This document shows, one piece after another, positions 1 through 64,000 of a stretch of 64,000 bases of DNA. The notes beneath the pieces were generated by a model. It had not been told where the DNA came from and made no database searches. It was given only the letters and a program-made list of their open reading frames with translations. Within the stretch, counting starts at the first letter, position 1. Each line of letters opens with the position of its first letter. This stretch comes from Synechococcus sp. CBW1107 (lineage in GTDB: Bacteria > Cyanobacteriota > Cyanobacteriia > PCC-6307 > Cyanobiaceae). Location: assembly GCF_015841355.1 (NCBI RefSeq), contig NZ_CP064908.1, positions 1,736,001 to 1,800,000 of the forward strand, written 5' to 3'. The position numbers were made by a program, and so were the translations under genes.

Positions 1-46
1 CGGCAGCAGCGGCCCTCCGAAGCGCGTCAGGTCGGCCAGGGCTGCC

Positions 47-1012
47 GTGGCGGCAGCGGCGGAGAATGGTTTCGCCTGGTTGCACTACAACGAGGCCACC
101 AGGGAGGAGCTCGAGGAGCTGGTGGGACTTCTCGGTCTGCATCAGCTGTCGATCGAGGATTGCTTTGATGATAATCAGATTCCCAAAATCGAAGACTTTC
201 CGAGCAATACGTTCATTCTCTTTAATACGTTTGAGTATGACAATAGTGACCTGGAGGTGGGTGAAATCAATTTGTTCATCGGCGAGAAATTCCTGGTCAG
301 CATCAGTCACTTCAACTCAGGCCGTCGCCCCGGTCTGGAAGGAATTCAGCGACTGGTCGAGAAGGGTCTGGAGGGGGTGGCGGAGCGGCAGGGGCCTTCC
401 CAGGTCATGCACCTGATTCTGAATGAAGTTGTGGATCAGAAGTTTGTGGCCATCGAGGCCCTGGAGGATGAGCTGGACGATGTCGAAGGGGCGCTCATCT
501 CCGACCCCGCAAGCTTCAAGCCGGCCGAATTGATTCGGTTCAGGCGGTATCTGCTGAGACTGCGCAAGAGCCTCTTTCACGAACGTGAGATCCTTGGCAG
601 GATCTGTCGCAGGGACTGTCGATTCATCTCAGAGCGGTCCATCTACAATTATCGTGATATCTACGACCACCTGGTCAGATTTTTTGAGCTGACCGAGTCC
701 TACCGGGACATCGTTACAAGTTTGATGGAAATGTATCTTTCGATGTTGAATAATGAAATGGCCAAGGCTGCCAATGATACGAATATCACCGTGAAACGGC
801 TGACATTGATCACCACGATCTTCATGCCGTTGACGCTGCTGGCCGGCATCGGCGGGATGTCGGAGTGGTCGATGATCACAGGTCCCAGCAACTGGAGGGT
901 GTCCTATCCGGCCTTCCTGCTCGTCATGGTCCTGATCGCCTGCGCCAGCTACTACATCCTCAGCAGGCTCGACCGGAAGCGAACCCGCACAAGGCGGGGC
1001 AGGCTTCTCTGA
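47..1012 (+). CDS. corA: CorA-family divalent cation transporter, GMS variant
   Basis: This protein is expected to move Mg2+ or a related divalent metal across the inner membrane. The long acidic and helical N-terminal two thirds matches the cytoplasmic funnel of CorA, and two membrane helices close the C-terminus (about residues 250-300), followed by a basic tail. The selectivity-loop motif, normally GMN after the first helix, reads GMS here (AGIGGMSEWSM). The frame is open upstream of the GTG at 47 to the window edge, so the true start may lie outside. The stop is 1 base before the next start, which suggests one transcript with the SulP gene. Confidence 0.85.
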   Translation: MAAAAENGFAWLHYNEATREELEELVGLLGLHQLSIEDCFDDNQIPKIEDFPSNTFILFNTFEYDNSDLEVGEINLFIGEKFLVSISHFNSGRRPGLEGIQRLVEKGLEGVAERQGPSQVMHLILNEVVDQKFVAIEALEDELDDVEGALISDPASFKPAELIRFRRYLLRLRKSLFHEREILGRICRRDCRFISERSIYNYRDIYDHLVRFFELTESYRDIVTSLMEMYLSMLNNEMAKAANDTNITVKRLTLITTIFMPLTLLAGIGGMSEWSMITGPSNWRVSYPAFLLVMVLIACASYYILSRLDRKRTRTRRGRLL

Positions 1013-1013
1013 C

Positions 1014-2837
1014 ATGAGCGCCTCGACGCCTCCATCGGCGCCCCGCTCCCGCGCCGGCTGGAGGCGTTGGCTTCCCGGTCTGTCCGTCATCAGCCACTAC
1101 GACATCGCCTGGCTCCGGCATGACATCGTGGCTGGCCTGGCGCTGACGGCGGTGCTGCTGCCGGCAGGCATCGCCTACGCGGTCGCTTCCGGTGTGCCGC
1201 CCATCTGTGGTCTGTACGCCACCATCTTCGGCCTCTCCGCCTATGCCCTGTTCGGCCCCAGCCGGATGCTGGTCCTGGGGCCTGACTCGTCGCTCGTCAC
1301 CCTCGTCCTCGGAATCGTGCTGCCCCTGTCTGCAGGGGATCCCCAGCGCGCCATGGCCCTGGCCGGGATGCTGGCCCTTGTCTCCGGCAGCCTCTGCCTG
1401 CTTGCGGGAACCGCCCGGCTGGGGTTCATCACCGAATTGCTCTCCAAGCCGATCCGCTACGGCTACATGAACGGCATCGCGCTGACCGTGCTGGTCAGCC
1501 AGCTGCCCGCCCTGTTCGGTTTCAAGACCCAGGGCGACGGACTGCTGATCGAAGCCCGGGCCTTCATCGCCGCGGTTCTGGCCGGCAGCACGAACGGGGT
1601 GTCGCTGGCCCTCGGCGTCGGCACCTTGCTGATGATCGGGCTGCTGAGGCGCAGCAGGCGAGTCCCGGCGGTTCTGCTGGCTGTCGTCGCTTCGACCGTG
1701 ATCGTCTCGGTGCTGAATCTGGCGACCCGCGCCGGGGTGACGGTGCTCGGTCCACTTCCCAGAGGCCTGCCCGGTCTGACGATCCCCGCCATCGGCACGG
1801 GCGACCTCGTGCCGGTGTTGCTGGGAGGCTGCGCCATCGCCCTGGTGTCGTTCGCGGACACGAGCGTGCTCTCGAGGACCTATTCCGCACGGCTGGGGGA
1901 CACGGTCGATGCCAATCAGGAGATGGTTGGACTGGGCGCAGCCAACCTGGCCGCCGGTTTGTTTCAGGGGCTCCCCATCAGCGCGAGCAGCTCGCGCACT
2001 CCCGTTGCCGAGGCGGCGGGGGCACGGACCCAGTTGACCGGGGTCGTCGGAGCCGTCACGGTCGCCGCGTTGCTGCTGGCGGCGCCGACCCTGCTGCAGA
2101 ACCTGCCCACCGCCGCCCTGGCAGGAGTGGTGATCGCCTCGGCGATCGCCTTGATCGAGGTGGCTGACCTGCGACGCATCTACCGCATGCAGCGCTGGGA
2201 GTTCTGGTTGTCGATGGTCTGCCTGGCCGGGGTTGCCGTCCTCGGCGCCATTCCTGGCATCGGCCTGGCGATCGCCATTGCCGTCATCGAGTTTCTCTGG
2301 GATGGCTGGCGTCCTCACTCCGCCGTGCTCGGACGGGTGGAGGGCGTCAAGGGCTATCACGACATCAGCCGTTATCCGCAATCGCGCCTGATCCCGGGAC
2401 TGGTTCTGTTCAGGTGGGATGCGCCCCTGTTCTTCGCGAATGCCGAATTCTTCCGGGATCGGGTGATGAGCGCCCTGGAGTCATCACCGACCCGGGTGAA
2501 CTGGCTCGTGGTGGAGGCTGAACCCGTCACCAGCATCGATGTCACCTCGGCGGACACGTTGGATGAACTGGATCACACCCTGGCGAAGGCCGGAATCCTG
2601 CTCTGCTTCGCCGAGATGAAGGATCCCGTCAAGGACAAACTCAAACGCTTCGGGCTGTTCGCACAATTCGGCGAAGAACGGTTCTTCGCCACGGTCGGCC
2701 AGGCCGTCAGCAGGTATCTGAAGGTCCACGCTGTGGATTGGGTCGACTGGGAGGATCAGGTCCAAGCGAACTCACCCGCTGACGCTTCCTCGGAGCAGGG
2801 GAGACCCCGTGGAGGCTTCAGGCCGGCCGACGGCTGA
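1014..2837 (+). CDS. SulP-family anion transporter with STAS domain
   Basis: This is a 607-residue SulP/SLC26-type secondary transporter for sulfate, bicarbonate or a similar anion. After a short N-terminus come roughly 10-12 hydrophobic segments (about residues 30-430), beginning with the family-typical stretch IAYAVASGVPPICGLYATIF. A C-terminal cytoplasmic STAS domain (about 445-570) contains the expected VNWLVVEAEPVTSIDVT strand and turn. The substrate cannot be told from the sequence; bicarbonate would suit a cyanobacterium but is only inference. It starts 1 base after the CorA-like gene and its last 20 bases overlap the end of the convergent P-type ATPase gene. Confidence 0.9.
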   Translation: MSASTPPSAPRSRAGWRRWLPGLSVISHYDIAWLRHDIVAGLALTAVLLPAGIAYAVASGVPPICGLYATIFGLSAYALFGPSRMLVLGPDSSLVTLVLGIVLPLSAGDPQRAMALAGMLALVSGSLCLLAGTARLGFITELLSKPIRYGYMNGIALTVLVSQLPALFGFKTQGDGLLIEARAFIAAVLAGSTNGVSLALGVGTLLMIGLLRRSRRVPAVLLAVVASTVIVSVLNLATRAGVTVLGPLPRGLPGLTIPAIGTGDLVPVLLGGCAIALVSFADTSVLSRTYSARLGDTVDANQEMVGLGAANLAAGLFQGLPISASSSRTPVAEAAGARTQLTGVVGAVTVAALLLAAPTLLQNLPTAALAGVVIASAIALIEVADLRRIYRMQRWEFWLSMVCLAGVAVLGAIPGIGLAIAIAVIEFLWDGWRPHSAVLGRVEGVKGYHDISRYPQSRLIPGLVLFRWDAPLFFANAEFFRDRVMSALESSPTRVNWLVVEAEPVTSIDVTSADTLDELDHTLAKAGILLCFAEMKDPVKDKLKRFGLFAQFGEERFFATVGQAVSRYLKVHAVDWVDWEDQVQANSPADASSEQGRPRGGFRPADG

Positions 2838-5208
2838 GCAGGCCCGCCAGCAGCAGGGCGAGCGCGGTGGTGATGATCACGGTGAGGATTTCGGAGGGTT
2901 GCAGCGGCGCCAGGCTGAGCAGCTGCTGCAGCCTGGGACTGGCGAGCAGCAGCAGCCACAGCCCCAGGCCGATGCCGGCGCCGGCGGCGGTGATGCGGCT
3001 GCGGGGGTCGCCGTTCAGCCACACCAGCCCACCGCCCGTGAGCAGCAGCAGCGAGAACACCAGGCTGCGGTGGGTGGCGGCATCGGCCTCGGGCCAGAAG
3101 GCCAGCACCAGGGCGGCCACCATCACCACAACGCCCTGGCTGAGGGAACGGCGCCAGGTGTCGGGCCCGAAGAGGGGGGCCTCCGGCGGGCGGGGGGGCT
3201 GCTGCATCAGGCCCGGAGTGGCCGGCAGTGCCTCGAACACCACCGTGCAGGCCGGATCGATCACCAGGTGGAGCAGGGCGATGTGCACCGGCAGCAGGAT
3301 CAGGGCCTGGCCGCTCAGCAGCAGGGGCACCAGGCCGAGCGCGGCGATCGGCAGGTGAATCGCCAGGGTGTACCCCAGGGCCCGGTGCAGGTTGGCATCG
3401 ACGCGCCGGCCCAGTTCCAGGGCGGCCACCAGATCGCCGAAGGTGTCGTCGAGCAGCACCAGATCGGCGGATTCGCGGGCCACGGCGGTGCCGCGCCTGC
3501 CCATGGCCACGCCGATGTCGGCGGCCTTGAGGGCCGGCGCGTCATTGACGCCATCGCCGGTCATCGCCACCACCTCGCCGGCGGCCTGCAGGGCCCGCAC
3601 CAGCTGCAGCTTCTGCTGGGGCATCACCCGGGCGAACACCGTCACCTCCCGGATGGAGGCCGCCAGCTCCTGGGCTGAGAGGGCCTCCAGCTCGGGGCCG
3701 GAGAGCACCGGACCGGGCGGCAGGCCCGCCTGATCGGCGATCGAGCGGGCCGTGACCGGGCTGTCACCCGTGATCATCACCACGCGAACACCCGCGCTCC
3801 GCGCCATGGCGATCGCCGCCGGCACATCGGCTCGCAGCGGGTCCGCCAGGGCCAGGAATCCCACCGGCTCGAACAGGTAGCCATGCACGTGATCCGGCAG
3901 ATCGCCACCGCCTGTGGATGGCTGACCCGCGTGCACCGGCACGCCATCGAGTCCGCGCGCCACTGCCAGCACCCGCAGACCCCTGGCGGCGAGCCCATCG
4001 GCGGCCGCCAGCAGGGCGGTGGTCTCCCCGGCATCGAGGTGACAGAGATCGGCGATCGCCTCGGGCGCCCCCTTGGCGGCCAGCTGCAAGCCGCCGTCGC
4101 CGTCGTGCCAGAGACGGGAGAACACCAGCAGATCCCGCTGCAGGGGGTATTCGCGCTCCAGGGGCCAGTCGGGATGCAGATGTTCGGTGCCGCCGAGATG
4201 GTCGGCGGCCAGGCGCTGGATCGCCAGTTCCATCGCATCCACCGGATCACCGCGGCTGGCGAGCACCGCCAGCTCGAGCAGCTGATGCACGGGTTCCTCC
4301 AGGGTCTCGCCCGCCTGCCAGCCCTCCAGCTGCGGCCAGGTGAGCAGCCGCTGCACACCCATGCGGTTCTCGGTGAGCGTGCCGGTCTTGTCGACGGCGA
4401 GCACGGTGGCGCTGCCGAGGCTCTCCACCGCCGCCGGCCAGCGGGCCAGCACGCCGATCCGGGCCAGGCGCAGGGCACCGAGGGCCAGGAACAGGGCCAG
4501 CACCACGGGAATCTCGTTGGGCAGCACCGCCAGGGCGAGGGCCAGGGCGGCAAGCAGGGCCTGGGGCCAGTCGCCGCTGAGCGTTCCCTGGATCCCGGCC
4601 AGGGCCGCGCAGAGCCCCAGCGCCAGCACGGTGAGACGTCCGGTGAGGCGACGGGTCTGACGCTGCAGCCGGGTGGGCGGCGGTTGCACCGTGGCCAGGC
4701 TGCTGCCGAGCCGTCCCAGTTCGGTGGCGTCGGCCACGGCCACCACGTCCGCCCAGCCGCGGCCACCGGCCACCAGCGAACCCGCCAGGATCCGCTCCCC
4801 GGGCGTGGAGCGCTCGACCGGCAGGGATTCACCGGTGAGCAGGGACTCATCCAGCCACAGCCCCACCGCCTCGCTGGTGGCGGCATCGGCCGCCACCCGG
4901 TCGCCTTCCTCCAGCCGGAGCCGATCGCCCACACGCACCTGCTCGGCCGGCAGGTCCAGCTCCTGACCATCGCGCCGCACGTGGGCCCGGGGCGCCGACA
5001 GCCGGGCCAGCTCCGCCAGGGCACGGTTGCTGCGCTGCTGCTGGACGGCATCGAGCAGGCTGATGCCCGCCACGAACAGCAGCAGGATGCCGCCATCGAC
5101 CCATTCCCCGATCAGGCCGTAGATCAGGGCGCAGGCCAGCAGCAGCAGATTGGTGGGTTCCAGCCAGCTCATTCCCTGCTCCTCCATCGCCAGGGGTTCT
5201 GGCGTCAT
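2818..5208 (-). CDS. P-type cation-transporting ATPase
   Basis: This is a 796-residue ATP-driven cation pump. It carries the actuator motif LTGES (about residue 122), the phosphorylation motif DKTGTLTEN (about 270) and the hinge motif TGDGVNDAPALKAADIGVAM (about 550). Two N-terminal helices, a central pair ending in PNEIPVV and a C-terminal set give a P2-like layout. The usual N-terminal cation-ATPase extension is very short and there are no CxxC metal-binding modules, so a heavy-metal P1B pump is unlikely. PNEIP replaces the PEGLP seen in Ca2+ pumps, so the ion is uncertain. It is read divergently from the serine protease gene across about 190 bp. Confidence 0.88.
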   Translation of the reverse strand: MTPEPLAMEEQGMSWLEPTNLLLLACALIYGLIGEWVDGGILLLFVAGISLLDAVQQQRSNRALAELARLSAPRAHVRRDGQELDLPAEQVRVGDRLRLEEGDRVAADAATSEAVGLWLDESLLTGESLPVERSTPGERILAGSLVAGGRGWADVVAVADATELGRLGSSLATVQPPPTRLQRQTRRLTGRLTVLALGLCAALAGIQGTLSGDWPQALLAALALALAVLPNEIPVVLALFLALGALRLARIGVLARWPAAVESLGSATVLAVDKTGTLTENRMGVQRLLTWPQLEGWQAGETLEEPVHQLLELAVLASRGDPVDAMELAIQRLAADHLGGTEHLHPDWPLEREYPLQRDLLVFSRLWHDGDGGLQLAAKGAPEAIADLCHLDAGETTALLAAADGLAARGLRVLAVARGLDGVPVHAGQPSTGGGDLPDHVHGYLFEPVGFLALADPLRADVPAAIAMARSAGVRVVMITGDSPVTARSIADQAGLPPGPVLSGPELEALSAQELAASIREVTVFARVMPQQKLQLVRALQAAGEVVAMTGDGVNDAPALKAADIGVAMGRRGTAVARESADLVLLDDTFGDLVAALELGRRVDANLHRALGYTLAIHLPIAALGLVPLLLSGQALILLPVHIALLHLVIDPACTVVFEALPATPGLMQQPPRPPEAPLFGPDTWRRSLSQGVVVMVAALVLAFWPEADAATHRSLVFSLLLLTGGGLVWLNGDPRSRITAAGAGIGLGLWLLLLASPRLQQLLSLAPLQPSEILTVIITTALALLLAGLLSRRPA

Positions 5209-5398
5209 CGGTTTCCTTGATTCCGGTGTGAACGAATGGGTGGGTGGCGAGGGGCCCGATCAGTGGCCAGACCGGCGGTCGCAACAGTGCTGAGTCAGCC
5301 TGGACGGCCATGTCTTCTGTTTTGTTTGCACGGCTCCCTTTCCGTCTCGCCTGGTCAGCAGGATCGCAGGCAGTGCTCCGGGTTCGCCCCGCCTCCGC

Positions 5399-6316
5399 GT
5401 GGAATCAAGCGATGCCGCCCGCCCTCCGGCCCTGCCGGCCGAGGAGGTGTTCCGGCGGGTGGCCGATGCGGTGGTGACGATCGACGTGCCGGATGGCCAG
5501 GGTGCGGGTGTGATGCTGAGCGCTTCCGGGCTGATCGGCACCAGCCAGCACCTGGTAGAAGGCTGGTGCACGGCCCTGGTCCGCTTTCGCGACGGCAAGC
5601 AGGTCCGGGCCCGGGTGGTGCGTTCCTTCCGCGATGCCGATCTGGCCTTCCTCCAGCTTCCTGAGGAGGCGGTCCCGGAAGCGGTGGAGCGGGTGCGCTG
5701 CGGGCTGATCCAGGATCGGGCTCCCGCCGGGCGTACGCCGATCGTGGGCGAGACGGTCTATGCCATCGGCCATCCCCTGGGCCTCCCTTACACCCTGACC
5801 CGGGGCATCGTGAGTGCGGTCGGTCGGCAGGTCGCGGGCCGAAGCTATCTGCAGGTGGATGCCGCCATCAATCCCGGCAACAGTGGCGGCCCCCTCTACG
5901 ACGGGCAGGCGGAGCTGGTGGGTCTGATGGCCTGCAGCCGCGCCGAATCGCAGGGGCTCAACTTCGCAGTGACGGCCGAGCAGGTCTACAGCAGGTTCAA
6001 CCTCTATCTGGAGGAGAGGGAGCAGGGTGCCCGCTTCTATTGCTGCGTCTGCGGTGCGGCCTGCCGGGATCCCGCCTATTGCGACCGGTGCGGGGCACTG
6101 CTGGCGCTCGTGGATGCCGTGGAGGAGCTGGAGAGCGCGGCAGGGGATGACAAGGCCAGGGAGGACGCTGAGGAGGAGAGCGACGGGAACGGCAACGGCG
6201 AGGGTGAGACGGAGGATCAGAACGAGCAGGGATCTGAGGTCATGGACTGCCCCGTCTGCGGGGCGGCCTGCAGCGAGGGAGCTGCGTACTGTGCGGTCTG
6301 CGGAGCCACGCTCTAG
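5399..6316 (+). CDS. Trypsin-like serine protease with two C-terminal zinc ribbons
   Basis: The first ~200 residues form an HtrA/DegP-type chymotrypsin fold with a full triad: His51 in TSQHLVEG, Asp81 in DADLAFLQL and Ser162 in NPGNSGGPL. No PDZ domain follows. Instead there is a CxxC...CxxC ribbon (about 214-228), an acidic linker of about 50 residues, and a second ribbon ending the protein (MDCPVCGAACSEGAAYCAVC). No signal peptide is visible, so it probably acts in the cytoplasm. The GTG start at 5399 is the first that leaves the domain intact. A YbjN-like gene follows after 13 bases. Confidence 0.8.
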   Translation: MESSDAARPPALPAEEVFRRVADAVVTIDVPDGQGAGVMLSASGLIGTSQHLVEGWCTALVRFRDGKQVRARVVRSFRDADLAFLQLPEEAVPEAVERVRCGLIQDRAPAGRTPIVGETVYAIGHPLGLPYTLTRGIVSAVGRQVAGRSYLQVDAAINPGNSGGPLYDGQAELVGLMACSRAESQGLNFAVTAEQVYSRFNLYLEEREQGARFYCCVCGAACRDPAYCDRCGALLALVDAVEELESAAGDDKAREDAEEESDGNGNGEGETEDQNEQGSEVMDCPVCGAACSEGAAYCAVCGATL

Positions 6317-6329
6317 AGCCCCCTGCTCG

Positions 6330-6848
6330 ATGACGACCTTCCTGGCTGACCTGCTCGCGAAGCTGCGCCCCGCCCGGATGGAGGCCGCGTTGACGGAGGC
6401 CGCCTTGGTGGAGCAGACCATCACGGTGGTGGACGAGGTGCTCGAAGCCCTGGGGCTGGGCGACACCCGGGACGAGGCGGAAGAAGGCGTCGCCTGGAGG
6501 TTTCAGGTGGGCAGCGCTCAGATCGAGATCGGCATCCACGACAACGAGATCCTGGATGAGCCCACGATCGAGATCTGCGCACCGATCCTGACGCTGCCGA
6601 GCACCCGTGTGCTGGCCTTCTACCGCCGCTGCCTGGAGCTCAACAGACTGATGGTGGGCTGCTCGATCGGGGTCGACAACGACATCGTGGTGGTGGCGGC
6701 GGAACGACGTCTGCCCGGGCTCGACAGGGCACAGTTCATGGAGATGCTGCTGAACGTGGCCAGTGCCGCGGATCAGTTCGACAACGATCTCAGCCAGGAA
6801 TTCGGCGCGGGGATGCTGGGGACTGAGCCGGCGGCAGAGGAGCCCTAG
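6330..6848 (+). CDS. YbjN/T3SS-chaperone-like protein
   Basis: This is a 172-residue acidic protein without membrane segments. Its alternating strand and helix pattern, with a central IEIGIHDNEI...PTIEICAPILTLP stretch and LAFYRRCLELNRLMVGCSIG, fits the YbjN fold related to type III secretion chaperones. The family is generally taken to bind other proteins, with no catalytic residues known. The ATG at 6330 is preferred because upstream in-frame codons only shadow the protease gene. The 13-bp gap to the zinc-ribbon protease suggests co-transcription and possibly a substrate-adaptor role, which is inference. Confidence 0.6.
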   Translation: MTTFLADLLAKLRPARMEAALTEAALVEQTITVVDEVLEALGLGDTRDEAEEGVAWRFQVGSAQIEIGIHDNEILDEPTIEICAPILTLPSTRVLAFYRRCLELNRLMVGCSIGVDNDIVVVAAERRLPGLDRAQFMEMLLNVASAADQFDNDLSQEFGAGMLGTEPAAEEP

Positions 6849-7073
6849 CGGCAGGCGAGACGCCTTCATCAAGCTTCATCTTGGAATGTATCTCCAGGAT
6901 TCAACATCTGCTCCTCCTCACCCTTCTTTCCCTGGTGCCGGAGGTTTAGACCTCAGGCAGGCCCCCGGACGGAACCGTCGTGCTCCACACCATTCCCCTC
7001 CTGGCGGCCACCTGCCTGACCGGCTTCGGATTGCTGCAGTTGCTGTTCCACAGCTTCTCCTAGGTCGCCGGGT

Positions 7074-8708
7074 TCATGGGGCCGCCGCCAGTTCAGCTGC
7101 AGGCTTCCGGGCCTGTTCATGGTGGTAGGCCGCCAGCTGATTTTCGATCTGCAGGCGCACGATGTCCCGATACTCCATGAAATGCTCGTTGTGCGCGCAG
7201 ACGGCGAGATATTGCTCCGCCACCTTTGGATTGGCCCAGAGAATGTGAAGTAGATGGTGCCAGAAGGCCACACGGGTGGAGCGTTTGATTCCCTGGCGCC
7301 AGCAGACGATCAGCAGCGCCCGGATGACCGCCAGATCAGGCAGCTTGAAGCTGCTCCGGACTCTGGCGGGTCCGAGCTTGAGGAAGTAGCGATGCACCCG
7401 GTCGAGATACTTGTGAGGTTCGTACAGCTCGCAGAAGGCTTCCACATACTCCTGGGCAATGTCTTCCACCGGCCGGGTCGGCACGAAGTTCATCAGGGTG
7501 GTCTGGTTGATGTTGCCGACCTTGTCGACCAGCCGTCCTTCCCGTTCCAGCCTGTGCCAGAGCGCTGTATGGGGCAGAGCCTGGAGCATGGCGAAGGTGG
7601 TGGTGGGAATGCCAGCTGCTTCTGAGAAGGCCACGATCCTCTGGCCAGCACCTGCCTTTTCGCCATCGAAGCCGATGATGAACCCGGCGATCACCCTCAG
7701 CCCTGAGCGGGTCACCCGATCGACGGATTCGAGCAGGGGTGAGCGGGTGTTCTGGAACTTCATCGTCGCCGCGAGGCTGTCGGTGTCAGGCGTTTCGATT
7801 CCCATGAACACGGCGGCGAAGTTGCAGGCCAGCATCTGATCGATGAGTTCCTGATCGTCAGCGAGATCCAGGGAGGCTTCCGTGTCGAAACGGAAAGGAT
7901 AGCCATGCAGTTTCTGCCAGTGCTCAAGCTGCGTGAGCATCAGCTTGACGTTGCGCTTGTTGCCGATGAAGTTATCGTCGACCATGAACACCCCGCCCCG
8001 CCAGCCGATGGTGTAGAGGCGGTTCAACTCACCGATCAGCTGTTCCGGTGTCTTGGTGCGGGGTTTGCGGCCATAGAGCACGATGATGTCGCAGAACTCG
8101 CACTGAAACGGACAGCCGCGCGAGAACTGCACGCTCATCGAGTCATAGGCACTCAGCTCGAGCAGGTCATAGCGGGGGATGGGGGTGGAGGTCACATCCG
8201 GCTTGACGCCTTCGGAGCTGAAGCGCCCACCTGTTTCTCCCCGCTGCCAGGCTTCCACGAACATCGGCAGGGTGATCTCGCCTTCATCGAGGATCAGGTA
8301 GTCGGCCCCGGCGGCCACGAGCTCCTCGGGCGTGGAGGAGGGATAGGGGCCGCCGACCGCCACGGGTTTGCCATGGTGCCGGGCCAGATTGATCTGACGA
8401 ATGATGTCGTCCTTCTGGACGATCATCGCTGACATGATCACAAGATCAGCCCACTTCCATTCCTGATCAGTAACCGGCCGGATATTGACATCGGCCAGCT
8501 TGAAGTTCCATTCCTGGGGTAGAATGGCCGCGACGGTGATCAGTCCAAGCGGGGGGAGGAGCACCTTTCGGTTGACCAGCTCCAGGATTTTTTCGTAGCT
8601 CCAGAATGTTTTTGGAAATTCTGGATAAACGAGCAGAACGTTCAATGTGTTGGCTGGTTGGCGCTGAGGATCAGCACGCATGAACCATTGAGTCCACGAT
8701 CGCACCAA
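7074..8708 (-). CDS. B12-binding radical SAM enzyme (DUF4070 type)
   Basis: The N-terminal ~150 residues resemble a cobalamin-binding Rossmann domain (LNVLLVYPEFPKTFWSYE...LLPPLGLITVAAILP). The radical SAM core follows with the cluster motif CPFQCEFC at about residues 199-206 and downstream VDDNFIGNK and GIETPD motifs. The C-terminal ~150 residues match the DUF4070 extension seen in such proteins. Members perform methylations or other radical chemistry on lipids and cofactors; the substrate here is unknown. An ATG at 8681 is an alternative start. The gene stands alone, divergent from the alcohol dehydrogenase gene across 161 bp. Confidence 0.85.
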   Translation of the reverse strand: MVRSWTQWFMRADPQRQPANTLNVLLVYPEFPKTFWSYEKILELVNRKVLLPPLGLITVAAILPQEWNFKLADVNIRPVTDQEWKWADLVIMSAMIVQKDDIIRQINLARHHGKPVAVGGPYPSSTPEELVAAGADYLILDEGEITLPMFVEAWQRGETGGRFSSEGVKPDVTSTPIPRYDLLELSAYDSMSVQFSRGCPFQCEFCDIIVLYGRKPRTKTPEQLIGELNRLYTIGWRGGVFMVDDNFIGNKRNVKLMLTQLEHWQKLHGYPFRFDTEASLDLADDQELIDQMLACNFAAVFMGIETPDTDSLAATMKFQNTRSPLLESVDRVTRSGLRVIAGFIIGFDGEKAGAGQRIVAFSEAAGIPTTTFAMLQALPHTALWHRLEREGRLVDKVGNINQTTLMNFVPTRPVEDIAQEYVEAFCELYEPHKYLDRVHRYFLKLGPARVRSSFKLPDLAVIRALLIVCWRQGIKRSTRVAFWHHLLHILWANPKVAEQYLAVCAHNEHFMEYRDIVRLQIENQLAAYHHEQARKPAAELAAAP

Positions 8709-8869
8709 AACTGCTGGCCAGGTTCGCCCGGGGGCAGTTCCTGAAGGTGCAGGGGTGAGGAGGGATTCCGGTCTCGCTCGCCATCACCGATGCGGGCCCG
8801 GGGCGACAGGCAGCAGACTGGGGTGAGCGAGCGCGCCTGGGTCCATCCCCGGCCGCAGGGGGGGGCGAG

Positions 8870-9901
8870 ATGAAGGCGATGGTGCTCGAGACCTGCTGCG
8901 ACATGGAGCGCAATCCATCGCCGCTCGTGCTGATGGACCGTCCCCGGCCGGTGCCGGGGACGGGTGAATTGCTGGTGAAGGTGTCGGTCTGCGGGGTGTG
9001 CCACACCGAACTCGATGAGATCGAGGGGCGCACGCCACCCCCTCGGTTTCCCGTGATCCCGGGGCATCAGATCGTGGGCACGGTGGTGGACACAGGCCCG
9101 GAGTGCGGACTCTTCCGTCCCGGGGATGCGGTGGGTATCGCCTGGATCTTCCAGGCCTGCGGCAGCTGTGGCTTCTGCCGCTCCGGCCGGGAGAATCTCT
9201 GCCCGGCCTTCGTGGCCACGGGCCGTGACGTGAATGGTGGCTACGCCGACTATGTGACCGTGCCGGAGGCCTTCGCCCATGCCCTGCCTGCGGATCTGGA
9301 GGCAGAGGCGATCGCGCCGATGCTCTGCGCCGGAGCGATCGGCTACAGGTCGCTGCGGCTGAGCGGCCTCGAGGACGGCCAGGATCTGGGGCTCACCGGC
9401 TTCGGTGCGTCGGCCCACCTGGTGCTGCCGATGGTGCGTCAGCGGTTTCCGGCCTCGCGGGTGTTCGTGTTCGCCCGCAGCGAACGGGAGCGGGCCTTCG
9501 CCCTGGAGCTGGGGGCCGCCTGGGCCGGTGCCACCGAGGCGGAGTCGCCGGTGAAGCTCCACGCCGTGATCGACACCACGCCGGCCTGGACGCCGGTGGT
9601 GGCCGCGCTGAAGTGCCTCCACCCGGGGGGACGGCTGGTGATCAATGCGATCGGCAAGCGGGAGGCCGACAAGGCGGCCCTGCTGCGTCTCGACTATCCC
9701 CGCGACCTGTGGATGGAGAAGGAGATCCGCTCGGTGGCCAACGTGACGCGTCAGGACGTGCGGGAGTTCCTGGCACTGGCCGCCGCCGCCAGGATCCATC
9801 CCACGGTGCAGGCCTTCCCTCTGGCGGAGGCCAACACGGCTCTGCAGCAACTGCGTTCCGGCGCGGTGCGCGGAGCGAAGGTGCTGCGGATCGGTGCGTG
9901 A
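8870..9901 (+). CDS. Zinc-dependent alcohol dehydrogenase family protein
   Basis: This 343-residue medium-chain dehydrogenase has the catalytic zinc site (CGVCHTELDEIEG and the GHQIVG histidine) and the structural zinc loop with four cysteines (CGSCGFCRSGRENLC). The Rossmann region (LTGFGASAHLVLPM) is a variant of the usual GxGxxG. It is expected to oxidise alcohols or reduce aldehydes with NAD(P). Its stop overlaps or lies just before the rhodanese gene, heading a tight four-gene run. Confidence 0.88.
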   Translation: MKAMVLETCCDMERNPSPLVLMDRPRPVPGTGELLVKVSVCGVCHTELDEIEGRTPPPRFPVIPGHQIVGTVVDTGPECGLFRPGDAVGIAWIFQACGSCGFCRSGRENLCPAFVATGRDVNGGYADYVTVPEAFAHALPADLEAEAIAPMLCAGAIGYRSLRLSGLEDGQDLGLTGFGASAHLVLPMVRQRFPASRVFVFARSERERAFALELGAAWAGATEAESPVKLHAVIDTTPAWTPVVAALKCLHPGGRLVINAIGKREADKAALLRLDYPRDLWMEKEIRSVANVTRQDVREFLALAAAARIHPTVQAFPLAEANTALQQLRSGAVRGAKVLRIGA

Positions 9902-9936
9902 GCACAAGGCGTCGCCGGCGGTGGAAGGATGCGCTG

Positions 9937-10425
9937 ATGGTCAACCCCGCAGGCGCCATTCAGCGTGTCGCGTTCTTCTGCCTGAAGCGCTGGATCCGGC
10001 TGTGCCATCCGGCCGTCACCTCCATCACCCCGGAGCAGCTCCAGCGGATCCTGGCTGGAGAGGAGCAGGGCGACTGGCTGATCCTCGATGCCCGCAGCCC
10101 GGCTGAATTTGCGTGCAGCCACCTGCCCGGGGCCGCGCGGATCGAGGCCGGTGGCGGGATTGCGGGCCTGGGATCGATGGCGGCGCTGGCCAGGGACAGG
10201 CCGATCGTCGTCTGCTGCTCGGTGGGGGTGCGCAGCGCCGCACGGGTGGAGGAGCTGCGGCGAGCCGGGTTCACGCGGGTCGTCAATCTCGAGGGTGGCC
10301 TGTTTCAGTGGGCCTGGGAAGGCCGCAGCCTGATCCGGCAGGGAGAGCCCACCCTGCTGGTGCATCCCTACCGCCCGGGATGGGGCTGGTTGCTGCCAGC
10401 CCACAGCCGGGGCGGGGAAAGCTGA
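9937..10425 (+). CDS. Rhodanese-domain protein
   Basis: This 162-residue single-domain rhodanese carries the entry motif LILDARSPAEF and the active-site loop CCSVGVRSA, whose Cys would carry persulfide sulfur. The C-terminus (GWGWLLPAHSRG) is unremarkable. ATG 9937 is chosen; a GTG at 9898 overlapping the dehydrogenase stop (GTGA) would add 13 residues and is equally possible. Its stop overlaps the acyltransferase start (TGATG), so translation is probably coupled. The sulfur acceptor is unknown. Confidence 0.78.
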   Translation: MVNPAGAIQRVAFFCLKRWIRLCHPAVTSITPEQLQRILAGEEQGDWLILDARSPAEFACSHLPGAARIEAGGGIAGLGSMAALARDRPIVVCCSVGVRSAARVEELRRAGFTRVVNLEGGLFQWAWEGRSLIRQGEPTLLVHPYRPGWGWLLPAHSRGGES

Positions 10426-11534
10426 TGGTGGCCGGCATCCATCCACCCCGTTCGCTTGATCTGGATTGGCTGCGGCTGCTGGCTGTCCTGCTGCTGATCC
10501 CCTTTCACTCGGCCGCTGTCTTCTACGAGGGAGAGCTGGGCCGCTTCTATGTCGCCGATGCCCAGAGCAGCGCCGGTCTGAGCGTGTTCATCGAGTTTGT
10601 GCACCAGTGGCACATGCCTCTGTTCTTCTTTCTGGCCGGTGCGGCCAGCTGGTATTCGCTGCAGACTCGCTCCGCGCTGGCCTATCTGCGTCAACGGCTG
10701 CGGCGGCTCCTGGTGCCCCTGCTGATTGGAATCCCGCTGCTTGTGCCGCCCCAGGTTTATATCCACGAGCTGCAGGCGGGCCAGGAGAAGGGGTCTTTCC
10801 TGCAGTTCTACCCCCGCTTCTTCGACGGAATCCGCCCGGCCGGTCATTTCGAATGGGCCCATCTCTGGTTTCTGGCCTATCTGCTGGTGATCTCCATCGC
10901 CTGCCTGCCCGTGATGCTGAGGCTCAGCCGGGAGACCGGCGAACGAGCTGAGAGACGGACACCTCCGGCGATGCACGGCCTCGGCGCCCTGATCGCTCTG
11001 GCTGCGCCCTTGATGCTGAGCGAGGCTCTGTTGCGCCCCCACTGGGCGGGCTTTCAGAACCTCTACGACGACTGGGCCAATCTGGTGCTCTATCTGCTGT
11101 ACTTCGTGTATGGCGCGCTCTTCTGCAGCCGCGGCGGGCTGTGGTGTGCCCTGGACCGGAATCGCCGGCTGCTGCTGGCCACGGCCGGCCTGAGCATGGT
11201 GTTGCTGCTGGCGCTGAGCCTCAGGGGCATGGTGCCGGAGCGTGCCTATTCAGCGCCCTACATGGTGCATCAGGCCTTTCGGGGCTTCAACAGCTGGAGC
11301 TGGGTGCTGGCCCTGCTGGCCCTGGCCCGGCCCTATCGCGGCCGCAGCCATCCGCTCCTGCGCTACGGCAACCGGGTGGGCTTTTCGATCGTGCTCTTTC
11401 ACCAGCCCCTGATCGTGCTGATCGCCTTCGTGGTGGTGCCGCTGCCCGTGGCCCTGACCGTGAAGTTCGTGCTGATCGGCCTGACTTCGCTGCTGTTGAG
11501 TGCTGGCCTCCATGACCTGCTGAGGCTGCGGTAG
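10425..11534 (+). CDS. Acyltransferase 3-family integral membrane protein
   Basis: The 369-residue product has about ten hydrophobic helices and the Acyl_transf_3 opening LDLDWLRLLAVLLLIPFHSA, including the conserved His in a helix-1 end, then HQWHMPLFFFLAGAASW. Such enzymes transfer acetyl or other acyl groups to sugars or glycans at the inner membrane. The start overlaps the rhodanese stop by one base (TGATG), and a glycosyltransferase follows 10 bases after its own stop, which suggests glycan or glycolipid modification. Confidence 0.82.
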   Translation: MVAGIHPPRSLDLDWLRLLAVLLLIPFHSAAVFYEGELGRFYVADAQSSAGLSVFIEFVHQWHMPLFFFLAGAASWYSLQTRSALAYLRQRLRRLLVPLLIGIPLLVPPQVYIHELQAGQEKGSFLQFYPRFFDGIRPAGHFEWAHLWFLAYLLVISIACLPVMLRLSRETGERAERRTPPAMHGLGALIALAAPLMLSEALLRPHWAGFQNLYDDWANLVLYLLYFVYGALFCSRGGLWCALDRNRRLLLATAGLSMVLLLALSLRGMVPERAYSAPYMVHQAFRGFNSWSWVLALLALARPYRGRSHPLLRYGNRVGFSIVLFHQPLIVLIAFVVVPLPVALTVKFVLIGLTSLLLSAGLHDLLRLR

Positions 11535-11544
11535 GACGCTGGCC

Positions 11545-12276
11545 ATGGCACGGCTGTCGATCATCATTCCCACCCTGAATGAAGCCACCACGCTGGCGCG
11601 CACGCTGCGGCACGTGAAGGCCCTGCATCCACCCGCCTGGGAGGTGCTGGTGGTGGATGGGGGCAGCAGTGATCCCACCACGGCGATCGCCGCTGAAGCG
11701 GGCATCACGGTGCTCCACAGCGAGACGGCGGGCCGGGCCATTCAGATGAACCAGGGTGCCCGGCAGGCCACGGGCGATCTGCTCTGTTTTCTGCATGCGG
11801 ACACCCTGGTTCCCGATGATCTGGTCAGCGTGGCCGAGCGCACCTTCGCGGATGCCTCGATTGCCGGCGCCGGCTTCATCTCCCTGATGGGTGATGGCAC
11901 CTCCATCCGCTGGGACATCTCCGCGCTGAATGTGCTGAAGACCGATCTGGCACCGCTGCTGTTCCGTCCCCATCTCTACATCCGGGGACTGCGGCTGCTG
12001 TTCGGCGATCAGGTGATGCTCTGCCGCCGCCGCGATTTCTGGTTGTGCGGCGGATTCGATCCCAACCTGCCGATCATGGAAGACGGCGACCTGTGCCTGC
12101 GCCTGGTGCGCCGGGGGCGCATCGTGCTGATCAATCGTGTGGTGGAGAGTTCGGATCGGCGGGTGCAGCGCTGGGGGGTCTGCAAAGCCACCTTGATCTA
12201 TCTCGTGATCGGGGTTCTCTGGGGCCTCGGAGTGTCGCCGAGCCGCCTGAAGCGGTTCTACGGGGACATCCGCTGA
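11545..12276 (+). CDS. Family 2 glycosyltransferase (TIGR04283 type)
   Basis: This 243-residue GT-A enzyme begins with LSIIIPTLNEATTLARTL and has the VVDGGSSDPT nucleotide-binding loop, a CFLHADTLVP DxD-like motif and the GDQVMLCRR and MEDGDLCLRL segments typical of the TIGR04283 group. Members of that group are often found beside arsenosugar or unusual lipid biosynthesis genes, but no arsenic genes are visible here. A C-terminal hydrophobic helix (LIYLVIGVLWGLGV) could anchor it to the membrane. Its last 19 bases overlap the convergent DUF547 gene. Confidence 0.85.
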   Translation: MARLSIIIPTLNEATTLARTLRHVKALHPPAWEVLVVDGGSSDPTTAIAAEAGITVLHSETAGRAIQMNQGARQATGDLLCFLHADTLVPDDLVSVAERTFADASIAGAGFISLMGDGTSIRWDISALNVLKTDLAPLLFRPHLYIRGLRLLFGDQVMLCRRRDFWLCGGFDPNLPIMEDGDLCLRLVRRGRIVLINRVVESSDRRVQRWGVCKATLIYLVIGVLWGLGVSPSRLKRFYGDIR

Positions 12277-12953
12277 TTAAGGCCCCAGTCGTAGGGAAGA
12301 AAGGCCAGTCGAAGTGGCCTGTTGGGCGCGGTGACGCCTCCGAGATGGGGCAGGATCCAGGCGGCGATCGAGGGAGATGTCGCCAGAAAGTCGCCCCGGT
12401 ACCACTGGAAGATGCGGCTGCAGTGCAGGATGCCGTCTTCCGCATCGAGGCGCACTTTGCCGGGGTTGTTCACAAAGCGGATCAGGTCGTCGTGGAGCTG
12501 CTGCTGCACACGCTCCGGGGTGTAGGCCTCGGCGCGCAGCAGCGGACAGCCGAGCGAGGCGCAGACGATCGCGAAGTGGATGCGGGGGTCCTTGCTGTGC
12601 TGCCTCAGCCTCTGATTCTCGATCTGGGCGAGGCTGAGGCTCTGCGAGCCGAGGCGATGCACGGGCTGCGTGAAGAAGCGGAGGAAACCGATCCAGTTCG
12701 GCAGACCGAGCAGGGTGGGGCGGATCGAGGCGATCGGATAACGGCTCAGCACCGCCTGGATCGTGAAGGCGTTGTAGAGGTTGATCCAGTGGGCCAGGTG
12801 ATCCTGGCGGCCGCGGGTGATCGGCGATTGCCGCGCCAGCCAATCGGAGAGGGTGCGGGGCTGCTCGGCCAGCCAGGCCCGGTAATCCACGAGGCCGTGC
12901 CCATCCACGTAGGTGCGCAGCAGGGCATCCCAGGTGGAGAGTTCGACCAACAT
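12258..12953 (-). CDS. DUF547-domain protein
   Basis: This 231-residue protein matches the DUF547 family, with the core HWINLYNAFTIQAVL, a DPRIHFAIVCASLGCPLLRAEA segment and C-terminal FLPYDWGLN. The conserved Cys and His residues in the CASLGCP region suggest a papain-like fold, although no activity is established. No signal peptide is present from the ATG at 12953; longer upstream reading lacks family similarity. The 3' end overlaps the glycosyltransferase gene by 19 bases. Confidence 0.82.
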   Translation of the reverse strand: MLVELSTWDALLRTYVDGHGLVDYRAWLAEQPRTLSDWLARQSPITRGRQDHLAHWINLYNAFTIQAVLSRYPIASIRPTLLGLPNWIGFLRFFTQPVHRLGSQSLSLAQIENQRLRQHSKDPRIHFAIVCASLGCPLLRAEAYTPERVQQQLHDDLIRFVNNPGKVRLDAEDGILHCSRIFQWYRGDFLATSPSIAAWILPHLGGVTAPNRPLRLAFLPYDWGLNQRMSP

Positions 12954-13087
12954 CCGCAGACTCACTCGTCGGGACACCGGCCTCAGCCTGGCCCAGCACT
13001 CGGCTACAACGGAGTCAGACCTCCGAGCCTCATGCACGGTCGGTGGGCTCGAAGCGCCAACGACGGCGTCGATGCAGGGAGGCCGTG

Positions 13088-14050
13088 ATGGAGAGGGACT
13101 GGCAGGGCGGGCCGGTGCACTATCCGGATCCGGCCATCGAGGTGATCGCACCGGCGTTCAAGAGGTACGTGCTCGGTAATGCCGCCGTCGAGCGGATCCA
13201 CACCGGTGCCCGCTGGACGGAGGGTCCTGTGTGGTTCGGCGACGGCCGCTATCTCTTGTGGAGTGACATCCCCAACAACCGGATGCTGCGCTGGTGCGAG
13301 GAGACGGAGGCCGTCAGTGTCTTTCGCATCCCGTCGGATTACGCCAACGGCCACACCCGTGACCGCCTGGGCCGGTTGATCAGTTGCGAGCACGCCACCC
13401 GCAGGGTGACCCGCACCGAGCACGACGGCTCGCTCACCGTGCTGATGGATCACTTCCAGGGCCGGCGGCTGAACGCCCCCAACGACCTGGTGGTGCACCC
13501 CGATGGCTGCATCTGGTTCAGCGATCCGGGCTACGGCATCCTCGTGAACTACGAGGGCAACCGAGCGGCGTTCGAGCTGCCAGCCAATGTCTACCGCCTC
13601 GATCCGGACACCGGCGAGGCGAGCGTGGTCGCCAACGGGATCGAGAAACCCAACGGACTGTGTTTCTCACCGGAGTACAGCAGGCTGTACATCACTGATA
13701 CAGGGGCATCCCACAAGCCGGGCCACCCCCGCCGGATCCTTGTGTATGACGTGATTGATGGCTCACGCCTGGCTGATGGGCGGATGTTCTGCGACATGGG
13801 GCCCGCCATGGCCGATGGCCTCACCTGCGATCTGGATGGCAATGTTTGGGCGAGTTCCGGCTGGGCTGATCCGGAACTGGATGGCGTTGCCGTGTTCTCC
13901 CCCGAGGGGGAGCTGATCGGCCGGATCCACCTGCCGGAGGTGGCCTCCAATCTCTGCTTCGGCGGGCGCCGGCGCAACCGCCTGTTCATCACGGCCGGTC
14001 AGTCGGTGTATGCCGTGTACATGGAAGCCCAGGGCCTGCCGTTCCCCTAG
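13088..14050 (+). CDS. SMP-30/gluconolactonase family hydrolase
   Basis: This 320-residue six-bladed propeller enzyme has the metal-binding motifs TEGPVWFGDGRYLLWSD (Glu ligand), LNAPNDLVVHPDGCIWFSDP (Asn ligand) and MADGLTCDLDGNVW (Asp ligand). The family hydrolyses sugar lactones or related esters. The ATG at 13088 has a strong GGGAGG ribosome-binding site at 13077-13082. It is monocistronic: the DUF547 gene reads away from it and 268 bp separate it from the monooxygenase gene. Confidence 0.87.
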   Translation: MERDWQGGPVHYPDPAIEVIAPAFKRYVLGNAAVERIHTGARWTEGPVWFGDGRYLLWSDIPNNRMLRWCEETEAVSVFRIPSDYANGHTRDRLGRLISCEHATRRVTRTEHDGSLTVLMDHFQGRRLNAPNDLVVHPDGCIWFSDPGYGILVNYEGNRAAFELPANVYRLDPDTGEASVVANGIEKPNGLCFSPEYSRLYITDTGASHKPGHPRRILVYDVIDGSRLADGRMFCDMGPAMADGLTCDLDGNVWASSGWADPELDGVAVFSPEGELIGRIHLPEVASNLCFGGRRRNRLFITAGQSVYAVYMEAQGLPFP

Positions 14051-14318
14051 GCCTGAGGCCCGGCGCGACACACCGCTCACGCCACAAGCTGCTCAGAATC
14101 CCTGCGTGGAGCCTGGACTGGTGATGGGCGCGGTGGCCTGAGACGCGGGGCACGGGTTCAGGACTCGCCAGCAGAACCGCAGCTGTCGGCCACGATTCCC
14201 GGTTACGAGGTGTGCCAGTCCCTCAACCCCGATCAGCTGGCGGTGGACATCCCCGCCACGGTGGAACGGGAACTGAAGCCTTCCCCGGACTGGCCTGACT
14301 CCCTGATTCCTCCGATCC

Positions 14319-15863
14319 GTGTCGTCGCCGTTACCCCGCCAGACCGCTGTTCTCGTGGTGGGTGCCGGCCCCACGGGGCTGCTGCTGGCGGCTGAGCTGC
14401 AGCGCCGGGGCGTACCCACCCTGCTGATTGATGCCCGCAGCGAAGCCCTGCACTGGGATCGCGCCACGGTGATTCATGCGCTGTCTCTGGAGCTGTTCGA
14501 GGCGCTGGGGCTGGAGGAGGCCTTCCTGACCGCCGGCTGCCGGCAGCGCCGCATCCTGATCCATGCCGATGGCCGTCGGCTGGGGGAGGTGGACCTGGCC
14601 GGCAGTGGCAGCCGCTATGGCTTCAACCTGGGCCTCTCGGAGGAGGTGACCGAGTCGATTCTCACGGGCCATCTCGAGCGCCACGGCGGCAGCGTGCAGC
14701 GCTCCTGCCGGCTGCAGGGCCTCCAGCCCCATGACGGCGGCGTGACCGCCACGATCGCCTGCGGCGAGCAGGAACAGACCGTGGACACCCGCTGGCTGGT
14801 GGGCTGTGACGGCCTGCGCAGCACCACCCGCGAGCTGAGCGGCATCGACTTCGAGGGCCATGCCATCCCACGTGCCTGGGCCGTGTTCGATGCCGTGGTG
14901 GAGGGCTGGGCCGATACCTACGAGGCCAACGCGGCCTACCTCGACACCTCGCCGCTGATCCTCACGGCCCTGCCCGGGCAGCGCTGGCGGGTGTACATGC
15001 GGCCCGCTACCGAGCAGAGCGATCTGGTGTCGGAGGCCACCGCTGCGCTGAGGCGCTACCTGCCTTCAGCCCGCTTCCAGGATGTGGAGAACCCCAGCCG
15101 CTTCCACTGCCACACCCGCGTGGCCAGCGTCTTCCGGGCCGGGCCGGTGTTCGTGGCCGGGGATGCTGCCCACGTGTGCTCCCCCGCCAAGGGCCACGGC
15201 CTGAACTGCGGCCTGCAGGATGCCGCCAACCTGGCCTGGAAGCTGGCCCTGGTGCATCACGGTGCGGCGGGCCCGGCCCTGCTCGACAGCTACGAGCAGG
15301 AGCGCAGGCCGGTGGCCGAGCAGGTCACCCGCTCCAGCGATGCCGCTGACCAGGCCCAGCTGCTCGAGGGGAGCGGCGAGCGCGCCGCACGCGACCGGAC
15401 GATCGCGGCGATGCTGGCCGCTCCGGCGTCCCGCCGGCAGGAGGCCGTGGCGGAAGCGGAGCTGAATGTGAACTACGCGGGTTCGGCGATCACCGCCGGC
15501 CCCGCGGAACCACCCCTCGGCGCCGGGCAGCGGCTGCCCACCACGATCGCCCTGCCGCCCGGGGCCGGTGCCGCCCATCTGCACCAGCTCACCCACCGGC
15601 GCGGCCACACGCTGCTGCTGCTCGTCGGCCCCCGGGCCGATCCGGCGGCACCCACGGCGCTGCGGGCCGAGCTGGAGGTTGTCCCTGGGGATTCACCGCT
15701 CGTTGAAGCCGTGAAGTCTCTCCGGCTGGAGGAGAGTTCCGGGCTGGGCCTCGGCCCCCTCACCCTGCTGGCGGTGCGGCCCGACGGCTTCATCGGCCTG
15801 AGGGCCGACACCGACCACCGGGAGGCGCTGGGGCGGTACCGGCAGCTGGTGCGGGGCCAATGA
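14319..15863 (+). CDS. FAD-dependent aromatic-ring monooxygenase
   Basis: This 514-residue protein belongs to the PHBH-type group A flavin monooxygenases (MhpA/PcpB/RdmE-like). It has the dinucleotide motif VVGAGPTGLLLAAEL at the N-terminus, the DG-like VGCDGLRSTTRE, and the GDAAHVCSPAKGHGLNCGLQD motif that binds the FAD ribityl chain. The C-terminal ~120 residues are a thioredoxin-like tail. It would hydroxylate an aromatic compound with NAD(P)H and O2. Its stop overlaps the ATG of the M20 hydrolase (ATGA), so the two genes are probably coupled. Confidence 0.85.
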   Translation: MSSPLPRQTAVLVVGAGPTGLLLAAELQRRGVPTLLIDARSEALHWDRATVIHALSLELFEALGLEEAFLTAGCRQRRILIHADGRRLGEVDLAGSGSRYGFNLGLSEEVTESILTGHLERHGGSVQRSCRLQGLQPHDGGVTATIACGEQEQTVDTRWLVGCDGLRSTTRELSGIDFEGHAIPRAWAVFDAVVEGWADTYEANAAYLDTSPLILTALPGQRWRVYMRPATEQSDLVSEATAALRRYLPSARFQDVENPSRFHCHTRVASVFRAGPVFVAGDAAHVCSPAKGHGLNCGLQDAANLAWKLALVHHGAAGPALLDSYEQERRPVAEQVTRSSDAADQAQLLEGSGERAARDRTIAAMLAAPASRRQEAVAEAELNVNYAGSAITAGPAEPPLGAGQRLPTTIALPPGAGAAHLHQLTHRRGHTLLLLVGPRADPAAPTALRAELEVVPGDSPLVEAVKSLRLEESSGLGLGPLTLLAVRPDGFIGLRADTDHREALGRYRQLVRGQ

Positions 15864-17224
15864 TCCAAGCAACGCGATGCCCAACCGTGCCTTCCACCCC
15901 GCGCCCTTGGGTGGCCCTGCTGGCCTCCGTCTGCATCGCCCTGCCCAGCGGCAGCCTGGCCGGTGAACAGACGCCGGCAGGGCAGCGTTCGGTGCTCGAG
16001 CTCTACCGGCACCTGCATGCCAATCCCGAACTGAGCCTCCAGGAGACCCGAACGGCCTCTCTGATGGCCGCGGAGGCCCGGGCAGCGGGATTCGAGGTCA
16101 CCGAGAACGTCGGGGGCACCGGCGTGGTGGCCCTGCTGCGCAACGGTCCAGGACCGGTGGTGATGATCCGCACCGACATGGATGCCCTGCCGGTGAGTGA
16201 GGCCACCGGCTGGACATTCGCCTCCACGGTGAGATCGACCAACCAGGACGGTCAGCCTGTCGGAGTGATGCATGCCTGCGGGCATGACACCCACATGGCG
16301 GCCTGGGTGGCCACGCTGCGACGCCTTGCCCAGGAGAAGACCACATGGTCGGGCACGCTGATGATGGTGGCTCAGCCGGCCGAGGAGCTCGGGCGCGGGG
16401 CGGTGATGATGCTCGACGATGGCCTCTTCCGGCGCTTTCCGAAGCCGGATGTGGTGCTGGCGTTTCACAACAGCGCCTCCCTGCCGGCCGGGGTGATCGG
16501 GGTCAGCGAGGGTTATGCCTTGGCCAATGTGGATTCCGTCGACATCCGCGTGAGGGGGAAGGGTGGGCATGGCGCCTATCCCCACACCACGCGCGACCCG
16601 ATCGTGCTGGGCGCCAGGATCGTGCTGGCGCTGCAGACCCTGGTGAGCCGGGAGATCAATCCGCTGGAACCCGCGGTGGTGAGCGTGGGCAGCTTCACGG
16701 CGGGTACCAAGCGCAACGTCATTCCCGACGAGGCGCTGCTGCAGCTCACGGTGCGCAGCTACAAGCCCGAGATCCGGCAGCAGCTGCTGGAGGGCATGGC
16801 CCGCATCGCCAGAGGCGAAGCCATCGCCGCCGGCGTTGCTGAGGATCGGATGCCGGAGGTCACGATCACGAAGGACTCCACGCCCGCCACCTACAACACA
16901 CCCGAGCTGGTGCAGCGCTTCCGGGAGCTGATGGTGTCCCGGGTCGGCAAGGACAGGCTTCTTGCCGTGGATCCGGTGATGGCCGGTGAAGACTTCGGCC
17001 GCTATCGCCTCAGTGATCCGTCCATCCAGAGTCTGATCTTCTGGGTCGGGGGGGTGCCCGCCGAGCCGTGGCAGAAGCACCGCTCAACCGGTGCGTCGCT
17101 GCCGTCCCTGCATAGCCCTGAATGGGGGCCGGATTATCAGGCCGTGATCGAAACGGCCACCGATTCGCTCACCACCCTGGCGCTGGATCTCTTCAACCGT
17201 CCCGCTCCAGCCAGCCGATCGTGA
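15860..17224 (+). CDS. Exported M20-family amidohydrolase
   Basis: This 454-residue metallopeptidase-like hydrolase follows the IAA-amino acid hydrolase/hippuricase pattern. An N-terminal hydrophobic segment with an Ala-Gly end (WVALLASVCIALPSGSLAGE) predicts export to the periplasm. Metal-site motifs include HANPELSLQE, DMDALPV, HACGHDTHMA and the AGEDFGRY segment. Family members release amino acids from N-acyl conjugates. The start overlaps the monooxygenase stop, and the last 32 bases overlap the convergent unknown secreted-protein gene. Confidence 0.85.
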   Translation: MIQATRCPTVPSTPRPWVALLASVCIALPSGSLAGEQTPAGQRSVLELYRHLHANPELSLQETRTASLMAAEARAAGFEVTENVGGTGVVALLRNGPGPVVMIRTDMDALPVSEATGWTFASTVRSTNQDGQPVGVMHACGHDTHMAAWVATLRRLAQEKTTWSGTLMMVAQPAEELGRGAVMMLDDGLFRRFPKPDVVLAFHNSASLPAGVIGVSEGYALANVDSVDIRVRGKGGHGAYPHTTRDPIVLGARIVLALQTLVSREINPLEPAVVSVGSFTAGTKRNVIPDEALLQLTVRSYKPEIRQQLLEGMARIARGEAIAAGVAEDRMPEVTITKDSTPATYNTPELVQRFRELMVSRVGKDRLLAVDPVMAGEDFGRYRLSDPSIQSLIFWVGGVPAEPWQKHRSTGASLPSLHSPEWGPDYQAVIETATDSLTTLALDLFNRPAPASRS

Positions 17225-17996
17225 GATCGTTCGGATCCTCCTGGAGATAGAGATAGCCGCTGCCATCGGCCATCACGATGGCCCGGTAGTTGTAGGGAAC
17301 CCCTTCGCTGTCGCGCTGCACCACCATGGCCAGGCAGTCGGCGTTCACCTCGATCGTGCCGCTGTAGGAGGCCGTCTCTACCCTGCCGGCATAGCTGCTC
17401 AGGGCCACGCCCTGTACGGCGCCACCGCTCCAGGTTTCGCGCTGCACCACCGCGTTGGGCCTCCAGCCGCCGTTCCAGCTCAGGCCCTGCTGCTGGCTGA
17501 GCACCGTTCCCGCCAGCGTTGTGGAGGTGCAGGCCGCATCTGTCTGCTGGCGCCAGATTCCGGTGATGGTGCTGCCGGCAGCCAGGCTCAGGCTGTAGCG
17601 GGGGCGGCCGATGGAATCCAGCACGGCCTCGGCCTCATCGCGTCCTGTAGGGCCGGCATCCGGCGTGATGCGCTCCAGCCGCACCCGGCAGGTCCCGATC
17701 GGCCGCCACGTGCCGGTGTAGCGGAACTGCAGGAACGTCTGGCCGCTGCGCTCGAACACCGTGCCCTCGACCGTGCCGTCGGCCGTCCAGCGCTCCTGCC
17801 TAAGCCGGGCCAGGGGCTTCTGATCAGCGCCCTGGCCCCGCCACCCCTGCTCAAGCACCACGTGGCGGGCCGCTGGGGAGGACGGGCAGGAGGCGTGCTT
17901 CGGGGCGGCCCGGCCCGGCAGTGGCAGAAGCGAGGCCGCCAGGGCCAGCAGAGCCAGCGAGACCGGGGGGCGGAAGCAAGCCGGAACGGAGGGCAT
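17193..17996 (-). CDS. Secreted protein of unknown function
   Basis: The 267-residue product (from ATG 17996; a start at 18014 is also possible) opens with a signal peptide (VSLALLALAASLLPLPGRAA). The mature part is rich in Thr, Ser, Gly and aromatic residues with strand-like repeats such as GTWRPIGTCRVRLERI and SSYAGRVETASYSGTIEVNA, suggesting a beta-rich periplasmic or outer-surface protein. I do not recognise a named family. Four cysteines in the mature part could form disulfides. It overlaps the M20 gene end by 32 bases. Confidence 0.65.
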   Translation of the reverse strand: MPSVPACFRPPVSLALLALAASLLPLPGRAAPKHASCPSSPAARHVVLEQGWRGQGADQKPLARLRQERWTADGTVEGTVFERSGQTFLQFRYTGTWRPIGTCRVRLERITPDAGPTGRDEAEAVLDSIGRPRYSLSLAAGSTITGIWRQQTDAACTSTTLAGTVLSQQQGLSWNGGWRPNAVVQRETWSGGAVQGVALSSYAGRVETASYSGTIEVNADCLAMVVQRDSEGVPYNYRAIVMADGSGYLYLQEDPNDLTIGWLERDG

Positions 17997-18052
17997 CGAA
18001 CGACCTCCCATCATCCGCTCAGGTTAGTGGCGGGTTCTGGCCATCAACGAGG

Positions 18053-19006
18053 TCACGGTGGCCTGTCTGATCCGATCCAGCCGCTCTGGGGTGATCCCGC
18101 TGGAGTGTTCCGCGCGCGCTGACGCCAGTGGCGGGCGATGTCGATCCGCCGGGCCATCCAGGCGCTGCCAGTGCCGGTCACATGCTCCAGAAACCGCTCC
18201 AGTCCGGCGATGCGGCCCGGGCGGCCGATCAGGCGCGGATGGATCCCCACCGAGAGCATCGACGGACGCTGTTCACCCTCCCGCGCCAGCCAGTCGTACG
18301 CCGCGATGCAGTAGGTGGCGAAGTCGTCCCCCTGCACGAAGCTGCCGCCGGCCATGAAGCGCATGTCATTGGTGTCGAAGGCATAGGGCAGCACCACATG
18401 CTCGCGGCCCGCCACCGCCACCAGATAGGGCAGATCGTCGTCGTAGGCGTCGGAGTCGTAATCGAAGCCGAACTCCTCCACCAGCAGGCGGCGCGTGTGG
18501 GGTGAGGCCGCCCCCTTGGTGTGCCAGCCCAGCGGCCGCGTGCCACAGGCCCGCTCGATCGCGTCCACCGCGGCGGCGATCACCTCCCGTTCCCGCTCCA
18601 CCGTCATGCCGGCATGGCGCTCCCAGCGGTAGCCATGGGCGGCCACCTCATAGCCGCGCCCGGCGGCGTCGCGGCCCAGCCAGGGGGCGCGGTCCATGGT
18701 GCGGCCGGCGGCACTCACGGTGCAGGTGGCGCCGAAGCGCTCCAGCAGCCGCACCAGGCGCCAGTAGCCGGCGCGGCTCTCGTAGGCGAAGTGGGAGGAG
18801 AGAGCCGGATTGGGCGCTCCGGTCACCGGCTCCACGATCTCGTACATGGCTTCGTTGGTCTCGTCGCCGTAGGCGAGGGAGAGTTCCGCGCCGGCCTCGA
18901 GGTTCATCACCAGCGACACGGCCACACGGGCCCCTCCCGGCCAGCAGGGGTCTGGAGGGGCGTCGCCGTAGCCGCGCAGGTCGATCGCCAGGGAATCGGG
19001 GCTCAT
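18053..19006 (-). CDS. Polysaccharide deacetylase family protein, PuuE-like
   Basis: The 317-residue protein has the NodB-fold pattern of the PuuE allantoinase/chitin-deacetylase-like group: LRGYGDAPPDPCWPGGARVA at the start, YEVAAHGYRW with a metal-type His, and SMLSVGIHPRLIGRPGR near the end. PuuE members hydrolyse allantoin, but others act on unknown amides, so the substrate is inferred only. The ATG at 19006 overlaps the stop of the upstream MFS gene (ATGA), which implies that transporter and enzyme handle the same compound. Confidence 0.78.
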   Translation of the reverse strand: MSPDSLAIDLRGYGDAPPDPCWPGGARVAVSLVMNLEAGAELSLAYGDETNEAMYEIVEPVTGAPNPALSSHFAYESRAGYWRLVRLLERFGATCTVSAAGRTMDRAPWLGRDAAGRGYEVAAHGYRWERHAGMTVEREREVIAAAVDAIERACGTRPLGWHTKGAASPHTRRLLVEEFGFDYDSDAYDDDLPYLVAVAGREHVVLPYAFDTNDMRFMAGGSFVQGDDFATYCIAAYDWLAREGEQRPSMLSVGIHPRLIGRPGRIAGLERFLEHVTGTGSAWMARRIDIARHWRQRARNTPAGSPQSGWIGSDRPP

Positions 19007-20326
19007 GGCGCGGCCCCCCCAGGCCGCTGCTGGCGCTGCCAGATCGTGAGGGCCGCCAGCAGCGCCATACCGCCGCACACCAGAGCGAACAGGAAGGGCG
19101 CCGCCGGACTGGAAGCCGTGAGCTCACCGCCGAGGAACGACACGATCGCCGCGGCCAGGGTGAACACCGCTGTGGAAAAGCCCATCACCCAGCCCTGCTC
19201 CTCGGCTGAGGCGGCCCGTGAGTAGGCCGCCAGCAGCGTGGGATAACCGATCCCGTGCAGGGCACCCGCCGGCAGCAGCAGGGCCAGGGCCAGCGGGCCC
19301 GACGGCACCGTCACGAAGGCCGCGATCACGCCGCAGAGCAGCAGCGCCACCCACCCCAGCAGCGCGCGGGGCGCCAGGCGGGCGTTGAGGGGCTCCACCA
19401 GCAGGCCGCTCGCCAGGGCGAGGCCGGCGCCCAGCAGGAACATGGCCAGGCTGGCCGCCTGGGTGCCGTAGCCGAAGCGTGCCGTGAGGCTGTCGGCGGA
19501 GAACACATAGAACCCCATGAAGCAGAGCATGTAGGGGAAGTACACGGCGGTGACCCGCAGCACGGCGCGACGCTCCAGGCCGCGGGCGAGCAACCGCCAC
19601 ACCTCCAGCGGGCTGAGCCGCAGCGGCGCCAGGGCCTGGCGGGCATCGCGGAAGCTGAGGGCGATGAACACCAGCGCCAGCAGGCAGAGCGCGCCGCCCA
19701 CCACGAACGGAAGGGTGGGCGAGGCCCATGGGCCCAGGAGTGCGGGATCGGAGAACACACCGCCGATGATCGGGCCGATCACCAGGCCGCCGCTCACGCC
19801 CACGTTGGCCAGGCCGAGGTTGCGGGTGCTTTCGGCCTCGCTGCGGGCCAGGTCGATCATCGCCGCCGCGGCGATCGGTTGGGTGCCGGCCGTGAAGCCG
19901 GTGATGGCCCGCGAGGCCACCAGCAACGGGAAGCTCCGCAGGGGGATCGCGGCGGCGGCCAGGGCGTAGCCGGCGAAGGCGCCCAGCAGGCAGATCAGGA
20001 TGCCCCGCTTGCGGCCGATGCTGTCCGAGAGGCGGGCCACGTAGATCGAGCCGAACAGCCAGGTGAGGAAGAAGGTGCCGATGGCGATGCCTTTAGAGGA
20101 CCTGCGCCTGGGATCGGGAGGTGGCCTCCGGCAGGAAACCCGAGCCGGCCTTGAGCAGCAGCGTGTCGAAGATCGGGAAGGCCAGCCCCTGGCCCATCAC
20201 ATCCACGAAGCACACCACCATCAGGGCGAGCACGGCGAGCCTGAGGGCTGGGCTCGAGGGCCCGGGGATGGCGGCGCCGCTCATGCTCACGATGGAGGGT
20301 GGGGTGGATCGTCCCATCGTGTTCAC
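19003..20326 (-). pseudogene. MFS transporter gene with a single-base frameshift
   Basis: Two overlapping reading frames encode one major facilitator transporter. The first frame (20326 down to 20093) gives the N-terminus and helix 1 (VVCFVDVMGQGLAFPIFDTL) and stops at TAA 20095-20093. The second continues from about 20094 with GIAIGTFFLTWLFGSIYVAR and the loop motif RLSDSIGRKRG, then ten further helices to 19003. Dropping one T from the CTCTAAAGG context joins QVL to KGIAIG exactly. It may be a real mutation or a sequencing error. ATG 20284 is an alternative start. The 3' end overlaps the PuuE-like gene by 4 bases. Confidence 0.75.
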
Positions 20327-20524
20327 GGCCTGGGCATCTGGCTACGAGAGGTGACAACGCTCTGAAGTTCCCCAGGCAGGTGCGGTGGGACCCCTGAGCG
20401 CAGGAGGCCCCGCGGTGCCGCCGCCGGGCATGGAGATCGCGCCATCCGGCCGTTGTGGCCAGCGCTGCCAGGGCGCTTTGGGCTGACTAGTTTTCGCTCA
20501 GATGATCCGGCTGCTTTCCGCCCC

Positions 20525-20872
20525 ATGGATTCCCTTCTCGAGCGGCTGCTGGATGCTGCACCGGTCAACATCAACGTGGTGGACGCCGAGGGGCGGATCC
20601 TCTACATCAACGAGGCCACGGCTGCCTGCCTGGGACGATCCAAGGCGGAGCTCCTGGGGGGCTCGGACCGGGATCTCCTTCCTCCCGAGCAGTTCGAAGC
20701 CATCCGGGAAACGGATCGGGAGGTGCTGCGCACCGGCAAGCCGGCGCGCACACGCATCCGCCTCGACTTCCCCACCGGGGGAAAGCTGATGATCGACCAG
20801 AAGTTTCCCCTGACGCTGCCGGACGGCTCCATCGCGGTTGGAGGGATCGCCATCACGCTGGACGACGACTGA
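20525..20872 (+). CDS. Single PAS-domain protein
   Basis: The 115-residue product is almost entirely one PAS domain: LLDAAPVNINVVDAEGRILYINEATAACLGRSKAELLGG, followed by a TGKPARTRIRL strand and GGIAITLDDD at the end. There is no kinase, cyclase or DNA-binding output domain, so it would act by binding a ligand or partner protein in the cytoplasm. The ATG at 20525 begins directly at the domain's first helix. Confidence 0.75.
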   Translation: MDSLLERLLDAAPVNINVVDAEGRILYINEATAACLGRSKAELLGGSDRDLLPPEQFEAIRETDREVLRTGKPARTRIRLDFPTGGKLMIDQKFPLTLPDGSIAVGGIAITLDDD

Positions 20873-20996
20873 TCGTTGCGGCCTCCGGCTTCACCCGTTC
20901 GAAGGCCGACCAGATTCGCAGGCTTGCGGCGGTGCCGTGGTCTGCACTGCAGTGGCCCATGATCCGGCGCCCACCCCCCGTTACCCCAACCTGCCC

Positions 20997-22028
20997 GTGA
21001 GCGAACCTGACCCCTCGGCCATCCTGGCCATCGCCAGCGGTTATGGCGTGTCCAAGGCGCTGCTCACGGCCGTTGGGCTCGGACTGCACACGCGGCTGGC
21101 GGCCGGGCCGATGACGTGCGAAGCGATCGCTGCCGCCTTCGAACTGCAGCCCCGGCCAGCCCGCGACTTTCTCGATCTGCTGGTGTCGGTGGACATGCTG
21201 GCCCGTGAGGGAGACGGGCCCCAGTCGCTCTATGGCAACACACACGCCACTGCTCGTTTTCTGGATCGCGGCCAGCCGGACTACATCGGTGGGCTGCCGG
21301 AGATCTGGGAGCTGCGCGACTACCGCTTCTGGGCCGACCTCACCGAGGCCCTGCGCACCGGCCTGCCCCAGAACGAGGCGAAGCATGCCGGCACACCGTT
21401 CTTCGAGGCGATGAACGCCGATCCGGAGCGGCTGGAGGCCTTCATGAACGCCATGAACGGCTCCTCGATCCGCAACTTCCAGGCTCTGGCGAGGGCGTTC
21501 CCCTTCGGCTCCTACGACACGCTCACCGACATCGGCGGAGCCGACGCGCTGCTGTGCCGTGAGGTGGCCGCCGTGCACCCAGCCATCCACTGCGTGAGCT
21601 TCGATCTGCCGCCCGTCACGCCGATCGCCGATCGCCGGATCGCCGCGGCCGGTCTGGGGGAGCGGATCCACGCCGTGTCCGGTGATTTCTTCGCGGACCC
21701 CTGGCCGCCGGCGGAGCTGATCACGATGGGGATGATCCTCCACGACTGGAACCTGGAGCGGAAGCAGACCCTGATCCGCAAGGCCTACGACGCGTTGCCG
21801 GAGCGGGGGGCGCTGATCGCGATCGAGGCCTTCATCGACGACGCCCGCCGCCACAACACCTTCGGGCTGTTCATGTCGCTGATGATGCTGATCGAGTTCG
21901 GCGACGCCTTCGACTTCACGGCGGCCGAGTTCCGCCTGTGGTGCTCCGAAGCTGGCTTCAGCCGCTTCGAGACGATCCCGCTGGAGGGGCCCTCCAGCGC
22001 CGTGGTGGCCTACAAGGATCCCCGCTGA
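20997..22028 (+). CDS. SAM-dependent O-methyltransferase (family 2)
   Basis: About 343 residues match the acetylserotonin/caffeate O-methyltransferase group: an N-terminal dimerisation winged helix (ILAIASGYGVSKALLTAVG), the SAM-binding strand YDTLTDIGGADALL, an acidic FDLPPV strand, and the catalytic His in MILHDWNLERK. The substrate is probably a small hydroxylated aromatic or polyketide but is not determined. GTG 20997 is chosen; GTG 20952 would add 15 residues. The 3' end overlaps the convergent amidase gene by 19 bases. Confidence 0.8.
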   Translation: MSEPDPSAILAIASGYGVSKALLTAVGLGLHTRLAAGPMTCEAIAAAFELQPRPARDFLDLLVSVDMLAREGDGPQSLYGNTHATARFLDRGQPDYIGGLPEIWELRDYRFWADLTEALRTGLPQNEAKHAGTPFFEAMNADPERLEAFMNAMNGSSIRNFQALARAFPFGSYDTLTDIGGADALLCREVAAVHPAIHCVSFDLPPVTPIADRRIAAAGLGERIHAVSGDFFADPWPPAELITMGMILHDWNLERKQTLIRKAYDALPERGALIAIEAFIDDARRHNTFGLFMSLMMLIEFGDAFDFTAAEFRLWCSEAGFSRFETIPLEGPSSAVVAYKDPR

Positions 22029-23542
22029 GGCGGCTCGGCCCCCAGGGTGGGCAGGAACCGGGGCGGTCGGCGGTGCCGGGTGGCCTGCTCGAAGGCAAAG
22101 GCGTAGCCGAGCAGCTTGCCCTCCTGCCAGGGCCCGGCGAAGAACGAGAGCCCCACCGGCAGGCCCTGCACCTGGCCGGCGGGCACGGAGATGTGGGGGT
22201 AGCCCGCCACGGCGGGCGGCGTGGAGCAGCCGCCTGGAAGGATGTGATCGCCCACCAGCGGATCGATCACGAAGGGCGGCGAGCCTTCGGTGGGGGCGAT
22301 CAGCGCCTCGAGCCGGTGCTCGCGCAGGGCCCGGTCGATGCCATCGGTGCGGCTCAGCCGGCGCAGCTCCGCCATCACCTGAAGGCAGGCCGGCTCGCCT
22401 GGGTCGCCCTTGGTCTGAGCCTGCTCCAGGAACTCCTGCTGGAAATACGGCATCACCGCGGCGGCATGGTCGCGGTTGAAGCGGATCAGCTCCTCCAGCG
22501 AGCGCACCGGTGCCAGCGGATGGCTCTGCAGGTAACTGTTGAGGTTGGCCTTGAGGCCGTAGCGGAAGAGTTCCAGCTCCAGCTCGCCGAAGAAGGGCAG
22601 CGCGCTGGCGCGCACCGGATCGATGATCTCGGCACCCAGATCCTTGAGCTGGGCGATCGCCTGCTCGATCACCGCATCGCTTCCCTCGTGCTGGCCGAAG
22701 CACTCCCGCGCCACCCCCAGGCGGGCCCCCTGCAACGCCGCCGGGTCGAGGAAGGCGCCGTAGTCCGGGGGGCGGTGCTCATCGGCGGGGTCGGTGGCGG
22801 GGTCATCGGGGTCGCGGCCGGCCAGCGCGTTGAGCAGCAGGGCCACTTCGGCCACGCTGCGCGCCATCGGCCCTGCGGTGTCCTGCGGATCGGCCACCCC
22901 GATCACCCCGGCGCGGCTGATCAGGCCCACGGTGGGTTTGAGCCCCACCACGGCGTTGCTGGAGGCCGGCCGCACGATCGAGCCATCCACCTCCGCACCG
23001 ATCGCCGCCGTGCACAAACCCGCCGCCACCGCCACCGCCGAGCCGGAGCTGGAGCCCAGCGGACTGCGATCGAGCACGTAGGGGTTGCGCACCTGGCCGC
23101 CACGGCTGCTCCAGCCACTGCAGGCGCGGGTGGAGCGCATGTAGCCCCACTCGCTCATGTTGGTCTTGCCGAGCAGCACCGCACCGGCCTGCCGCAGGCG
23201 GGCCACCACGGCCGCATCCCGCGGCGCGATGTTGCCCACCAGGGCCAGCGACCCGGCGGTGGTCATCATCCGGTCGGCGGTGTCGAGGCTGTCCTTCACC
23301 AGCACGGGAACCCCATGCAGCGGGCCGCGGGGGCCGCGCTCCTGGCGCTCCCGATCCAGGGCGGCGGCGATCGCTTCGGCGTCGGGATTGATCTCGATCA
23401 CCGCGCGCAGCGTGGGCCCCGCGGCATCGAGCGCCGTGATGCGCTCGAGGCAGGCCTGGCACACCGCCAGGGCGGTGCAGGCGCCCTGCTCGAAGGCGTC
23501 CTGGAGCTCGGCGATGCTGCAGGTCGCCAGGTCGAGGCTCAT
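22010..23542 (-). CDS. Amidase signature family hydrolase
   Basis: This 510-residue protein carries the amidase signature: catalytic Lys in GVPVLVKDSLDTADR, the Ser-rich core SPLGSSSGSAVAVAAG, and the nucleophile Ser region EVDGSIVRPASSNAVVGLKP. These form a Ser-cisSer-Lys triad. It is not fused to other domains and no gatB/gatC partners are nearby, so a role in amide or nitrile catabolism is more likely than tRNA amidation. The 3' end overlaps the methyltransferase gene. Confidence 0.87.
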   Translation of the reverse strand: MSLDLATCSIAELQDAFEQGACTALAVCQACLERITALDAAGPTLRAVIEINPDAEAIAAALDRERQERGPRGPLHGVPVLVKDSLDTADRMMTTAGSLALVGNIAPRDAAVVARLRQAGAVLLGKTNMSEWGYMRSTRACSGWSSRGGQVRNPYVLDRSPLGSSSGSAVAVAAGLCTAAIGAEVDGSIVRPASSNAVVGLKPTVGLISRAGVIGVADPQDTAGPMARSVAEVALLLNALAGRDPDDPATDPADEHRPPDYGAFLDPAALQGARLGVARECFGQHEGSDAVIEQAIAQLKDLGAEIIDPVRASALPFFGELELELFRYGLKANLNSYLQSHPLAPVRSLEELIRFNRDHAAAVMPYFQQEFLEQAQTKGDPGEPACLQVMAELRRLSRTDGIDRALREHRLEALIAPTEGSPPFVIDPLVGDHILPGGCSTPPAVAGYPHISVPAGQVQGLPVGLSFFAGPWQEGKLLGYAFAFEQATRHRRPPRFLPTLGAEPPQRGSL

Positions 23543-23588
23543 GGCTTGCGGATGGTCAGGACGGCTGGGGGGCCTGACAGTTGTCTAG

Positions 23589-24174
23589 CTGGGCGTCGCT
23601 GCCCTCAGCGCCGGCTGCCTCGCCGGGGCCCTGGTTCTCCAGCGCCCGGTCGCCGCTGACCAGAGCGTGGACTGCTGGATGAACACCAGCCAGCAGACCT
23701 GCACGGCCAGACCCTGGGGCCAGGGGGGCTTCGAGATCAGCTTCAGCCGTGGTGCGATTTTCCGCTTCGTGCCCGCCGGTCCTCCCACCACCGACAAGCG
23801 GCCGATGCGCGATGAGCAGGGCCGCCTCTGGCTGATGAGCGGCCACCACAGCTTCGAGCTCTTCGAACAGGGCGGCGATGGCAACCGGATCTCCGTGTCC
23901 CGCGTGCGCAGCCAGGGCGCCCCGGCGATGCGTCACCAGGCCCACAGCAAAGTGAAGCTCAGCGGCCACGGCCAGCCCACCGTGACCCTCTAGGCCAAGC
24001 CGAACTACGGCTCCGCGATCGCCGGCTTGGGCGTGTCGGGCGAGAGGCTCGACAAGCTCGCGTGCACCTCCAACAGCCAGGGCACCTGGTGCCGGGTGGG
24101 CTACCCCGGTCAGAGCGGCCGTGTGCTCTGGGCGCCCAGCGGGTCGCTGATCTTCCTCGGCGACGGGGAATGAG
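23589..24174 (+). pseudogene. Broken secreted-protein gene with in-frame TAG
   Basis: A continuous coding-like frame opens after TAG 23586 with a signal-peptide-like stretch (LGVAALSAGCLAGALVL) but has no ATG or GTG there. It runs through VDCWMNTSQQTCTARPWGQG and a Gly/Phe-rich region to a TAG at 23991-23993. The same frame then continues for 60 codons with SH3-like sequence (LACTSNSQGTWCRVGYPG) to TGA 24172-24174. A GTG at 23667 could start a shorter form. The family is not recognised. The missing start and internal stop suggest decay, or a two-gene arrangement. Confidence 0.5.
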
Positions 24175-24511
24175 CCCTCGCTAACCTACCGCTACCGCTC
24201 CCTTGGGGCCGGGTAGGTTGACCATGACAGGGTTGCTGGATGCTGTGGAGGATCCGGGATTCGCTGATGGTCCTGAGGGATGGTGAATCCACGAACGATC
24301 CTCCGCCTATCCAGGCTTTCTGGCGGAATTTCGCCAGCATCTCAGCCGTGGCGCCGCCTTCCCAGCGATCGCGGCAGCCGGGGTTGCCTGGTGGGGGCTG
24401 GCCAGGTGGATGAACAGAAAGACCTGAGGCCCTGCCATCGATTCAGGCACTGCAGCAAACCGCAAGCTTGAACAGCAGACCCGCGTGCATCGCGATCGGC
24501 ATGATGTTTTC
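24175..24511. other. Intergenic stretch, small inverted repeat only
   Basis: No convincing gene is seen. An 8-bp perfect inverted repeat, AACCTACC at 24183-24190 and GGTAGGTT at 24212-24219, lies just past the end of the broken secreted-protein gene and could be a weak terminator stem, though no T-run follows it. Confidence 0.4.
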
Positions 24512-24709
24512 ATGAACCTCTCCGCGCGGATCGCCCTCCTCGCCCTGGCTGGGGCCATCGCCACCGGCAGCGCCTACAGGCTGCAGGGCCAGAGGATTGA
24601 TGAGAACGGGATCCTGCATGAGCCATTCGCGCTGGTCCCGATCACCTACCTCCTGATCGCCGTCTCCGGCTTGAGCGCGGTATTGAGTGTGGCCTGTCGG
24701 AAGCAATGA
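24512..24709 (+). CDS. DUF3955-like small membrane protein
   Basis: The 65-residue product has two hydrophobic helices (LLALAGAIATGSAY and VPITYLLIAVSGLSAVLSVA) separated by a short loop RIDENGILHEPF. The GILHEP..L.P pattern before the second helix is typical of DUF3955 proteins, which are small inner-membrane proteins of unknown function. ATG 24512 is the natural start; an upstream start at 24485 would only add a polar extension. Confidence 0.65.
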   Translation: MNLSARIALLALAGAIATGSAYRLQGQRIDENGILHEPFALVPITYLLIAVSGLSAVLSVACRKQ

Positions 24710-24749
24710 CGCCTCTGACAGCCCTCAGCCTGGCTGCCATCCGCTTCCG

Positions 24750-25862
24750 ATGACGATCCGCCATCTCGCCCTGAGCGGCTACCGCTCCCTGCAGAACGTG
24801 GTGCTTCCCCTCGACCGGTTGACGCTGGTGACGGGGGCCAACGGCAGCGGCAAGTCGAATCTGCAGCGGGCCCTGAACCTGATCGTCGCCGCTGCCCGCG
24901 GTGAGATGGTGGGGGCCCTGGCCCGGGAGGGGGGCCTGCCGGCGGTGATGTGGGCCGGCCCGGAAAGGCTGAGCCGGGAGATGCGGCAGGGGGAGCGGCG
25001 GGTGCAGGGCGGCCCTCGCCAGCAGGCGGTGCGCCTGCGTCTGGGCTTCGCGGCTGATCCCTTCTCCTATGCGATCGAGCTGGGCTACCCCCAGGAGCGG
25101 CAGACGGCCTTCGCGCTCGATCCGGCCCTGAAGGGCGAATGGATCTGGGCCGGTGGCAGCTTTCATCCCCGCGCCGTGCTGAGCAGCACCCGGGGCCAGG
25201 ACGATCCCGACCGGAGCCTGTTCCAGAGCGGCGCCGACCCGCAGGAGCAGCCCGAGGTGCATGTGCTGCGCGAGCAGATCCTCAGCTGGCGCTTCTACGA
25301 CGGCTTCCGCACCGATGCCGGCGCGCCGGCGCGGCAACCGCGGGTGGGCACACGCTGCTTCGCCCTGGCGGGCGACGGCGGCGACCTGCCGGCGGCGGTG
25401 CAGACGATCCTGGAGAGCGGCGACGGCGACGGGTTGCAGCAGGCCATCGCGGATGCCTTCCCCGGTTGCCACCTGAGCGTGACCACGGAGGCGGGGCTGT
25501 TCCGGCTGCGCTTCCATCAGCCGGGTCTGCTGCGACCGCTGGACGCCTCGGAACTGTCGGACGGCACGCTGCGCTACGTGCTGCTGACGGTGGCGCTGCT
25601 CAGCCCGCGCCTGCCGCCCCTGCTGGTGCTCAACGAACCGGAGAGCAGCCTCCACCCCGATCTGCTGGCGCCGCTGGCGCGGCTGATCCGTTCAGCGGCG
25701 GAACGGACTCAGGTGTGGGTGATCGCCCATGCCCCGGAACTGATCGGCGCGCTGGCCGCTCAGGACCACTGCCACCACGTCCAGCTGCAGCGTGAGATGG
25801 GGGCGACGGTGGTGCAGGGGCAGACCACCCTGGAGCGCGGCGCCTGGCGCTGGCCGGGGTGA
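24750..25862 (+). CDS. AAA ATPase (SMC/RecF-like, AAA_21 type)
   Basis: The 370-residue ATPase begins with [19 protein letters not shown], the usual opening of RecF-like AAA proteins, then Walker [13 protein letters not shown]-type signature-like ELSDGTLRY and Walker [18 protein letters not shown] lie near the C-terminus. There is no long coiled coil and no TOPRIM domain, so it is not an OLD nuclease. Its TGA overlaps the GTG of selO (GTGA), so the two are probably co-translated. Its partner or target is unknown. Confidence 0.82.
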
Positions 25863-27637
25863 AGCTCGCCAGGATGATGCTCTCAGCCTCAGGGCCAGGC
25901 CCAGACGGCTCAACACCCGGGAGACCTTTGACGACCACACTGCAGACCACAGTGCCGACGACAGGGCCGATCACCACGTTCGCGGACTTTGCCCAACGGG
26001 CCGACTATTCATTGCTGGAGTCCCTGAAGGCGGATCCCCAGGCCACCGCTGATGGCCACGATCACCAGCCCCGCCAGGTGTTCTCCGGTCACTATGTGCC
26101 GGTGATGCCCACGCCGCTTCCGGCGCCGGACTACGTGGCGCACAGCAGAACTCTCTTCCATGACCTGGGCCTGGGCGATGCGCTGGCCCACGACGACCAG
26201 TTCCGCCGTCTGTTTTCCGGCGACATCACGGCGGCGCAGGGGCCGATGCGGCCATATGGCTGGGCTACCGGCTATGCCCTCTCGATCTACGGCAGCGAAT
26301 ACATCCAGCAGTGCCCGTTCGGCACCGGCAACGGCTACGGCGATGGCCGGGCCATTTCCGTGTTCGAAGGCGTGTTCAACGGCCGGCGCTGGGAGATGCA
26401 ACTGAAAGGCGGCGGCCCCACGCCCTACTGCCGTGGCGCCGATGGACGCGCCGTGCTCCGCTCCAGCGTGCGCGAGTTTCTGGCGCAGGAGTTCATGCAC
26501 GCCCTGGGGGTTCCCACCTCCCGCTCGCTGACGCTGTACGTGTCGCGAGCGGAAACCGTCCGCCGGCCCTGGTATTCCCCGAACTCCCGCTCGTTTGATC
26601 CCGACATCCTGGTGGACAACCCGGCCGCGATCACCACACGGGTGGCCCCATCCTTTCTGCGGGTGGGCCAGCTGGAGCTGTTCGCCCGTCGTGCCCGCAG
26701 CGGTGCCCATCCGGAGGCGCGCAACGAGCTGCAGATGATCGTTCAGCACCTGATCGAGCGGAACTACCGGCCGGAGATTGACCCGAGCCTGGAGTTCAGC
26801 GATCAGCTGGTGGAGCTGGCGGAATTGTTCCGCGGACGGCTCACCGCGCTGGTGGCGAAATGGATCCGCGTGGGCTACTGCCAGGGCAATTTCAACAGCG
26901 ACAACTGCGCCGCCGGTGGCTACACCCTCGACTACGGCCCCTTCGGCTTCTGCGAACTGTTCGATCCCCGCTTCCAGCCCTGGACCGGCGGCGGCGAGCA
27001 TTTCTGCTTCTTCAACCAACCGGTGGCGGCCGAAGCCAACTACCAGATGTTCTGGGCCGCCATCCGGCTGCTGCTGGAGGGCAACCCGGAGGCCTTGGCG
27101 CGGCTGGATCAGATCCGGGACGGCTTCGCGGAGGCGATGAACCAGGAGATGGAGGCCATGTGGGCCCGCAAGCTCGGCCTGCTCACCTACGACGCCACGC
27201 TGGTGAACGAGCTGCTGCAGCTGATGGTGAGCTCCAAGGTGGATTACACGATCTTCTTTCGCAGGCTCTCTGACCTCCCCGAGCATCTCTCAGCTCTGAA
27301 AGAGAGCTTCTATGTGTCGAGTTCCGAAGAACTCGATGCGCAATGGACTCAGTGGTTGCAACGCTGGCGGGATCAGATCACGGCCAACGGCGATCTCAGC
27401 GAGACCTCCGCAGCGATGAAACGCGTCAACCCGGCCATCACCTGGCGCGAATGGCTGATCGCCCCCGCCTATGAACAGGCGGCGCAAGGGGACACCACCC
27501 TGATCCAGGAACTTCAGGAGGTGTTCCGCCATCCCTACGACGAGCTGTCTGAGGAGCTGGCGGCCCAGTACGACCGCCTGAAGCCCAGGGAGTTCTTCAA
27601 CGCCGGTGGGCTGTCGCACTACAGCTGTTCGTCGTGA
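25859..27637 (+). CDS. selO: Protein adenylyltransferase SelO (YdiU)
   Basis: This pseudokinase-fold enzyme transfers AMP from ATP to protein Ser, Thr or Tyr residues, a role linked to redox stress. Family hallmarks are [20 protein letters not shown], the [21 protein letters not shown] helix, and [23 protein letters not shown] in the active site. The extreme C-terminus ends SCSS, with Cys at the position used by selenocysteine in animal SELENOO. GTG 25859 overlaps the ATPase stop; a later start around 25928 would also keep the fold. Full length, 592 residues. Confidence 0.92.
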
Positions 27638-27643
27638 GCCGAT

Positions 27644-27890
27644 GCCGCTCGCCCTGGTGGCTCCCGTAATCGGCAAAGCCGAGGCAGTGAAACGGCAGGG
27701 TGACACCGCCCCGTGGATGAGGCTTCGCGGGTGAGGCTCTGGTTCTCCCAGTGGAACTCCAACGGGGAGATGGCGACGTCGTTGGTGCGGGTGGTAGGGG
27801 AGAACAACCGCTCACTCTTCTTGAGGGTGATGAAGAACACGTCGCAACGGGTGGCCTCATCGGAAAACATGCCTTCGCGGGCGGCATCAA
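27644..27890 (-). pseudogene. Decayed duplicate of the DUF3427-helicase 3' end
   Basis: On the minus strand this stretch encodes DEATRCDVFFITLKKSERLF and LEFHWENQSLTRE, nearly the same as the C-terminus of the large helicase (28586-31774). The copy lacks 71 bp relative to the parent; the missing piece is bounded in the parent by two copies of GCCCCG (28724 and 28795), and one GCCCCG remains here at 27708. The deletion shifts the frame. No start or upstream helicase sequence is present. It lies in the same orientation as the parent, with the TA pair between. Confidence 0.85.
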
Positions 27891-27950
27891 AGCTGGTGGG
27901 ATAGAGATGTGATCAACCATGCAACCAAGCCCACGTCAGCGATTGCCCGC

Positions 27951-28316
27951 TCAAGTCGGAATGCTTCGATCCAGGAGAAGGAATCCAGCCTCTGGGTGAA
28001 CCGCGAAGCGCTCAATCGCACCAGCGTGACGCAATAGGAACGCAGCCGTTTCGGCATTGCTGGCATTGCCGATGGCGAGGCACACCACCTTGGGAGGGCA
28101 GCCGCGGTTGACGCTTAGAAGCAGGAAATCTTCGTCCTTGGTGACGAGCACGTAGCCATCACGGCGAGCCAGCTCCCAGAGTTTCCGATCGTTCGCTCCA
28201 CCAAGACCCAGAAGGCGAATGTGCTGGCTCTCTGGGAACCGTGCTGCCAGCAACGGAATCAGCCGCTCGGAGAGGTTCTCATCCAGCAGCAGGCGCAGGG
28301 TCAAGCTGCCGGACAA
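27951..28316 (-). CDS. DUF5615 PIN-like toxin
   Basis: This 121-residue protein has the PIN-like signature of the DUF5615/Mut7-C group: LRLLLDENLSERLIPLLAARFP at the N-terminus and VLVTKDEDFLLL in the middle, supplying the acidic residues of a putative RNase site. Such proteins pair with DUF433 antitoxins as type II TA systems. Its start overlaps the end of the DUF433 gene by 16 bases, indicating translational coupling. Confidence 0.85.
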   Translation of the reverse strand: MSGSLTLRLLLDENLSERLIPLLAARFPESQHIRLLGLGGANDRKLWELARRDGYVLVTKDEDFLLLSVNRGCPPKVVCLAIGNASNAETAAFLLRHAGAIERFAVHPEAGFLLLDRSIPT

Positions 28317-28531
28317 GTGGTCATCAGCCGTCGTTCCCGCTCTGCGGCAAAGGCCAGACAGGCCAGCACATCCTCATGGGTGAGCTGGGGGAAGTCCTGG
28401 AGCAGGTCCGCTTCGCTGCGGCCGCTGGCCAGGGATCCCAGCACATCACCCACTGTGAGGCGGGTTCCCCGAACGCACGGCTTGCCGAAGCGAATGGCCG
28501 GATCGATGGTGATGCGTTCCAGAAGGTTCAT
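28301..28531 (-). CDS. DUF433 antitoxin
   Basis: The 76-residue product matches DUF433 antitoxins: ERITIDPAIRFGKPCVRGTRLTV followed by a helical LLQDFPQLTHEDVLACLAFA segment. The fold contains a winged helix-turn-helix that normally represses its own operon and a tail that binds the PIN-like toxin. It is transcribed ahead of and overlapping the DUF5615 toxin gene. Confidence 0.87.
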   Translation of the reverse strand: MNLLERITIDPAIRFGKPCVRGTRLTVGDVLGSLASGRSEADLLQDFPQLTHEDVLACLAFAAERERRLMTTCPAA

Positions 28532-28585
28532 CAGGTCAGCCTAATGGCGTGATCGCTCTCTGCCAGGACGAATCCCTCAACCCTT

Positions 28586-31500
28586 TCAAACCGCCACCGC
28601 CAACTCCGGATAGAACGCCGCCGGGATCGGCTGCTGCAGCCGCCAGCGAATCGCCATCGGCCGCTCGCCTTCGTGGCTCACGTAATCCGCGAACCCCAGG
28701 CAATGAAACGGCAGAGTGACACCGCCCCGCTTGTTCTCCTCGCGCACGAACAGCAGCACCCGGCTGCCGCGCGCTTGGTGGTGGATGTAACGCTGCCCCG
28801 TGGATGAGGATTCGCGGGTGAGGCTCTGGCTCTCCCAGTGGAACTCACGGGGGGAGATGGCGTAGTCGTTGTAGCGGGTGGTGGGGGAGAACAACCGCTC
28901 ACTCTTCTTGAGGGTGACGAAGAACACGTCGCAACGGGTGGCCTCATCAAAGACCACGCCCTCGCGGCCGGGGAAGGGGCGCGAATCGTTCAGCAAGCCG
29001 AAGGCGGCGAACACCTCGGCGCGGGAGTAGCGGCCGTGCAGGCGCAGGGGCACGGGCGGGGCTGACGCATCGACGCCCAGGACTGGCCAGACGAGCGGTG
29101 CCACCAGGTGGTCGGTGCGCTCCAGCAGGAGCTCGAACAGCTCCACCAGCTCGGGGCGGAGGGCCGGGGCGGCCCAGAGCCGCACCAAGGCCTCGGCGAG
29201 GGGCACGTGATGCCGGCCGCTGCCCCAGAGCTGGGCCATCAGCATGCGCCAGAGGCGCTCGCTGGCGGCATCGAATCCGGCGAGATCGGGGGGTGCGGGA
29301 CGTTGCAGCGCTTCGGCGTAGAGGCGCAGCCGACCGGGGTCATCCAGGTGGAGCAGGCCGCCAGCGATGCCCCGGCCCAGGCGCTTCTCATCGTCTGTGG
29401 GCTCGGTGATGGGCTGGCCCGAAAGCTCCCCCGCCGCCAACCACCCCAGCTCCCGCTGCAACAACGCCCACGACCCCGCCACCTTGTAAAACTCCCCCAC
29501 CTCCATTCCCAGCCCCTCCAGCACCCCCGCCAGCGAGCAGCGGCCAACGCGGCGGCATTCCGCCAGCAGCTGGGGCCGCCGGCTGGGCAGCGACTCGCGC
29601 AGGTTCGCCAGCACCCGCTCGCTCGACACCCGATCGAGCTGCAGGCTGCAGCCGGCTGGCAGGAAGGGAAACCCGTCCTTGATCTGCTGTTCCAGCTGGT
29701 CGCGGGTGCCGCCGAGCAGGGCGCGGTAGCGCAGGTCGAAGCGGAAGTTCCGGTGGGCCTGGCCGATGAAATCCAGCACCGTGAGGCAGCTCTTGCCCCG
29801 GCAGAGGCGCAGACCGCGGCCGAGCTGCTGCAGGAACACAATCGCGCTCTCGGTGGGCCGCAGGAACAGCACCGTGTCGATCTCGGGGATGTCGAGGCCT
29901 TCGTTGAACAGATCCACCGCGAACAGGATCTGCAGCTCGCCGGAGCGCAGGCGGCGGATCTGCTCGGCGCGCTGCTCGCGGGGGCTGGAGGCATCCAGGG
30001 CGGCGGCGCGCAGGCCGGCGGCCACGAACTTGCGGGCCATCCAATGGGCGTGCTCCACGCTGACGCAGAAGCCCAGGGCCCGCATCGCCGCCAGGTTGGT
30101 GACTTTGTCTGCCAGTTCGCGCAGGATCAGGCGCAGGCGGGCGTCGTCGGCGGTGTAGAGGTTGGACAGGGCCTCGCTGGCGTAGCCGTTGCGGCGCCAT
30201 TCGATCCGCGACAGATCCGTGCCGTCGTGGAGGCCGAAGTAGTGGAAGGGGCACAACAGGCCCTGCTCCAAGGCGCTCCAGAGGCGCAGCTCGGCGGCGA
30301 CTCGGCCATCGAACCAATGGAGGATGTCCTCGCCGCCGGTGCGCTCGGGGGTGGCGGTGAGGCCCAGCAGCAGGGTCGGCCTCAGGTGGGCCAGCCAGCG
30401 CTGGTAGCTGGGGGCTTCGGCGTGGTGGAACTCATCGACGATCACCACGGCAAACGTGTCCGGCGCCAGGTGTGCCGGATCGATCCCCGCGAGCGACTGA
30501 ACGGAGGCGAACACATGGCGCCACTGGCTGGGACGCTGGCCATCCACCAGCAGCTCGCCGAAGGAGCCATCGCGCAGCACCTGGCGGAAGGTGGCCAGGC
30601 TCTGCTGCAGGATTTCGCGCCGGTGGGCCACGAACAGCAGGCTCGGGCGCCCCGGACCGCCCTGGCGGGCGTAATCGATGGCGGCGACCACGGTTTTGCC
30701 CGTGCCGGTGGCGGCCACCACTAGGTTGCGCCAGCGGCCATGGAGGCTGCGCTCGGCCGACAGCTTGTCGAGGATCTCCTGCTGGTAGGCGTAGGGGCGG
30801 ATGTCGAAGAAGCTGACCGGTGTGGCGTCCGCCGCCGAGTCCCCCGCCGACTCCTCGCGCACAGCCCGATCAAAGCGGTGCTGCTCCAGTTCGCTGGCCC
30901 GGTAGGGCTCGAACTCGCCCTCCTCCCAGTAGCTCTCAAAGGCGGCCTGGAACTTGGCGAGGATACCCTCGTTGTCGTGGGCGGAGAGGCGCACGTTCCA
31001 CTCCAGGCCGTCGTGCATCGCGGCGGTGGAGAGGTTGGAGGAGCCGATGTAGGCGGTTGAGGCAGGGGATGCGCCCGAGAGGCCCGGCCGATGGAACAGC
31101 CAGGCTTTGGCGTGCAATCTGGTGCGGCGGGTGTCGTAGCTGACGCGCACCTCGGCGCCGTGGGCCACCAGCCAATCGAGGGCGCGGCGGTCGGTGGCGC
31201 CCAGGTAGACGGTGGTGAGCACCCGCAACGAGCGGCGGGGCTGGCCCTGCAGGAACTCAGACAGCGCAGGCTGGAGCAGGCGCAGGCCGCTGTGCTTGAT
31301 GAAGGCGCAGAGCAGGTCGATCCGCTGGGCGGAGGGGATCTCGTGGATCAGCGCCTGCCCCACCGACGGTTCGCCGCTGGCGTTCACCAGCAGGGTGCTG
31401 TCGGCCAGGGGGATGAGCGGGCGGATGGTGGCGGCCTGGCCGGGCAGGAGCGCCGTGGATCGGATCTCCGAAAGCAGCCGGGTGGAGGGGTGAAGGAGGT

Positions 31501-31774
31501 CGCCCGTGGAGATGGCGCGGGGTGCTTGGCTCTGGAGCAGGCCCACCAGTTGGTTCACCAGGGCCAGTTGGTGCTCAGGGGTGGCACCACCGCTCAGGTG
31601 CGCCAGGGCAATGCGGGCCAGACCCGCCAGGTGCCGGGCCAACAGGCGCGGGGCTTCCTGGGGATCGAGGCTGTCGGTGTCGACCAGGGTTGCCTGCAGG
31701 TCGCGCAGATGCTCCTCCAGGCCCTCGGTAAGGAGCTGCTGGTAGAGGCCGGGGGATGGGGCCTGGTCGGGCAT
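28586..31774 (-). CDS. PLD nuclease-SF2 helicase-DUF3427 protein
   Basis: The 1062-residue protein joins three parts. A phospholipase D-like nuclease domain (about 150-300) has the HKD half HAKAWLF and GSSNLS. An SF2 helicase (about 320-720) has VVAATGTGKT, VDEFHHAEA, GLTATPERT and QQLGRGLRL motifs. The C-terminal ~350 residues end in DUF3427 (VFFVTLKKSERLFSPTTRYN). Proteins of this build are suspected nucleic-acid processing or phage-defence enzymes, which is inference here. The surrounding TA genes and insertion sequences support an accessory origin. A decayed copy of its 3' end lies at 27644-27890. Confidence 0.85.
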   Translation of the reverse strand: MPDQAPSPGLYQQLLTEGLEEHLRDLQATLVDTDSLDPQEAPRLLARHLAGLARIALAHLSGGATPEHQLALVNQLVGLLQSQAPRAISTGDLLHPSTRLLSEIRSTALLPGQAATIRPLIPLADSTLLVNASGEPSVGQALIHEIPSAQRIDLLCAFIKHSGLRLLQPALSEFLQGQPRRSLRVLTTVYLGATDRRALDWLVAHGAEVRVSYDTRRTRLHAKAWLFHRPGLSGASPASTAYIGSSNLSTAAMHDGLEWNVRLSAHDNEGILAKFQAAFESYWEEGEFEPYRASELEQHRFDRAVREESAGDSAADATPVSFFDIRPYAYQQEILDKLSAERSLHGRWRNLVVAATGTGKTVVAAIDYARQGGPGRPSLLFVAHRREILQQSLATFRQVLRDGSFGELLVDGQRPSQWRHVFASVQSLAGIDPAHLAPDTFAVVIVDEFHHAEAPSYQRWLAHLRPTLLLGLTATPERTGGEDILHWFDGRVAAELRLWSALEQGLLCPFHYFGLHDGTDLSRIEWRRNGYASEALSNLYTADDARLRLILRELADKVTNLAAMRALGFCVSVEHAHWMARKFVAAGLRAAALDASSPREQRAEQIRRLRSGELQILFAVDLFNEGLDIPEIDTVLFLRPTESAIVFLQQLGRGLRLCRGKSCLTVLDFIGQAHRNFRFDLRYRALLGGTRDQLEQQIKDGFPFLPAGCSLQLDRVSSERVLANLRESLPSRRPQLLAECRRVGRCSLAGVLEGLGMEVGEFYKVAGSWALLQRELGWLAAGELSGQPITEPTDDEKRLGRGIAGGLLHLDDPGRLRLYAEALQRPAPPDLAGFDAASERLWRMLMAQLWGSGRHHVPLAEALVRLWAAPALRPELVELFELLLERTDHLVAPLVWPVLGVDASAPPVPLRLHGRYSRAEVFAAFGLLNDSRPFPGREGVVFDEATRCDVFFVTLKKSERLFSPTTRYNDYAISPREFHWESQSLTRESSSTGQRYIHHQARGSRVLLFVREENKRGGVTLPFHCLGFADYVSHEGERPMAIRWRLQQPIPAAFYPELAVAV

Positions 31775-31846
31775 GGGTGTCCAGGCGCCTGTGCTGCAGA
31801 ACTTGCCGTGGATCGCCAGCCAGGAATCGGACTGGGATGTGGCGAT

Positions 31847-31866
31847 GTTATGCGGGTCCGGATAAC
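31847..31866. promoter_or_regulatory. Imperfect palindrome upstream of the helicase gene
   Basis: The 20-bp sequence GTTATGCGGGTCCGGATAAC has dyad symmetry at 8 of 10 positions per half-site. It lies about 73 bp upstream of the helicase start codon at 31774, a plausible operator position. No cognate regulator is identified nearby. Confidence 0.35.
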
Positions 31867-32376
31867 GTGCCAGCCAGCATTGACGACCGAGGCCGGATGC
31901 TTGCTCCAGCGAGGGATCTGCTCAGTGCAGCCAAGCTCCTTTATTCGTCTTATGCGGAAGGAGGGATAGTGAGGGGGAGTTTAGGCAGATCCGTCCAATC
32001 AGCGTTAGCCAAATTTGTGACGATCCTTGATATCCCGCTACAAACCTCACCACCCGGCGGCGGGGGTTGTGGGTGTCACGCGGCGCAAGGGCTAACGCGA
32101 GTGCGGGACGCTCACTTAGCCCCGCGCCACCCAACGGATTTCAAAAGACTGAAGCCCAATCCCGCACCCTTGCGCTCGCGTGGTTTCAAAGCCCCCTCGC
32201 CGCCGCCGTGCTGGGTAGGTCAGGACACGGCGGCCCGAGCGGCCTACCCGCGACTGCGGTGGCGGCACGCACGGGAGCCTGCTCGAACCCTGCTGCCGAA
32301 GCAACCAGCTTGGAGATCGAGTTCCTGAAAGCTGGTGGAACCCGCCGAACAAAGTCCTTCCGCCAAGAGCGTCACA

Positions 32377-32446
32377 GCGTCACAACCGTCAGACACACTG
32401 CAGCACCAGGATTTCCAAGCTGTGACGGTTGTGACGCCCCCCCCCC
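32377..32446. repeat. 15-bp inverted repeat next to a C10 tract
   Basis: GCGTCACAACCGTCA at 32377-32391 is exactly complementary to TGACGGTTGTGACGC at 32423-32437, with a 31-base loop. The right arm runs straight into ten consecutive C residues. A further GTCACA copy precedes the left arm. The spacing is long for a terminator, so a protein-binding or replication/integration site is possible. Confidence 0.55.
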
Positions 32447-32560
32447 AACACACTGTGGTCTGGCAGACACTCCTGCCCCCCAGAGAGCCCCCTGGCCGCC
32501 CCTCCAGGGGGCTTAAGAGCACCTCGAATAATCAGCTATTTGCAAGGTCTCTGAGGACAC

Positions 32561-32583
32561 GAAAAAGCCGCCGAAGAGGCGGC
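32561..32583 (-). terminator. Intrinsic terminator of the IS5 transposase
   Basis: Read on the minus strand, the stem GCCGCC-TCTTC-GGCGGC is followed directly by TTTTTC. It lies 66 bp after the transposase stop codon at 32649, inside the left end of the element. Confidence 0.75.
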
Positions 32584-32648
32584 AGAACAGGAGAATCTTA
32601 TATCGACTATTGACGATCTCCTGAGCTATGGGAGATTCTCTGGGAGAT

Positions 32649-33711
32649 TCATGCGACAGTTGCTATATGGGAAGAGCGCTGGAGATAACGAAGGAAGTTG
32701 AAGGTCAGGTTCTTGAGGCCCCACCAAGCATCATTCCTTTCTAGCCCAATCTTTCTTGTCAGTTTTCCACCCATGGACATAGTCATGTAGCCAAAGACAT
32801 GCTCCACACAAGCTCTGATTGACGACTTGACACGATTCAGTTCCTTGGCTGCGTCGCTGAGCGGATGATTGCGAGCGCCTTTTTCATGGATCAGACTTTC
32901 AAAGCCACCGAGACTCAGAAGATCCTCAAAGCATTCACCTGAATACGCTGAGTCTGCCCAAACATGGTCATGTTCGTTTTCTGGATCCAGCAAGCGTGGA
33001 AGCATCTGACTGTCGTGAATGTTGGCAGGAGTGACAGTATATCGGAGGATGAATCCATGGTCGACATCGATACAGATGCTGTTCTTGTAACCGTAGTAAC
33101 TGATGACGTTCTTTTTTGTCCAGCGAGCATCTAGATCCTTCTGCTGCAAGCGATCTGGGTTTTCATCCCAGCGCTCCGGCAGCCTCCCGGCTTTGACTTC
33201 TTTGTTCTCCTCGCGGGTATTGCGTTGCTTGGGAACCGGAACAAGAGTTGCATCGATGATCTGGCCACCGCGGGCTTGGAGCGCCCTGGGAGCGGAGGTA
33301 TGCCTCAAACATCTCAAAGAACTCCTCGATAACTTCCGCCTTGCGCAGTCGCTCTCTGAAGAAGGCGACTGTGGTGGCATCAGGAATGCTGTTCATCACA
33401 CCAAGCCCGACAAACTCCTCAAAGGAGCGCCTGTCATTCACCTGAAATTCAAGCTCTTCATCGCTGAGGTTGAAAAGCTGCTGGAGAACGAGAATCTTGA
33501 AGAGGATCAGCGGATCAATCCTCTTACGCCCTGCATTGGTCTTTCGCTCCTGGACATAGCCCTTGTCAAGCAGTGGCCGGAATGAATCCCAAGGGATCGA
33601 TTCAGAAAGTCGCTGAAGAACCGGCTTCTTCTCCTTGAGCTTTGCGACTCTTTGCTGTTCGTCCCAGAACCCTCTCTGACCCACTGCAGAATTAGAATGT
33701 CGTGAATCCAA
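32649..33711 (-). pseudogene. IS5-family transposase, frameshifted
   Basis: Two frames make up one DDE transposase. The first (33711 to about 33285) encodes LKEKKPVLQRLSESIPWDSF through EFFEMFEAYLRSQGA. The second (from about 33280 to 32649) continues LQARGGQIIDATLVPVPKQR, with the DDE-type Asp, then WADSAYSG and a terminal YMTMSMGGKLTRKIGL region. The change occurs in the CAGGGCGCTCC stretch near 33283 and amounts to one base. Members of this subgroup normally have one uninterrupted frame, so the copy is probably inactive unless the sequence is wrong here. Confidence 0.8.
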
Positions 33712-33798
33712 TTCTAGCTCAGATTAGGCCATATTGCATTGGCTTGTTGATTTTTCGAGGTGCCCTTAAGCCAGTAGTTGTGTACTATCCGGCAGCAG

Positions 33799-34008
33799 AT
33801 GCCTCCCGCTTCTCGCTCCAGGCCCCAGACTGCCCGTGAGGACCCTGGTGAAGAGTGGATTTACCTAGACCACGACGTGCTGAAGGTCAGCCGGAGGCGC
33901 AAGGTGTGCATCGCCTGCCATTGGTTTCGCCACCATGCGGGTCCCAACTGCATCCCGCTGCTGACCTGCCAGCTGCACCAGGGGTTGATCGCGCAGGGGG
34001 CAGACTGA
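33799..34008 (+). CDS. Small Cys/His-rich protein, possibly truncated
   Basis: The 69-residue product has CIACHWFRHHAGPNCIPLLT and then CQLHQGLI, a Cys/His pattern that resembles short zinc-binding proteins common in picocyanobacteria. Homologues I recall continue past LIAQGA with another Cys, while this one stops early. A neighbouring frame (34009-34082) continues with AWAQEM-like sequence, which would fit a frameshift near the end. It begins 29 bases right of the IS5 element, so its promoter may have been displaced. Confidence 0.5.
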   Translation: MPPASRSRPQTAREDPGEEWIYLDHDVLKVSRRRKVCIACHWFRHHAGPNCIPLLTCQLHQGLIAQGAD

Positions 34009-34400
34009 ACAGAACTGCTGCACTGCGCATGGCCTGGGCCCAGGAAATGAACAGCCGACCTATGGCCGATCTCCAGGATTGACGAGAAGCGATGAGTTCA
34101 CGCATGCTGCCCGGTGTCAACTACGTAGGCGCCCGCCTACCTAATCGTCGCCGAACACGCATGCCCTCGTCCGTCACCGTCAGTCCTGCCTGGCGATCCT
34201 TCAGAAGGGTAGCGCCCCTCCGAGTGGTGTAACTCAGGAGGTCCTGTGACCCTCTCCGGAGGGTGAACAGGAGCAGTCAGGGGATGACTGCTTGGAAGCT
34301 GATTGCGCAGCTCCATTGATCCATTATGAACCCTGATCGCTGAATTGGCAACTCAGCGATCGATGTGTTCTGTGTAGATCGAGGTAGAAGCTGGTGCGCT

Positions 34401-35657
34401 TCAGCTGATGGTTGCAGCCGGCTGGGCGTTCGGATCTGCATCGGTGAGCTCCAAGGGCTCTTCTGGCTCTGGGATCTTGGCCATGGTGGCCTCAGAGAAG
34501 AAGCGGCGACGCTCCAGCTGCCATTCCTCCTGCTGCTCCAGCAGCTGGCTGCCCACCAGGCGCACGATCGCTGGATCATTGGGGAAGATGCCGACCACGT
34601 TGGTGCGGCGTTTGATCTCCTTGTTGAGGCGCTCGAGCGGGTTGGTGCTCCAGACCTTGCGCCAGTGCTCCTGGGGGAAGTGCAGGAAGGCCAGCACGTC
34701 GTCCCGGGCGGCTTCCATCACGGGCACGGCGCCGGGGAACTGCTTGCGCAGCATCTCGGTGACCCGCTGCCAGTGGGCGCGCACCTGATCTGGAGCCTGG
34801 ATCACGAACACCGCTTTCATGGCAGCGGCCACCATGTCCTGGCCGGCCTTGGGCACATGGCTCAGCAGGTTGCGCAGGAAGTGCACCCGGCACCTCTGCC
34901 AGCTACTGCCCTGGAACATCCGCTTGATCGCTGCCGTCAGGCCCAGGTGGGCATCCGAGATCACCAGGCGGGTGCCGTCGAGGCCACGCTCCTTGAGTGA
35001 GCCCAGGAACTGACGCCAGAAGCCCTCCGCCTCGCTGTCGCCCACGGCAATGCCGAGAACTTCGCGGTAGCCGAGGGCATTGATGCCGATCGCCACCACC
35101 ACCGCCCGCGACACCACCTGCATATTTCGGCCCAGGCGGCCGTGGAGGTAGGTGGCGTCGAGGTAGACGTAGGGAAAGCGGGCATGGTCAAGCGGCCGGC
35201 CCAGAAAGGCTTTCACCTGCTCATCGAGCCCCTGGCAGATGCGGCTCACCTCCGATTTGGAGATGCCGCTGGCCCCGCCCAGCGCCTCCACCAGGGCGTC
35301 GACCTTGCGGGTGGAGATCCCGCCGGTGTAGGCCTCCATCACCACGGCGTAGAGCGCCTTGTCCACCCGGCGGCGTGGCTCCAGCCAGCTGGGAAAGAAG
35401 CTGCCCTGCCGCAACCTGGGAATGGCCAGGCTGAGGTCGCCCACCTGGGTGGTGAGCAGCCGCTCCCGGTAGCCGTTGCGATGGGTGGAGCGCTGATCGG
35501 GGCAGCGCTCATGGAGTTGAGCGCCCGTGAGGGCAGAAACCTCGGCTTCCAGCAGGTCCTGGAAACCCCGGCGCACGATCTCTGGGATCAGGGCGCCAGC
35601 GGTGGTGCCCTCCATGAGCTGGCTCAGCTCGGAGGCGCCACTATGGGTGAGGGTCAT
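34401..35657 (-). CDS. IS256/Mutator-family transposase
   Basis: This 418-residue DDE transposase (from ATG 35657; a start at 35711 is possible) shows the family layout: HRNGYRERLLTTQVGDLSLA, YVYLDATYLHGR with the first Asp, VISDAHLGL with the second, and the late Glu in WSTNPLERLNKEIKRRT. The sequence RCRVHFLRNLLSHVPKAGQD is the Mutator signature. It seems intact, so this element may be active. Confidence 0.92.
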   Translation of the reverse strand: MTLTHSGASELSQLMEGTTAGALIPEIVRRGFQDLLEAEVSALTGAQLHERCPDQRSTHRNGYRERLLTTQVGDLSLAIPRLRQGSFFPSWLEPRRRVDKALYAVVMEAYTGGISTRKVDALVEALGGASGISKSEVSRICQGLDEQVKAFLGRPLDHARFPYVYLDATYLHGRLGRNMQVVSRAVVVAIGINALGYREVLGIAVGDSEAEGFWRQFLGSLKERGLDGTRLVISDAHLGLTAAIKRMFQGSSWQRCRVHFLRNLLSHVPKAGQDMVAAAMKAVFVIQAPDQVRAHWQRVTEMLRKQFPGAVPVMEAARDDVLAFLHFPQEHWRKVWSTNPLERLNKEIKRRTNVVGIFPNDPAIVRLVGSQLLEQQEEWQLERRRFFSEATMAKIPEPEEPLELTDADPNAQPAATIS

Positions 35658-35748
35658 GGTCTGTGTTCGGTTTGGTGGTAGTTCTCCGAACAGGGTCACA
35701 GACCGGCCCACCCATTGCCACAGCTGAAATCTGAGGGAGGTGAGCCGT

Positions 35749-35771
35749 CAGCCCCGGCTACGCCGGGGCTG
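35749..35771. repeat. 10-bp stem, 3-base loop hairpin in IS256 right end
   Basis: CAGCCCCGGC at 35749-35758 pairs with GCCGGGGCTG at 35762-35771. It lies between the transposase gene and the terminal repeat. It may block read-through transcription into the transposase, a known way of limiting transposition in other elements; no T-run is present. Confidence 0.5.
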
Positions 35772-35782
35772 ATCCTCCTGAG

Positions 35783-36469
35783 TTACACCACTTGCTGGGA
35801 CGCCGCTCCGCTGCCCTCCAGCGCGCAGAACACACAGCCCGCTACGGGGTGGCCGTAGCGGGCCTGCAAGCCGCGGAAGTCGGTGCAGTCGGTGTCGCGC
35901 TTTCCGGCGTTGCAGCGGAAGCAGAGGGCCTGCAGGTTGGTGATGTCGTCTGAGCCGCCCTGGTTCTTCGGGATGATGTGGTCCACCTCGATGGCCCGCT
36001 GGTGCTCGTGCGCACCGCAGCACTCGCAGCGGCCCCGGGCGCGTGTGAGCACCCTGTATTTCACCGAGCCGCTGATCGGGCTGCGGTGGCGGCTGCGGTG
36101 GGCAAACACCTCTTCGCCGCGCTGCTCGCGGAAGGCATCGAGGCGCTGGCGGCAGAGCTCCAGCAGCTCGTCGCGCTCGCCGTCGCTCAACTCTTCGCCG
36201 CCGATCAGGCTGTAGGCGCCGTTGCCATAGGCGGTGATGCCGTTGCCGGTGAGCACCCGGCCCACCATGCGCTTCACCCGTTCGGTGTAGTACTCGATCT
36301 GGGTCACGTCTTCGCCCAGGATCCGCCGGGCCACGTCCTGCGCCGGGGCCGGGCTGCTCCTCCCCAGCAGCTCCATGAGCATGAGCGGTTGGTAGATGTG
36401 GCTCATGCGCATCCGCTCGGCGATGAATGCGCGCAAGCGAAGGAAGGCAGCTGAGGGGGGCGGGGGCAT
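35783..36469 (-). CDS. HNH endonuclease, C-terminally truncated by IS256
   Basis: The N-terminal ~120 residues are a helical domain (FLRLRAFIAERMRMSHIYQP...). The HNH nuclease follows with CECCG, AIEVDHIIPKNQGG, DITNLQALCFRC and NAGKRD. The frame then reads GCVFCALEGSGAASQ and ends QVV-stop in the IS256 terminal repeat. GCVFCALEG resembles the start of a HIT domain (CxFC), and HNH-HIT fusions exist, so a HIT domain may have been lost. ATG 36469 is chosen. It is divergent from higB across about 144 bp. Parts of its 5' region recur three times to the right. Confidence 0.75.
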   Translation of the reverse strand: MPPPPSAAFLRLRAFIAERMRMSHIYQPLMLMELLGRSSPAPAQDVARRILGEDVTQIEYYTERVKRMVGRVLTGNGITAYGNGAYSLIGGEELSDGERDELLELCRQRLDAFREQRGEEVFAHRSRHRSPISGSVKYRVLTRARGRCECCGAHEHQRAIEVDHIIPKNQGGSDDITNLQALCFRCNAGKRDTDCTDFRGLQARYGHPVAGCVFCALEGSGAASQQVV

Positions 36470-36613
36470 GGGGGCATCCTGGCTGGGTGAGACGGGGGTG
36501 GCACTTGTAAGAGGAGGAACACAGGCAATCCAGGCCGCCATGTCAGCGCGTGACCGCCTTCGCCCGGCACTACTGCCTGGCGTGCCTACGTCCGGCGGGG
36601 GTAAGGTAACGGT

Positions 36614-36892
36614 GTGATCAGGTCGTTTCGTTGCCGCGACACCCAGGCACTCTTTGAAGGCAAGCCTGGGCGCCGCTTTGGAAGCTTCGCTCGCGTGGCT
36701 TTCCGGAAGCTCGCCATCCTTGATGCGGCCGCCTGCCTCAACGATTTACAAGTTCCACCAGGCAATCGCCTGGAGCCACTCAGGGGGAACCGCCATGGCC
36801 AGCACAGCATCCGCATCAACGACCAGTTCCGGCTCTGCTTTGTCTGGACGGAAGCAGGGCCAGAGGAGGTCGAGATCGTTGACGACCACTGA
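36614..36892 (+). CDS. higB: HigB-family toxin (RelE superfamily)
   Basis: The 92-residue protein has the HigB pattern: CRDTQALFEG, a helical ARVAFRKLAILDAAACLNDL, GNRLEPLRGNRHGQHSIRIN and FRLCFVWTEAGPEEVEIVDD. Toxins of this family cleave mRNA on the ribosome. The GTG at 36614 is the start that gives the complete fold. The toxin gene precedes the antitoxin gene by 4 bases, which is the usual order for higBA. Confidence 0.9.
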   Translation: MIRSFRCRDTQALFEGKPGRRFGSFARVAFRKLAILDAAACLNDLQVPPGNRLEPLRGNRHGQHSIRINDQFRLCFVWTEAGPEEVEIVDDH

Positions 36893-36896
36893 CGTG

Positions 36897-37181
36897 ATGC
36901 TCGTGCCCCCGGGCGAGGTGCTGCTGGAGGAGTTTCTGCGGCCCATGGGGATCAGCCAGTACCGGTTGGCGCTGGCGATCGGCGTACCGGAGAGCCGCAT
37001 CAACGCAATCGTCAAAGGGCGGCGGGCGATCACTGCCGACACCGATCTGCGCCTGTGCCGTTTCTTCGGCCTGAGCGAGGGCTTCTGGCTGAGGATGCAA
37101 GGGAGCCATGATCTGAAGCAGGCCAAGCAGGCCTTGGCAAGCGTGCTGCCGGCAATCGTGCCCATCCAACCAATGGCGTGA
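36897..37181 (+). CDS. higA: HigA-family antitoxin
   Basis: The 94-residue protein opens with PPGEVLLEEFLRPMGISQYR and has an XRE helix-turn-helix (LALAIGVPESRINAIVKGRR) followed by DLRLCRFFGLSEGFWLRMQ, the HigA hallmark. It binds HigB and should repress the operon. ATG 36897 (or GTG 36894) begins right after the higB stop. The module looks intact. Confidence 0.92.
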   Translation: MLVPPGEVLLEEFLRPMGISQYRLALAIGVPESRINAIVKGRRAITADTDLRLCRFFGLSEGFWLRMQGSHDLKQAKQALASVLPAIVPIQPMA

Positions 37182-37197
37182 GCAGGCCTGACGGTTC

Positions 37198-37508
37198 AGT
37201 GCCAGCAGATGCCGCCCTCTGCGGCGCTCAGCTGCTCGCCGCCCACCACGGCGACGGTGCCCTTCTCGCAGCGGGTGATGCCGTTGAAGGTGAACCCGGC
37301 CCACCATCCGCTTCCCAGGATCCGCCGGGCCACGTCCTGCGCTGGGGCCAGGCTGCGGTGGCCCAGCAGTTCCATGAGCATCAGCGGTTGGTCGATGGGG
37401 CTCAAGCGCATCTACTTGGCGATGGTCTCGCGCAGGCGCTCGTAGGCGGCGGAGGGGGACGGGGGCATGGGGGCATCCTGGCCGGGGTGAGACGGGGGTG
37501 GCACTGGT
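37198..37508 (-). pseudogene. HNH-gene 5' fragment, copy 2
   Basis: On the minus strand this region repeats the upstream leader, start codon (37468) and first ~100 codons of the HNH gene at 35783-36469. Shared pieces include the GGGGGCATGGGGGCATCCTG start region, QPLMLMELLG and NGITRCEKGTVAVVGGE. It lacks 40 bp found in the long copy (36276-36315), so the frame is broken, and it ends before any nuclease residues. It separates higBA from hicB and is the most diverged of the copies. Confidence 0.82.
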
Positions 37509-37578
37509 GGGGGAATAGCCCAGCCTTGATGCCATGCCCTCCGTCACCCCCTCGGACAGACCTGGCGGGTCGCCTACG

Positions 37579-37818
37579 ATGAATCACCTGCAGGCAGCAG
37601 AGGCTGTGCGTACCTTCTCCGCTGTGATCGAGCGCTGCGCGGACACCGGCCTGCTTGTGGGCTACGTCCCGGGCTTTCCCGGCGCCCACAGCCAGGGGGA
37701 GACCCTCGATGAGCTGCAGGCCAACCTCCAGGAGGTGATCGCCATGCTCCTGGACGACGGCGAGCCGGCCCTGGACAGCGACTTCGTGGGCCTGCAGCAG
37801 ATCGTGGTGCCGGCCTGA
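37579..37818 (+). CDS. hicB: HicB-family antitoxin
   Basis: The 79-residue product has the partial RNase H-like fold of HicB: FSAVIERCADTGLLVGYVPG, FPGAHSQGETLDELQANLQE and VIAMLLDDGEP. It should neutralise a HicA mRNA interferase. There is no C-terminal DNA-binding extension. The ATG at 37579 is chosen over one at 37534. The downstream hicA is a decayed fragment, so this is an orphan antitoxin. Confidence 0.87.
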   Translation: MNHLQAAEAVRTFSAVIERCADTGLLVGYVPGFPGAHSQGETLDELQANLQEVIAMLLDDGEPALDSDFVGLQQIVVPA

Positions 37819-37835
37819 ACGAGGGCTCATCCCCC

Positions 37836-37983
37836 GTTCTCAAGTCCTCTGAGGTGGCGGACATTCTGAGGACGCTGCACCACAGTTCCCGTCCACAAGG
37901 GACGGGATAGTTCTCTTCCGCTGCTTCGTCAGATCGCCAAGGACATTGGCATGACCCTGGAGGAGTTCCTCAGCCACCGCTGA
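37836..37983 (+). pseudogene. hicA toxin remnant with internal deletion
   Basis: The first frame gives VLKSSEVADILRTL, the start of a HicA domain. A second frame, offset by one base, gives VPVHKGRDSSLPLLRQIAKD and then IGMTLEEFLSHR-stop, the HicA C-terminus. The intervening part, which should carry the catalytic Gly-Ser-His segment, is missing and the frames do not match. The toxin is therefore dead while its antitoxin gene is intact. Confidence 0.8.
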
Positions 37984-38002
37984 GCACCGAATCGGTGACG
38001 AG

Positions 38003-38174
38003 GCCCTGACGGCACAGCTGCAGCAGCTCGTCGCGCTCGCTGTCGCTCAGCTCGTACCCGCTGATCAGGCTGTAGTGGCCATCGCCACAGGCGGTGATGC
38101 CGTTGCCGGTGAGCACCTTGCCCACCATGCGCTTCCCAGGATCCGCCGGGCCACGTCCTGCGCCGGGGCCAGTG
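38003..38174 (-). pseudogene. HNH-gene 5' fragment, copy 3
   Basis: The minus strand reads RMVGKVLTGNGITA, YSLISGYELSDSERDELLQL and, in another frame, the AQDVARRILG region of the HNH protein. It has exactly the same 40-bp deletion as copy 2 (CGCTTC joined to CCAGGATCC), so copies 2 and 3 descend from one deleted ancestor. It lacks the start codon and the nuclease domain. It lies between hicBA and mntA-hepT. Confidence 0.85.
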
Positions 38175-38195
38175 GCGGGCAGCAGAATGGAATCC

Positions 38196-38504
38196 ATGGA
38201 TCCCACAGAGCCACCCACTCTTGAGCGGCTAAGGCAGATGGCCCCCGAGCTGCTCGCCCTCACAGCCGCCCACGGTGGCCGGGATCTTCGCGTCTTCGGC
38301 TCCGTGATCCACGGGGCGGCAGGGCTGCAGAGCGACGTGGACCTGCTGGTGGATTTCCCCTCCAGCCCCAGTTTTGAGCAGTACATGGACCTCAAGCTGG
38401 CCCTGGAAGACCTGCTCAGCGCTCGGGTGGACCTGGTGACGCGCCGCGGTCTTCGCCCTGAACTACGGCAGCGGATCGAGCAGGAGGCCATTCCGCTTGC
38501 CTGA
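38196..38504 (+). CDS. mntA: MntA-family nucleotidyltransferase antitoxin
   Basis: The 102-residue minimal nucleotidyltransferase has the GSx10DxD motif in LRVFGSVIHGAAGLQSDVDLLVDF, which coordinates Mg-ATP. In type VII TA systems such proteins AMPylate a Tyr of the HEPN toxin to inactivate it. ATG 38196 is chosen, and ATG 38187 is equivalent. Its 3' end overlaps the hepT start by 8 bases and carries the AGGAGG ribosome-binding site (38482-38487) for it. Confidence 0.9.
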   Translation: MDPTEPPTLERLRQMAPELLALTAAHGGRDLRVFGSVIHGAAGLQSDVDLLVDFPSSPSFEQYMDLKLALEDLLSARVDLVTRRGLRPELRQRIEQEAIPLA

Positions 38505-38853
38505 AAGGGGGAGTGCCCGCAATTGGTCGCTGTTCCTCCAGGACATGCAACTGTGCTGCTCCAAGGTGCTCCGATACAGCCAGGGGCTCACCAGGCAGCA
38601 ATTTCTTGCTGACGAGATGTTGGTTGACGCAGTCCTGCGCAACCTGGAGGTGCTGGGTGAAGCGGCGAAGCAGATCCCGCCGGCGTTCCGTGAGCGGCAC
38701 CCCCAAGTGCCCTGGCGACGCATTGCTGGCCTCCGCGATGTTCTGGCGCATGCCTACTTCGGCCTGGAAGAGGAGACCATCTGGCAGATCGTTTCCGAGA
38801 GCATTCCAGCCCTGGCTGACCAGTTGGACGAAGTGGCTGAGGCTGAGCGCTGA
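38497..38853 (+). CDS. hepT: HepT-family HEPN toxin RNase
   Basis: The 118-residue helical protein has the RX4HXY motif in RDVLAHAYFG, the active site and the Tyr target of AMPylation in HepT toxins. Other typical features are AVLRNLEVLGEAAKQIP and IWQIVSESIPALADQL. The TTG at 38497 is supported by AGGAGG nine bases upstream. The module mntA-hepT appears complete. Confidence 0.92.
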   Translation: MPERGSARNWSLFLQDMQLCCSKVLRYSQGLTRQQFLADEMLVDAVLRNLEVLGEAAKQIPPAFRERHPQVPWRRIAGLRDVLAHAYFGLEEETIWQIVSESIPALADQLDEVAEAER

Positions 38854-39038
38854 TGGCGGCAGAGCTCCAGCAGCGCCTCGCGCTCGCCATCGCTCAACGC
38901 GTCGCCGCCGATCAGGGAGGTCGCACCGTTGCCAGTGCGGGTGATGCCGTTGCCGCTGAGCGCCTTGCCCACCGCGTGCATCCGCTCGGCGATGAACGTG
39001 CGAAGGCGAAGGAAGGCAGCCGAGGGGCTGGAGGCCAT
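38851..39038 (-). pseudogene. HNH-gene 5' fragment, copy 4
   Basis: The minus strand starts at ATG 39038 with MASSPSAAFLRLRTFIAERM and jumps to VGKALSGNGITRTGNGATSL and GDALSDGEREALLELC. Relative to the long HNH gene, about 40 codons around the MSHIYQP...VKRM segment are missing, a different deletion from copies 2 and 3. The nuclease domain is absent. It directly abuts the hepT stop codon. Confidence 0.85.
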
Positions 39039-39150
39039 GGAGTGATGGTGGCGGCTGCCGGGCGACCGGGCCAGGTCTGGTTTTGGGCGGCCCAACCCGC
39101 CGATCGCGGCAAGACTGCGGGCTCACCACACGGCCGTGCCCTGGTGAGCC

Positions 39151-39203
39151 ATGGCTGGCCTCCGCGATGGTCTGGCGCAGGCTGACTTCGGCCTGGAGAC
39201 GAC
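39151..39203 (+). pseudogene. hepT 3'-end fragment
   Basis: This short stretch encodes AGLRDGLAQADFGLE, matching AGLRDVLAHAYFGLE of HepT (38725-38770), but the catalytic His is changed to Gln and the Tyr to Asp. It is followed directly by the leader of the dCTP deaminase gene. It looks like the right-hand remains of another duplicated module. Confidence 0.75.
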
Positions 39204-39246
39204 ACCGCCTGAGACAATCCAACCTCGCCGACCCGCAGGGAAAGAC

Positions 39247-39771
39247 ATGACTGTTCTGGGGAGAGAGGCGATCCTGCAGGCGATCCAGCAGGGCTCGATC
39301 ACGGTCACCCCGTTCGATCCCTCTCGGCTGGGTCCCGCCTCGCTCGACCTCACCCTCGCCCCCACCTTCCGGGTGTTCCGCAAAGTGCACGCCGTGATCG
39401 AGGTGCGCGAGCACACCGACTACCGGCAGCTCACCGAGAAGATCGAGGTGCCCGAGGGCCAGCACATCCTGATCATGCCCGGCGAAACCGTGCTCGGCAT
39501 CACTCAGGAGCGGCTGCGTCTGGGCCCCGGTCTGTGCGGCTGGCTGGAGGGTCGCAGCCGTTTCGCGCGGCTGGGCCTGATGGTGCACATCAGCGCCCCC
39601 TTCATGGGGCCGGGGATCGACAGTCAGCAGGTGCTGGAGATGAGCAACTTCGGCCCCGCTCCCCTGGCCGTGCATCCCGGCACCGCCATCTGCCAGTTTG
39701 TGTTCCAGAAGCTGCAGGGCAGCGAGTGCTACGCCGGCCGCTTCGCTGGCCAGACGGAAGACTCTTTCTGA
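39247..39771 (+). CDS. dcd: dCTP deaminase
   Basis: This 174-residue enzyme converts dCTP to dUTP for thymidylate synthesis. It has LGPASLDLTLAPTFRVF near the start, GETVLGITQERLRL, and the nucleotide-binding loop WLEGRSRFARLGLMVHISAP, where RF replaces the common SS. The C-terminus AGRFAGQTEDSF fits the family lid. ATG 39247 has a GGGA-type ribosome-binding site. Some dCTP deaminases act in phage defence by depleting dCTP, but this one has no fused defence domain. Confidence 0.88.
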   Translation: MTVLGREAILQAIQQGSITVTPFDPSRLGPASLDLTLAPTFRVFRKVHAVIEVREHTDYRQLTEKIEVPEGQHILIMPGETVLGITQERLRLGPGLCGWLEGRSRFARLGLMVHISAPFMGPGIDSQQVLEMSNFGPAPLAVHPGTAICQFVFQKLQGSECYAGRFAGQTEDSF

Positions 39772-39788
39772 GCGTCCCGCTGTTGCGG

Positions 39789-40049
39789 TCAGAAAATCCC
39801 CAGGGTTTTCTTCTTGCAGTAGCCCGCCCCGATGTTCATCCATCCCGAGTCACAGGGCTTTCCGTAGGTGGGCTTCACCTCGTAGTAGATGGGTGAATTG
39901 CAATGCTGCTTCAGGTCATTCACATACCCCAGCGGACACTGGTCATATCCCGGGAGTTTGGGAATCCGCTTCTGAGCCACGGCCGGGCCGGGAATCAGCA
40001 GCGGAAGGGCCAGAAGCCCGGAAAAGAAACAGAGGGGCAGTGTCTGCAC
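39789..40049 (-). CDS. Small secreted cysteine-containing protein
   Basis: The 86-residue precursor has a clear signal peptide (LCFFSGLLALPLLIPGPAVA ending AQK). The mature ~60 residues contain four Cys in CPLGY, QHCNS, KPCDSG and GYCKKK, which could form two disulfides. I do not recognise a family. It is convergent with dcd across 17 bp. Confidence 0.65.
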   Translation of the reverse strand: MQTLPLCFFSGLLALPLLIPGPAVAQKRIPKLPGYDQCPLGYVNDLKQHCNSPIYYEVKPTYGKPCDSGWMNIGAGYCKKKTLGIF

Positions 40050-40376
40050 TGGAGGGACATCCTTTCAGGTCAATCTTAGGAGTCTTCTGCCGCCAAAGCC
40101 TCTTCCAGGCCAGGCAGCGCCCCAGGCCACCGGCACTCGTTTCTGGTTCAGACCCACCAGCGTCTGGATGGGAATGACGCCCGCTCCGCCCCGATCAACG
40201 CCGGGACCCTTCGACTCAACCTGTGGGAGCGGCTCGGGTGCCGGGCGGGCGGGCTCCCGGCGGCGGAGCATGGCTGGGGCATCGATCAACGCCGGATTAC
40301 ATCAACGCATTGATTGCTGCCCCTCATTCAGGTAGCCCGAGCGTACTCTTGGCTGGTTTCGTCTGTATTGACGTTG
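40050..40376. other. Intergenic stretch with no supported gene
   Basis: No reading frame here has convincing coding features. It is the boundary between GC-rich sequence on the left and the noticeably AT-richer membrane protein gene on the right. Confidence 0.4.
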
Positions 40377-41555
40377 ATGATCCATCGGCTGGCCAGTGCT
40401 GGCTCTGAGGGAGCCCCACTCCCGAAATCTGAGCAAGGCTTTCCGCGCCAGCGGGAAAAGCTGGTTTCTTTTGCTGTGGCGATGGTTGCCTGCGTGGCCG
40501 TCATCATGTTGGAGCCCGCACTTTTCTCCCTGGAACGGGGTTCCCATTTCAACTGGGTCACATTGCACACCCTCTCCATCGTTGATCATTCACGCCTGGC
40601 ATCAGGATTCGTTGGCTATAGCTGCAAGCTTGGGGAGATTGCTGGTGACGGAGCCATCACATTTAACTATGACTACTTCAATCGATATTCGGTTTTATTT
40701 CCCGTGGCGGGCAATTTGTTTCTTGATTTGTTCAGGGAGTCTACGCAGCTCTATCTTCTGGCGACGAAGCAGTTGATGAATCTAATTTACGTTCTTACTG
40801 TTTGGTTGATGTATTTATCTTTGCGGACGATGAGGTTCTCGCTGCTGACGTCGATACTGAGCGTATTCAGTGTTGGCGCATCACCTTTATGGCTTCATTA
40901 CAGGCCAATGTTTCACTTCGACCAGCCTGGTCTACTGGGATATGTTGTCTGTATATACAGCTATGCTGCATTCATCTGGCAGCCCGAGGCCCGTGCTTCC
41001 AGGGGCAGGCCCTTGGCTTTCCTGCTGCTTTCAGTGTCTGGGTGTCTCTTTGGTAGATCGTTCATCTCGGTTCTGTTTCTGGCTGCAGTCAGCATCTTTC
41101 AGCAATTCAAGGGGACATCAGTCCGGCTGCGACTTGTCTGCTGGCTGACCACCCTTCTTGGAGGCGCAATGGTGGGCGCGGCAGCGCTCTATGCGGGAAT
41201 TGTGGAATCAATTCTTAACGGAGAGGCCGGAAACCCTGTTGCAGGGCTGGTGCAGAGTTCCGTGTTCCAGTCTTCCCTGCGTCGCCTGGGCCTTCTTGCA
41301 GCGGTATGGCCGGACGCCCAGAAGCCAAAGCTTGAATGGTCATCTTTGGTGTCCCATCTCGTTGAATGGCTCGCCAACCTGATTCCTGCCTGGCCAGTGT
41401 TCCTGCTGATGTTTCTGTGCATCATCTTGTTGGTTGGAGGGCTCCTCGGGCGTCTTTCGGGATCCACCAGCGTATTCACAGCCCGGGACCTATCAGGAAA
41501 GTTGTCCGCTCGGGGTGCTGAGCTGAGCACCTTGATTGAGCTTACTGCGGGTTAA
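40377..41555 (+). pseudogene. N-terminal part of IS-interrupted membrane protein
   Basis: This is the first ~390 codons of a polytopic membrane protein, with at least eight hydrophobic helices (for example LYLLATKQLMNLIYVLTVWL and FLLMFLCIILLVGGLLG) and a large extracytoplasmic loop after helix 1. The layout resembles lipid-linked-sugar glycosyltransferases or polymerases, but no family motif is clear. The IS3 element enters after 41547 and the frame stops at 41555. Base composition is AT-richer than the neighbours, suggesting transfer. The rest lies at 43361-43998. Confidence 0.75.
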
Positions 41556-41639
41556 GGATCAGGGGCCGCGAGGCTCGATCGTCGTCGTCATCTCGATACG
41601 GGACTGTTGTTGAGGATGGAGCTGCCGGCCCCTGATCGC

Positions 41640-41685
41640 GGCTGTTGCCGATCGCGCCCCTCGGTGGGCGCGATCGGCAACAGCC
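41640..41685. terminator. 20-bp perfect stem-loop at the 3' side of IS3 orfB
   Basis: GGCTGTTGCCGATCGCGCCC at 41640-41659 is exactly complementary to 41666-41685, leaving a six-base loop. It lies 24 bp past the orfB stop. A second 12-bp inverted repeat surrounds its left arm (41557-41568 with 41626-41637). There is no U-run on the minus strand, so it could stop transcription, protect mRNA or act in transposition. Confidence 0.55.
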
Positions 41686-41708
41686 ACGGGGGCCTGGATT
41701 GTTGAGGG

Positions 41709-42788
41709 TCAGGCAGCGACAGGTTGCTGCGGGCGGGGATGGTTGATGCTCACAACCTGTGGCTGGCTCCAGTCACGGATGTGACGACTCCAGCGCTGCG
41801 GATGCTTCTCCCGAGCCTCTTCGTAGGTCTGCTGTCGGATGGCACAGATCCCATCGGCCTGGCCGTAGTGCCGCTGATTCGGCGTCACATACTTGATGCC
41901 GCTATGACGGTGCTCAGCGTTGTACCAGACAACAAAGCCATCCACCCAGGCTTTTACCGAAAGCAGATCCCGGAATCGCCTTAGCGGATAACTCTGGTGG
42001 TATTTCATCGTGCGAAACCACGACTCGGCATAGGCATTGTCGTTGCTCACGCGTGGCCTTGAGAACGATAGTGACACGCCCAACTCCGCCATCTTGGCCG
42101 CCAGTGTGAATGAGCGCATCGGAGCGCCATTGTCGGAATGCAAGACCGCAGCAGTGCCCTTGCTAATTCCTTCGTCACGGCAGATGCGATCAAAGAATGC
42201 ACTGGCAAGCACGCTGCATTCTCGCTCGTGCACTTCCATTCCAAGGATGCGCCGGCTCCACACATCTATCACCATATAGAGGTAATAGAACTGCCCCTTG
42301 AAAGGACCAGGCAACAGGGTGATATCCCAGGCCAGCACTTGATGGATGCCTGTTGCCTCCAGTACCGGGACCTCCCTGGGCTCTCGCGGCAAGCGAGTTC
42401 TGCCGCGGTGGTTCAACAGACCCTCCTGGCGCATGATGCGATAGATCGTGGACTCTGAACCCACATAGATTCTCTCCTCGGCAAGGATGGCCACGATCTG
42501 AGCTGGAGTGAGATCTGCAAACCGCGAGTCATTGACGGTTTCAAGCACTTGCTGTCGCTCTTCCTCACTGAAACGATGCGCCACTACCCGAGGAGAACCC
42601 TTGCGGTGGTCCTGGCTGAATCCATAAGCCTCGTAGGCCATGCCCCAACGCCGCAGTGTGCGAGAGCAGATGCCGATCAGATCGGCAATCGCCTTGACAC
42701 GAGCCCCTTTGCTGAGCCCTTCACGGAACAACTCCATCAGCTGTCTCCTATTCTCCTCTGAGATCAGTGCTCCTCGTCCAGTGGCCAC
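41709..42788 (-). CDS. IS3-family transposase OrfB
   Basis: This 359-residue integrase-core protein has the HTH-like start RVKAIADLIGICSRTLRRWG and DDE motifs: the first Asp in LAWDITLLPG, the second in LHSDNGAPM and the late Glu in DNAYAESWFRTMKYHQSYPL. It is in the -1 frame relative to OrfA and probably is made as an OrfAB fusion by frameshifting. No breaks are seen, so it may be functional. Confidence 0.92.
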   Translation of the reverse strand: MATGRGALISEENRRQLMELFREGLSKGARVKAIADLIGICSRTLRRWGMAYEAYGFSQDHRKGSPRVVAHRFSEEERQQVLETVNDSRFADLTPAQIVAILAEERIYVGSESTIYRIMRQEGLLNHRGRTRLPREPREVPVLEATGIHQVLAWDITLLPGPFKGQFYYLYMVIDVWSRRILGMEVHERECSVLASAFFDRICRDEGISKGTAAVLHSDNGAPMRSFTLAAKMAELGVSLSFSRPRVSNDNAYAESWFRTMKYHQSYPLRRFRDLLSVKAWVDGFVVWYNAEHRHSGIKYVTPNQRHYGQADGICAIRQQTYEEAREKHPQRWSRHIRDWSQPQVVSINHPRPQQPVAA

Positions 42789-43273
42789 AGCTGATCGAGC
42801 TTTTTTGAGAGCATCAGCAGTGCTGCAGCTTCCGCGAGAGCTTTTTCTTTCTTCTGCAGTTCACGCTCCAGCTTTCGATTCTGACGAATCAGTTCTTGAT
42901 TCCTCCGCTGCAGTTCCCGCTGATCAGCCATGCTCGGAGCGCTGGGGCCATTGGCATCCTCAGCGGCCTGACGCCAGCGGGCAAGCTGTTTGGGGTAGAG
43001 GCCCCGCTCTCGGCAGAAGGCCCCCAGCTCAGGGCCGCTGAGAGCGGCGGACTGGATCACGGCAGCCAGCTTGTCGGCAGCCGCCCACTGCTCCGGCGGT
43101 CTGCTGGTCGCAGGCACCAGCTGGCCCTGCTTCTGCCACTGGCCCCGCCAGTTGTAGAGGGTCTGTGTCGTGATGCCGGTGGAGCGGGCAATCTCCGCCA
43201 CGGTCTCCCGATTGGGCGGACTCATCCGCTTGCGGATTTCAGCCCGCACGGCCTGGTCATAGATCGGTTTCAT
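42764..43273 (-). CDS. IS3-family OrfA
   Basis: This 169-residue DNA-binding protein has an N-terminal helix-turn-helix (ETVAEIARSTGITTQTLYNW) and a leucine-zipper-like coiled coil (LQRRNQELIRQNRKLERELQ). It overlaps orfB by 25 bases. The slippery heptamer lies 12 codons before its stop, allowing an OrfAB fusion. Confidence 0.88.
   Translation of the reverse strand: MKPIYDQAVRAEIRKRMSPPNRETVAEIARSTGITTQTLYNWRGQWQKQGQLVPATSRPPEQWAAADKLAAVIQSAALSGPELGAFCRERGLYPKQLARWRQAAEDANGPSAPSMADQRELQRRNQELIRQNRKLERELQKKEKALAEAAALLMLSKKLDQLWPLDEEH
42800..42806 (-). promoter_or_regulatory. A AAA AAG -1 frameshift signal
   Basis: On the minus strand the orfA codons read TCA AAA AAG CTC, giving the heptamer A-AAA-AAG in the correct phase. 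A -1 slip continues as KKARSAVATGRGALI, directly into OrfB. This is the classic IS3-family signal. Confidence 0.85.
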
Positions 43274-43360
43274 GGTCGTCGGTTTGGCCCCCTGGTGGAT
43301 GGGTCAGACCGAGCGGACTTCTTTCCTGACAGTGGGGGGCCAGTTTTCGCCTGCGCACTG

Positions 43361-43998
43361 ATCTCTCAAGCGATCATCCATTCCATGCGAACAGGGAAGC
43401 CAGGATCGCCAAGACCATCCTGTGGTCGTGTTTGCTGGCAAGCATGGCGTGGCTTGTGCTTTTCAGGAACTTGATTGTTTTTCATGACTATACGGTGATG
43501 TTTCTTGTGCCATTCATGGCCATGGTGGCTGCCTGCATCTATCAGGCTTTTTTCGACCAGCTGCGCGTCTGGATGCCAGCGGCCCGCTATCGCTTCGTCG
43601 TTTGCGCGGTTTTGTCATTCATTATCTTTTTCGTCTATATCGATGCCTATCTGGGCTCAGTGCGTGCCTGGAGGGTCGGCGATGAGAACGCAGCTCCTCT
43701 GGCTGAGTTCTACCGAGATGTTGATCAGTTCAACCTCCGCTCCGCCTCATCGCTCCAATTGGCGCGTGTGCAGCATGATGGTGAATGGGTCCCGGCATCT
43801 CCCTACGCGCAGTGTGTCCTTCTCGATGCCGATCTCCTGGTCAATCCAGATGGTGCCGGTCAATCGATCACCGCGCCACCGGCGTTTCCGCTATCCGCTG
43901 AAGCATTGAAGGCCAGCACCTTTCGTTCCAAGCGAAAACTGGCGGAAGGGAGTCTCAAGCAGTTTTTTTACAGAAATGATGATACTTATCTTCGCTAG
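43361..43998 (+). pseudogene. C-terminal part of IS-interrupted membrane protein
   Basis: This segment continues the 40377-41547 gene after the IS3 element, reading DLSSDHPFHANREARIAKTI, then helices LVLFRNLIVFHDYTVMFLVP and FVVCAVLSFIIFFVYIDAYL, and a C-terminal soluble region ending NDDTYLR. Joined to the first part it would give about 602 residues. No start codon with a ribosome-binding site makes separate expression likely. Confidence 0.75.
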
Positions 43999-44524
43999 GA
44001 ATCTGCTTCCCATCTCATCGGCAGGCTGGGCTGTCCGCTGGCCCCCCATTGTTATGGTTCAGGGCCGGTTGAGGCTGGTCAGAGGCTGCACAGGCGCTGG
44101 CCCGGCGTCCTGATCAGCGGCCGGAAAGGAGGCTGATGGCGCCAGGAGCGTCGGCGGGCAGCGAGGCCACCGAGGGGATCCACAGCGTGAGATGGACCAG
44201 TCCTCGTCAATCCGTCACCAGCAGTTTCAGCATTGCCTCGAGGCCCTGTGCTGACGCTTGACAGCAGCTCTCGAGCCCGAGCTGAAGGCCCTCGCCGCAG
44301 CCCATGGCTGCCGCAGATGGCGTGTGTTCGGCTCTCTTGCGCGCGGCCCGCCAAGCTCGAGCCAAGAGCGGAGCAGGACTCTCAGGCTCGTTGCAAAGGC
44401 AGGTCCGTTAGCCTCTCAATAAGCTTGTCTCGCATGATCTTTGGCGCCTGACGTTGCATCCGCCAGTCATGCGTCTGGATACCGCGCTTCACCCGTTCGA
44501 TCTGCCCATATCAGCATCACAGCC
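43999..44524. other. Intergenic stretch holding an MntA remnant
   Basis: Apart from the nucleotidyltransferase fragment at 44267-44346, no gene is supported in these 526 bp. The stretch marks the right edge of the accessory island before the GH57 gene. Confidence 0.45.
44267..44346 (+). pseudogene. MntA-type nucleotidyltransferase fragment
   Basis: The + strand reads ALEPELKALAAAHGCRRWRV then FGSLARG. This matches the start of the minimal nucleotidyltransferase at 38196-38504 (APELLALTAAHGGRDLRVFG). The frame ends before the DxD residues and no HEPN gene follows. It is a relic of a further MntA-HepT module. Confidence 0.7.
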
Positions 44525-45991
44525 ATGATCGACCCCATCCTGCCGCCGATCGCTGGCTTCGAAGAGGAGATCCTCGCCCTGGTTCAGCGCGCCGGCCCAG
44601 CGTTTCTCCCGCAACCCCATCTGAAGCAGGAACAGATCCGCTCAGGCTTTGCCTGCGCGTTGCACATGCACCAGCCCACGATTCCAGCCGGTGCGAATGG
44701 AGAACTGATCTCCCATCTGCAGTACATGCTGGAGCACCCGGGCGAGGGCGATAACCATAACGCCGAACCCTTCGCCCAGTGCTACAAGCGCCTGGCCGAG
44801 ATCATTCCCCAGCTGATTCACGACGGCTGCAACCCTCGGATCATGCTGGATTATTCCGGCAATCTGCTCTGGGGCGTTGAGCAGATGGGCCGCCACGACA
44901 TCCTCGATGCGCTGAAGTTTCTGGCCTGCGATCCAGGCATGCAGCCGCATGTGGAGTGGCTCGGCACCTTCTGGAGCCATGCCGTGGCTCCCTCCACCCC
45001 CATCCCCGACCTGAAGCTGCAGATCCTGGCCTGGCAGCACCAGTTCGCGGCCCTCTTCGGCCGTGAGGCCCTGCAACGGGTGAAGGGATTCTCACCCCCG
45101 GAGATGCACCTGCCCAATCATCCCGACACGCTGCATGAGTTCGTGAAGGCCCTCAGGGAGTGCGGCTACCGCTGGATGCTGGTGCAGGAACACAGCGTGG
45201 AGAACCTCGATGGCTCCTGCCTGCGCCAGGAGCAGAAGGTCATCCCCAACCGGCTCGTGGCGCGCAGCTCCAGCGGGGAGGAGGTGTCCATCACGGTTCT
45301 CATCAAGACCCAGGGCTCCGACACCAAGCTGGTGGGTCAGATGCAGCCCTATCACGAAGCCCTGGGGCTCGGTCGGCAGGTGCTCGGCGCCACAACCGTT
45401 CCGGCGCTCGTCGCCCAGATCGCCGATGGAGAAAACGGTGGCGTGATGATGAACGAGTTTCCGCCGGCCTTCCTCCAGGCCCATCACGCCATCGCCGCCC
45501 AGGGAGATGATCCCTCCACGGTGGCGATCAACGGCAGCGAATATCTCGAGTGGCTCGACGCCGCCGGTGTGCGCCCGGAGGATCTCCCGAGCCTTCAGGC
45601 GGCCGGTCAGCACAGGCTCTGGCAGCGGCTGGGCGGCGCACCCAGCGAGGGATCCAACCCTGAGGCCACCACCGCGGCCATCGCCGACCTCCAGGCCAGC
45701 GATCCCTCCTTCTCGATGGCCGGCGCCTCCTGGACCAACGACCTCAGCTGGGTGGAGGGCTACGCCAATGTGCTGGAGCCGATGAACCAGCTCAGCGCCC
45801 GCTTCCACCAGCTGTTCGACCCCCTGGTGGCCCGGGACCCCGCCATCACCCAGACCCCCGCCTACCAGCAGGCCCTGCTGCATCTGCTGCTGCTGGAAAC
45901 CAGCTGCTTCCGCTACTGGGGCCAGGGCCTCTGGACCGAGTACGCCCGCGAGATCCACCGGCGTGGCGTCGCTGCCCTCAGCCTGAGCTGA
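44525..45991 (+). CDS. Glycoside hydrolase family 57 protein
   Basis: This 488-residue protein has the GH57 (beta/alpha)7 barrel pattern: ALHMHQPTIPAG at the first strand, ILDALKFLACDPGMQPHVEW, and the GFSPPEMHLPNHPDTLHEFV motif corresponding to the substrate-site GxxPPE of the family. GH57 enzymes act on alpha-glucans such as glycogen. The C-terminal helical region (about 380-485) carries WTNDLSWVEGY and CFRYWGQGLW. ATG 44525 begins directly at the domain. It is monocistronic. Confidence 0.85.
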   Translation: MIDPILPPIAGFEEEILALVQRAGPAFLPQPHLKQEQIRSGFACALHMHQPTIPAGANGELISHLQYMLEHPGEGDNHNAEPFAQCYKRLAEIIPQLIHDGCNPRIMLDYSGNLLWGVEQMGRHDILDALKFLACDPGMQPHVEWLGTFWSHAVAPSTPIPDLKLQILAWQHQFAALFGREALQRVKGFSPPEMHLPNHPDTLHEFVKALRECGYRWMLVQEHSVENLDGSCLRQEQKVIPNRLVARSSSGEEVSITVLIKTQGSDTKLVGQMQPYHEALGLGRQVLGATTVPALVAQIADGENGGVMMNEFPPAFLQAHHAIAAQGDDPSTVAINGSEYLEWLDAAGVRPEDLPSLQAAGQHRLWQRLGGAPSEGSNPEATTAAIADLQASDPSFSMAGASWTNDLSWVEGYANVLEPMNQLSARFHQLFDPLVARDPAITQTPAYQQALLHLLLLETSCFRYWGQGLWTEYAREIHRRGVAALSLS

Positions 45992-46034
45992 TCGGCCGCC
46001 CATACAGTCAGGGTGACGATGCCGCAGGGAAGCG

Positions 46035-46763
46035 ATGCAGCGATCAGGACGGGGACGGATCTCCAGAGCTCCCCTGAGGTGTTCCCGGGCCTCCATCTGT
46101 TCCCGGGCCTCCGTCGCGGCGGTTGTCGCCATCGGGCTGGCGGCCTGCGGATCGGGTGGCGAAGGGCCTTCCTCGGCCGCCGCGCCGACGCCCACGACCA
46201 TCCCCGCCAGCCTGGCTCCGTTCGGTGACGGCTACCCCGCGGCGGGGGATGCCTGCCGGCGCCTCGGTGAAAGCGCGGCGACCTCCTCCTACCTCGATGA
46301 CAGCGCCGTGCTGATCGGCTGTCCCGCGGCCGAGGCCGCCGCGGCCCTGGGCGGCAAGGTGGTCGCCACGGTCGACGGCATCACCCTGGTGTCGATCCCC
46401 CGCTCGGCTTTCTCCCCCAGCGCCGATGCCAACGTCGGCGACGCCCTGGTGCCGGGCACCGACTACAACGCCACCGCCTCGGTGGCCTGCGGCTTCGACG
46501 GCGGCGAACCCAACGGTGCCTGCCCCGCCGGGGTGAAGCGCCAGTGGGGTGAGGACGGCACCACCTTGGTGGAGATCACCAAGCCCGACGGCCGCAAGCG
46601 GACCCTGTTCTTCCGGGGCACCACCCCCTACGGCGCGGACAGCGCCCAGGCGGACGGGTCGGCCGGCTGGTCCTTCAAGGTGTCCCGCCGCGACGATCAG
46701 AGCGTGATCCGCTTCGGCCCGGAGACCTACGTGATCGTGGATGCCTTTGTGGTGGGCGGCTGA
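46035..46763 (+). CDS. Putative lipoprotein of unknown function
   Basis: The 242-residue precursor has a basic N-terminus, a hydrophobic segment [12 protein letters not shown] and the lipobox LAAC followed by GSGGEG, so Cys39 would be lipidated. The mature part has paired Cys (GDACRR/IGCPAA and [17 protein letters not shown]) and a beta-rich C-terminus ([15 protein letters not shown]). It resembles uncharacterised exported proteins, and no enzyme motif is seen. Confidence 0.7.
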
Positions 46764-46778
46764 TCGATCCGGCCCGCC

Positions 46779-46892
46779 TCAGCTGCCGCCGCTGCAGCGG
46801 TAACGCACGGGTTCCCCCAGCTCCACCCCCAGGCTCCCAGCACTGACGGGAGCCACGACTGTGAGCAGGAGTGAGCAGGAGCATGCCTGCAC
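46779..46892 (-). CDS. Possible tiny exported peptide
   Basis: A 37-codon GTG-initiated frame has a signal-like core (CSLLLTVVAPVSAGSLGV) and ends EPVRYRCSGGS. The VRYRC segment faintly recalls MliC-type lysozyme inhibitors, and an LprI-like gene lies about 500 bp away. There is no strong ribosome-binding site and the frame is very short, so this is a weak call. Confidence 0.2.
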   Translation of the reverse strand: MQACSCSLLLTVVAPVSAGSLGVELGEPVRYRCSGGS

Positions 46893-47395
46893 GAAGCGGT
46901 GGCATGGCCGACCGGGTGATCACCGCAGACATCTGGGATGACACAGGAGGCGCCACCACGGCAGACCCTTGAGTCCCCGGCGACTCCTGCCGCCGGCCCA
47001 TGCCACAACGGCGGAGACGGGTGCGGACCAGGCCGGCACGGCCCCGGATGGACGCCCCTGGGACGCTGTCCTCCTCCGATCCACGCACGCTCGGCTGGAT
47101 GCAGGGGTCGCCCCCTCCGGCCGACAGGGGGATCAGCCGCCATCTCCGCAGCCACCCCGTTCGACGCTGACGATGGGAAGCAGGAGCGCCGTGCGGCCAC
47201 GCGCTTTCAGAGCTCGCCCGTCATCGGCTGGTGGGCCAGGCGCTGGGTGCCATCGACGGCCCGGCCTGGTTCCTGGTGGTGCTGCATCCGGGCACCGGGC
47301 ATGCCGGACCGTTGTTCGAGTGGGCCGACGAGCGGGTGTTCCTCAACCTCGAATCACGCACCACCAACCTCGACGATCGCACCTGACCCTGCTGC
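46893..47395. other. Largely non-coding stretch with one orphan C-terminal fragment
   Basis: Most of this stretch shows no coding signal. From 47171 to TGA 47384-47386 on the + strand there is a protein-like frame (ALSELARHRLVGQALGAIDG then PAWFLVVLHPGTGHAGPLFE) with no proper start and a TGA just upstream. It looks like the C-terminus of a decayed gene that I cannot name. Confidence 0.4.
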
Positions 47396-47827
47396 TCAGG
47401 GCTCGAACTGCTTCAGCAGCGTCTCCGTGAGCTCGATCTCACACGCGGTGGTGAAGATGCCGTAGCCGGTGCCCTGGAAAGCCATCGACTTGGCGTAGGC
47501 GCATACCTTGCGGCGTTCGCTGCGGAAGGCCTCGGCCTGCTCCTTCGGGTCCGCACTTGTGCGATGGAAGTTCGTGAGGTTGTCGCGCCAGAGGCTCAGG
47601 AAGGTGTCGCTGGGTACGCCGGCGGCCTGCATGGCGACGCCCATGAGGGCCGCCTCGAGCCTCCGGTCCACGGCCTCGAGTGCCTGGATCAAGCAGCGGG
47701 TCGACTCCACCGTGGTCTGGGCATCGCTGCATGGAGTCTCCGCCGCACGGGCCACCCCCTGCAGCGGCAGCAGCGGGGCCGCCAGCAGAGCCAGCAGCAG
47801 GGGCCGGATTTCTGCCGCAAGGATCAC
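47396..47827 (-). CDS. LprI/DUF1311-like secreted protein
   Basis: The 143-residue precursor has a signal peptide (LLLALLAAPLLPLQGVARAA). The mature part shows the LprI-type pattern CSDAQTTVESTRCLIQALEA, in which a helix of a lysozyme-inhibitor-like domain is pinned by Cys residues, followed by FLSLWRDNLTNFHR and two late Cys (KVCAYAK, TTACEIE). A periplasmic role is likely. Its ATG overlaps the GAF gene's stop, so the two are co-transcribed. Confidence 0.68.
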   Translation of the reverse strand: MILAAEIRPLLLALLAAPLLPLQGVARAAETPCSDAQTTVESTRCLIQALEAVDRRLEAALMGVAMQAAGVPSDTFLSLWRDNLTNFHRTSADPKEQAEAFRSERRKVCAYAKSMAFQGTGYGIFTTACEIELTETLLKQFEP

Positions 47828-48519
47828 GGCAGCGGCGGCACTTCCGGGAAGTGCTTGGCCATGCAGGCCTCACACACGCCGTGGGAGAACTCCACGTTGT
47901 CGTGGCTCTTGATGAAGGCCTCCACGCTCCCCCAGTAGCCCTGGTCGTTGCGAATGCCCTTGCAGTAGGAGCAGATCGGGATCAGCTCCTCCATCACATC
48001 GATGCGCTCGAGGGCGCCGGCGAGCTGATCGGACACCCGTTTCAGTTCCAGCTGCAGCACCACCTGCCGGGCCAGCGCCTTCAGTGAGCGGAGTTGCAGG
48101 TCGCTGAGGTCCCGGGGCCGGTGATCGATCACGCAGAGGGTGCCGATCCTCGCGCCTTCCGGTGTGGTGAGCGGGACCCCCGCATAGAACACGATGTGGG
48201 GCGACTGGCAGACCAGCGGGTTGTCACGGAAGCGCTCGTCTTCGCGGGCATCCCGCACCACGAGCGTGTCCTTGCCGAGAATCGCGTGGGCGCAGAACGA
48301 CACATCCCGGCTCGTTTCGCTCACATCCACGCCGACCCTGGACTTGAACCACTGACGCTCGGCATCCACCAGGCTGATCAGCGCGATCGGCACCTCGCAG
48401 AGATGCGTCGCCAGCAAGGTGATGTCGTCGTACGACTGCTCGGGGGCCGTATCGAGGATGCAGTAGTCCTTCAGCGCCTCCAGGCGTGCCTCTTCACGGG
48501 AAGCCGCAGTCGGGCGCAT
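47824..48519 (-). CDS. GAF-domain protein with Cys-rich tail
   Basis: This 231-residue cytoplasmic protein has one GAF domain (about 15-160): EALKDYCILDTAPEQSYDDI, AERQWFKSRVGVDVSETSRD, FCAHAIL and GTLCVIDHRPR. After a short coiled coil, the C-terminal tail ICSYCKGIRNDQGYWGSVEA...FSHGVCEAC is a zinc-binding-like motif commonly attached to bacterial signalling proteins. There is no output domain. ATG 48519 is chosen. The LprI-like gene follows with a 4-base overlap. Confidence 0.82.
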   Translation of the reverse strand: MRPTAASREEARLEALKDYCILDTAPEQSYDDITLLATHLCEVPIALISLVDAERQWFKSRVGVDVSETSRDVSFCAHAILGKDTLVVRDAREDERFRDNPLVCQSPHIVFYAGVPLTTPEGARIGTLCVIDHRPRDLSDLQLRSLKALARQVVLQLELKRVSDQLAGALERIDVMEELIPICSYCKGIRNDQGYWGSVEAFIKSHDNVEFSHGVCEACMAKHFPEVPPLP

Positions 48520-48893
48520 GGTGGGCAGGCCGAGGCGAAAGATCTGAACCGAGGGCCAAAGGAGCCACCACAAACGTAGGGAGGGCCTCTCGATGGCCTC
48601 GCAGGGGTTCACATCTCCTCATGCCCTGCGGCGGCGATGACCGAACCCAGGGCTGACGACTCCTCTGGAGGCACCACTGAAGGCGTCCCTCAAGGCCCCC
48701 CCCCCGGCGGGTGGTCAGGCCAGTCCTGAATGCGGGGCCTGGGCCCGGCACCACGAGGAGGAGCAGAAGGCCTGCCGCCCTGCGCCAGCAGGCCATCGAA
48801 CCGGCCGGCACCCCGGGTCGCTGACACCTGGCGTTGTTGTGAGTACAGAGGGTGGGTCACCCGGCGGACGGCTGCTCCAGGAGGCAGGAACCC
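48520..48893. other. Divergent intergenic region with a C10 tract
   Basis: No gene is seen. It separates the GAF gene (leftward) from the DUF6632-like gene (rightward) and contains ten consecutive C at about 48696-48705. A GGAGG ribosome-binding site for the next gene is near 48880. Confidence 0.5.
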
Positions 48894-49283
48894 ATGAACA
48901 AGTTGAGCCAGGACAGAGCCCTGCGGTTCGCTCTGATCGCCGTGGGCCTCGTGTACACCTTCGGGCTCTACCCGCTGACGGTGATCTGGCCCGACGGCTT
49001 CATGTGGATGCCGCGCCAGGCCGAGTACGAACAGATGATCCTCGCCACCTTCGCGGTGCTGGGTGTGTTCCTGCTGCTCGCCGCACGGGCGCCCGCCGAG
49101 CACCGCAGCCTGATCGGCTTCGCCGGCTGGTCGAGCCTGGTGCATGGTCTGGTGATGCTGGTGCAGGCCCTGCGCGATCCGATGGAGCAGGCCAACCTCT
49201 TCGGAGACATCCCGGCCCTGATCGTGGTGGGAGTCCTGCTCCTGGTGCTCAACCGTCCGGCAGCGCCCCCCTCAGTGGTGTAG
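48894..49283 (+). CDS. DUF6632-like four-helix membrane protein
   Basis: The 129-residue protein has four hydrophobic helices: FALIAVGLVYTFGLYPLTVI, ILATFAVLGVFLLLAA, LIGFAGWSSLVHGLVMLVQA and IPALIVVGVLLLVLN. The conserved WPDGFMW loop after helix 1 and the HG in helix 3 match DUF6632-type proteins. Function is unknown. The GGAGG site upstream supports ATG 48894. Confidence 0.7.
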   Translation: MNKLSQDRALRFALIAVGLVYTFGLYPLTVIWPDGFMWMPRQAEYEQMILATFAVLGVFLLLAARAPAEHRSLIGFAGWSSLVHGLVMLVQALRDPMEQANLFGDIPALIVVGVLLLVLNRPAAPPSVV

Positions 49284-49547
49284 CCGGATCGGCCTGGCCA
49301 GCATCGCGCCCGAGTGTGAACCCGCTACGGGTCTCCGTACCCCAGGAGACAGGAAACGGGCGCTGGAGCAGATGGCAGCAGGCGGTCATCCGTAGCGGAC
49401 TGATTTCTGGTGGATAGGTTTCAGTCGCCGCGGACAATTCCGACTAAGGTGAGAGCAAGGAGAAGATGCCAGAGCAGACACAATTCATCATGGTCGGCAA
49501 CAGTCATTGGCTGTCGGAACAAGCCGTCGGATTCACAGGAGATCGCC
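49284..49547. other. Intergenic region upstream of the HLIP gene
   Basis: This AT-richer region should carry the light- or stress-regulated promoter of the HLIP gene. I could not identify a convincing -35/-10 pair or the HLR1 direct repeat used by RpaB. Confidence 0.4.
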
Positions 49548-49619
49548 ATGGGAATAGAGGCCATGGAAACTTGCTCCAGATCTCATTTCTTCGTTTGTCT
49601 TCTCCTTGTTCAGGCCTGA
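49548..49619 (+). CDS. Possible 23-residue peptide upstream of hli
   Basis: An ATG with AGGAG eight bases upstream opens MGIEAMETCSRSHFFVCLLL VQA, a hydrophobic peptide ending 38 bp before the HLIP start. It could be a leader peptide or small membrane peptide. Support is limited to the ribosome-binding site and position. Confidence 0.25.
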   Translation: MGIEAMETCSRSHFFVCLLLVQA

Positions 49620-49657
49620 ATTGATCAGGCAAAAGTTTATTTTTGGAGATCACTGTC

Positions 49658-49936
49658 ATGACCAATTCAACATCCCCAGCCAAGATCAGGAATTACGCGG
49701 AATCCGAGGGAGGAATGTGGGATTCAGAGGGTGAGAAACTGCTCGATCCCAAGGTCATCGAACCGAGGATGTACAGGGCCAGTCCGGAGAGCGCCAGTGG
49801 CTGGGGATTCCACCGCCGTGCCGAGCTCCTCAACGGTCGCCTCGCCATGCTCGGCTTCGTGATCGGTGTCTTGATCGAGGCCGTTTCTGGCCAGGGAATC
49901 CTGCAGCAGATCGGCCTTGGTGCCCTGCTGCGTTGA
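49658..49936 (+). CDS. High light-inducible protein (HLIP)
   Basis: The 92-residue protein has the chlorophyll-binding motif RAELLNGRLAMLGFVIGVLI in its single transmembrane helix, where Glu, Asn and Arg coordinate and brace chlorophyll. HLIPs protect photosystem II assembly and dissipate excess light in the thylakoid membrane. The N-terminal ~55 residues are soluble. Start ATG 49658 has a GGAG site. It is the best evidence that the organism is a cyanobacterium. Confidence 0.93.
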   Translation: MTNSTSPAKIRNYAESEGGMWDSEGEKLLDPKVIEPRMYRASPESASGWGFHRRAELLNGRLAMLGFVIGVLIEAVSGQGILQQIGLGALLR

Positions 49937-50113
49937 CCCCTGCAGGTGTCGCTTTGTGAAAACCTCCTGACCAGGGCCTGAACCGGGAGAGCCTGCACGA
50001 GCGCGGCGATCATCGTCGATGAGCTGTTCGGCCGGCTGGGCCTTCCCTTTCGGCTCCTTCCGCGATCCCAATGCCCCCCACACCACCCGGTGGGATGGCC
50101 GTCACCCCAGGAC

Positions 50114-51676
50114 ATGCGCATGGCTGCCGTGCTGATCCAGGCCCCAGGGCTGATGCCCGCGTTGCTCGTGGCCGTGGCGGGCCTCCTGGTCTGGGCGGTC
50201 TGGCGCTGGCGGCGACACTTTGCGCCCCTGCGACAGCTGCCTGCGCCGCCGGGTGTTCCCCTGCTCGGGAACATCCCGGCGGTGCTCTCCGCCGTGCGCC
50301 ACAAGCGCTTCTTTCAGCTCCTGCATGCCTGGAGCCAGGCCTATGGGCCGGTGTTCGTGTACTGGGCCGGCAAGCCCGTGGTGGTGCTCAGCCGGCCTGA
50401 CCTGATCGAGAACACGATCGTGCAGGGAATGCGCTCCGGCAGCCTGATCCGCTCCCCCGGTACCCGGCAGGCCTGGAATGACATGCGCGGCCCGATCCTG
50501 ATCGGCGAGGAGGGCCCGGCATGGCAGTGGCGGCGCAGGGCCTGGAATCCGGAATTCACCACCACCAGCGTTGCCGCCCATCTGCCCCTGCTCCAGCAGG
50601 CCAGCGCACAGGTTCTGGAGCGGCTCGAGCAGGCACCGGCCGGGCAGGCCATCGCGCTGGATCCCCTGTTCGTGGAGCTGGCCATGCGGGTCATCGCCGC
50701 CCTGATGCTGGGCATTCCCGTGGAGGAAGGTGCCGCAACTCCCGAGGGCCCACCCCTGGATGTGGCCCGCACCTATGACGCCATGGCCGTGCTGGGGTAC
50801 CGCTTTCTCCGCCTCGCCACCGGCGAGAGCCGTTGGCTGAAGTTTCTCCCGATCCGAGCCTCGCGCCAGTACTGGGCAGCCCGCCGGCAGCTGGACGATC
50901 TGCTCGCCACCCGGGTGGCCCTGGCACTGCGCCTCAGGGACGGGGAGGCCGGCGATGAGGCGCGCGTCGCTCCGCTGTTCCGCCAGTCGCTGCTGGTGCG
51001 GATGGCGGCCAAGGAGCCCCGCTACGACCAGGACTCCCTGATTGCCGAGGCCATTGAATTTCTGATCGCCGGTACCGATACCACCGCCCACACCCTCTCC
51101 TTCGCCGCAGGCTCCCTGGCCCTGCATCCCGATGTCCTGGCCCGGGTCAGGCAGGAGGTGGATCAGGCCTGGGAGCGGCATGGCGGCCTGACGCCGGCGT
51201 GCATCGGCGCCCTGGATCTGGTGCGAGGGGTGATCAAGGAAACACTCCGCCTGTTTTCGGTGGCCTCGGGCTCCACCTCCCTGCAGGTGGTGAAGCAGAC
51301 GGACTTGGCAGGGATCGGCCAGCTACCGGTGGGTACCTTCCTGATCTGGTCGATGCTGGGGGCTGGGCGGGATCCCCAGGCCTACCCCAGGCCGCTGGAG
51401 TTCCTGCCGGAACGCTGGCTCCAGGCCGGTGCGGGAGCGCCCTTGCCCCCGATGATCGACTTCGGCTCAGGGACCCACCGCTGCATCGGCGAACACCTGG
51501 CGATGCTGGAGGCCACGGTGATGCTGGCCCAGCTGCTGCGCCATTACGACTGGGAGCTGGTCAACGGCCCGGCCTCCCTGGAGAACCAGGAGCAGAACCT
51601 GCTGATCTATCCCGCCGACGGCATGCCCGTGCGGATCCGGCCACGGGTGATGCAGGCCGGCGCGGGCCTTTCATGA
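50114..51676 (+). CDS. Cytochrome P450
   Basis: This 520-residue P450 has a hydrophobic N-terminal anchor (LLVAVAGLLVWAVWRW), the Pro-rich LPAPPGVPLLGN hinge, the I-helix oxygen-binding motif LIAGTDTTAHT, the K-helix KETLRL and the heme loop FGSGTHRCIGEHLAMLE with the Cys ligand. The layout matches cyanobacterial CYP families with unknown terpene or fatty-acid substrates. ATG 50114 or 50120 could be the start. No redox partner gene lies nearby. Confidence 0.92.
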   Translation: MRMAAVLIQAPGLMPALLVAVAGLLVWAVWRWRRHFAPLRQLPAPPGVPLLGNIPAVLSAVRHKRFFQLLHAWSQAYGPVFVYWAGKPVVVLSRPDLIENTIVQGMRSGSLIRSPGTRQAWNDMRGPILIGEEGPAWQWRRRAWNPEFTTTSVAAHLPLLQQASAQVLERLEQAPAGQAIALDPLFVELAMRVIAALMLGIPVEEGAATPEGPPLDVARTYDAMAVLGYRFLRLATGESRWLKFLPIRASRQYWAARRQLDDLLATRVALALRLRDGEAGDEARVAPLFRQSLLVRMAAKEPRYDQDSLIAEAIEFLIAGTDTTAHTLSFAAGSLALHPDVLARVRQEVDQAWERHGGLTPACIGALDLVRGVIKETLRLFSVASGSTSLQVVKQTDLAGIGQLPVGTFLIWSMLGAGRDPQAYPRPLEFLPERWLQAGAGAPLPPMIDFGSGTHRCIGEHLAMLEATVMLAQLLRHYDWELVNGPASLENQEQNLLIYPADGMPVRIRPRVMQAGAGLS

Positions 51677-52199
51677 TCGAGCAGCAGGGGTCTGGCACGT
51701 CCTTGGCGAGTCCGCGGTCACGGCTGCGTCGAGCAACTGTTCCGCAAGAGCGTCGGGATCGGCCATCGCATCGATCCCGTGACCGGCATTGCCGAGCACC
51801 TGAGGCTGGGCGCACAGCCTGTCCAGCAATCTGACCAGAACGGTGTCGTGGTCCTCCACCAGAGCGGAGTCCCTCGATCTGCACGGACCAGGCCTCGATC
51901 TGAACACGTTTCTGGGCGTCAGAACGATGTGACGTCAGGCGCTCACGTGGTGATCTTCAAATCCGAAGGCAAGCATCGGCTGAGCACATGTTGGGCGGAC
52001 ATGGGAGACATCCGTTGCTCTGGACTTAACATGATCGTCAGGATTATCCACATGGTGGGGGCATATCTGCCGAGAAGCAGTCGTCGTCGTGCTCGGCAGA
52101 TCCCTGGCCTCAGTGCCATCTGGGTGACAGCAGTCCAGGGTTGGGCCCTCATCGACCTGATGGCTGCGGTTCGGGTGAACCCTCCCTCAGGACATTCCC
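51677..52199. other. Intergenic stretch with one stem-loop
   Basis: No supported gene is present. A minus-strand frame (51671-51907) contains protein-like sequence (LVEDHDTVLVRLLDRLCAQP) that may be a decayed gene end. A 9-bp inverted repeat, TCTGCCGAG at 52066-52074 and CTCGGCAGA at 52092-52100, could be a terminator or structured RNA. Confidence 0.4.
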
Positions 52200-52669
52200 A
52201 TGATCGAATGCGTGAGCGGTCTGCCGGAAGGCACCCTCGGCTTTTCCTTCCGGGAGCAGATCACCGCTGACGATGACGATCGGGTGCTCACACCGGCGCT
52301 GGATCGTGCTCTCGAGCAGCACGACCGGCTCAAGCGTCTCGCCGTGCCGGGACCCGCCTTTGTGGGCTGCCCCCAGGTCTGGAGATGCCCTGCCCGGTGC
52401 GTGTGTTCGCCCATGCAGAGCTGGAGGATGCTCGGGGTTGGTTGGCCGGGTCGCTGGGCACCATGCACCTGGAGCGGCACGGTGATCTGATCCGGATCCA
52501 GCTCATCGGCACGGTCGAGGCCAGTGTCTATGACCGGATCGAACCCGACCTCGGCGCCCTGTGGCGCCACCTCGCGCTCGTCAGGGACCATCACCGGGCT
52601 GTTCGTCGCGTGGCGGTGGTGGGGGACAAGGCCTGGCAGGCCCTGGCAGAAACCTGGATCCGCCAGTGA
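52200..52669 (+). pseudogene. Scrambled SpoIIAA-like (STAS/SEC14) gene remnants
   Basis: Three pieces of SpoIIAA-like proteins lie end to end. The first frame (52200-~52370) gives LPEGTLGFSFREQITADD and LALDRALEQHDRLKRLAVPG-type sequence, an N-terminal part. A second frame (52385 on) opens with PCPVRVFAHAELEDARGWLA, the normal C-terminal end of such proteins, and runs on into GDLIRIQLIGTVEASVYDRI and AVRRVAVVGDKAWQALAETW, the middle of another copy, to TGA 52669. Neither frame makes a normal domain, suggesting deletion between tandem copies. Confidence 0.6.
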
Positions 52670-52989
52670 ACTGGAGCGCGGATCAAGCAGCCAGCTCCCT
52701 CAAGCCACAGCAGCCTGACGCTGAGGTGATACCGGAGCGGAGATCCTGGACGCAAGATCTGCATAGAGAGTGGCACGCCGTGGTCTGAGGCCTATGTTCA
52801 GACAATGATCCAGGCAATCCGCGTGCGCCCAGCGGGTGGATTGTCGGGACATCTTTGCGATCATCTCTCATCGCGACTGGCCCTCATCGCGAGGGCCTGA
52901 ATCCTGTTGTGGAAGTGTTGCTGAGGGTCGATCAGTCCTGGCTCGAAGTCTTCGAGAACTTGCTGCAGACTCATCCTGGTCTCTCCCCC
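52670..52989. other. Upstream region of the urea transporter gene
   Basis: No gene is supported here. The transporter frame is open from 52855, but the sequence before ATG 52990 has no membrane segment, so it is treated as leader. Confidence 0.4.
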
Positions 52990-54651
52990 ATGTCCCATTC
53001 CGCAGGACCTCACAACCCGACCCACGCTTTCGATCTGCTGGCCCACTTTGTGGATCCACCCAGCCCCCACCCCCGGAGGCCCTGGCTGCCTACGGCGGGA
53101 ACCCTGCCGCAGTTCGGACATCGTCTGGGTGGACAACCTGCGGTTGTCTCGTTAACCAGTGCCCTGCGCAGTCTGGGGCAGGTGATCTTCATCAACAACC
53201 CGATCAGTGGCCTGTTGCTGCTGCTGGCCCTGCTCTGGCAATCGCCGGCGATGGGGATCTTCGCGGCGCTGGGAATCGCCACGGCAAACATCACATCCCT
53301 CGTGATCGGTGGCGATCGCAGTGCACGCCACAACGGCATCTATGGGTTCAATGGAGCGCTCGTGGGCAGTGCCGCAGCCGCCTTCGCCACCCTGGATGGC
53401 CATCTCAGCCTGCTGGCCTGGATGCCGTTGGTGGCCGTTGGGGCAGCCCTCACCACGCTGCTGCTCGTGAACCTGGGAGGCTGGCTGATCAGGCATCTCG
53501 GCGTGCCGCCCCTCACCCTGCCGTTCTGCCTGATCACCTGGGTGGTCCTGGCCCTGGTGATGGCCCTCAATCATCCGGCCCTGACCCTGATGGCGTCGGG
53601 CTCTGCCATAGGCCAGGCCCCTGCCGGCTTGGACCTGCTGCAGGGGGTGGTGCGGGGTTTCGGACAGGTGTTTCTCTGCCCATCACTGCCCAGTGGCCTG
53701 TTCGTTCTGGTGGCCGTCGCCGCCGGCAGCCCTCTGGCCGCCCTGCTGGGTGTGGCCGGGGGGCTGGTCTCCAGCCTCACGGCCCTGGCCATGGGCATGG
53801 ATGCCGGTAGCGTCGCCCTGGGGCTCGGCAGCTACAACGGCGTGCTCACCGCCATCGCGATCGGCGGCACGTTCTACGCCACGACCCGTGAGAGCCTGCT
53901 GATCGCCTTGCTCGCGGCAGCTGGATCAAGCCTGGTGACACCGCCTCTGGCCCAGACCCTTGCCGCAGCCCGGCTGCCCCTGCTCACCTTTCCGTTCGTG
54001 GTGGCCACCATGGCCACGATGGTGGCGGTACGCCGGGCACGTCCCACTCTGCTGCCGGTGGCCCTGCACTCGGTGCTCACGCCCGAGGAACATCGCCAAC
54101 GCTTCATCACCGCCCGATCGCTGCTGAAGCAGTTTCGCCGCCAGCTGCAGCGGGCGATCTCCGGTGAGAGGCAACCGATGCTCATGGCACAGGCCGATGC
54201 CGCCCAGCGTCAGGAACTCCAGAACCTGTTCGAGGAACTCGACCGTGATGGCAGCGGCAGCCTCAGCGTGGCGGAGCTTGCCACGGGGCTCATGCAGCGC
54301 CAGAGCGTGAACCGCGCCGACGTCACCAGCCGTCAACGATTTCTGCTGTTTCAGTCGATCCTGAAGCGGATGGATCTCGATGGCGATGGCCGGGTGGATC
54401 CCGAGGAATTCGGTGAACTGATGCTGCGTCTTCGTCGTTTGAAGGCTGGGCGCTCAGAGCTGCTCACCTACCTGCAACCGGCCGATGCCGACGGCAATGC
54501 CGAGCTCGACCCAGCCGAGCTCGACCGGCTGCTGGTGAGCGTCGGGCAGCCCCGCCTCCGGGAGCAGGAACACCAGGCGGTGTTCGCCGGTGGCGCCGCC
54601 GGCCCTGGCCTGAGCTGGGGACGCTTTCTCGATCTGCTGCTGCTGACCTGA
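52990..54651 (+). CDS. Urea transporter fused to three EF-hands
   Basis: The 553-residue protein has two parts. Residues ~55-365 are a urea-transporter (UT) channel with duplicated halves: GQVIFINNPISGLLLLLALL and GFNGALVGSAA in the first, and GQVFLCPSLPSGLFVLVAVA and GSYNGVLTAIAIGG in the second. After a linker come three EF-hand loops: DRDGSGSLSVAE (418-429), DLDGDGRVDPEE (462-473) and DADGNAELDPAE (499-510), all with acidic residues at calcium-binding positions. Bacterial UT proteins are usually 300-340 residues, so the calcium-binding tail is a notable addition that could gate urea flow. Confidence 0.87.
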   Translation: MSHSAGPHNPTHAFDLLAHFVDPPSPHPRRPWLPTAGTLPQFGHRLGGQPAVVSLTSALRSLGQVIFINNPISGLLLLLALLWQSPAMGIFAALGIATANITSLVIGGDRSARHNGIYGFNGALVGSAAAAFATLDGHLSLLAWMPLVAVGAALTTLLLVNLGGWLIRHLGVPPLTLPFCLITWVVLALVMALNHPALTLMASGSAIGQAPAGLDLLQGVVRGFGQVFLCPSLPSGLFVLVAVAAGSPLAALLGVAGGLVSSLTALAMGMDAGSVALGLGSYNGVLTAIAIGGTFYATTRESLLIALLAAAGSSLVTPPLAQTLAAARLPLLTFPFVVATMATMVAVRRARPTLLPVALHSVLTPEEHRQRFITARSLLKQFRRQLQRAISGERQPMLMAQADAAQRQELQNLFEELDRDGSGSLSVAELATGLMQRQSVNRADVTSRQRFLLFQSILKRMDLDGDGRVDPEEFGELMLRLRRLKAGRSELLTYLQPADADGNAELDPAELDRLLVSVGQPRLREQEHQAVFAGGAAGPGLSWGRFLDLLLLT

Positions 54652-54691
54652 GGGGTCGGGCAGAGGAAATGATCGGACGAGACAATGCACG

Positions 54692-55302
54692 ATGGGACGA
54701 TGCACCAGGATCCTTGATCATGGGACCGTTGAATCAACAGTTGCTGAGTCTTCATTGCATCGTTTTCAGGGTGTTCTTTCCTGGGTTGTTGTTGCGCTGG
54801 CCCTGCTGATCGGCCTGATCAGTCATCCAATGGTCGCCGCTTCTGGCGCTGAGGCCGAGCCCGTTCGGGCTGTTTCTGTGCAGGGTTCCGTGGCGATGAT
54901 CACGGGCGAAGGGGGAAACATCGGGGCCCTCACCGGTTCACAGGGAACCCTGCTGGTGGATGCAAGGTTTGCCCGCCGTGGCGCCGGGATCGTGCCCCAC
55001 ACACGTGTGCGCAAGCGCCTGGCTGAGGGCTCGAGAATCCCGGCGTTTCAGAGGTGACCCCGCCTGCTCCCGGCGATGCCCTGCCGGTGCTGACCTTCGA
55101 GACCGGCCTGCAGCTGCATGTCGACGATGAGACCATCGACCTCCTGCACCTGCCTGCCGCACACATTGACGGCGATGCCATCATGCACTTCCACAACGCC
55201 GATGTGATTCCCTCAGGTGATGTGTGGTTCAACGGAAAGAACCCCTTCTTCGACTCCACCAATGGCGGCACCCTCAACGGGGCGATCGCTGAATCACTGT
55301 GA
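54692..55302 (+). pseudogene. Metallo-beta-lactamase-fold hydrolase, decayed
   Basis: The first frame has a signal-like segment (VLSWVVVALALLIGLISHPM) and GNIGALTGSQGTLLVDARFA, the first strands of an exported MBL-fold enzyme, then VPHTRVRKRLAEG and a stop at 55057. A second frame (55054-55302) gives IDLLHLPAAHIDGDAIMHFH and DVWFNGKNPFFDSTNGGTLN. The expected HxHxDH metal motif between DARFA and VPHTRV is deleted and the C-terminal third is missing. The gene cannot make an active enzyme. Confidence 0.78.
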
Positions 55303-55484
55303 TCTGGGCTGGGATGTGAGCCATCTGAGCCATCACTTCTGCTCTCCCGCTGGCTCCCACGGCTCAACGTTCAGCGCGAGCCGTCTGTTGTCTGTTCAGC
55401 CTTGACGAGAGGCCGCGATCGCCGCCGCCCAGGCTTGTTTGGGCGGGTCATCAGGAGCAAGCTCAGCCCAATCCAGAATCCGGC

Positions 55485-56303
55485 TCAGTTCTGCCAGGTC
55501 CAGATCAGACCCTGGCCGGTGTAGTAAATCCCTGCCGCCAACAGCACCAGGGTGCTCAGTCGGGTGATCATTCCGCTATGGCTGAGCAGCCGCCTGGATG
55601 CACTCAGCAGGCCCACCCAGAGGCTGGACGCGGCAATCACCACGGTGTAGCCCAGGGCGTAGCTCATCATCGTGACCACCGACAGCTCCGTGGAGCCCGT
55701 GCCGGCAGCGGCTGCGAGCACCGAGAAGAGCACCGGACTGGCGCACGGGGAGCTGATCAGGCCGAAGCCGATCCCCACCAGGAACGGTCCACCGGCGGGG
55801 GGCAGTTCCGGCAGGCGGGGCAGGGGCAGGGGCACCCAGCCGTTCAGCTTCAGGCCCATCACCAGGATGGTCAGTCCCACCGCCAGGTGCACCGGGCCGC
55901 GGTGGTCCACCACGATCGCCGAAGCGAAGGAGGCGATCAGCCCGAACAGGCTGAGCACAACGACGGTGCCGGCCACGAAGCCCCCCACCCTCACGGCGGC
56001 CTGGCGCCGGCTGAGCGTGCCGAGCGTGCCGATGTAACTGAGGTTCAGCGGCAGCATGGCCAGCACGCAGGGCGAGACGCTCGCCAGCAGTCCGCCGCCG
56101 AACGCCACCAGCGGCAGCAGAATTCCGGGGCCAGCGGGCCTGGCCTCGAACTGCCGGGCGTAGGCCTGCGACACGCTGAGGATCGCCAGATCGAGCTGCG
56201 CGCCGATCCGCGGCAGCCATTGCAGCGCCAGCACCCCGAGCAGCGCCAGCCCGGCCAGCGTCAGCAGCAGGGAACGGCCCTTCCAGCGAGCAGCACTGTT
56301 CAC
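55485..56303 (-). CDS. CcdA/DsbD-like thiol-redox transporter
   Basis: This 272-residue membrane protein carries two half-repeats with the redox cysteines in LASVSPCVLAMLPLNLSYIG and FGLISSPCASPVLFSVLAAA, as in CcdA, which passes electrons across the membrane to thiol carriers for cytochrome c maturation or related processes. Seven hydrophobic helices are visible, with one N-terminal anchor. Its start overlaps the thioredoxin-like gene's stop by 4 bases. Confidence 0.87.
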   Translation of the reverse strand: MNSAARWKGRSLLLTLAGLALLGVLALQWLPRIGAQLDLAILSVSQAYARQFEARPAGPGILLPLVAFGGGLLASVSPCVLAMLPLNLSYIGTLGTLSRRQAAVRVGGFVAGTVVVLSLFGLIASFASAIVVDHRGPVHLAVGLTILVMGLKLNGWVPLPLPRLPELPPAGGPFLVGIGFGLISSPCASPVLFSVLAAAAGTGSTELSVVTMMSYALGYTVVIAASSLWVGLLSASRRLLSHSGMITRLSTLVLLAAGIYYTGQGLIWTWQN

Positions 56304-56785
56304 GGCTTGAGCTGCGCCTGAGTCTTCCGGATCGCCGAGCTGTAGGCGCGCTCATCGGTGCTGGCCCGGAAGGTCTGCACCGTGGCGCCGGTGGCCGGGT
56401 TGATCACGGCCACCAGCGAGGTCTGACTGCGGTTGGCCTCCAGGAAGGCGCCAAGCCCCAGCGTCGCGGCCCTGGCACGCGAGGCCTTCAGCTTGCCGGC
56501 ATCCGACACATCGAATGTCACGAACGTGGCCTTCCCGGCCTGCTCTTGCTCAAGGGAGCGCAGGGTGGGGGCGATCGTGCGGCAGGCCCCGCACCAGCTG
56601 GCGTAGATGTCAACCACAACCGGTTTGCCCTGCAGGGAAGGGGCCAGGGGGGCAGCCTGTGTCTGAGCGACCCATCCGCCGGCAGCCACGGCCGCTGGCC
56701 GGGTGCCGGCTTCAGTGAATCCAGGCAGGACGACGGGCTGAGGGGCGGTGAGTGCGAGCAGCAGGGCGGTCAGGGGAATCGGCAT
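56300..56785 (-). CDS. Exported thioredoxin-like protein
   Basis: The 161-residue precursor has a signal or anchor segment (LTALLLALTAPQPVVLPGFT) and a thioredoxin fold with active site VVVDIYASWCGACRTIAPTL (CGAC) and a late NPATGATVQTFRAS segment resembling HCF164/TxlA-type proteins, which act with CcdA on the lumenal or periplasmic side. A start at 56806 is possible. It is co-transcribed with and translationally coupled to the CcdA-like gene. Confidence 0.85.
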   Translation of the reverse strand: MPIPLTALLLALTAPQPVVLPGFTEAGTRPAAVAAGGWVAQTQAAPLAPSLQGKPVVVDIYASWCGACRTIAPTLRSLEQEQAGKATFVTFDVSDAGKLKASRARAATLGLGAFLEANRSQTSLVAVINPATGATVQTFRASTDERAYSSAIRKTQAQLKP

Positions 56786-56922
56786 CACAACGGCGGACAG
56801 GTCCACCTCAAGTACCGAACCAGCCCTGAATCGGTTTGCATCGATGGGGGGAGCTGCGCCAACGGGCCGGAAAGGTCGGCGCAGGGCGGCATCATGGGCA
56901 CCCGCCGACCGTCTCCGGCCCA

Positions 56923-58014
56923 GTGTTGACTGTCTCCCTCGGCACTCCGGACGATGCCCGCCTCGAGGCCCTGCGCCAGGAGTTCGAGCATGAGGCCAGC
57001 TTCAACCTGGTGTTCGTGGTGCTCACGGTGGGGGCCACCCTGATCGCCAGCCTGGGCTTGCTGGCCAACAGCCCCGGTGTGGTGATCGGCGCCATGGTGG
57101 TCGCCCCCTGGATCCTGCCGCTGCAGGCGATGGCCTTCGAGATCCTGCGGGGGCGGCTGCCGATGTTTCTGCGGGCCCTGCGCACCCTGCTGCTGGGGGT
57201 GGTGATCTGCGTGCTGCTGGCGATGGGGGTGGGCCATCTGGTGGCCTTCCCCAGCTTCGGCAGCGAGGTGATGAACCGCACCAGCCCCAACCTGCTGGAT
57301 CTGGGCGTGGCCCTGGTGGCCGGAGCGGTGGCGATGTTCGCCAAGCTCAGGAAGGACGCGATCTCGGCCCTGGCCGGCCTGGCGATCGCCGTGGCCCTGG
57401 TGCCACCGATGTGCGTGGTGGGAATCCTGCTGGCCTCCTCCTACTGGGCCCAGGCCTATGGGGCGCTGCTGCTCTTCACCACCAACCTGCTGGGGATCAT
57501 GGTGGGCGCGATGGCGGCCCTGGCCACCCTCGAGCGGGTGTATCGGCGCCGCCTGTTCCACAGCCGCCTCGGTCTCACCAGCGTGGCCCTCACCGCCCTG
57601 CTGGTGATCCCGCTCGGCACGAGCTTCTTTCGCCTGGTCGACCGCTACCGACTGGAAACGAAGGCGCAGCAGCTGGAGACCGTGATCGAACAGCAGTTGC
57701 GCAGCAGCACCATCACCCTGGGCGCTGATCCAGCCATCGACATGGTCGGGATCTCGATCGACTGGCAGAAGAATCCACCGCTGATCCGGGCCCAGGTGCG
57801 GGTCACCGATCCCGCGCTGCCCACGTCAGCACAGGTGGCGGCGGTGCAGGACTTCATCAACAGGAACCAGGCCCCCTTGCGCTTCCGGCTGGTGGTGCAA
57901 CGCTCCGCGGTGGACCTGATCGGTCCGGAAACCGCTCCCAATCCCCCCGAGCTGGAGGTGCTGCCTCCGCCGGCGCTGCCACCGTTGCCGGCAGGACAAC
58001 CAGCCGAGGAGTAG
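56923..58014 (+). CDS. DUF389 membrane protein
   Basis: The 363-residue protein shows the DUF389 core: FVVLTVGATLIASLGLLANS, GVVIGAMVVAPWILPLQAMA, ISALAGLAIAVALVPPMCVV and LLFTTNLLGIMVGAMAALA helices, then a soluble C-terminal part ending in a Pro-rich tail. The function is unknown, though it is sometimes found near ion transporters. GTG 56923 is the start nearest the domain. It is divergent from the thioredoxin gene across 137 bp. Confidence 0.82.
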   Translation: MLTVSLGTPDDARLEALRQEFEHEASFNLVFVVLTVGATLIASLGLLANSPGVVIGAMVVAPWILPLQAMAFEILRGRLPMFLRALRTLLLGVVICVLLAMGVGHLVAFPSFGSEVMNRTSPNLLDLGVALVAGAVAMFAKLRKDAISALAGLAIAVALVPPMCVVGILLASSYWAQAYGALLLFTTNLLGIMVGAMAALATLERVYRRRLFHSRLGLTSVALTALLVIPLGTSFFRLVDRYRLETKAQQLETVIEQQLRSSTITLGADPAIDMVGISIDWQKNPPLIRAQVRVTDPALPTSAQVAAVQDFINRNQAPLRFRLVVQRSAVDLIGPETAPNPPELEVLPPPALPPLPAGQPAEE

Positions 58015-58026
58015 GGGGCGCCGCCG

Positions 58027-58722
58027 TCAGGGAGCCTGGATCCCAGGGGCGACCTCAGCGGCAGCCCCGGGATCGGCCAGCACCAGGCGCAGCAGCACCG
58101 GAGCCAGAAAGGTGGTGCCGATCACCATCAGCAGGATCGCCGCCTCCAGCGATGACCCCAGCACCCCGGTCTGGGTGCCCAGGCCGAGAAAGATCAACCC
58201 CACCTCGCCGCGGGGCATCATCCCAAGCCCCACCGCCAGCCGGTTGGTGGGCTCCCGGCTGACGTAGCTCCATCCGGCCGCCACCTTGCTGACCACGGCA
58301 GCCGCCAGCAGAAAGCCGGCAATCACCAGCCCTTCGTGGTTGGCGGCGTCGAAGGGATTGAGCACGGACAGATCCATGCCGCTGCCGATCAGCACGAAGA
58401 AGACGGTGGCGAACAGCGCCACCAGGGGCTTCACCGCCTCCTCGATCGCATGCCGGTGCCGCGAGGAACTCAGGATCAGGCCGCCGGCGAAGGCCCCCAG
58501 GGCCGCCTCCAGGCCGAAGGCCTGGGCGGCGAAGCAGGCCACCGTGAGCACCAGGAAGGCCGCCACCACCACCTCTCCCGGGGCCTGCAGGCGATCGAGC
58601 AGCCAGTCGAAGGAGGGGGCGGCGGTCCGACTCAGGACCAGCGCCACGATCACGAACACCCCGGCCGCCGCGATTTCGAGCTGGTGGCCACCGGCCGCGA
58701 GCAGAAGGGCTGGAACGTCCAT
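58027..58722 (-). CDS. Truncated Kef-type cation:proton antiporter
   Basis: The 231 residues match only the C-terminal half of a CPA2 antiporter: EVVVAAFLVLTVACFAAQAF, GLEAALGAFAGGLILSSSRH, FVLIGSGMDLSVL and GMMPRGEVGLIFLGLG. The first five or six helices, including the DD or GxD ion-binding pair, are missing, and the sequence upstream of ATG 58722 has no trace of them. There is no RCK/TrkA-N domain. It is probably non-functional alone. Confidence 0.78.
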   Translation of the reverse strand: MDVPALLLAAGGHQLEIAAAGVFVIVALVLSRTAAPSFDWLLDRLQAPGEVVVAAFLVLTVACFAAQAFGLEAALGAFAGGLILSSSRHRHAIEEAVKPLVALFATVFFVLIGSGMDLSVLNPFDAANHEGLVIAGFLLAAAVVSKVAAGWSYVSREPTNRLAVGLGMMPRGEVGLIFLGLGTQTGVLGSSLEAAILLMVIGTTFLAPVLLRLVLADPGAAAEVAPGIQAP

Positions 58723-58804
58723 GGCAGGCCGGCTGGGGCGATGCTGGGCATCTTTTCACCCCTCTCCATCGATCGGGGTCGGGATCAGAGACTGAGGATC
58801 GACG

Positions 58805-59011
58805 ATGGACAGGTTCCACAGGCCATCAGGACGGCGCCGCCGCGGGTCCCCCAGGCGACCCGGAGGTCCTCCCGTGGGCCGGCCGGCCATCTCCTGGGGT
58901 GTCGTGGCCGTCATCACCCTGATCCTGGCCGCTGCGTCGATCGTGATCGTCCACCAGCAGCAGGCCGGCCATCACCCCCTCAAGATGCGCCGGGAACTGC
59001 GAAAGTTCTGA
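58805..59011 (+). CDS. Small single-pass membrane protein
   Basis: The 68-residue product has a very basic N-terminus (HRPSGRRRRGSPRR), one hydrophobic helix (ISWGVVAVITLILAAASIVI) and a short basic tail. It resembles uncharacterised small picocyanobacterial membrane proteins. The N-in orientation is predicted by the positive charges. Confidence 0.5.
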   Translation: MDRFHRPSGRRRRGSPRRPGGPPVGRPAISWGVVAVITLILAAASIVIVHQQQAGHHPLKMRRELRKF

Positions 59012-59152
59012 GCAGAACCGCTGCTGCATCGCATCGGCGAGTGCTCTCCGTCGTGAGGCGATCGGGTGGTGATGGCCAGACCCTGAGGATCGCCGCTGCC
59101 GCTGGGATCGCCTCACACCCGTTCGTCTTCACGCCCCCCCCATCTGACTGCC

Positions 59153-59959
59153 ATGCCGCTTCCGGATCCCCTGCTGGGAGCCGGCGATCCGGACGTGTTC
59201 CGCATCGTCGGCTCCGGCGGCCGCTCCGCCCTTCTGCTCACCGCCGACCACGCCGGCCGTGCCATTCCCGGCCGCCTGGCCGGTCTTCAGCTCGGCCGCG
59301 GGGTGCTCGATACCCATGTGGCCTGGGATCTGGGGGTGGCCGGGCTGGGCGAGCGCCTGGCGGCCCGGCTGGATGCCTTCCTGATCCTGCACAACTATTC
59401 GCGGCTGGTGATCGACGTGAACCGTCCGCCCTGGGCGCCGGACTCGATCGTGAGCCTCAGCGAGCACACACGGATCCCGGCCAATGACGCGCTCTCCTCT
59501 GCCGAGCGTGAGCAACGGCGGAGCGCGCTCTTCGATCCCTACCACCGCCGCATCGCCGCTGAGCTCGATGGGCGCTCCCGCCGCGGCCAGCCCACTGTGC
59601 TGGTGGCTCTGCACAGTTTCACGCCGGTGCATGCCGGCCAGGAGCGTCCCTGGCACGTGGGTGTGCTTCATGGCCGTGACGGGCGCCTGGCCCGACGGCT
59701 GCTGCGGGAACTCAGGCGGGATCCAGGCCTGCAGGTGGGCGACAACGAGCCCTATGCGGTGAGTGATGCCAGCGACCACACACTGGTGGTGCACGGCGAG
59801 CAACGGCGGATTCCCCATGTGGAACTGGAGGTCCGCCAGGACCTGCTGGCCACGGCGGCGGGGCAGCAGGAGTGGGCCGAGCGCCTCGCCGACGTGCTGG
59901 AAACCGCACTGGCGGAGGCCTTGCCGCCGCTGCAGGTCGGTCCGTCGTCCCTAGGCTGA
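59153..59959 (+). CDS. N-formylglutamate amidohydrolase family protein
   Basis: This 268-residue enzyme matches the family that cleaves N-formyl- or N-acylglutamate: LLLTADHAGRAIPGRL, THVAWDLGVAGLGERL, HNYSRLVIDVNRPP and ALHSFTPVHAGQ motifs contribute the zinc ligands. A C8 tract lies just before the gene. The start ATG 59153 is four bases ahead of the domain. A transglutaminase-like gene follows by 3 bases, so they form an operon. Confidence 0.87.
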   Translation: MPLPDPLLGAGDPDVFRIVGSGGRSALLLTADHAGRAIPGRLAGLQLGRGVLDTHVAWDLGVAGLGERLAARLDAFLILHNYSRLVIDVNRPPWAPDSIVSLSEHTRIPANDALSSAEREQRRSALFDPYHRRIAAELDGRSRRGQPTVLVALHSFTPVHAGQERPWHVGVLHGRDGRLARRLLRELRRDPGLQVGDNEPYAVSDASDHTLVVHGEQRRIPHVELEVRQDLLATAAGQQEWAERLADVLETALAEALPPLQVGPSSLG

Positions 59960-59962
59960 TGC

Positions 59963-60802
59963 ATGGACTCACAGCACAACCCCGCCCCGATGCCGTCTGG
60001 AGCGGTCGAGATCCGCGTGGGGTTCGACCTGGCACTCCGCTGCCCGCAGCCGACGCCGATGATCGTGACCCTCGGCGTGCATGCCAGCCGGGCGGCGGAT
60101 CTGCTCGAGCCCGACACGCTGCAGACGATCCCCGAGGTGCCCCTGCGCTCCTACGTGGATTCCTTCGGCAACCACTGCCAGCGGCTGGTGGCACCGGCCG
60201 GTGTGCTGCGGTTGCAGGCCACGGGGCTGGTGGCGGATTCGGGCCGGCCCGATCCGGTACTGCCCCAGCTGCAGCAGCGACCGGTGGACGACCTGCCGGA
60301 CGAAGTGCTCCTCTACCTGCTCAGCAGCCGCTACTGCGAAAGCGATCTGCTCACCGATCTGGCCTGGTCGCTGTTCGCGGAGACTCCCACCGGCTGGGGG
60401 CGGGTGCAGGCGATCTGTGACGCCGTGCACCGCCATGTGCGCTTCGACTACAGCCGCACCAGCCCCACCAAATCAGCCCTGACCACCTACCAGAGCCAGG
60501 AGGGTGTCTGCCGCGACTTCACCCATCTCGCGATCGCCTTCTGCCGCTGCATGAACATCCCGGCCCGCTACTGCACCGGTTACCTGAGCGACATCGGCGT
60601 GCCACCGCCCCACTCGGCCATGGACTTCTCGGCCTGGTTCGAGGCCTACCTCGACGATGGCTGGCACGTCTTCGACCCGCGCAACAACACCCCGCGGATC
60701 GGGCGGATCCTGATCGCCCGCGGCCGGGATGCAGCCGATGTGGCGCTCACCACCAGCTTCGGCCCCTCGACACTGGACTCCTTCCGGGTGTGGACCGCCT
60801 GA
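59963..60802 (+). CDS. Transglutaminase-like protein
   Basis: This 279-residue protein has an N-terminal bacterial transglutaminase-like beta domain (VEIRVGFDLALRCPQPTPMI) and a C-terminal catalytic domain with Cys in SQEGVCRDFTHLAIAF, His in DGWHVFDPRNN and Asp just after it, plus RYCTGYL. It is probably a cysteine protease or amide-bond enzyme acting on small peptides. It is co-transcribed with the N-formylglutamate amidohydrolase gene. Confidence 0.87.
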   Translation: MDSQHNPAPMPSGAVEIRVGFDLALRCPQPTPMIVTLGVHASRAADLLEPDTLQTIPEVPLRSYVDSFGNHCQRLVAPAGVLRLQATGLVADSGRPDPVLPQLQQRPVDDLPDEVLLYLLSSRYCESDLLTDLAWSLFAETPTGWGRVQAICDAVHRHVRFDYSRTSPTKSALTTYQSQEGVCRDFTHLAIAFCRCMNIPARYCTGYLSDIGVPPPHSAMDFSAWFEAYLDDGWHVFDPRNNTPRIGRILIARGRDAADVALTTSFGPSTLDSFRVWTA

Positions 60803-60824
60803 TCAGGCCTGCATGGGGACCCCG

Positions 60825-61007
60825 TCAGGGGAGGGTGAAGCCTGAGGTGTTCAGGTGCTTGAGATCGAGCATCACGATGGTGAGCCAGCCCAGCAGCGCC
60901 AGGCCGCCAAGGACAGCCAGGACGACCAGGACGCCAGTCAGCACTGATCCGCCAGTGCCTTTGTTGTTCGTCACAGGCTGATGGTCTGGGAGCGTGAAGT
61001 ATGCCAC
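60825..61007 (-). CDS. Small single-pass membrane protein
   Basis: The 60-residue product has a polar N-terminus, one hydrophobic helix (VLTGVLVVLAVLGGLALLGW) and a short tail ending SGFTLP. Function is unknown. It is convergent with the transglutaminase gene. Confidence 0.5.
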   Translation of the reverse strand: MAYFTLPDHQPVTNNKGTGGSVLTGVLVVLAVLGGLALLGWLTIVMLDLKHLNTSGFTLP

Positions 61008-61431
61008 GGCCAGGTATCACGTGGCTTGGCCTCTCGAGTCGGCACGGGATGGTTTCTGAGTGATCCAACGGCAGGATGATTCGCCAAGGTTTCACAGTGC
61101 TGCAGGCTCACATCAGTGCAGGTTCCGATCAATGCAGCTTTGGATGTTCAGGCTCAGGATCAGTCCGATGCTGGTTCTCTGGATCGGCGTGAGTCTCTGG
61201 AGGATCGAACAGGCCTCAGCCCTGCCGCACCGAGGCTGAGGGTCGGTCTCCCGCACCTTCTCAAGGGTCTCCGGCGGATCGACAGTCAGATCAAGAGGGA
61301 TCCACCCGGCGGTTGTCGCCGACCGTGGTTCAGGGGGTGCCGGAACCCGCATCATCCTGAACTCCGCAATCAGCGCGGCCGTACCGGCCTGGATCACATC
61401 CTCACCACCCTTTCACCCAGGAGGTCGCACC
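61008..61431. other. Intergenic region upstream of hsp20
   Basis: No gene is supported in these 424 bp. No CIRCE or ROSE-type heat-shock element could be recognised. An AGGAGG site at about 61419 precedes the Hsp20 start. Confidence 0.4.
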
Positions 61432-61884
61432 ATGGCGCTCATGAAACGCGAATCGCTCAAGGATGTCGAAGATCTGTTCGATCGCTACACCCTCGGGCTG
61501 CCCTGGCCATTCGGCCGCACCAGTTCAGCTCTGGCGAACGGGCCCCTGCATGACTGGCACCCGCGTGTGGACATCTCCGAATCCGACACGGGCTATGAGG
61601 TGCGGGCCGACATCCCCGGAGTCCGCAAGGACGACCTGAAGGTCACCCTCCAGGACGGTGTCCTCACCATTCAGGGTCAGCGCCAACAGGAGCACAAGGA
61701 GGACACTGAGCGCATGCACCGGGTCGAGCGGGCCTACGGCAGCTTCAGCCGCAGTTTCACCCTCCCCGACGATGCCGACGCGTCAGCGATGACCGCCACG
61801 GCCAACGATGGCCAGCTGACGGTGTCCCTGCCCCGCAAGGGCCCCCGTCCGAGCGAGGAACCGGTCCAGATTCCGGTCCAGTGA
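61432..61884 (+). CDS. Hsp20/alpha-crystallin small heat-shock protein
   Basis: This 150-residue chaperone has the alpha-crystallin domain (about 42-135) starting WHPRVDISESDTGYEVRADI and PGVRKDDLKVTLQDGVLTIQG, followed by ERAYGSFSRSFTLPDDAD and the C-terminal GQLTVSLPRKG with a short PVQIPVQ tail carrying the IxI/V-type motif for oligomer assembly. It holds unfolded proteins during stress. ATG 61432 has a strong ribosome-binding site. Confidence 0.94.
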   Translation: MALMKRESLKDVEDLFDRYTLGLPWPFGRTSSALANGPLHDWHPRVDISESDTGYEVRADIPGVRKDDLKVTLQDGVLTIQGQRQQEHKEDTERMHRVERAYGSFSRSFTLPDDADASAMTATANDGQLTVSLPRKGPRPSEEPVQIPVQ

Positions 61885-61950
61885 TCCCGGCCGGGCCATG
61901 GCCTGGCCATCGCTGAGACCACGCCTCTGTCCGCTTGCGATGCTGGCTGG

Positions 61951-63384
61951 ATGAGTCCCCCTGCCGCCGAAGCCGTTGACGCCGTGGTGGTGGGAGCCGG
62001 ACTCTCCGGCCTGGTGGCGGCCCGTGCTCTGCAGAAGGCGGGCCGCTCACTGCGGCTGATCGAGGCAGCCGCCACGGTGGGGGGTCGGATGACCGGTGAG
62101 CGCCTCCAGCTGGAGGGCGGCCGCCAGCCCTGGATCGACCTCGGCGGCCAGTGGGTCGGCCCCAGCCAGACCCGCATGCTGGACCTTCTCGACCGCCACG
62201 GCATCCGCCGTTTCGAGTCTCCCCATGCCGGCGATACGGTGCTGGTGTTCGGCGCGAGCCGCTGCACGTTCGCCGGTTTCTTCCAGGGCTTCCCCGAGGG
62301 TCAGCCCCCCGCCGTGCCCAGCGCCGACTGGGACGATGCCATGGCCGCCCTGGAGCGGTTCCAGGCCCTGGTGGCCCAGCTGCCGGCGGGCCACCCCCAT
62401 CACCATCCCGCCGCCGCCGAGCTCGATCGCCGCAGCTTCCAGGACTGGATCGACGAGACCACCCACACGCCCTTCGCCGCCTGGTATTTCGCCTATTTCT
62501 GCCGGGCCGTCGGCTTCCTCGGCCCTGCTGAGCCGGAGCAGGTCTCGCTCCTGCACGTGCTCTGGGGCCAGCGCACCGCCCCCCAGGGCGAGCGCCCGGA
62601 GGAGTTCCTGCTCCATGGCGGTGCCGGCCAGCTGCCGGCCCTGCTCAGCGGCGAGTTGGGGGAGGGGGTGCTGCGTCTGGGCGAGCCGGTGCGGGCCATT
62701 GAGCAGGCGTTCCCTGATGCAGATCACAACGGTGATGGCGGTGCCCTGGCTAGGCACCCGGTGCGGGTGCATACCGACCTGGCCACCTATCCCTGCCGGG
62801 CCGTGATCGTGGCCATGCCGCCGGCGCAGGCGGCCCAGCTGCGCTTCTCGCCGGAGCTGCCCGCCGACCGCCGGCAGCTCAACCAGGAGATGGCGATGGG
62901 CGCCTGCGCCAAGGTGCTGGTGGTGTATGAGAAGCCCTGGTGGCGGCAGCAGGGGCTGTCGGGGATCGCCATCGGCGATCGTCCCGTCGTGGAACTCTGC
63001 GCCGACAGCTCCGATCCCGAAAACGGCTGTGGGGTCCTGGCCGCTTTCGTGGCGGGGCATCGTCACCGGTGCTGGGCCGGCCTGGGCGAAGCCGGGCGCC
63101 GGCAGGCGGTGCTGGCGGATCTGGCCGCCTACCTGGGACCCCAGGCCCTCGAGCCCCTGGCCTATGTGGAGAAGGACTGGCCGTCGGTTCCGTTCGTGGC
63201 TGGCGCCTATGCCGGCTGGATGCCGCCGGGGCTGTGGACCCGCTGCGGTGAGGCCATGCGCCGGCCCCACGGCCGGGTGTTCTGGGCCGGCACCGAGGTG
63301 GCCGAGCGCTGGCCCGGGTTCTTCGAGGGGGCGGTGCGCAGCGGCGAGGAGGCAGCGGCGGCGCTGGTTCAACGGCTTGGCTGA
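61951..63384 (+). CDS. Flavin-containing amine oxidase
   Basis: The 477-residue flavoenzyme has the FAD-binding start VVVGAGLSGLVAARALQKAG with EAAATVGGRM, LGGQWVGPSQTRML, and the C-terminal FAD motif GRVFWAGTEVAERWPGFFEG. It resembles monoamine or polyamine oxidases. The substrate is unknown. Its stop lies inside the start of the next gene (8-base overlap), which suggests coupling. Confidence 0.88.
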   Translation: MSPPAAEAVDAVVVGAGLSGLVAARALQKAGRSLRLIEAAATVGGRMTGERLQLEGGRQPWIDLGGQWVGPSQTRMLDLLDRHGIRRFESPHAGDTVLVFGASRCTFAGFFQGFPEGQPPAVPSADWDDAMAALERFQALVAQLPAGHPHHHPAAAELDRRSFQDWIDETTHTPFAAWYFAYFCRAVGFLGPAEPEQVSLLHVLWGQRTAPQGERPEEFLLHGGAGQLPALLSGELGEGVLRLGEPVRAIEQAFPDADHNGDGGALARHPVRVHTDLATYPCRAVIVAMPPAQAAQLRFSPELPADRRQLNQEMAMGACAKVLVVYEKPWWRQQGLSGIAIGDRPVVELCADSSDPENGCGVLAAFVAGHRHRCWAGLGEAGRRQAVLADLAAYLGPQALEPLAYVEKDWPSVPFVAGAYAGWMPPGLWTRCGEAMRRPHGRVFWAGTEVAERWPGFFEGAVRSGEEAAAALVQRLG

Positions 63385-63883
63385 ATCCAGATCTCCTCAG
63401 TTGCGCGAGCGCGATCCCCGCGAGCTGGGCTGGCGGCTCTGGAGCCTGCATGCCCTGCGCACGGCCCTCGCGGCCGGTGTCTCGATGGCCGTGGCCAGCG
63501 GCCTCCGCCTGCCGGATCCCTACTGGGCACCGATCACCACGATCATCGTCACCCAGTCGACCCTGGTCGACTCCTGGCTGATCTCACGCCGCCGGCTGCT
63601 GGGCACGGCCCTGGGCGTGGTGGTCGGTGCCGCTCAGGTGCAGTGGCTGCCCGCGGGGCTCCCCGCCTACGTGGCCGCCGTCCTGCTGCTGGGGCTGGTC
63701 TGCGGCCTGCTGCGCCTGCACCAGAGCGCCTACCGCTTCGGCGGCATCGCCCTTACCATCGTCAGCCTCGTGCCCCACACCTCACCGGTCTGGGGACTGG
63801 CCTGGTTCCGCTTCGTCGATGTCAGCCTCGGCATCCTGGTGAGCCTGGCGATCACCCTGATCTGGCCTGAGCGCCTGCGCTGA
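63377..63883 (+). CDS. FUSC-family-like membrane protein
   Basis: From TTG 63377 the 168-residue product has about five hydrophobic helices, opening with the FUSC/aromatic-acid-exporter pattern ALRTALAAGVSMAVASGL and PDPYWAPITTIIVTQSTLVD. The sequence then gives LLGTALGVVVGA and SLGILVSLAITLIWPERLR. It is shorter than full FUSC proteins, lacking the second half. Its stop overlaps the next start (TGATG). Confidence 0.65.
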   Translation: MAESRSPQLRERDPRELGWRLWSLHALRTALAAGVSMAVASGLRLPDPYWAPITTIIVTQSTLVDSWLISRRRLLGTALGVVVGAAQVQWLPAGLPAYVAAVLLLGLVCGLLRLHQSAYRFGGIALTIVSLVPHTSPVWGLAWFRFVDVSLGILVSLAITLIWPERLR

Positions 63884-64000
63884 TGGCTGTCCGGCAGCAC
63901 CGCCACCCGCTGATCCCCAGGGCCAGGGCCCCGGAGTCTGAACAGGCTCTGATGGACGCCGCGACGACGTTCCGCGCCTCCTTCCAGCAGCTCCTCCAGC
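63883..64000 (+). CDS. Partial CDS running off the window
   Basis: An ATG overlapping the upstream stop begins a frame of at least 39 codons that reaches the window end without a stop (ALMDAATTFRASFQQLLQ). The overlap and the helical composition support a real downstream gene in the same operon, but too little is visible to name it. Confidence 0.5.
   Translation, partial: MAVRQHRHPLIPRARAPESEQALMDAATTFRASFQQLLQ

Follow-up and report, generated by a model that had tools for sequence, protein, structure and literature searches.

A calmodulin-like EF-hand module on a urea channel of Synechococcus and other cyanobacteria, with a possible role in calcium-responsive nitrogen use

Why would a cyanobacterial urea channel carry EF-hands? 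The question is raised by a gene, referred to here as UT-EF, that lies in a window of 64,000 nucleotides from Synechococcus sp. CBW1107 (contig NZ_CP064908.1, positions 1,736,001 to 1,800,000). The host genome is a single contig of 3.2-Mb and it has one UT gene. The original prediction was that a complete UT-type channel and three EF-hand loops with good ligand positions are encoded in one frame, and Pfam searches, a scan for EF-hand loops and an alignment of homologues all agree with it. The features of the locus are listed in Table 1.

Table 1. Features of the UT-EF locus; positions are those of the 64,000-nucleotide window.
Feature	Position	Strand	Evidence
Relict 3' end of an EF-hand-arginase gene, 28 codons	52882..52965	+	Peptide alignment, DNA alignment
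UT-EF gene, urea channel plus calmodulin-like EF-hand module, 553 aa	52990..54651	+	ORF, Pfam, homologue alignment
UT (SLC14-type) channel domain, residues 57-346	53158..54027	+	PF03253, Foldseek
Linker from the last membrane helix to the EF-hand module, one long basic helix (residues 365-391)	54040..54195	+	Alignment, AlphaFold
EF-hand loop 1, residues 418-429, DRDGSGSLSVAE	54241..54276	+	Pfam, alignment
EF-hand loop 2, residues 462-473, DLDGDGRVDPEE	54373..54408	+	Pfam, alignment
EF-hand loop 3, residues 499-510, DADGNAELDPAE	54484..54519	+	Loop pattern; kept in all 19 homologues
Degenerate fourth EF-hand, residues 525-552, lacking Ca2+ ligands	54562..54645	+	AlphaFold, alignment

The UT-EF reading frame runs from an ATG to a TGA and has no internal stops. 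Channel homology begins at the ATG at 52990 in the alignment of homologues; the frame stays open upstream of it, to 52855 and beyond, because this stretch is a leftover of the 3' end of an EF-hand arginase gene (see below). Nineteen homologues were aligned, with identities of 34-60%. The copy closest to UT-EF, also in the tree, is in a genome of the same genus (G442; 75% amino acid identity). Compared with that copy, the UT half has a dN of 0.126 and a dS of 0.37 and the EF half a dN of 0.141 and a dS of 0.414, i.e., a dN/dS of about 0.34 for each, and purifying selection acts on both halves alike. The original prediction would have failed if an assembly or sequencing error had put a UT gene and an EF-hand gene together. 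We rejected this artefact, for which there is practically no chance, because many independent genomes have full-length single-frame orthologues, with identities as low as 34%, and because both halves are under purifying selection.

The window also contains a cytochrome P450 gene upstream of UT-EF (PF00067, E 4e-65; 50090-51676). Farther away, at 36173-39053, several short spots have their matches in two shared segments, 844-1025 and 1773-2601, of the G442 locus (L071), and these matches point to a putative repeat family; Tandem Repeats Finder detected no arrays in 36173-39053.

The channel part of UT-EF belongs to the UT family (PF03253, E 4.8e-69; 233 bits, cut-off 25; model positions 3-290 of 292). 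An AlphaFold model made from the 19-sequence alignment has a mean pLDDT of 82.5 and a pTM of 0.80, and its channel part has the duplicated UT fold, with a pLDDT of about 90-97 over most of it. When the model was compared with the PDB by Foldseek, the top matches were human UT-A/UT-B and Desulfovibrio dvUT (E about 1e-15 to 1e-16, TM (target) 0.82-0.89); calmodulins ranked after them. UT-EF residues Q64, F67, N69-G74, F120, L124, T176, Q226, Y282, L286 and T333 align with dvUT, and they include the Gln, Phe, Leu and Thr positions that we take to line the dvUT pore and the NNPxSG signature. Some filamentous homologues have a glycine in place of one pore threonine.

The EF-hand region follows, at residues about 404-552. 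The Pfam models EF-hand_1/5/6/7/8 match UT-EF at about 408-479, all above their cut-offs. Three loops have the canonical form, i.e., 12 residues with an acidic residue, Asn or Ser at positions 1, 3 and 5 and Glu at position 12, whereas 5000 shuffles of the UT-EF protein contained a mean of 0.006 such loops and none of the shuffles reached three. Every one of the 19 homologues has Ca2+-compatible residues at positions 1, 3, 5 and 12 of each of the three loops; the other loop positions vary. In the AlphaFold model, the UT fold, a helix at 365-391 and four helix-loop-helix units follow each other, the module has a long central helix, and the fourth unit, with a degenerate loop, consists of helices 525-533 and 543-552 and a conserved W..F....LLLT ending. 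The helix-loop-helix units are paired, and the module matches calmodulin in Foldseek. XopAW-type EF-hand effectors (NF041410) match only through the EF repeats, at 43.7 bits against a cut-off of 120.

The C termini of UTs are cytosolic in the solved relatives, and the net charge of the linker is positive in all 19 homologues; for these two reasons the EF-hand sensor should face the cytosol. By analogy, the linker could act like the junction of CDPKs. However, its hydrophobic moment does not exceed that of shuffles of the linker itself, so that a CDPK-like capture of the linker lacks statistical support.

How widespread is this architecture? The original prediction proposed a search across genomes, and we examined 390 genomes from the class of the host and 300 from its family. 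UT genes are present in 24 of the 390 class genomes; 16 of these encode UT-EF, eight encode a UT fused to a peptidase M23 domain, and none encodes a bare UT. The 16 genomes come from five families, one of which consists of unicellular picocyanobacteria. In the family sample, 31 of the 300 genomes have UT-EF or its remains, and thus the prevalence is about 4% in the class sample and 10% in the family sample. Every UT in the two samples that is not an M23 fusion has the UT-EF architecture, and the M23 fusions form a clade apart from UT-EF (support 100/100). M23 peptidases normally act on the cell wall, outside the cytosol, and therefore their attachment to a cytosolic UT C terminus is a topological puzzle. 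Outside the cyanobacteria, a search of a plasmid collection for UT-EF yielded matches to the UT domain alone, and three UT loci, from Sinorhizobium, Peribacillus and Shinella, have a bare UT or no room for an EF-hand part. The earlier statement that bacterial urea channels are normally short is thus true of the rhizobial and Bacillus-type UTs examined and fails for those of the sampled cyanobacteria, all of which carry EF-hands or M23.

Several UT-EF copies in the family sample are broken by frameshifts, deletions or insertions; decaying copies include L056, L058, L059, L060 and L006, with frameshifts, an internal deletion and an interruption. The patchy distribution and the decay in several genomes mean that UT-EF is dispensable. 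The gene is old, accessory and often lost.

The neighbours of UT-EF display a more informative pattern. In many relatives, a gene of the same orientation lies directly upstream, and its product has EF-hands at the N terminus and an arginase domain behind them (490-509 aa, pI 4.5-5.1; PF00491, 2e-48). The arginase model TIGR01229 gives this EF-arginase 189-198 bits, below the cut-off of 227.6, and the agmatinase (54-58) and formimidoylglutamase (72) scores are far lower still. Its solved relatives are arginases, and the arginase motifs GDHS, DAHxD, SGNxHG and DVDxxD are present in all eight sequences examined. The protein is therefore predicted from its sequence to produce urea. A profile search detected it in eight of the 390 genomes; all eight are among the 16 UT-EF genomes, and the two genes are adjacent every time (hypergeometric probabilities of 1e-12 for the class and 6e-8 within the family, which ignore shared ancestry). 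UT-EF starts about 11 nt inside the arginase gene in G174, where the stop and start codons overlap; in G201 and G255, it starts 4 and 56 nt after the arginase stop, respectively. One of the eight EF-arginases is frameshifted (G132), one has an unrecognisable EF-hand part (G119) and one is cut by a contig end (G370). G370 is from another family (f12), and its UT-EF falls in the filamentous clade; therefore, the two genes were either paired long ago or transferred together.

In 22 further UT genomes of the family, EF-arginase is full-length in seven and partial or interrupted in three. The arginase of G540 is interrupted by about 1.75 kb. EF-arginase lies upstream of UT-EF at L062, L064, L066, L067, L068, L069, L072, L074 and L075. 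Among the matches listed for an EF-arginase query of the plasmid collection, none covered the EF-hand part. EF-hand pairs are rare in the genomes that have both genes: in G174 and G201, PF13499 finds only two, UT-EF and its arginase neighbour. Schriek 2007 described a 492-aa ureohydrolase with a pI of 4.48 in Synechococcus WH 7805 (WH7805_06086); its size and pI fit the EF-arginases, and it is a candidate member.

A different enzyme is adjacent to UT-EF in four genomes (G077, G243, G340 and G305), of larger and probably filamentous cyanobacteria. Here, the neighbour is a metallophosphoesterase/5'-nucleotidase with C-terminal EF-hands (L080:5070-6767, L079:5427-7091, L093 and L095/L099), frameshifted in G305. 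These EF-nucleotidases have no obvious signal peptide, and a nucleoside hydrolase gene is nearby at two of the loci. Together with the eight arginases, 12 of the 16 UT-EF genes are thus beside an enzyme of nitrogen or nucleotide degradation from an EF-hand-bearing family. These neighbouring genes support the suggestion that the fusion connects nitrogen use with Ca2+ much more strongly than the sequence of UT-EF by itself could.

What happened in the strain of the window? EF-arginase and EF-nucleotidase are both absent from its genome. However, the relict frame upstream of UT-EF, PHREGLNPVVEVLLRVDQSWLEVFENLL, aligns with the EF-arginase C terminus, PHLDSLNTLAEVSLSVYQDVLEVLDSRL, and among 2000 shuffles none did as well against the five best targets. 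In addition, window 52881-54651 aligns with the G442 locus (L071, 6800-8561) in one unbroken DNA alignment, and that locus has a longer arginase remnant, decayed yet recognisable. Therefore, the strain descends from one that had the arginase/UT-EF pair. Repeated loss of this cassette is under way.

The genome has two ureohydrolases, both without EF-hands, which appear from sequence to be agmatinase-like and Sll1077-like. The latter (contig C1, 1664517-1665341; L082) is of the guanidine hydrolase or guanidinobutyrase type and is a possible further internal source of urea. Besides UT-EF, just one gene with an EF-hand pair was detected in the genome (C1, 708172-708402; L100:296-1042). Its frame of 248 aa has a hydrophobic, signal-like segment ahead of the EF-hands, and its product is perhaps an exported Ca2+-binding protein. 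Urease alpha is present in this genome and in all 16 UT-EF genomes, which is weak evidence for a connection because 84% of the class sample also have urease. UrtA has a strong match in the genome (E 8e-173) and is present in nearly all UT-EF genomes, with only a distant match in G335; thus, UT-EF usually supplements the Urt ABC importer and is not a substitute for it. A scan for promoters found none. NtcA regulation was set aside because no strict NtcA box (GTAN8TAC) is present within 300 nt upstream of UT-EF or the arginase-UT pair at the loci checked.

We think it fairly probable that UT-EF is a facilitative urea channel that responds to Ca2+ and works with Ca2+-responsive enzymes of nitrogen catabolism; the domains, ligands and gene partnerships described above are consistent with this role, and both Ca2+ binding and gating are inferred. 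The protein would be an inner-membrane channel of the SLC14/UT fold with a calmodulin-like Ca2+ sensor at its cytosolic C terminus. At the resting Ca2+ level, the EF-hand module would act through the basic linker helix to keep the channel in one state. A rise in cytosolic Ca2+, e.g., under stress, at a light-dark change or at nitrogen step-down, would load the module with Ca2+, and the loaded module would shift its grip on the linker and alter the urea permeability. The EF-hands of the partner enzyme would simultaneously tune the release of urea or nucleosides, and the unit would match the urea permeability of the membrane to internal nitrogen catabolism. Cytosolic Ca2+ in cyanobacteria is about 0.2 uM at rest and reaches about 4 uM in transients (PMC7065334), a range that EF-hands can read. 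There may be an even chance that the genes form a cassette in which a single cytosolic Ca2+ signal governs urea production as well as urea permeability, with UT-EF beside EF-arginase or EF-5'-nucleotidase; the window would show a member that lost the enzyme and kept the channel. In this strain, which also has urease and the Urt ABC importer, the channel would serve urea made by the agmatinase or the Sll1077-like ureohydrolase, or urea from outside.

Other explanations deserve consideration. Ca2+ binding might serve docking, so that EF-arginase or EF-nucleotidase is held at the mouth of the channel, urea is passed on locally and Ca2+ tunes the complex and not the pore. The same type of module on the partner enzymes and the operon-like layout, including the overlapping codons in G174, would fit such a complex. 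However, EF pairs in different proteins rarely bind each other and the strain of the window retains the channel and its EF-hand ligands with no partner, which makes docking unlikely. We regard it as improbable, too, that UT-EF is a plain low-affinity uptake channel for nitrogen nutrition, in which the module is constitutively loaded with Ca2+ and contributes only stability. Many bacterial EF-hands are structural, and the presence of urease in all of the UT-EF genomes and of UrtA in nearly all of them is in keeping with simple uptake. A calmodulin-like module that combines canonical loops with a long central helix, should face a cytosol low in Ca2+ and recurs on neighbouring enzymes is not what this explanation would lead one to expect.

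A substrate different from urea, e.g., guanidine or some other small amide, is very doubtful. The guanidine hydrolase-like gene in the genome and the glycine at a pore position in some filamentous homologues would be compatible with this idea, but the NNPxSG signature and the remaining pore positions agree with dvUT and UT-A/UT-B, and urea is the predicted product of the partner enzyme in Cyanobiaceae-type genomes. The Ca2+-responsive channel itself has to contend with a gene that is patchy and decayed in several genomes, with a strain that lacks both EF-hand partner enzymes and with the absence of a strict NtcA box.

UT channels and EF-hands are known families; their fusion and shared neighbourhood appear to be undescribed. 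No report of UT-EF, EF-arginase, EF-nucleotidase or their neighbourhood was found in the open-licence literature, and one may exist elsewhere. A review of cyanobacterial urea genes names no system but Urt ABC for the phylum (PMC6737895). Direct effectors of Ca2+ in bacteria are largely unknown, and Ca2+ signalling mechanisms in cyanobacteria have been called 'virtually unknown' (PMC7065334). UT-EF and the EF-hand-bearing enzymes beside it would be testable direct targets, and a channel and enzymes with sensors would tie a bacterial Ca2+ signal to the turnover of urea and arginine.

Several known systems resemble parts of UT-EF. The channel shares its fold and signature with dvUT of Desulfovibrio vulgaris (PDB 3k3f/3k3g; phmmer E 2e-37, Foldseek E 8e-16, TM (target) 0.89) and with mammalian UT-B/UT-A (SLC14). 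The structures of these proteins have no EF-hands, whereas UT-EF adds about 150 cytosolic residues that form the calmodulin-like module. The best NCBIfam match of the channel part is the Yersinia-type Yut (TIGR03441); its 169.5 bits are below the cut-off of 274.6, and we do not file UT-EF as a Yut. To our knowledge, Yut lacks an EF-hand module. The M23 fusions (L022-L029) also have an extra C-terminal domain on a UT, but this is PF01551 (tested on L028) and not EF-hands, and their UT clade is deeply separate. The EF-hand module matches calmodulin by sequence (E about 1e-10) and by fold (from E 8e-7), and the isolated C-terminal module matches the calmodulin-like domain of a CDPK (3khe; 7e-6). 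As in the CDPKs, a regulated part, a helical junction and a calmodulin-like part are on one chain; the differences are that three of the four loops in UT-EF are predicted to be Ca2+-capable and that the regulated part would be a channel and not a kinase. Finally, the cyanobacterial EF-hand protein CSE (Ca2+ sensor EF-hand), described in PMC7065334 as the sole Ca2+ sensor known from Anabaena, is also tied to nitrogen metabolism; it is a small free protein that is almost exclusive to filamentous species, whereas UT-EF is a membrane channel fusion.
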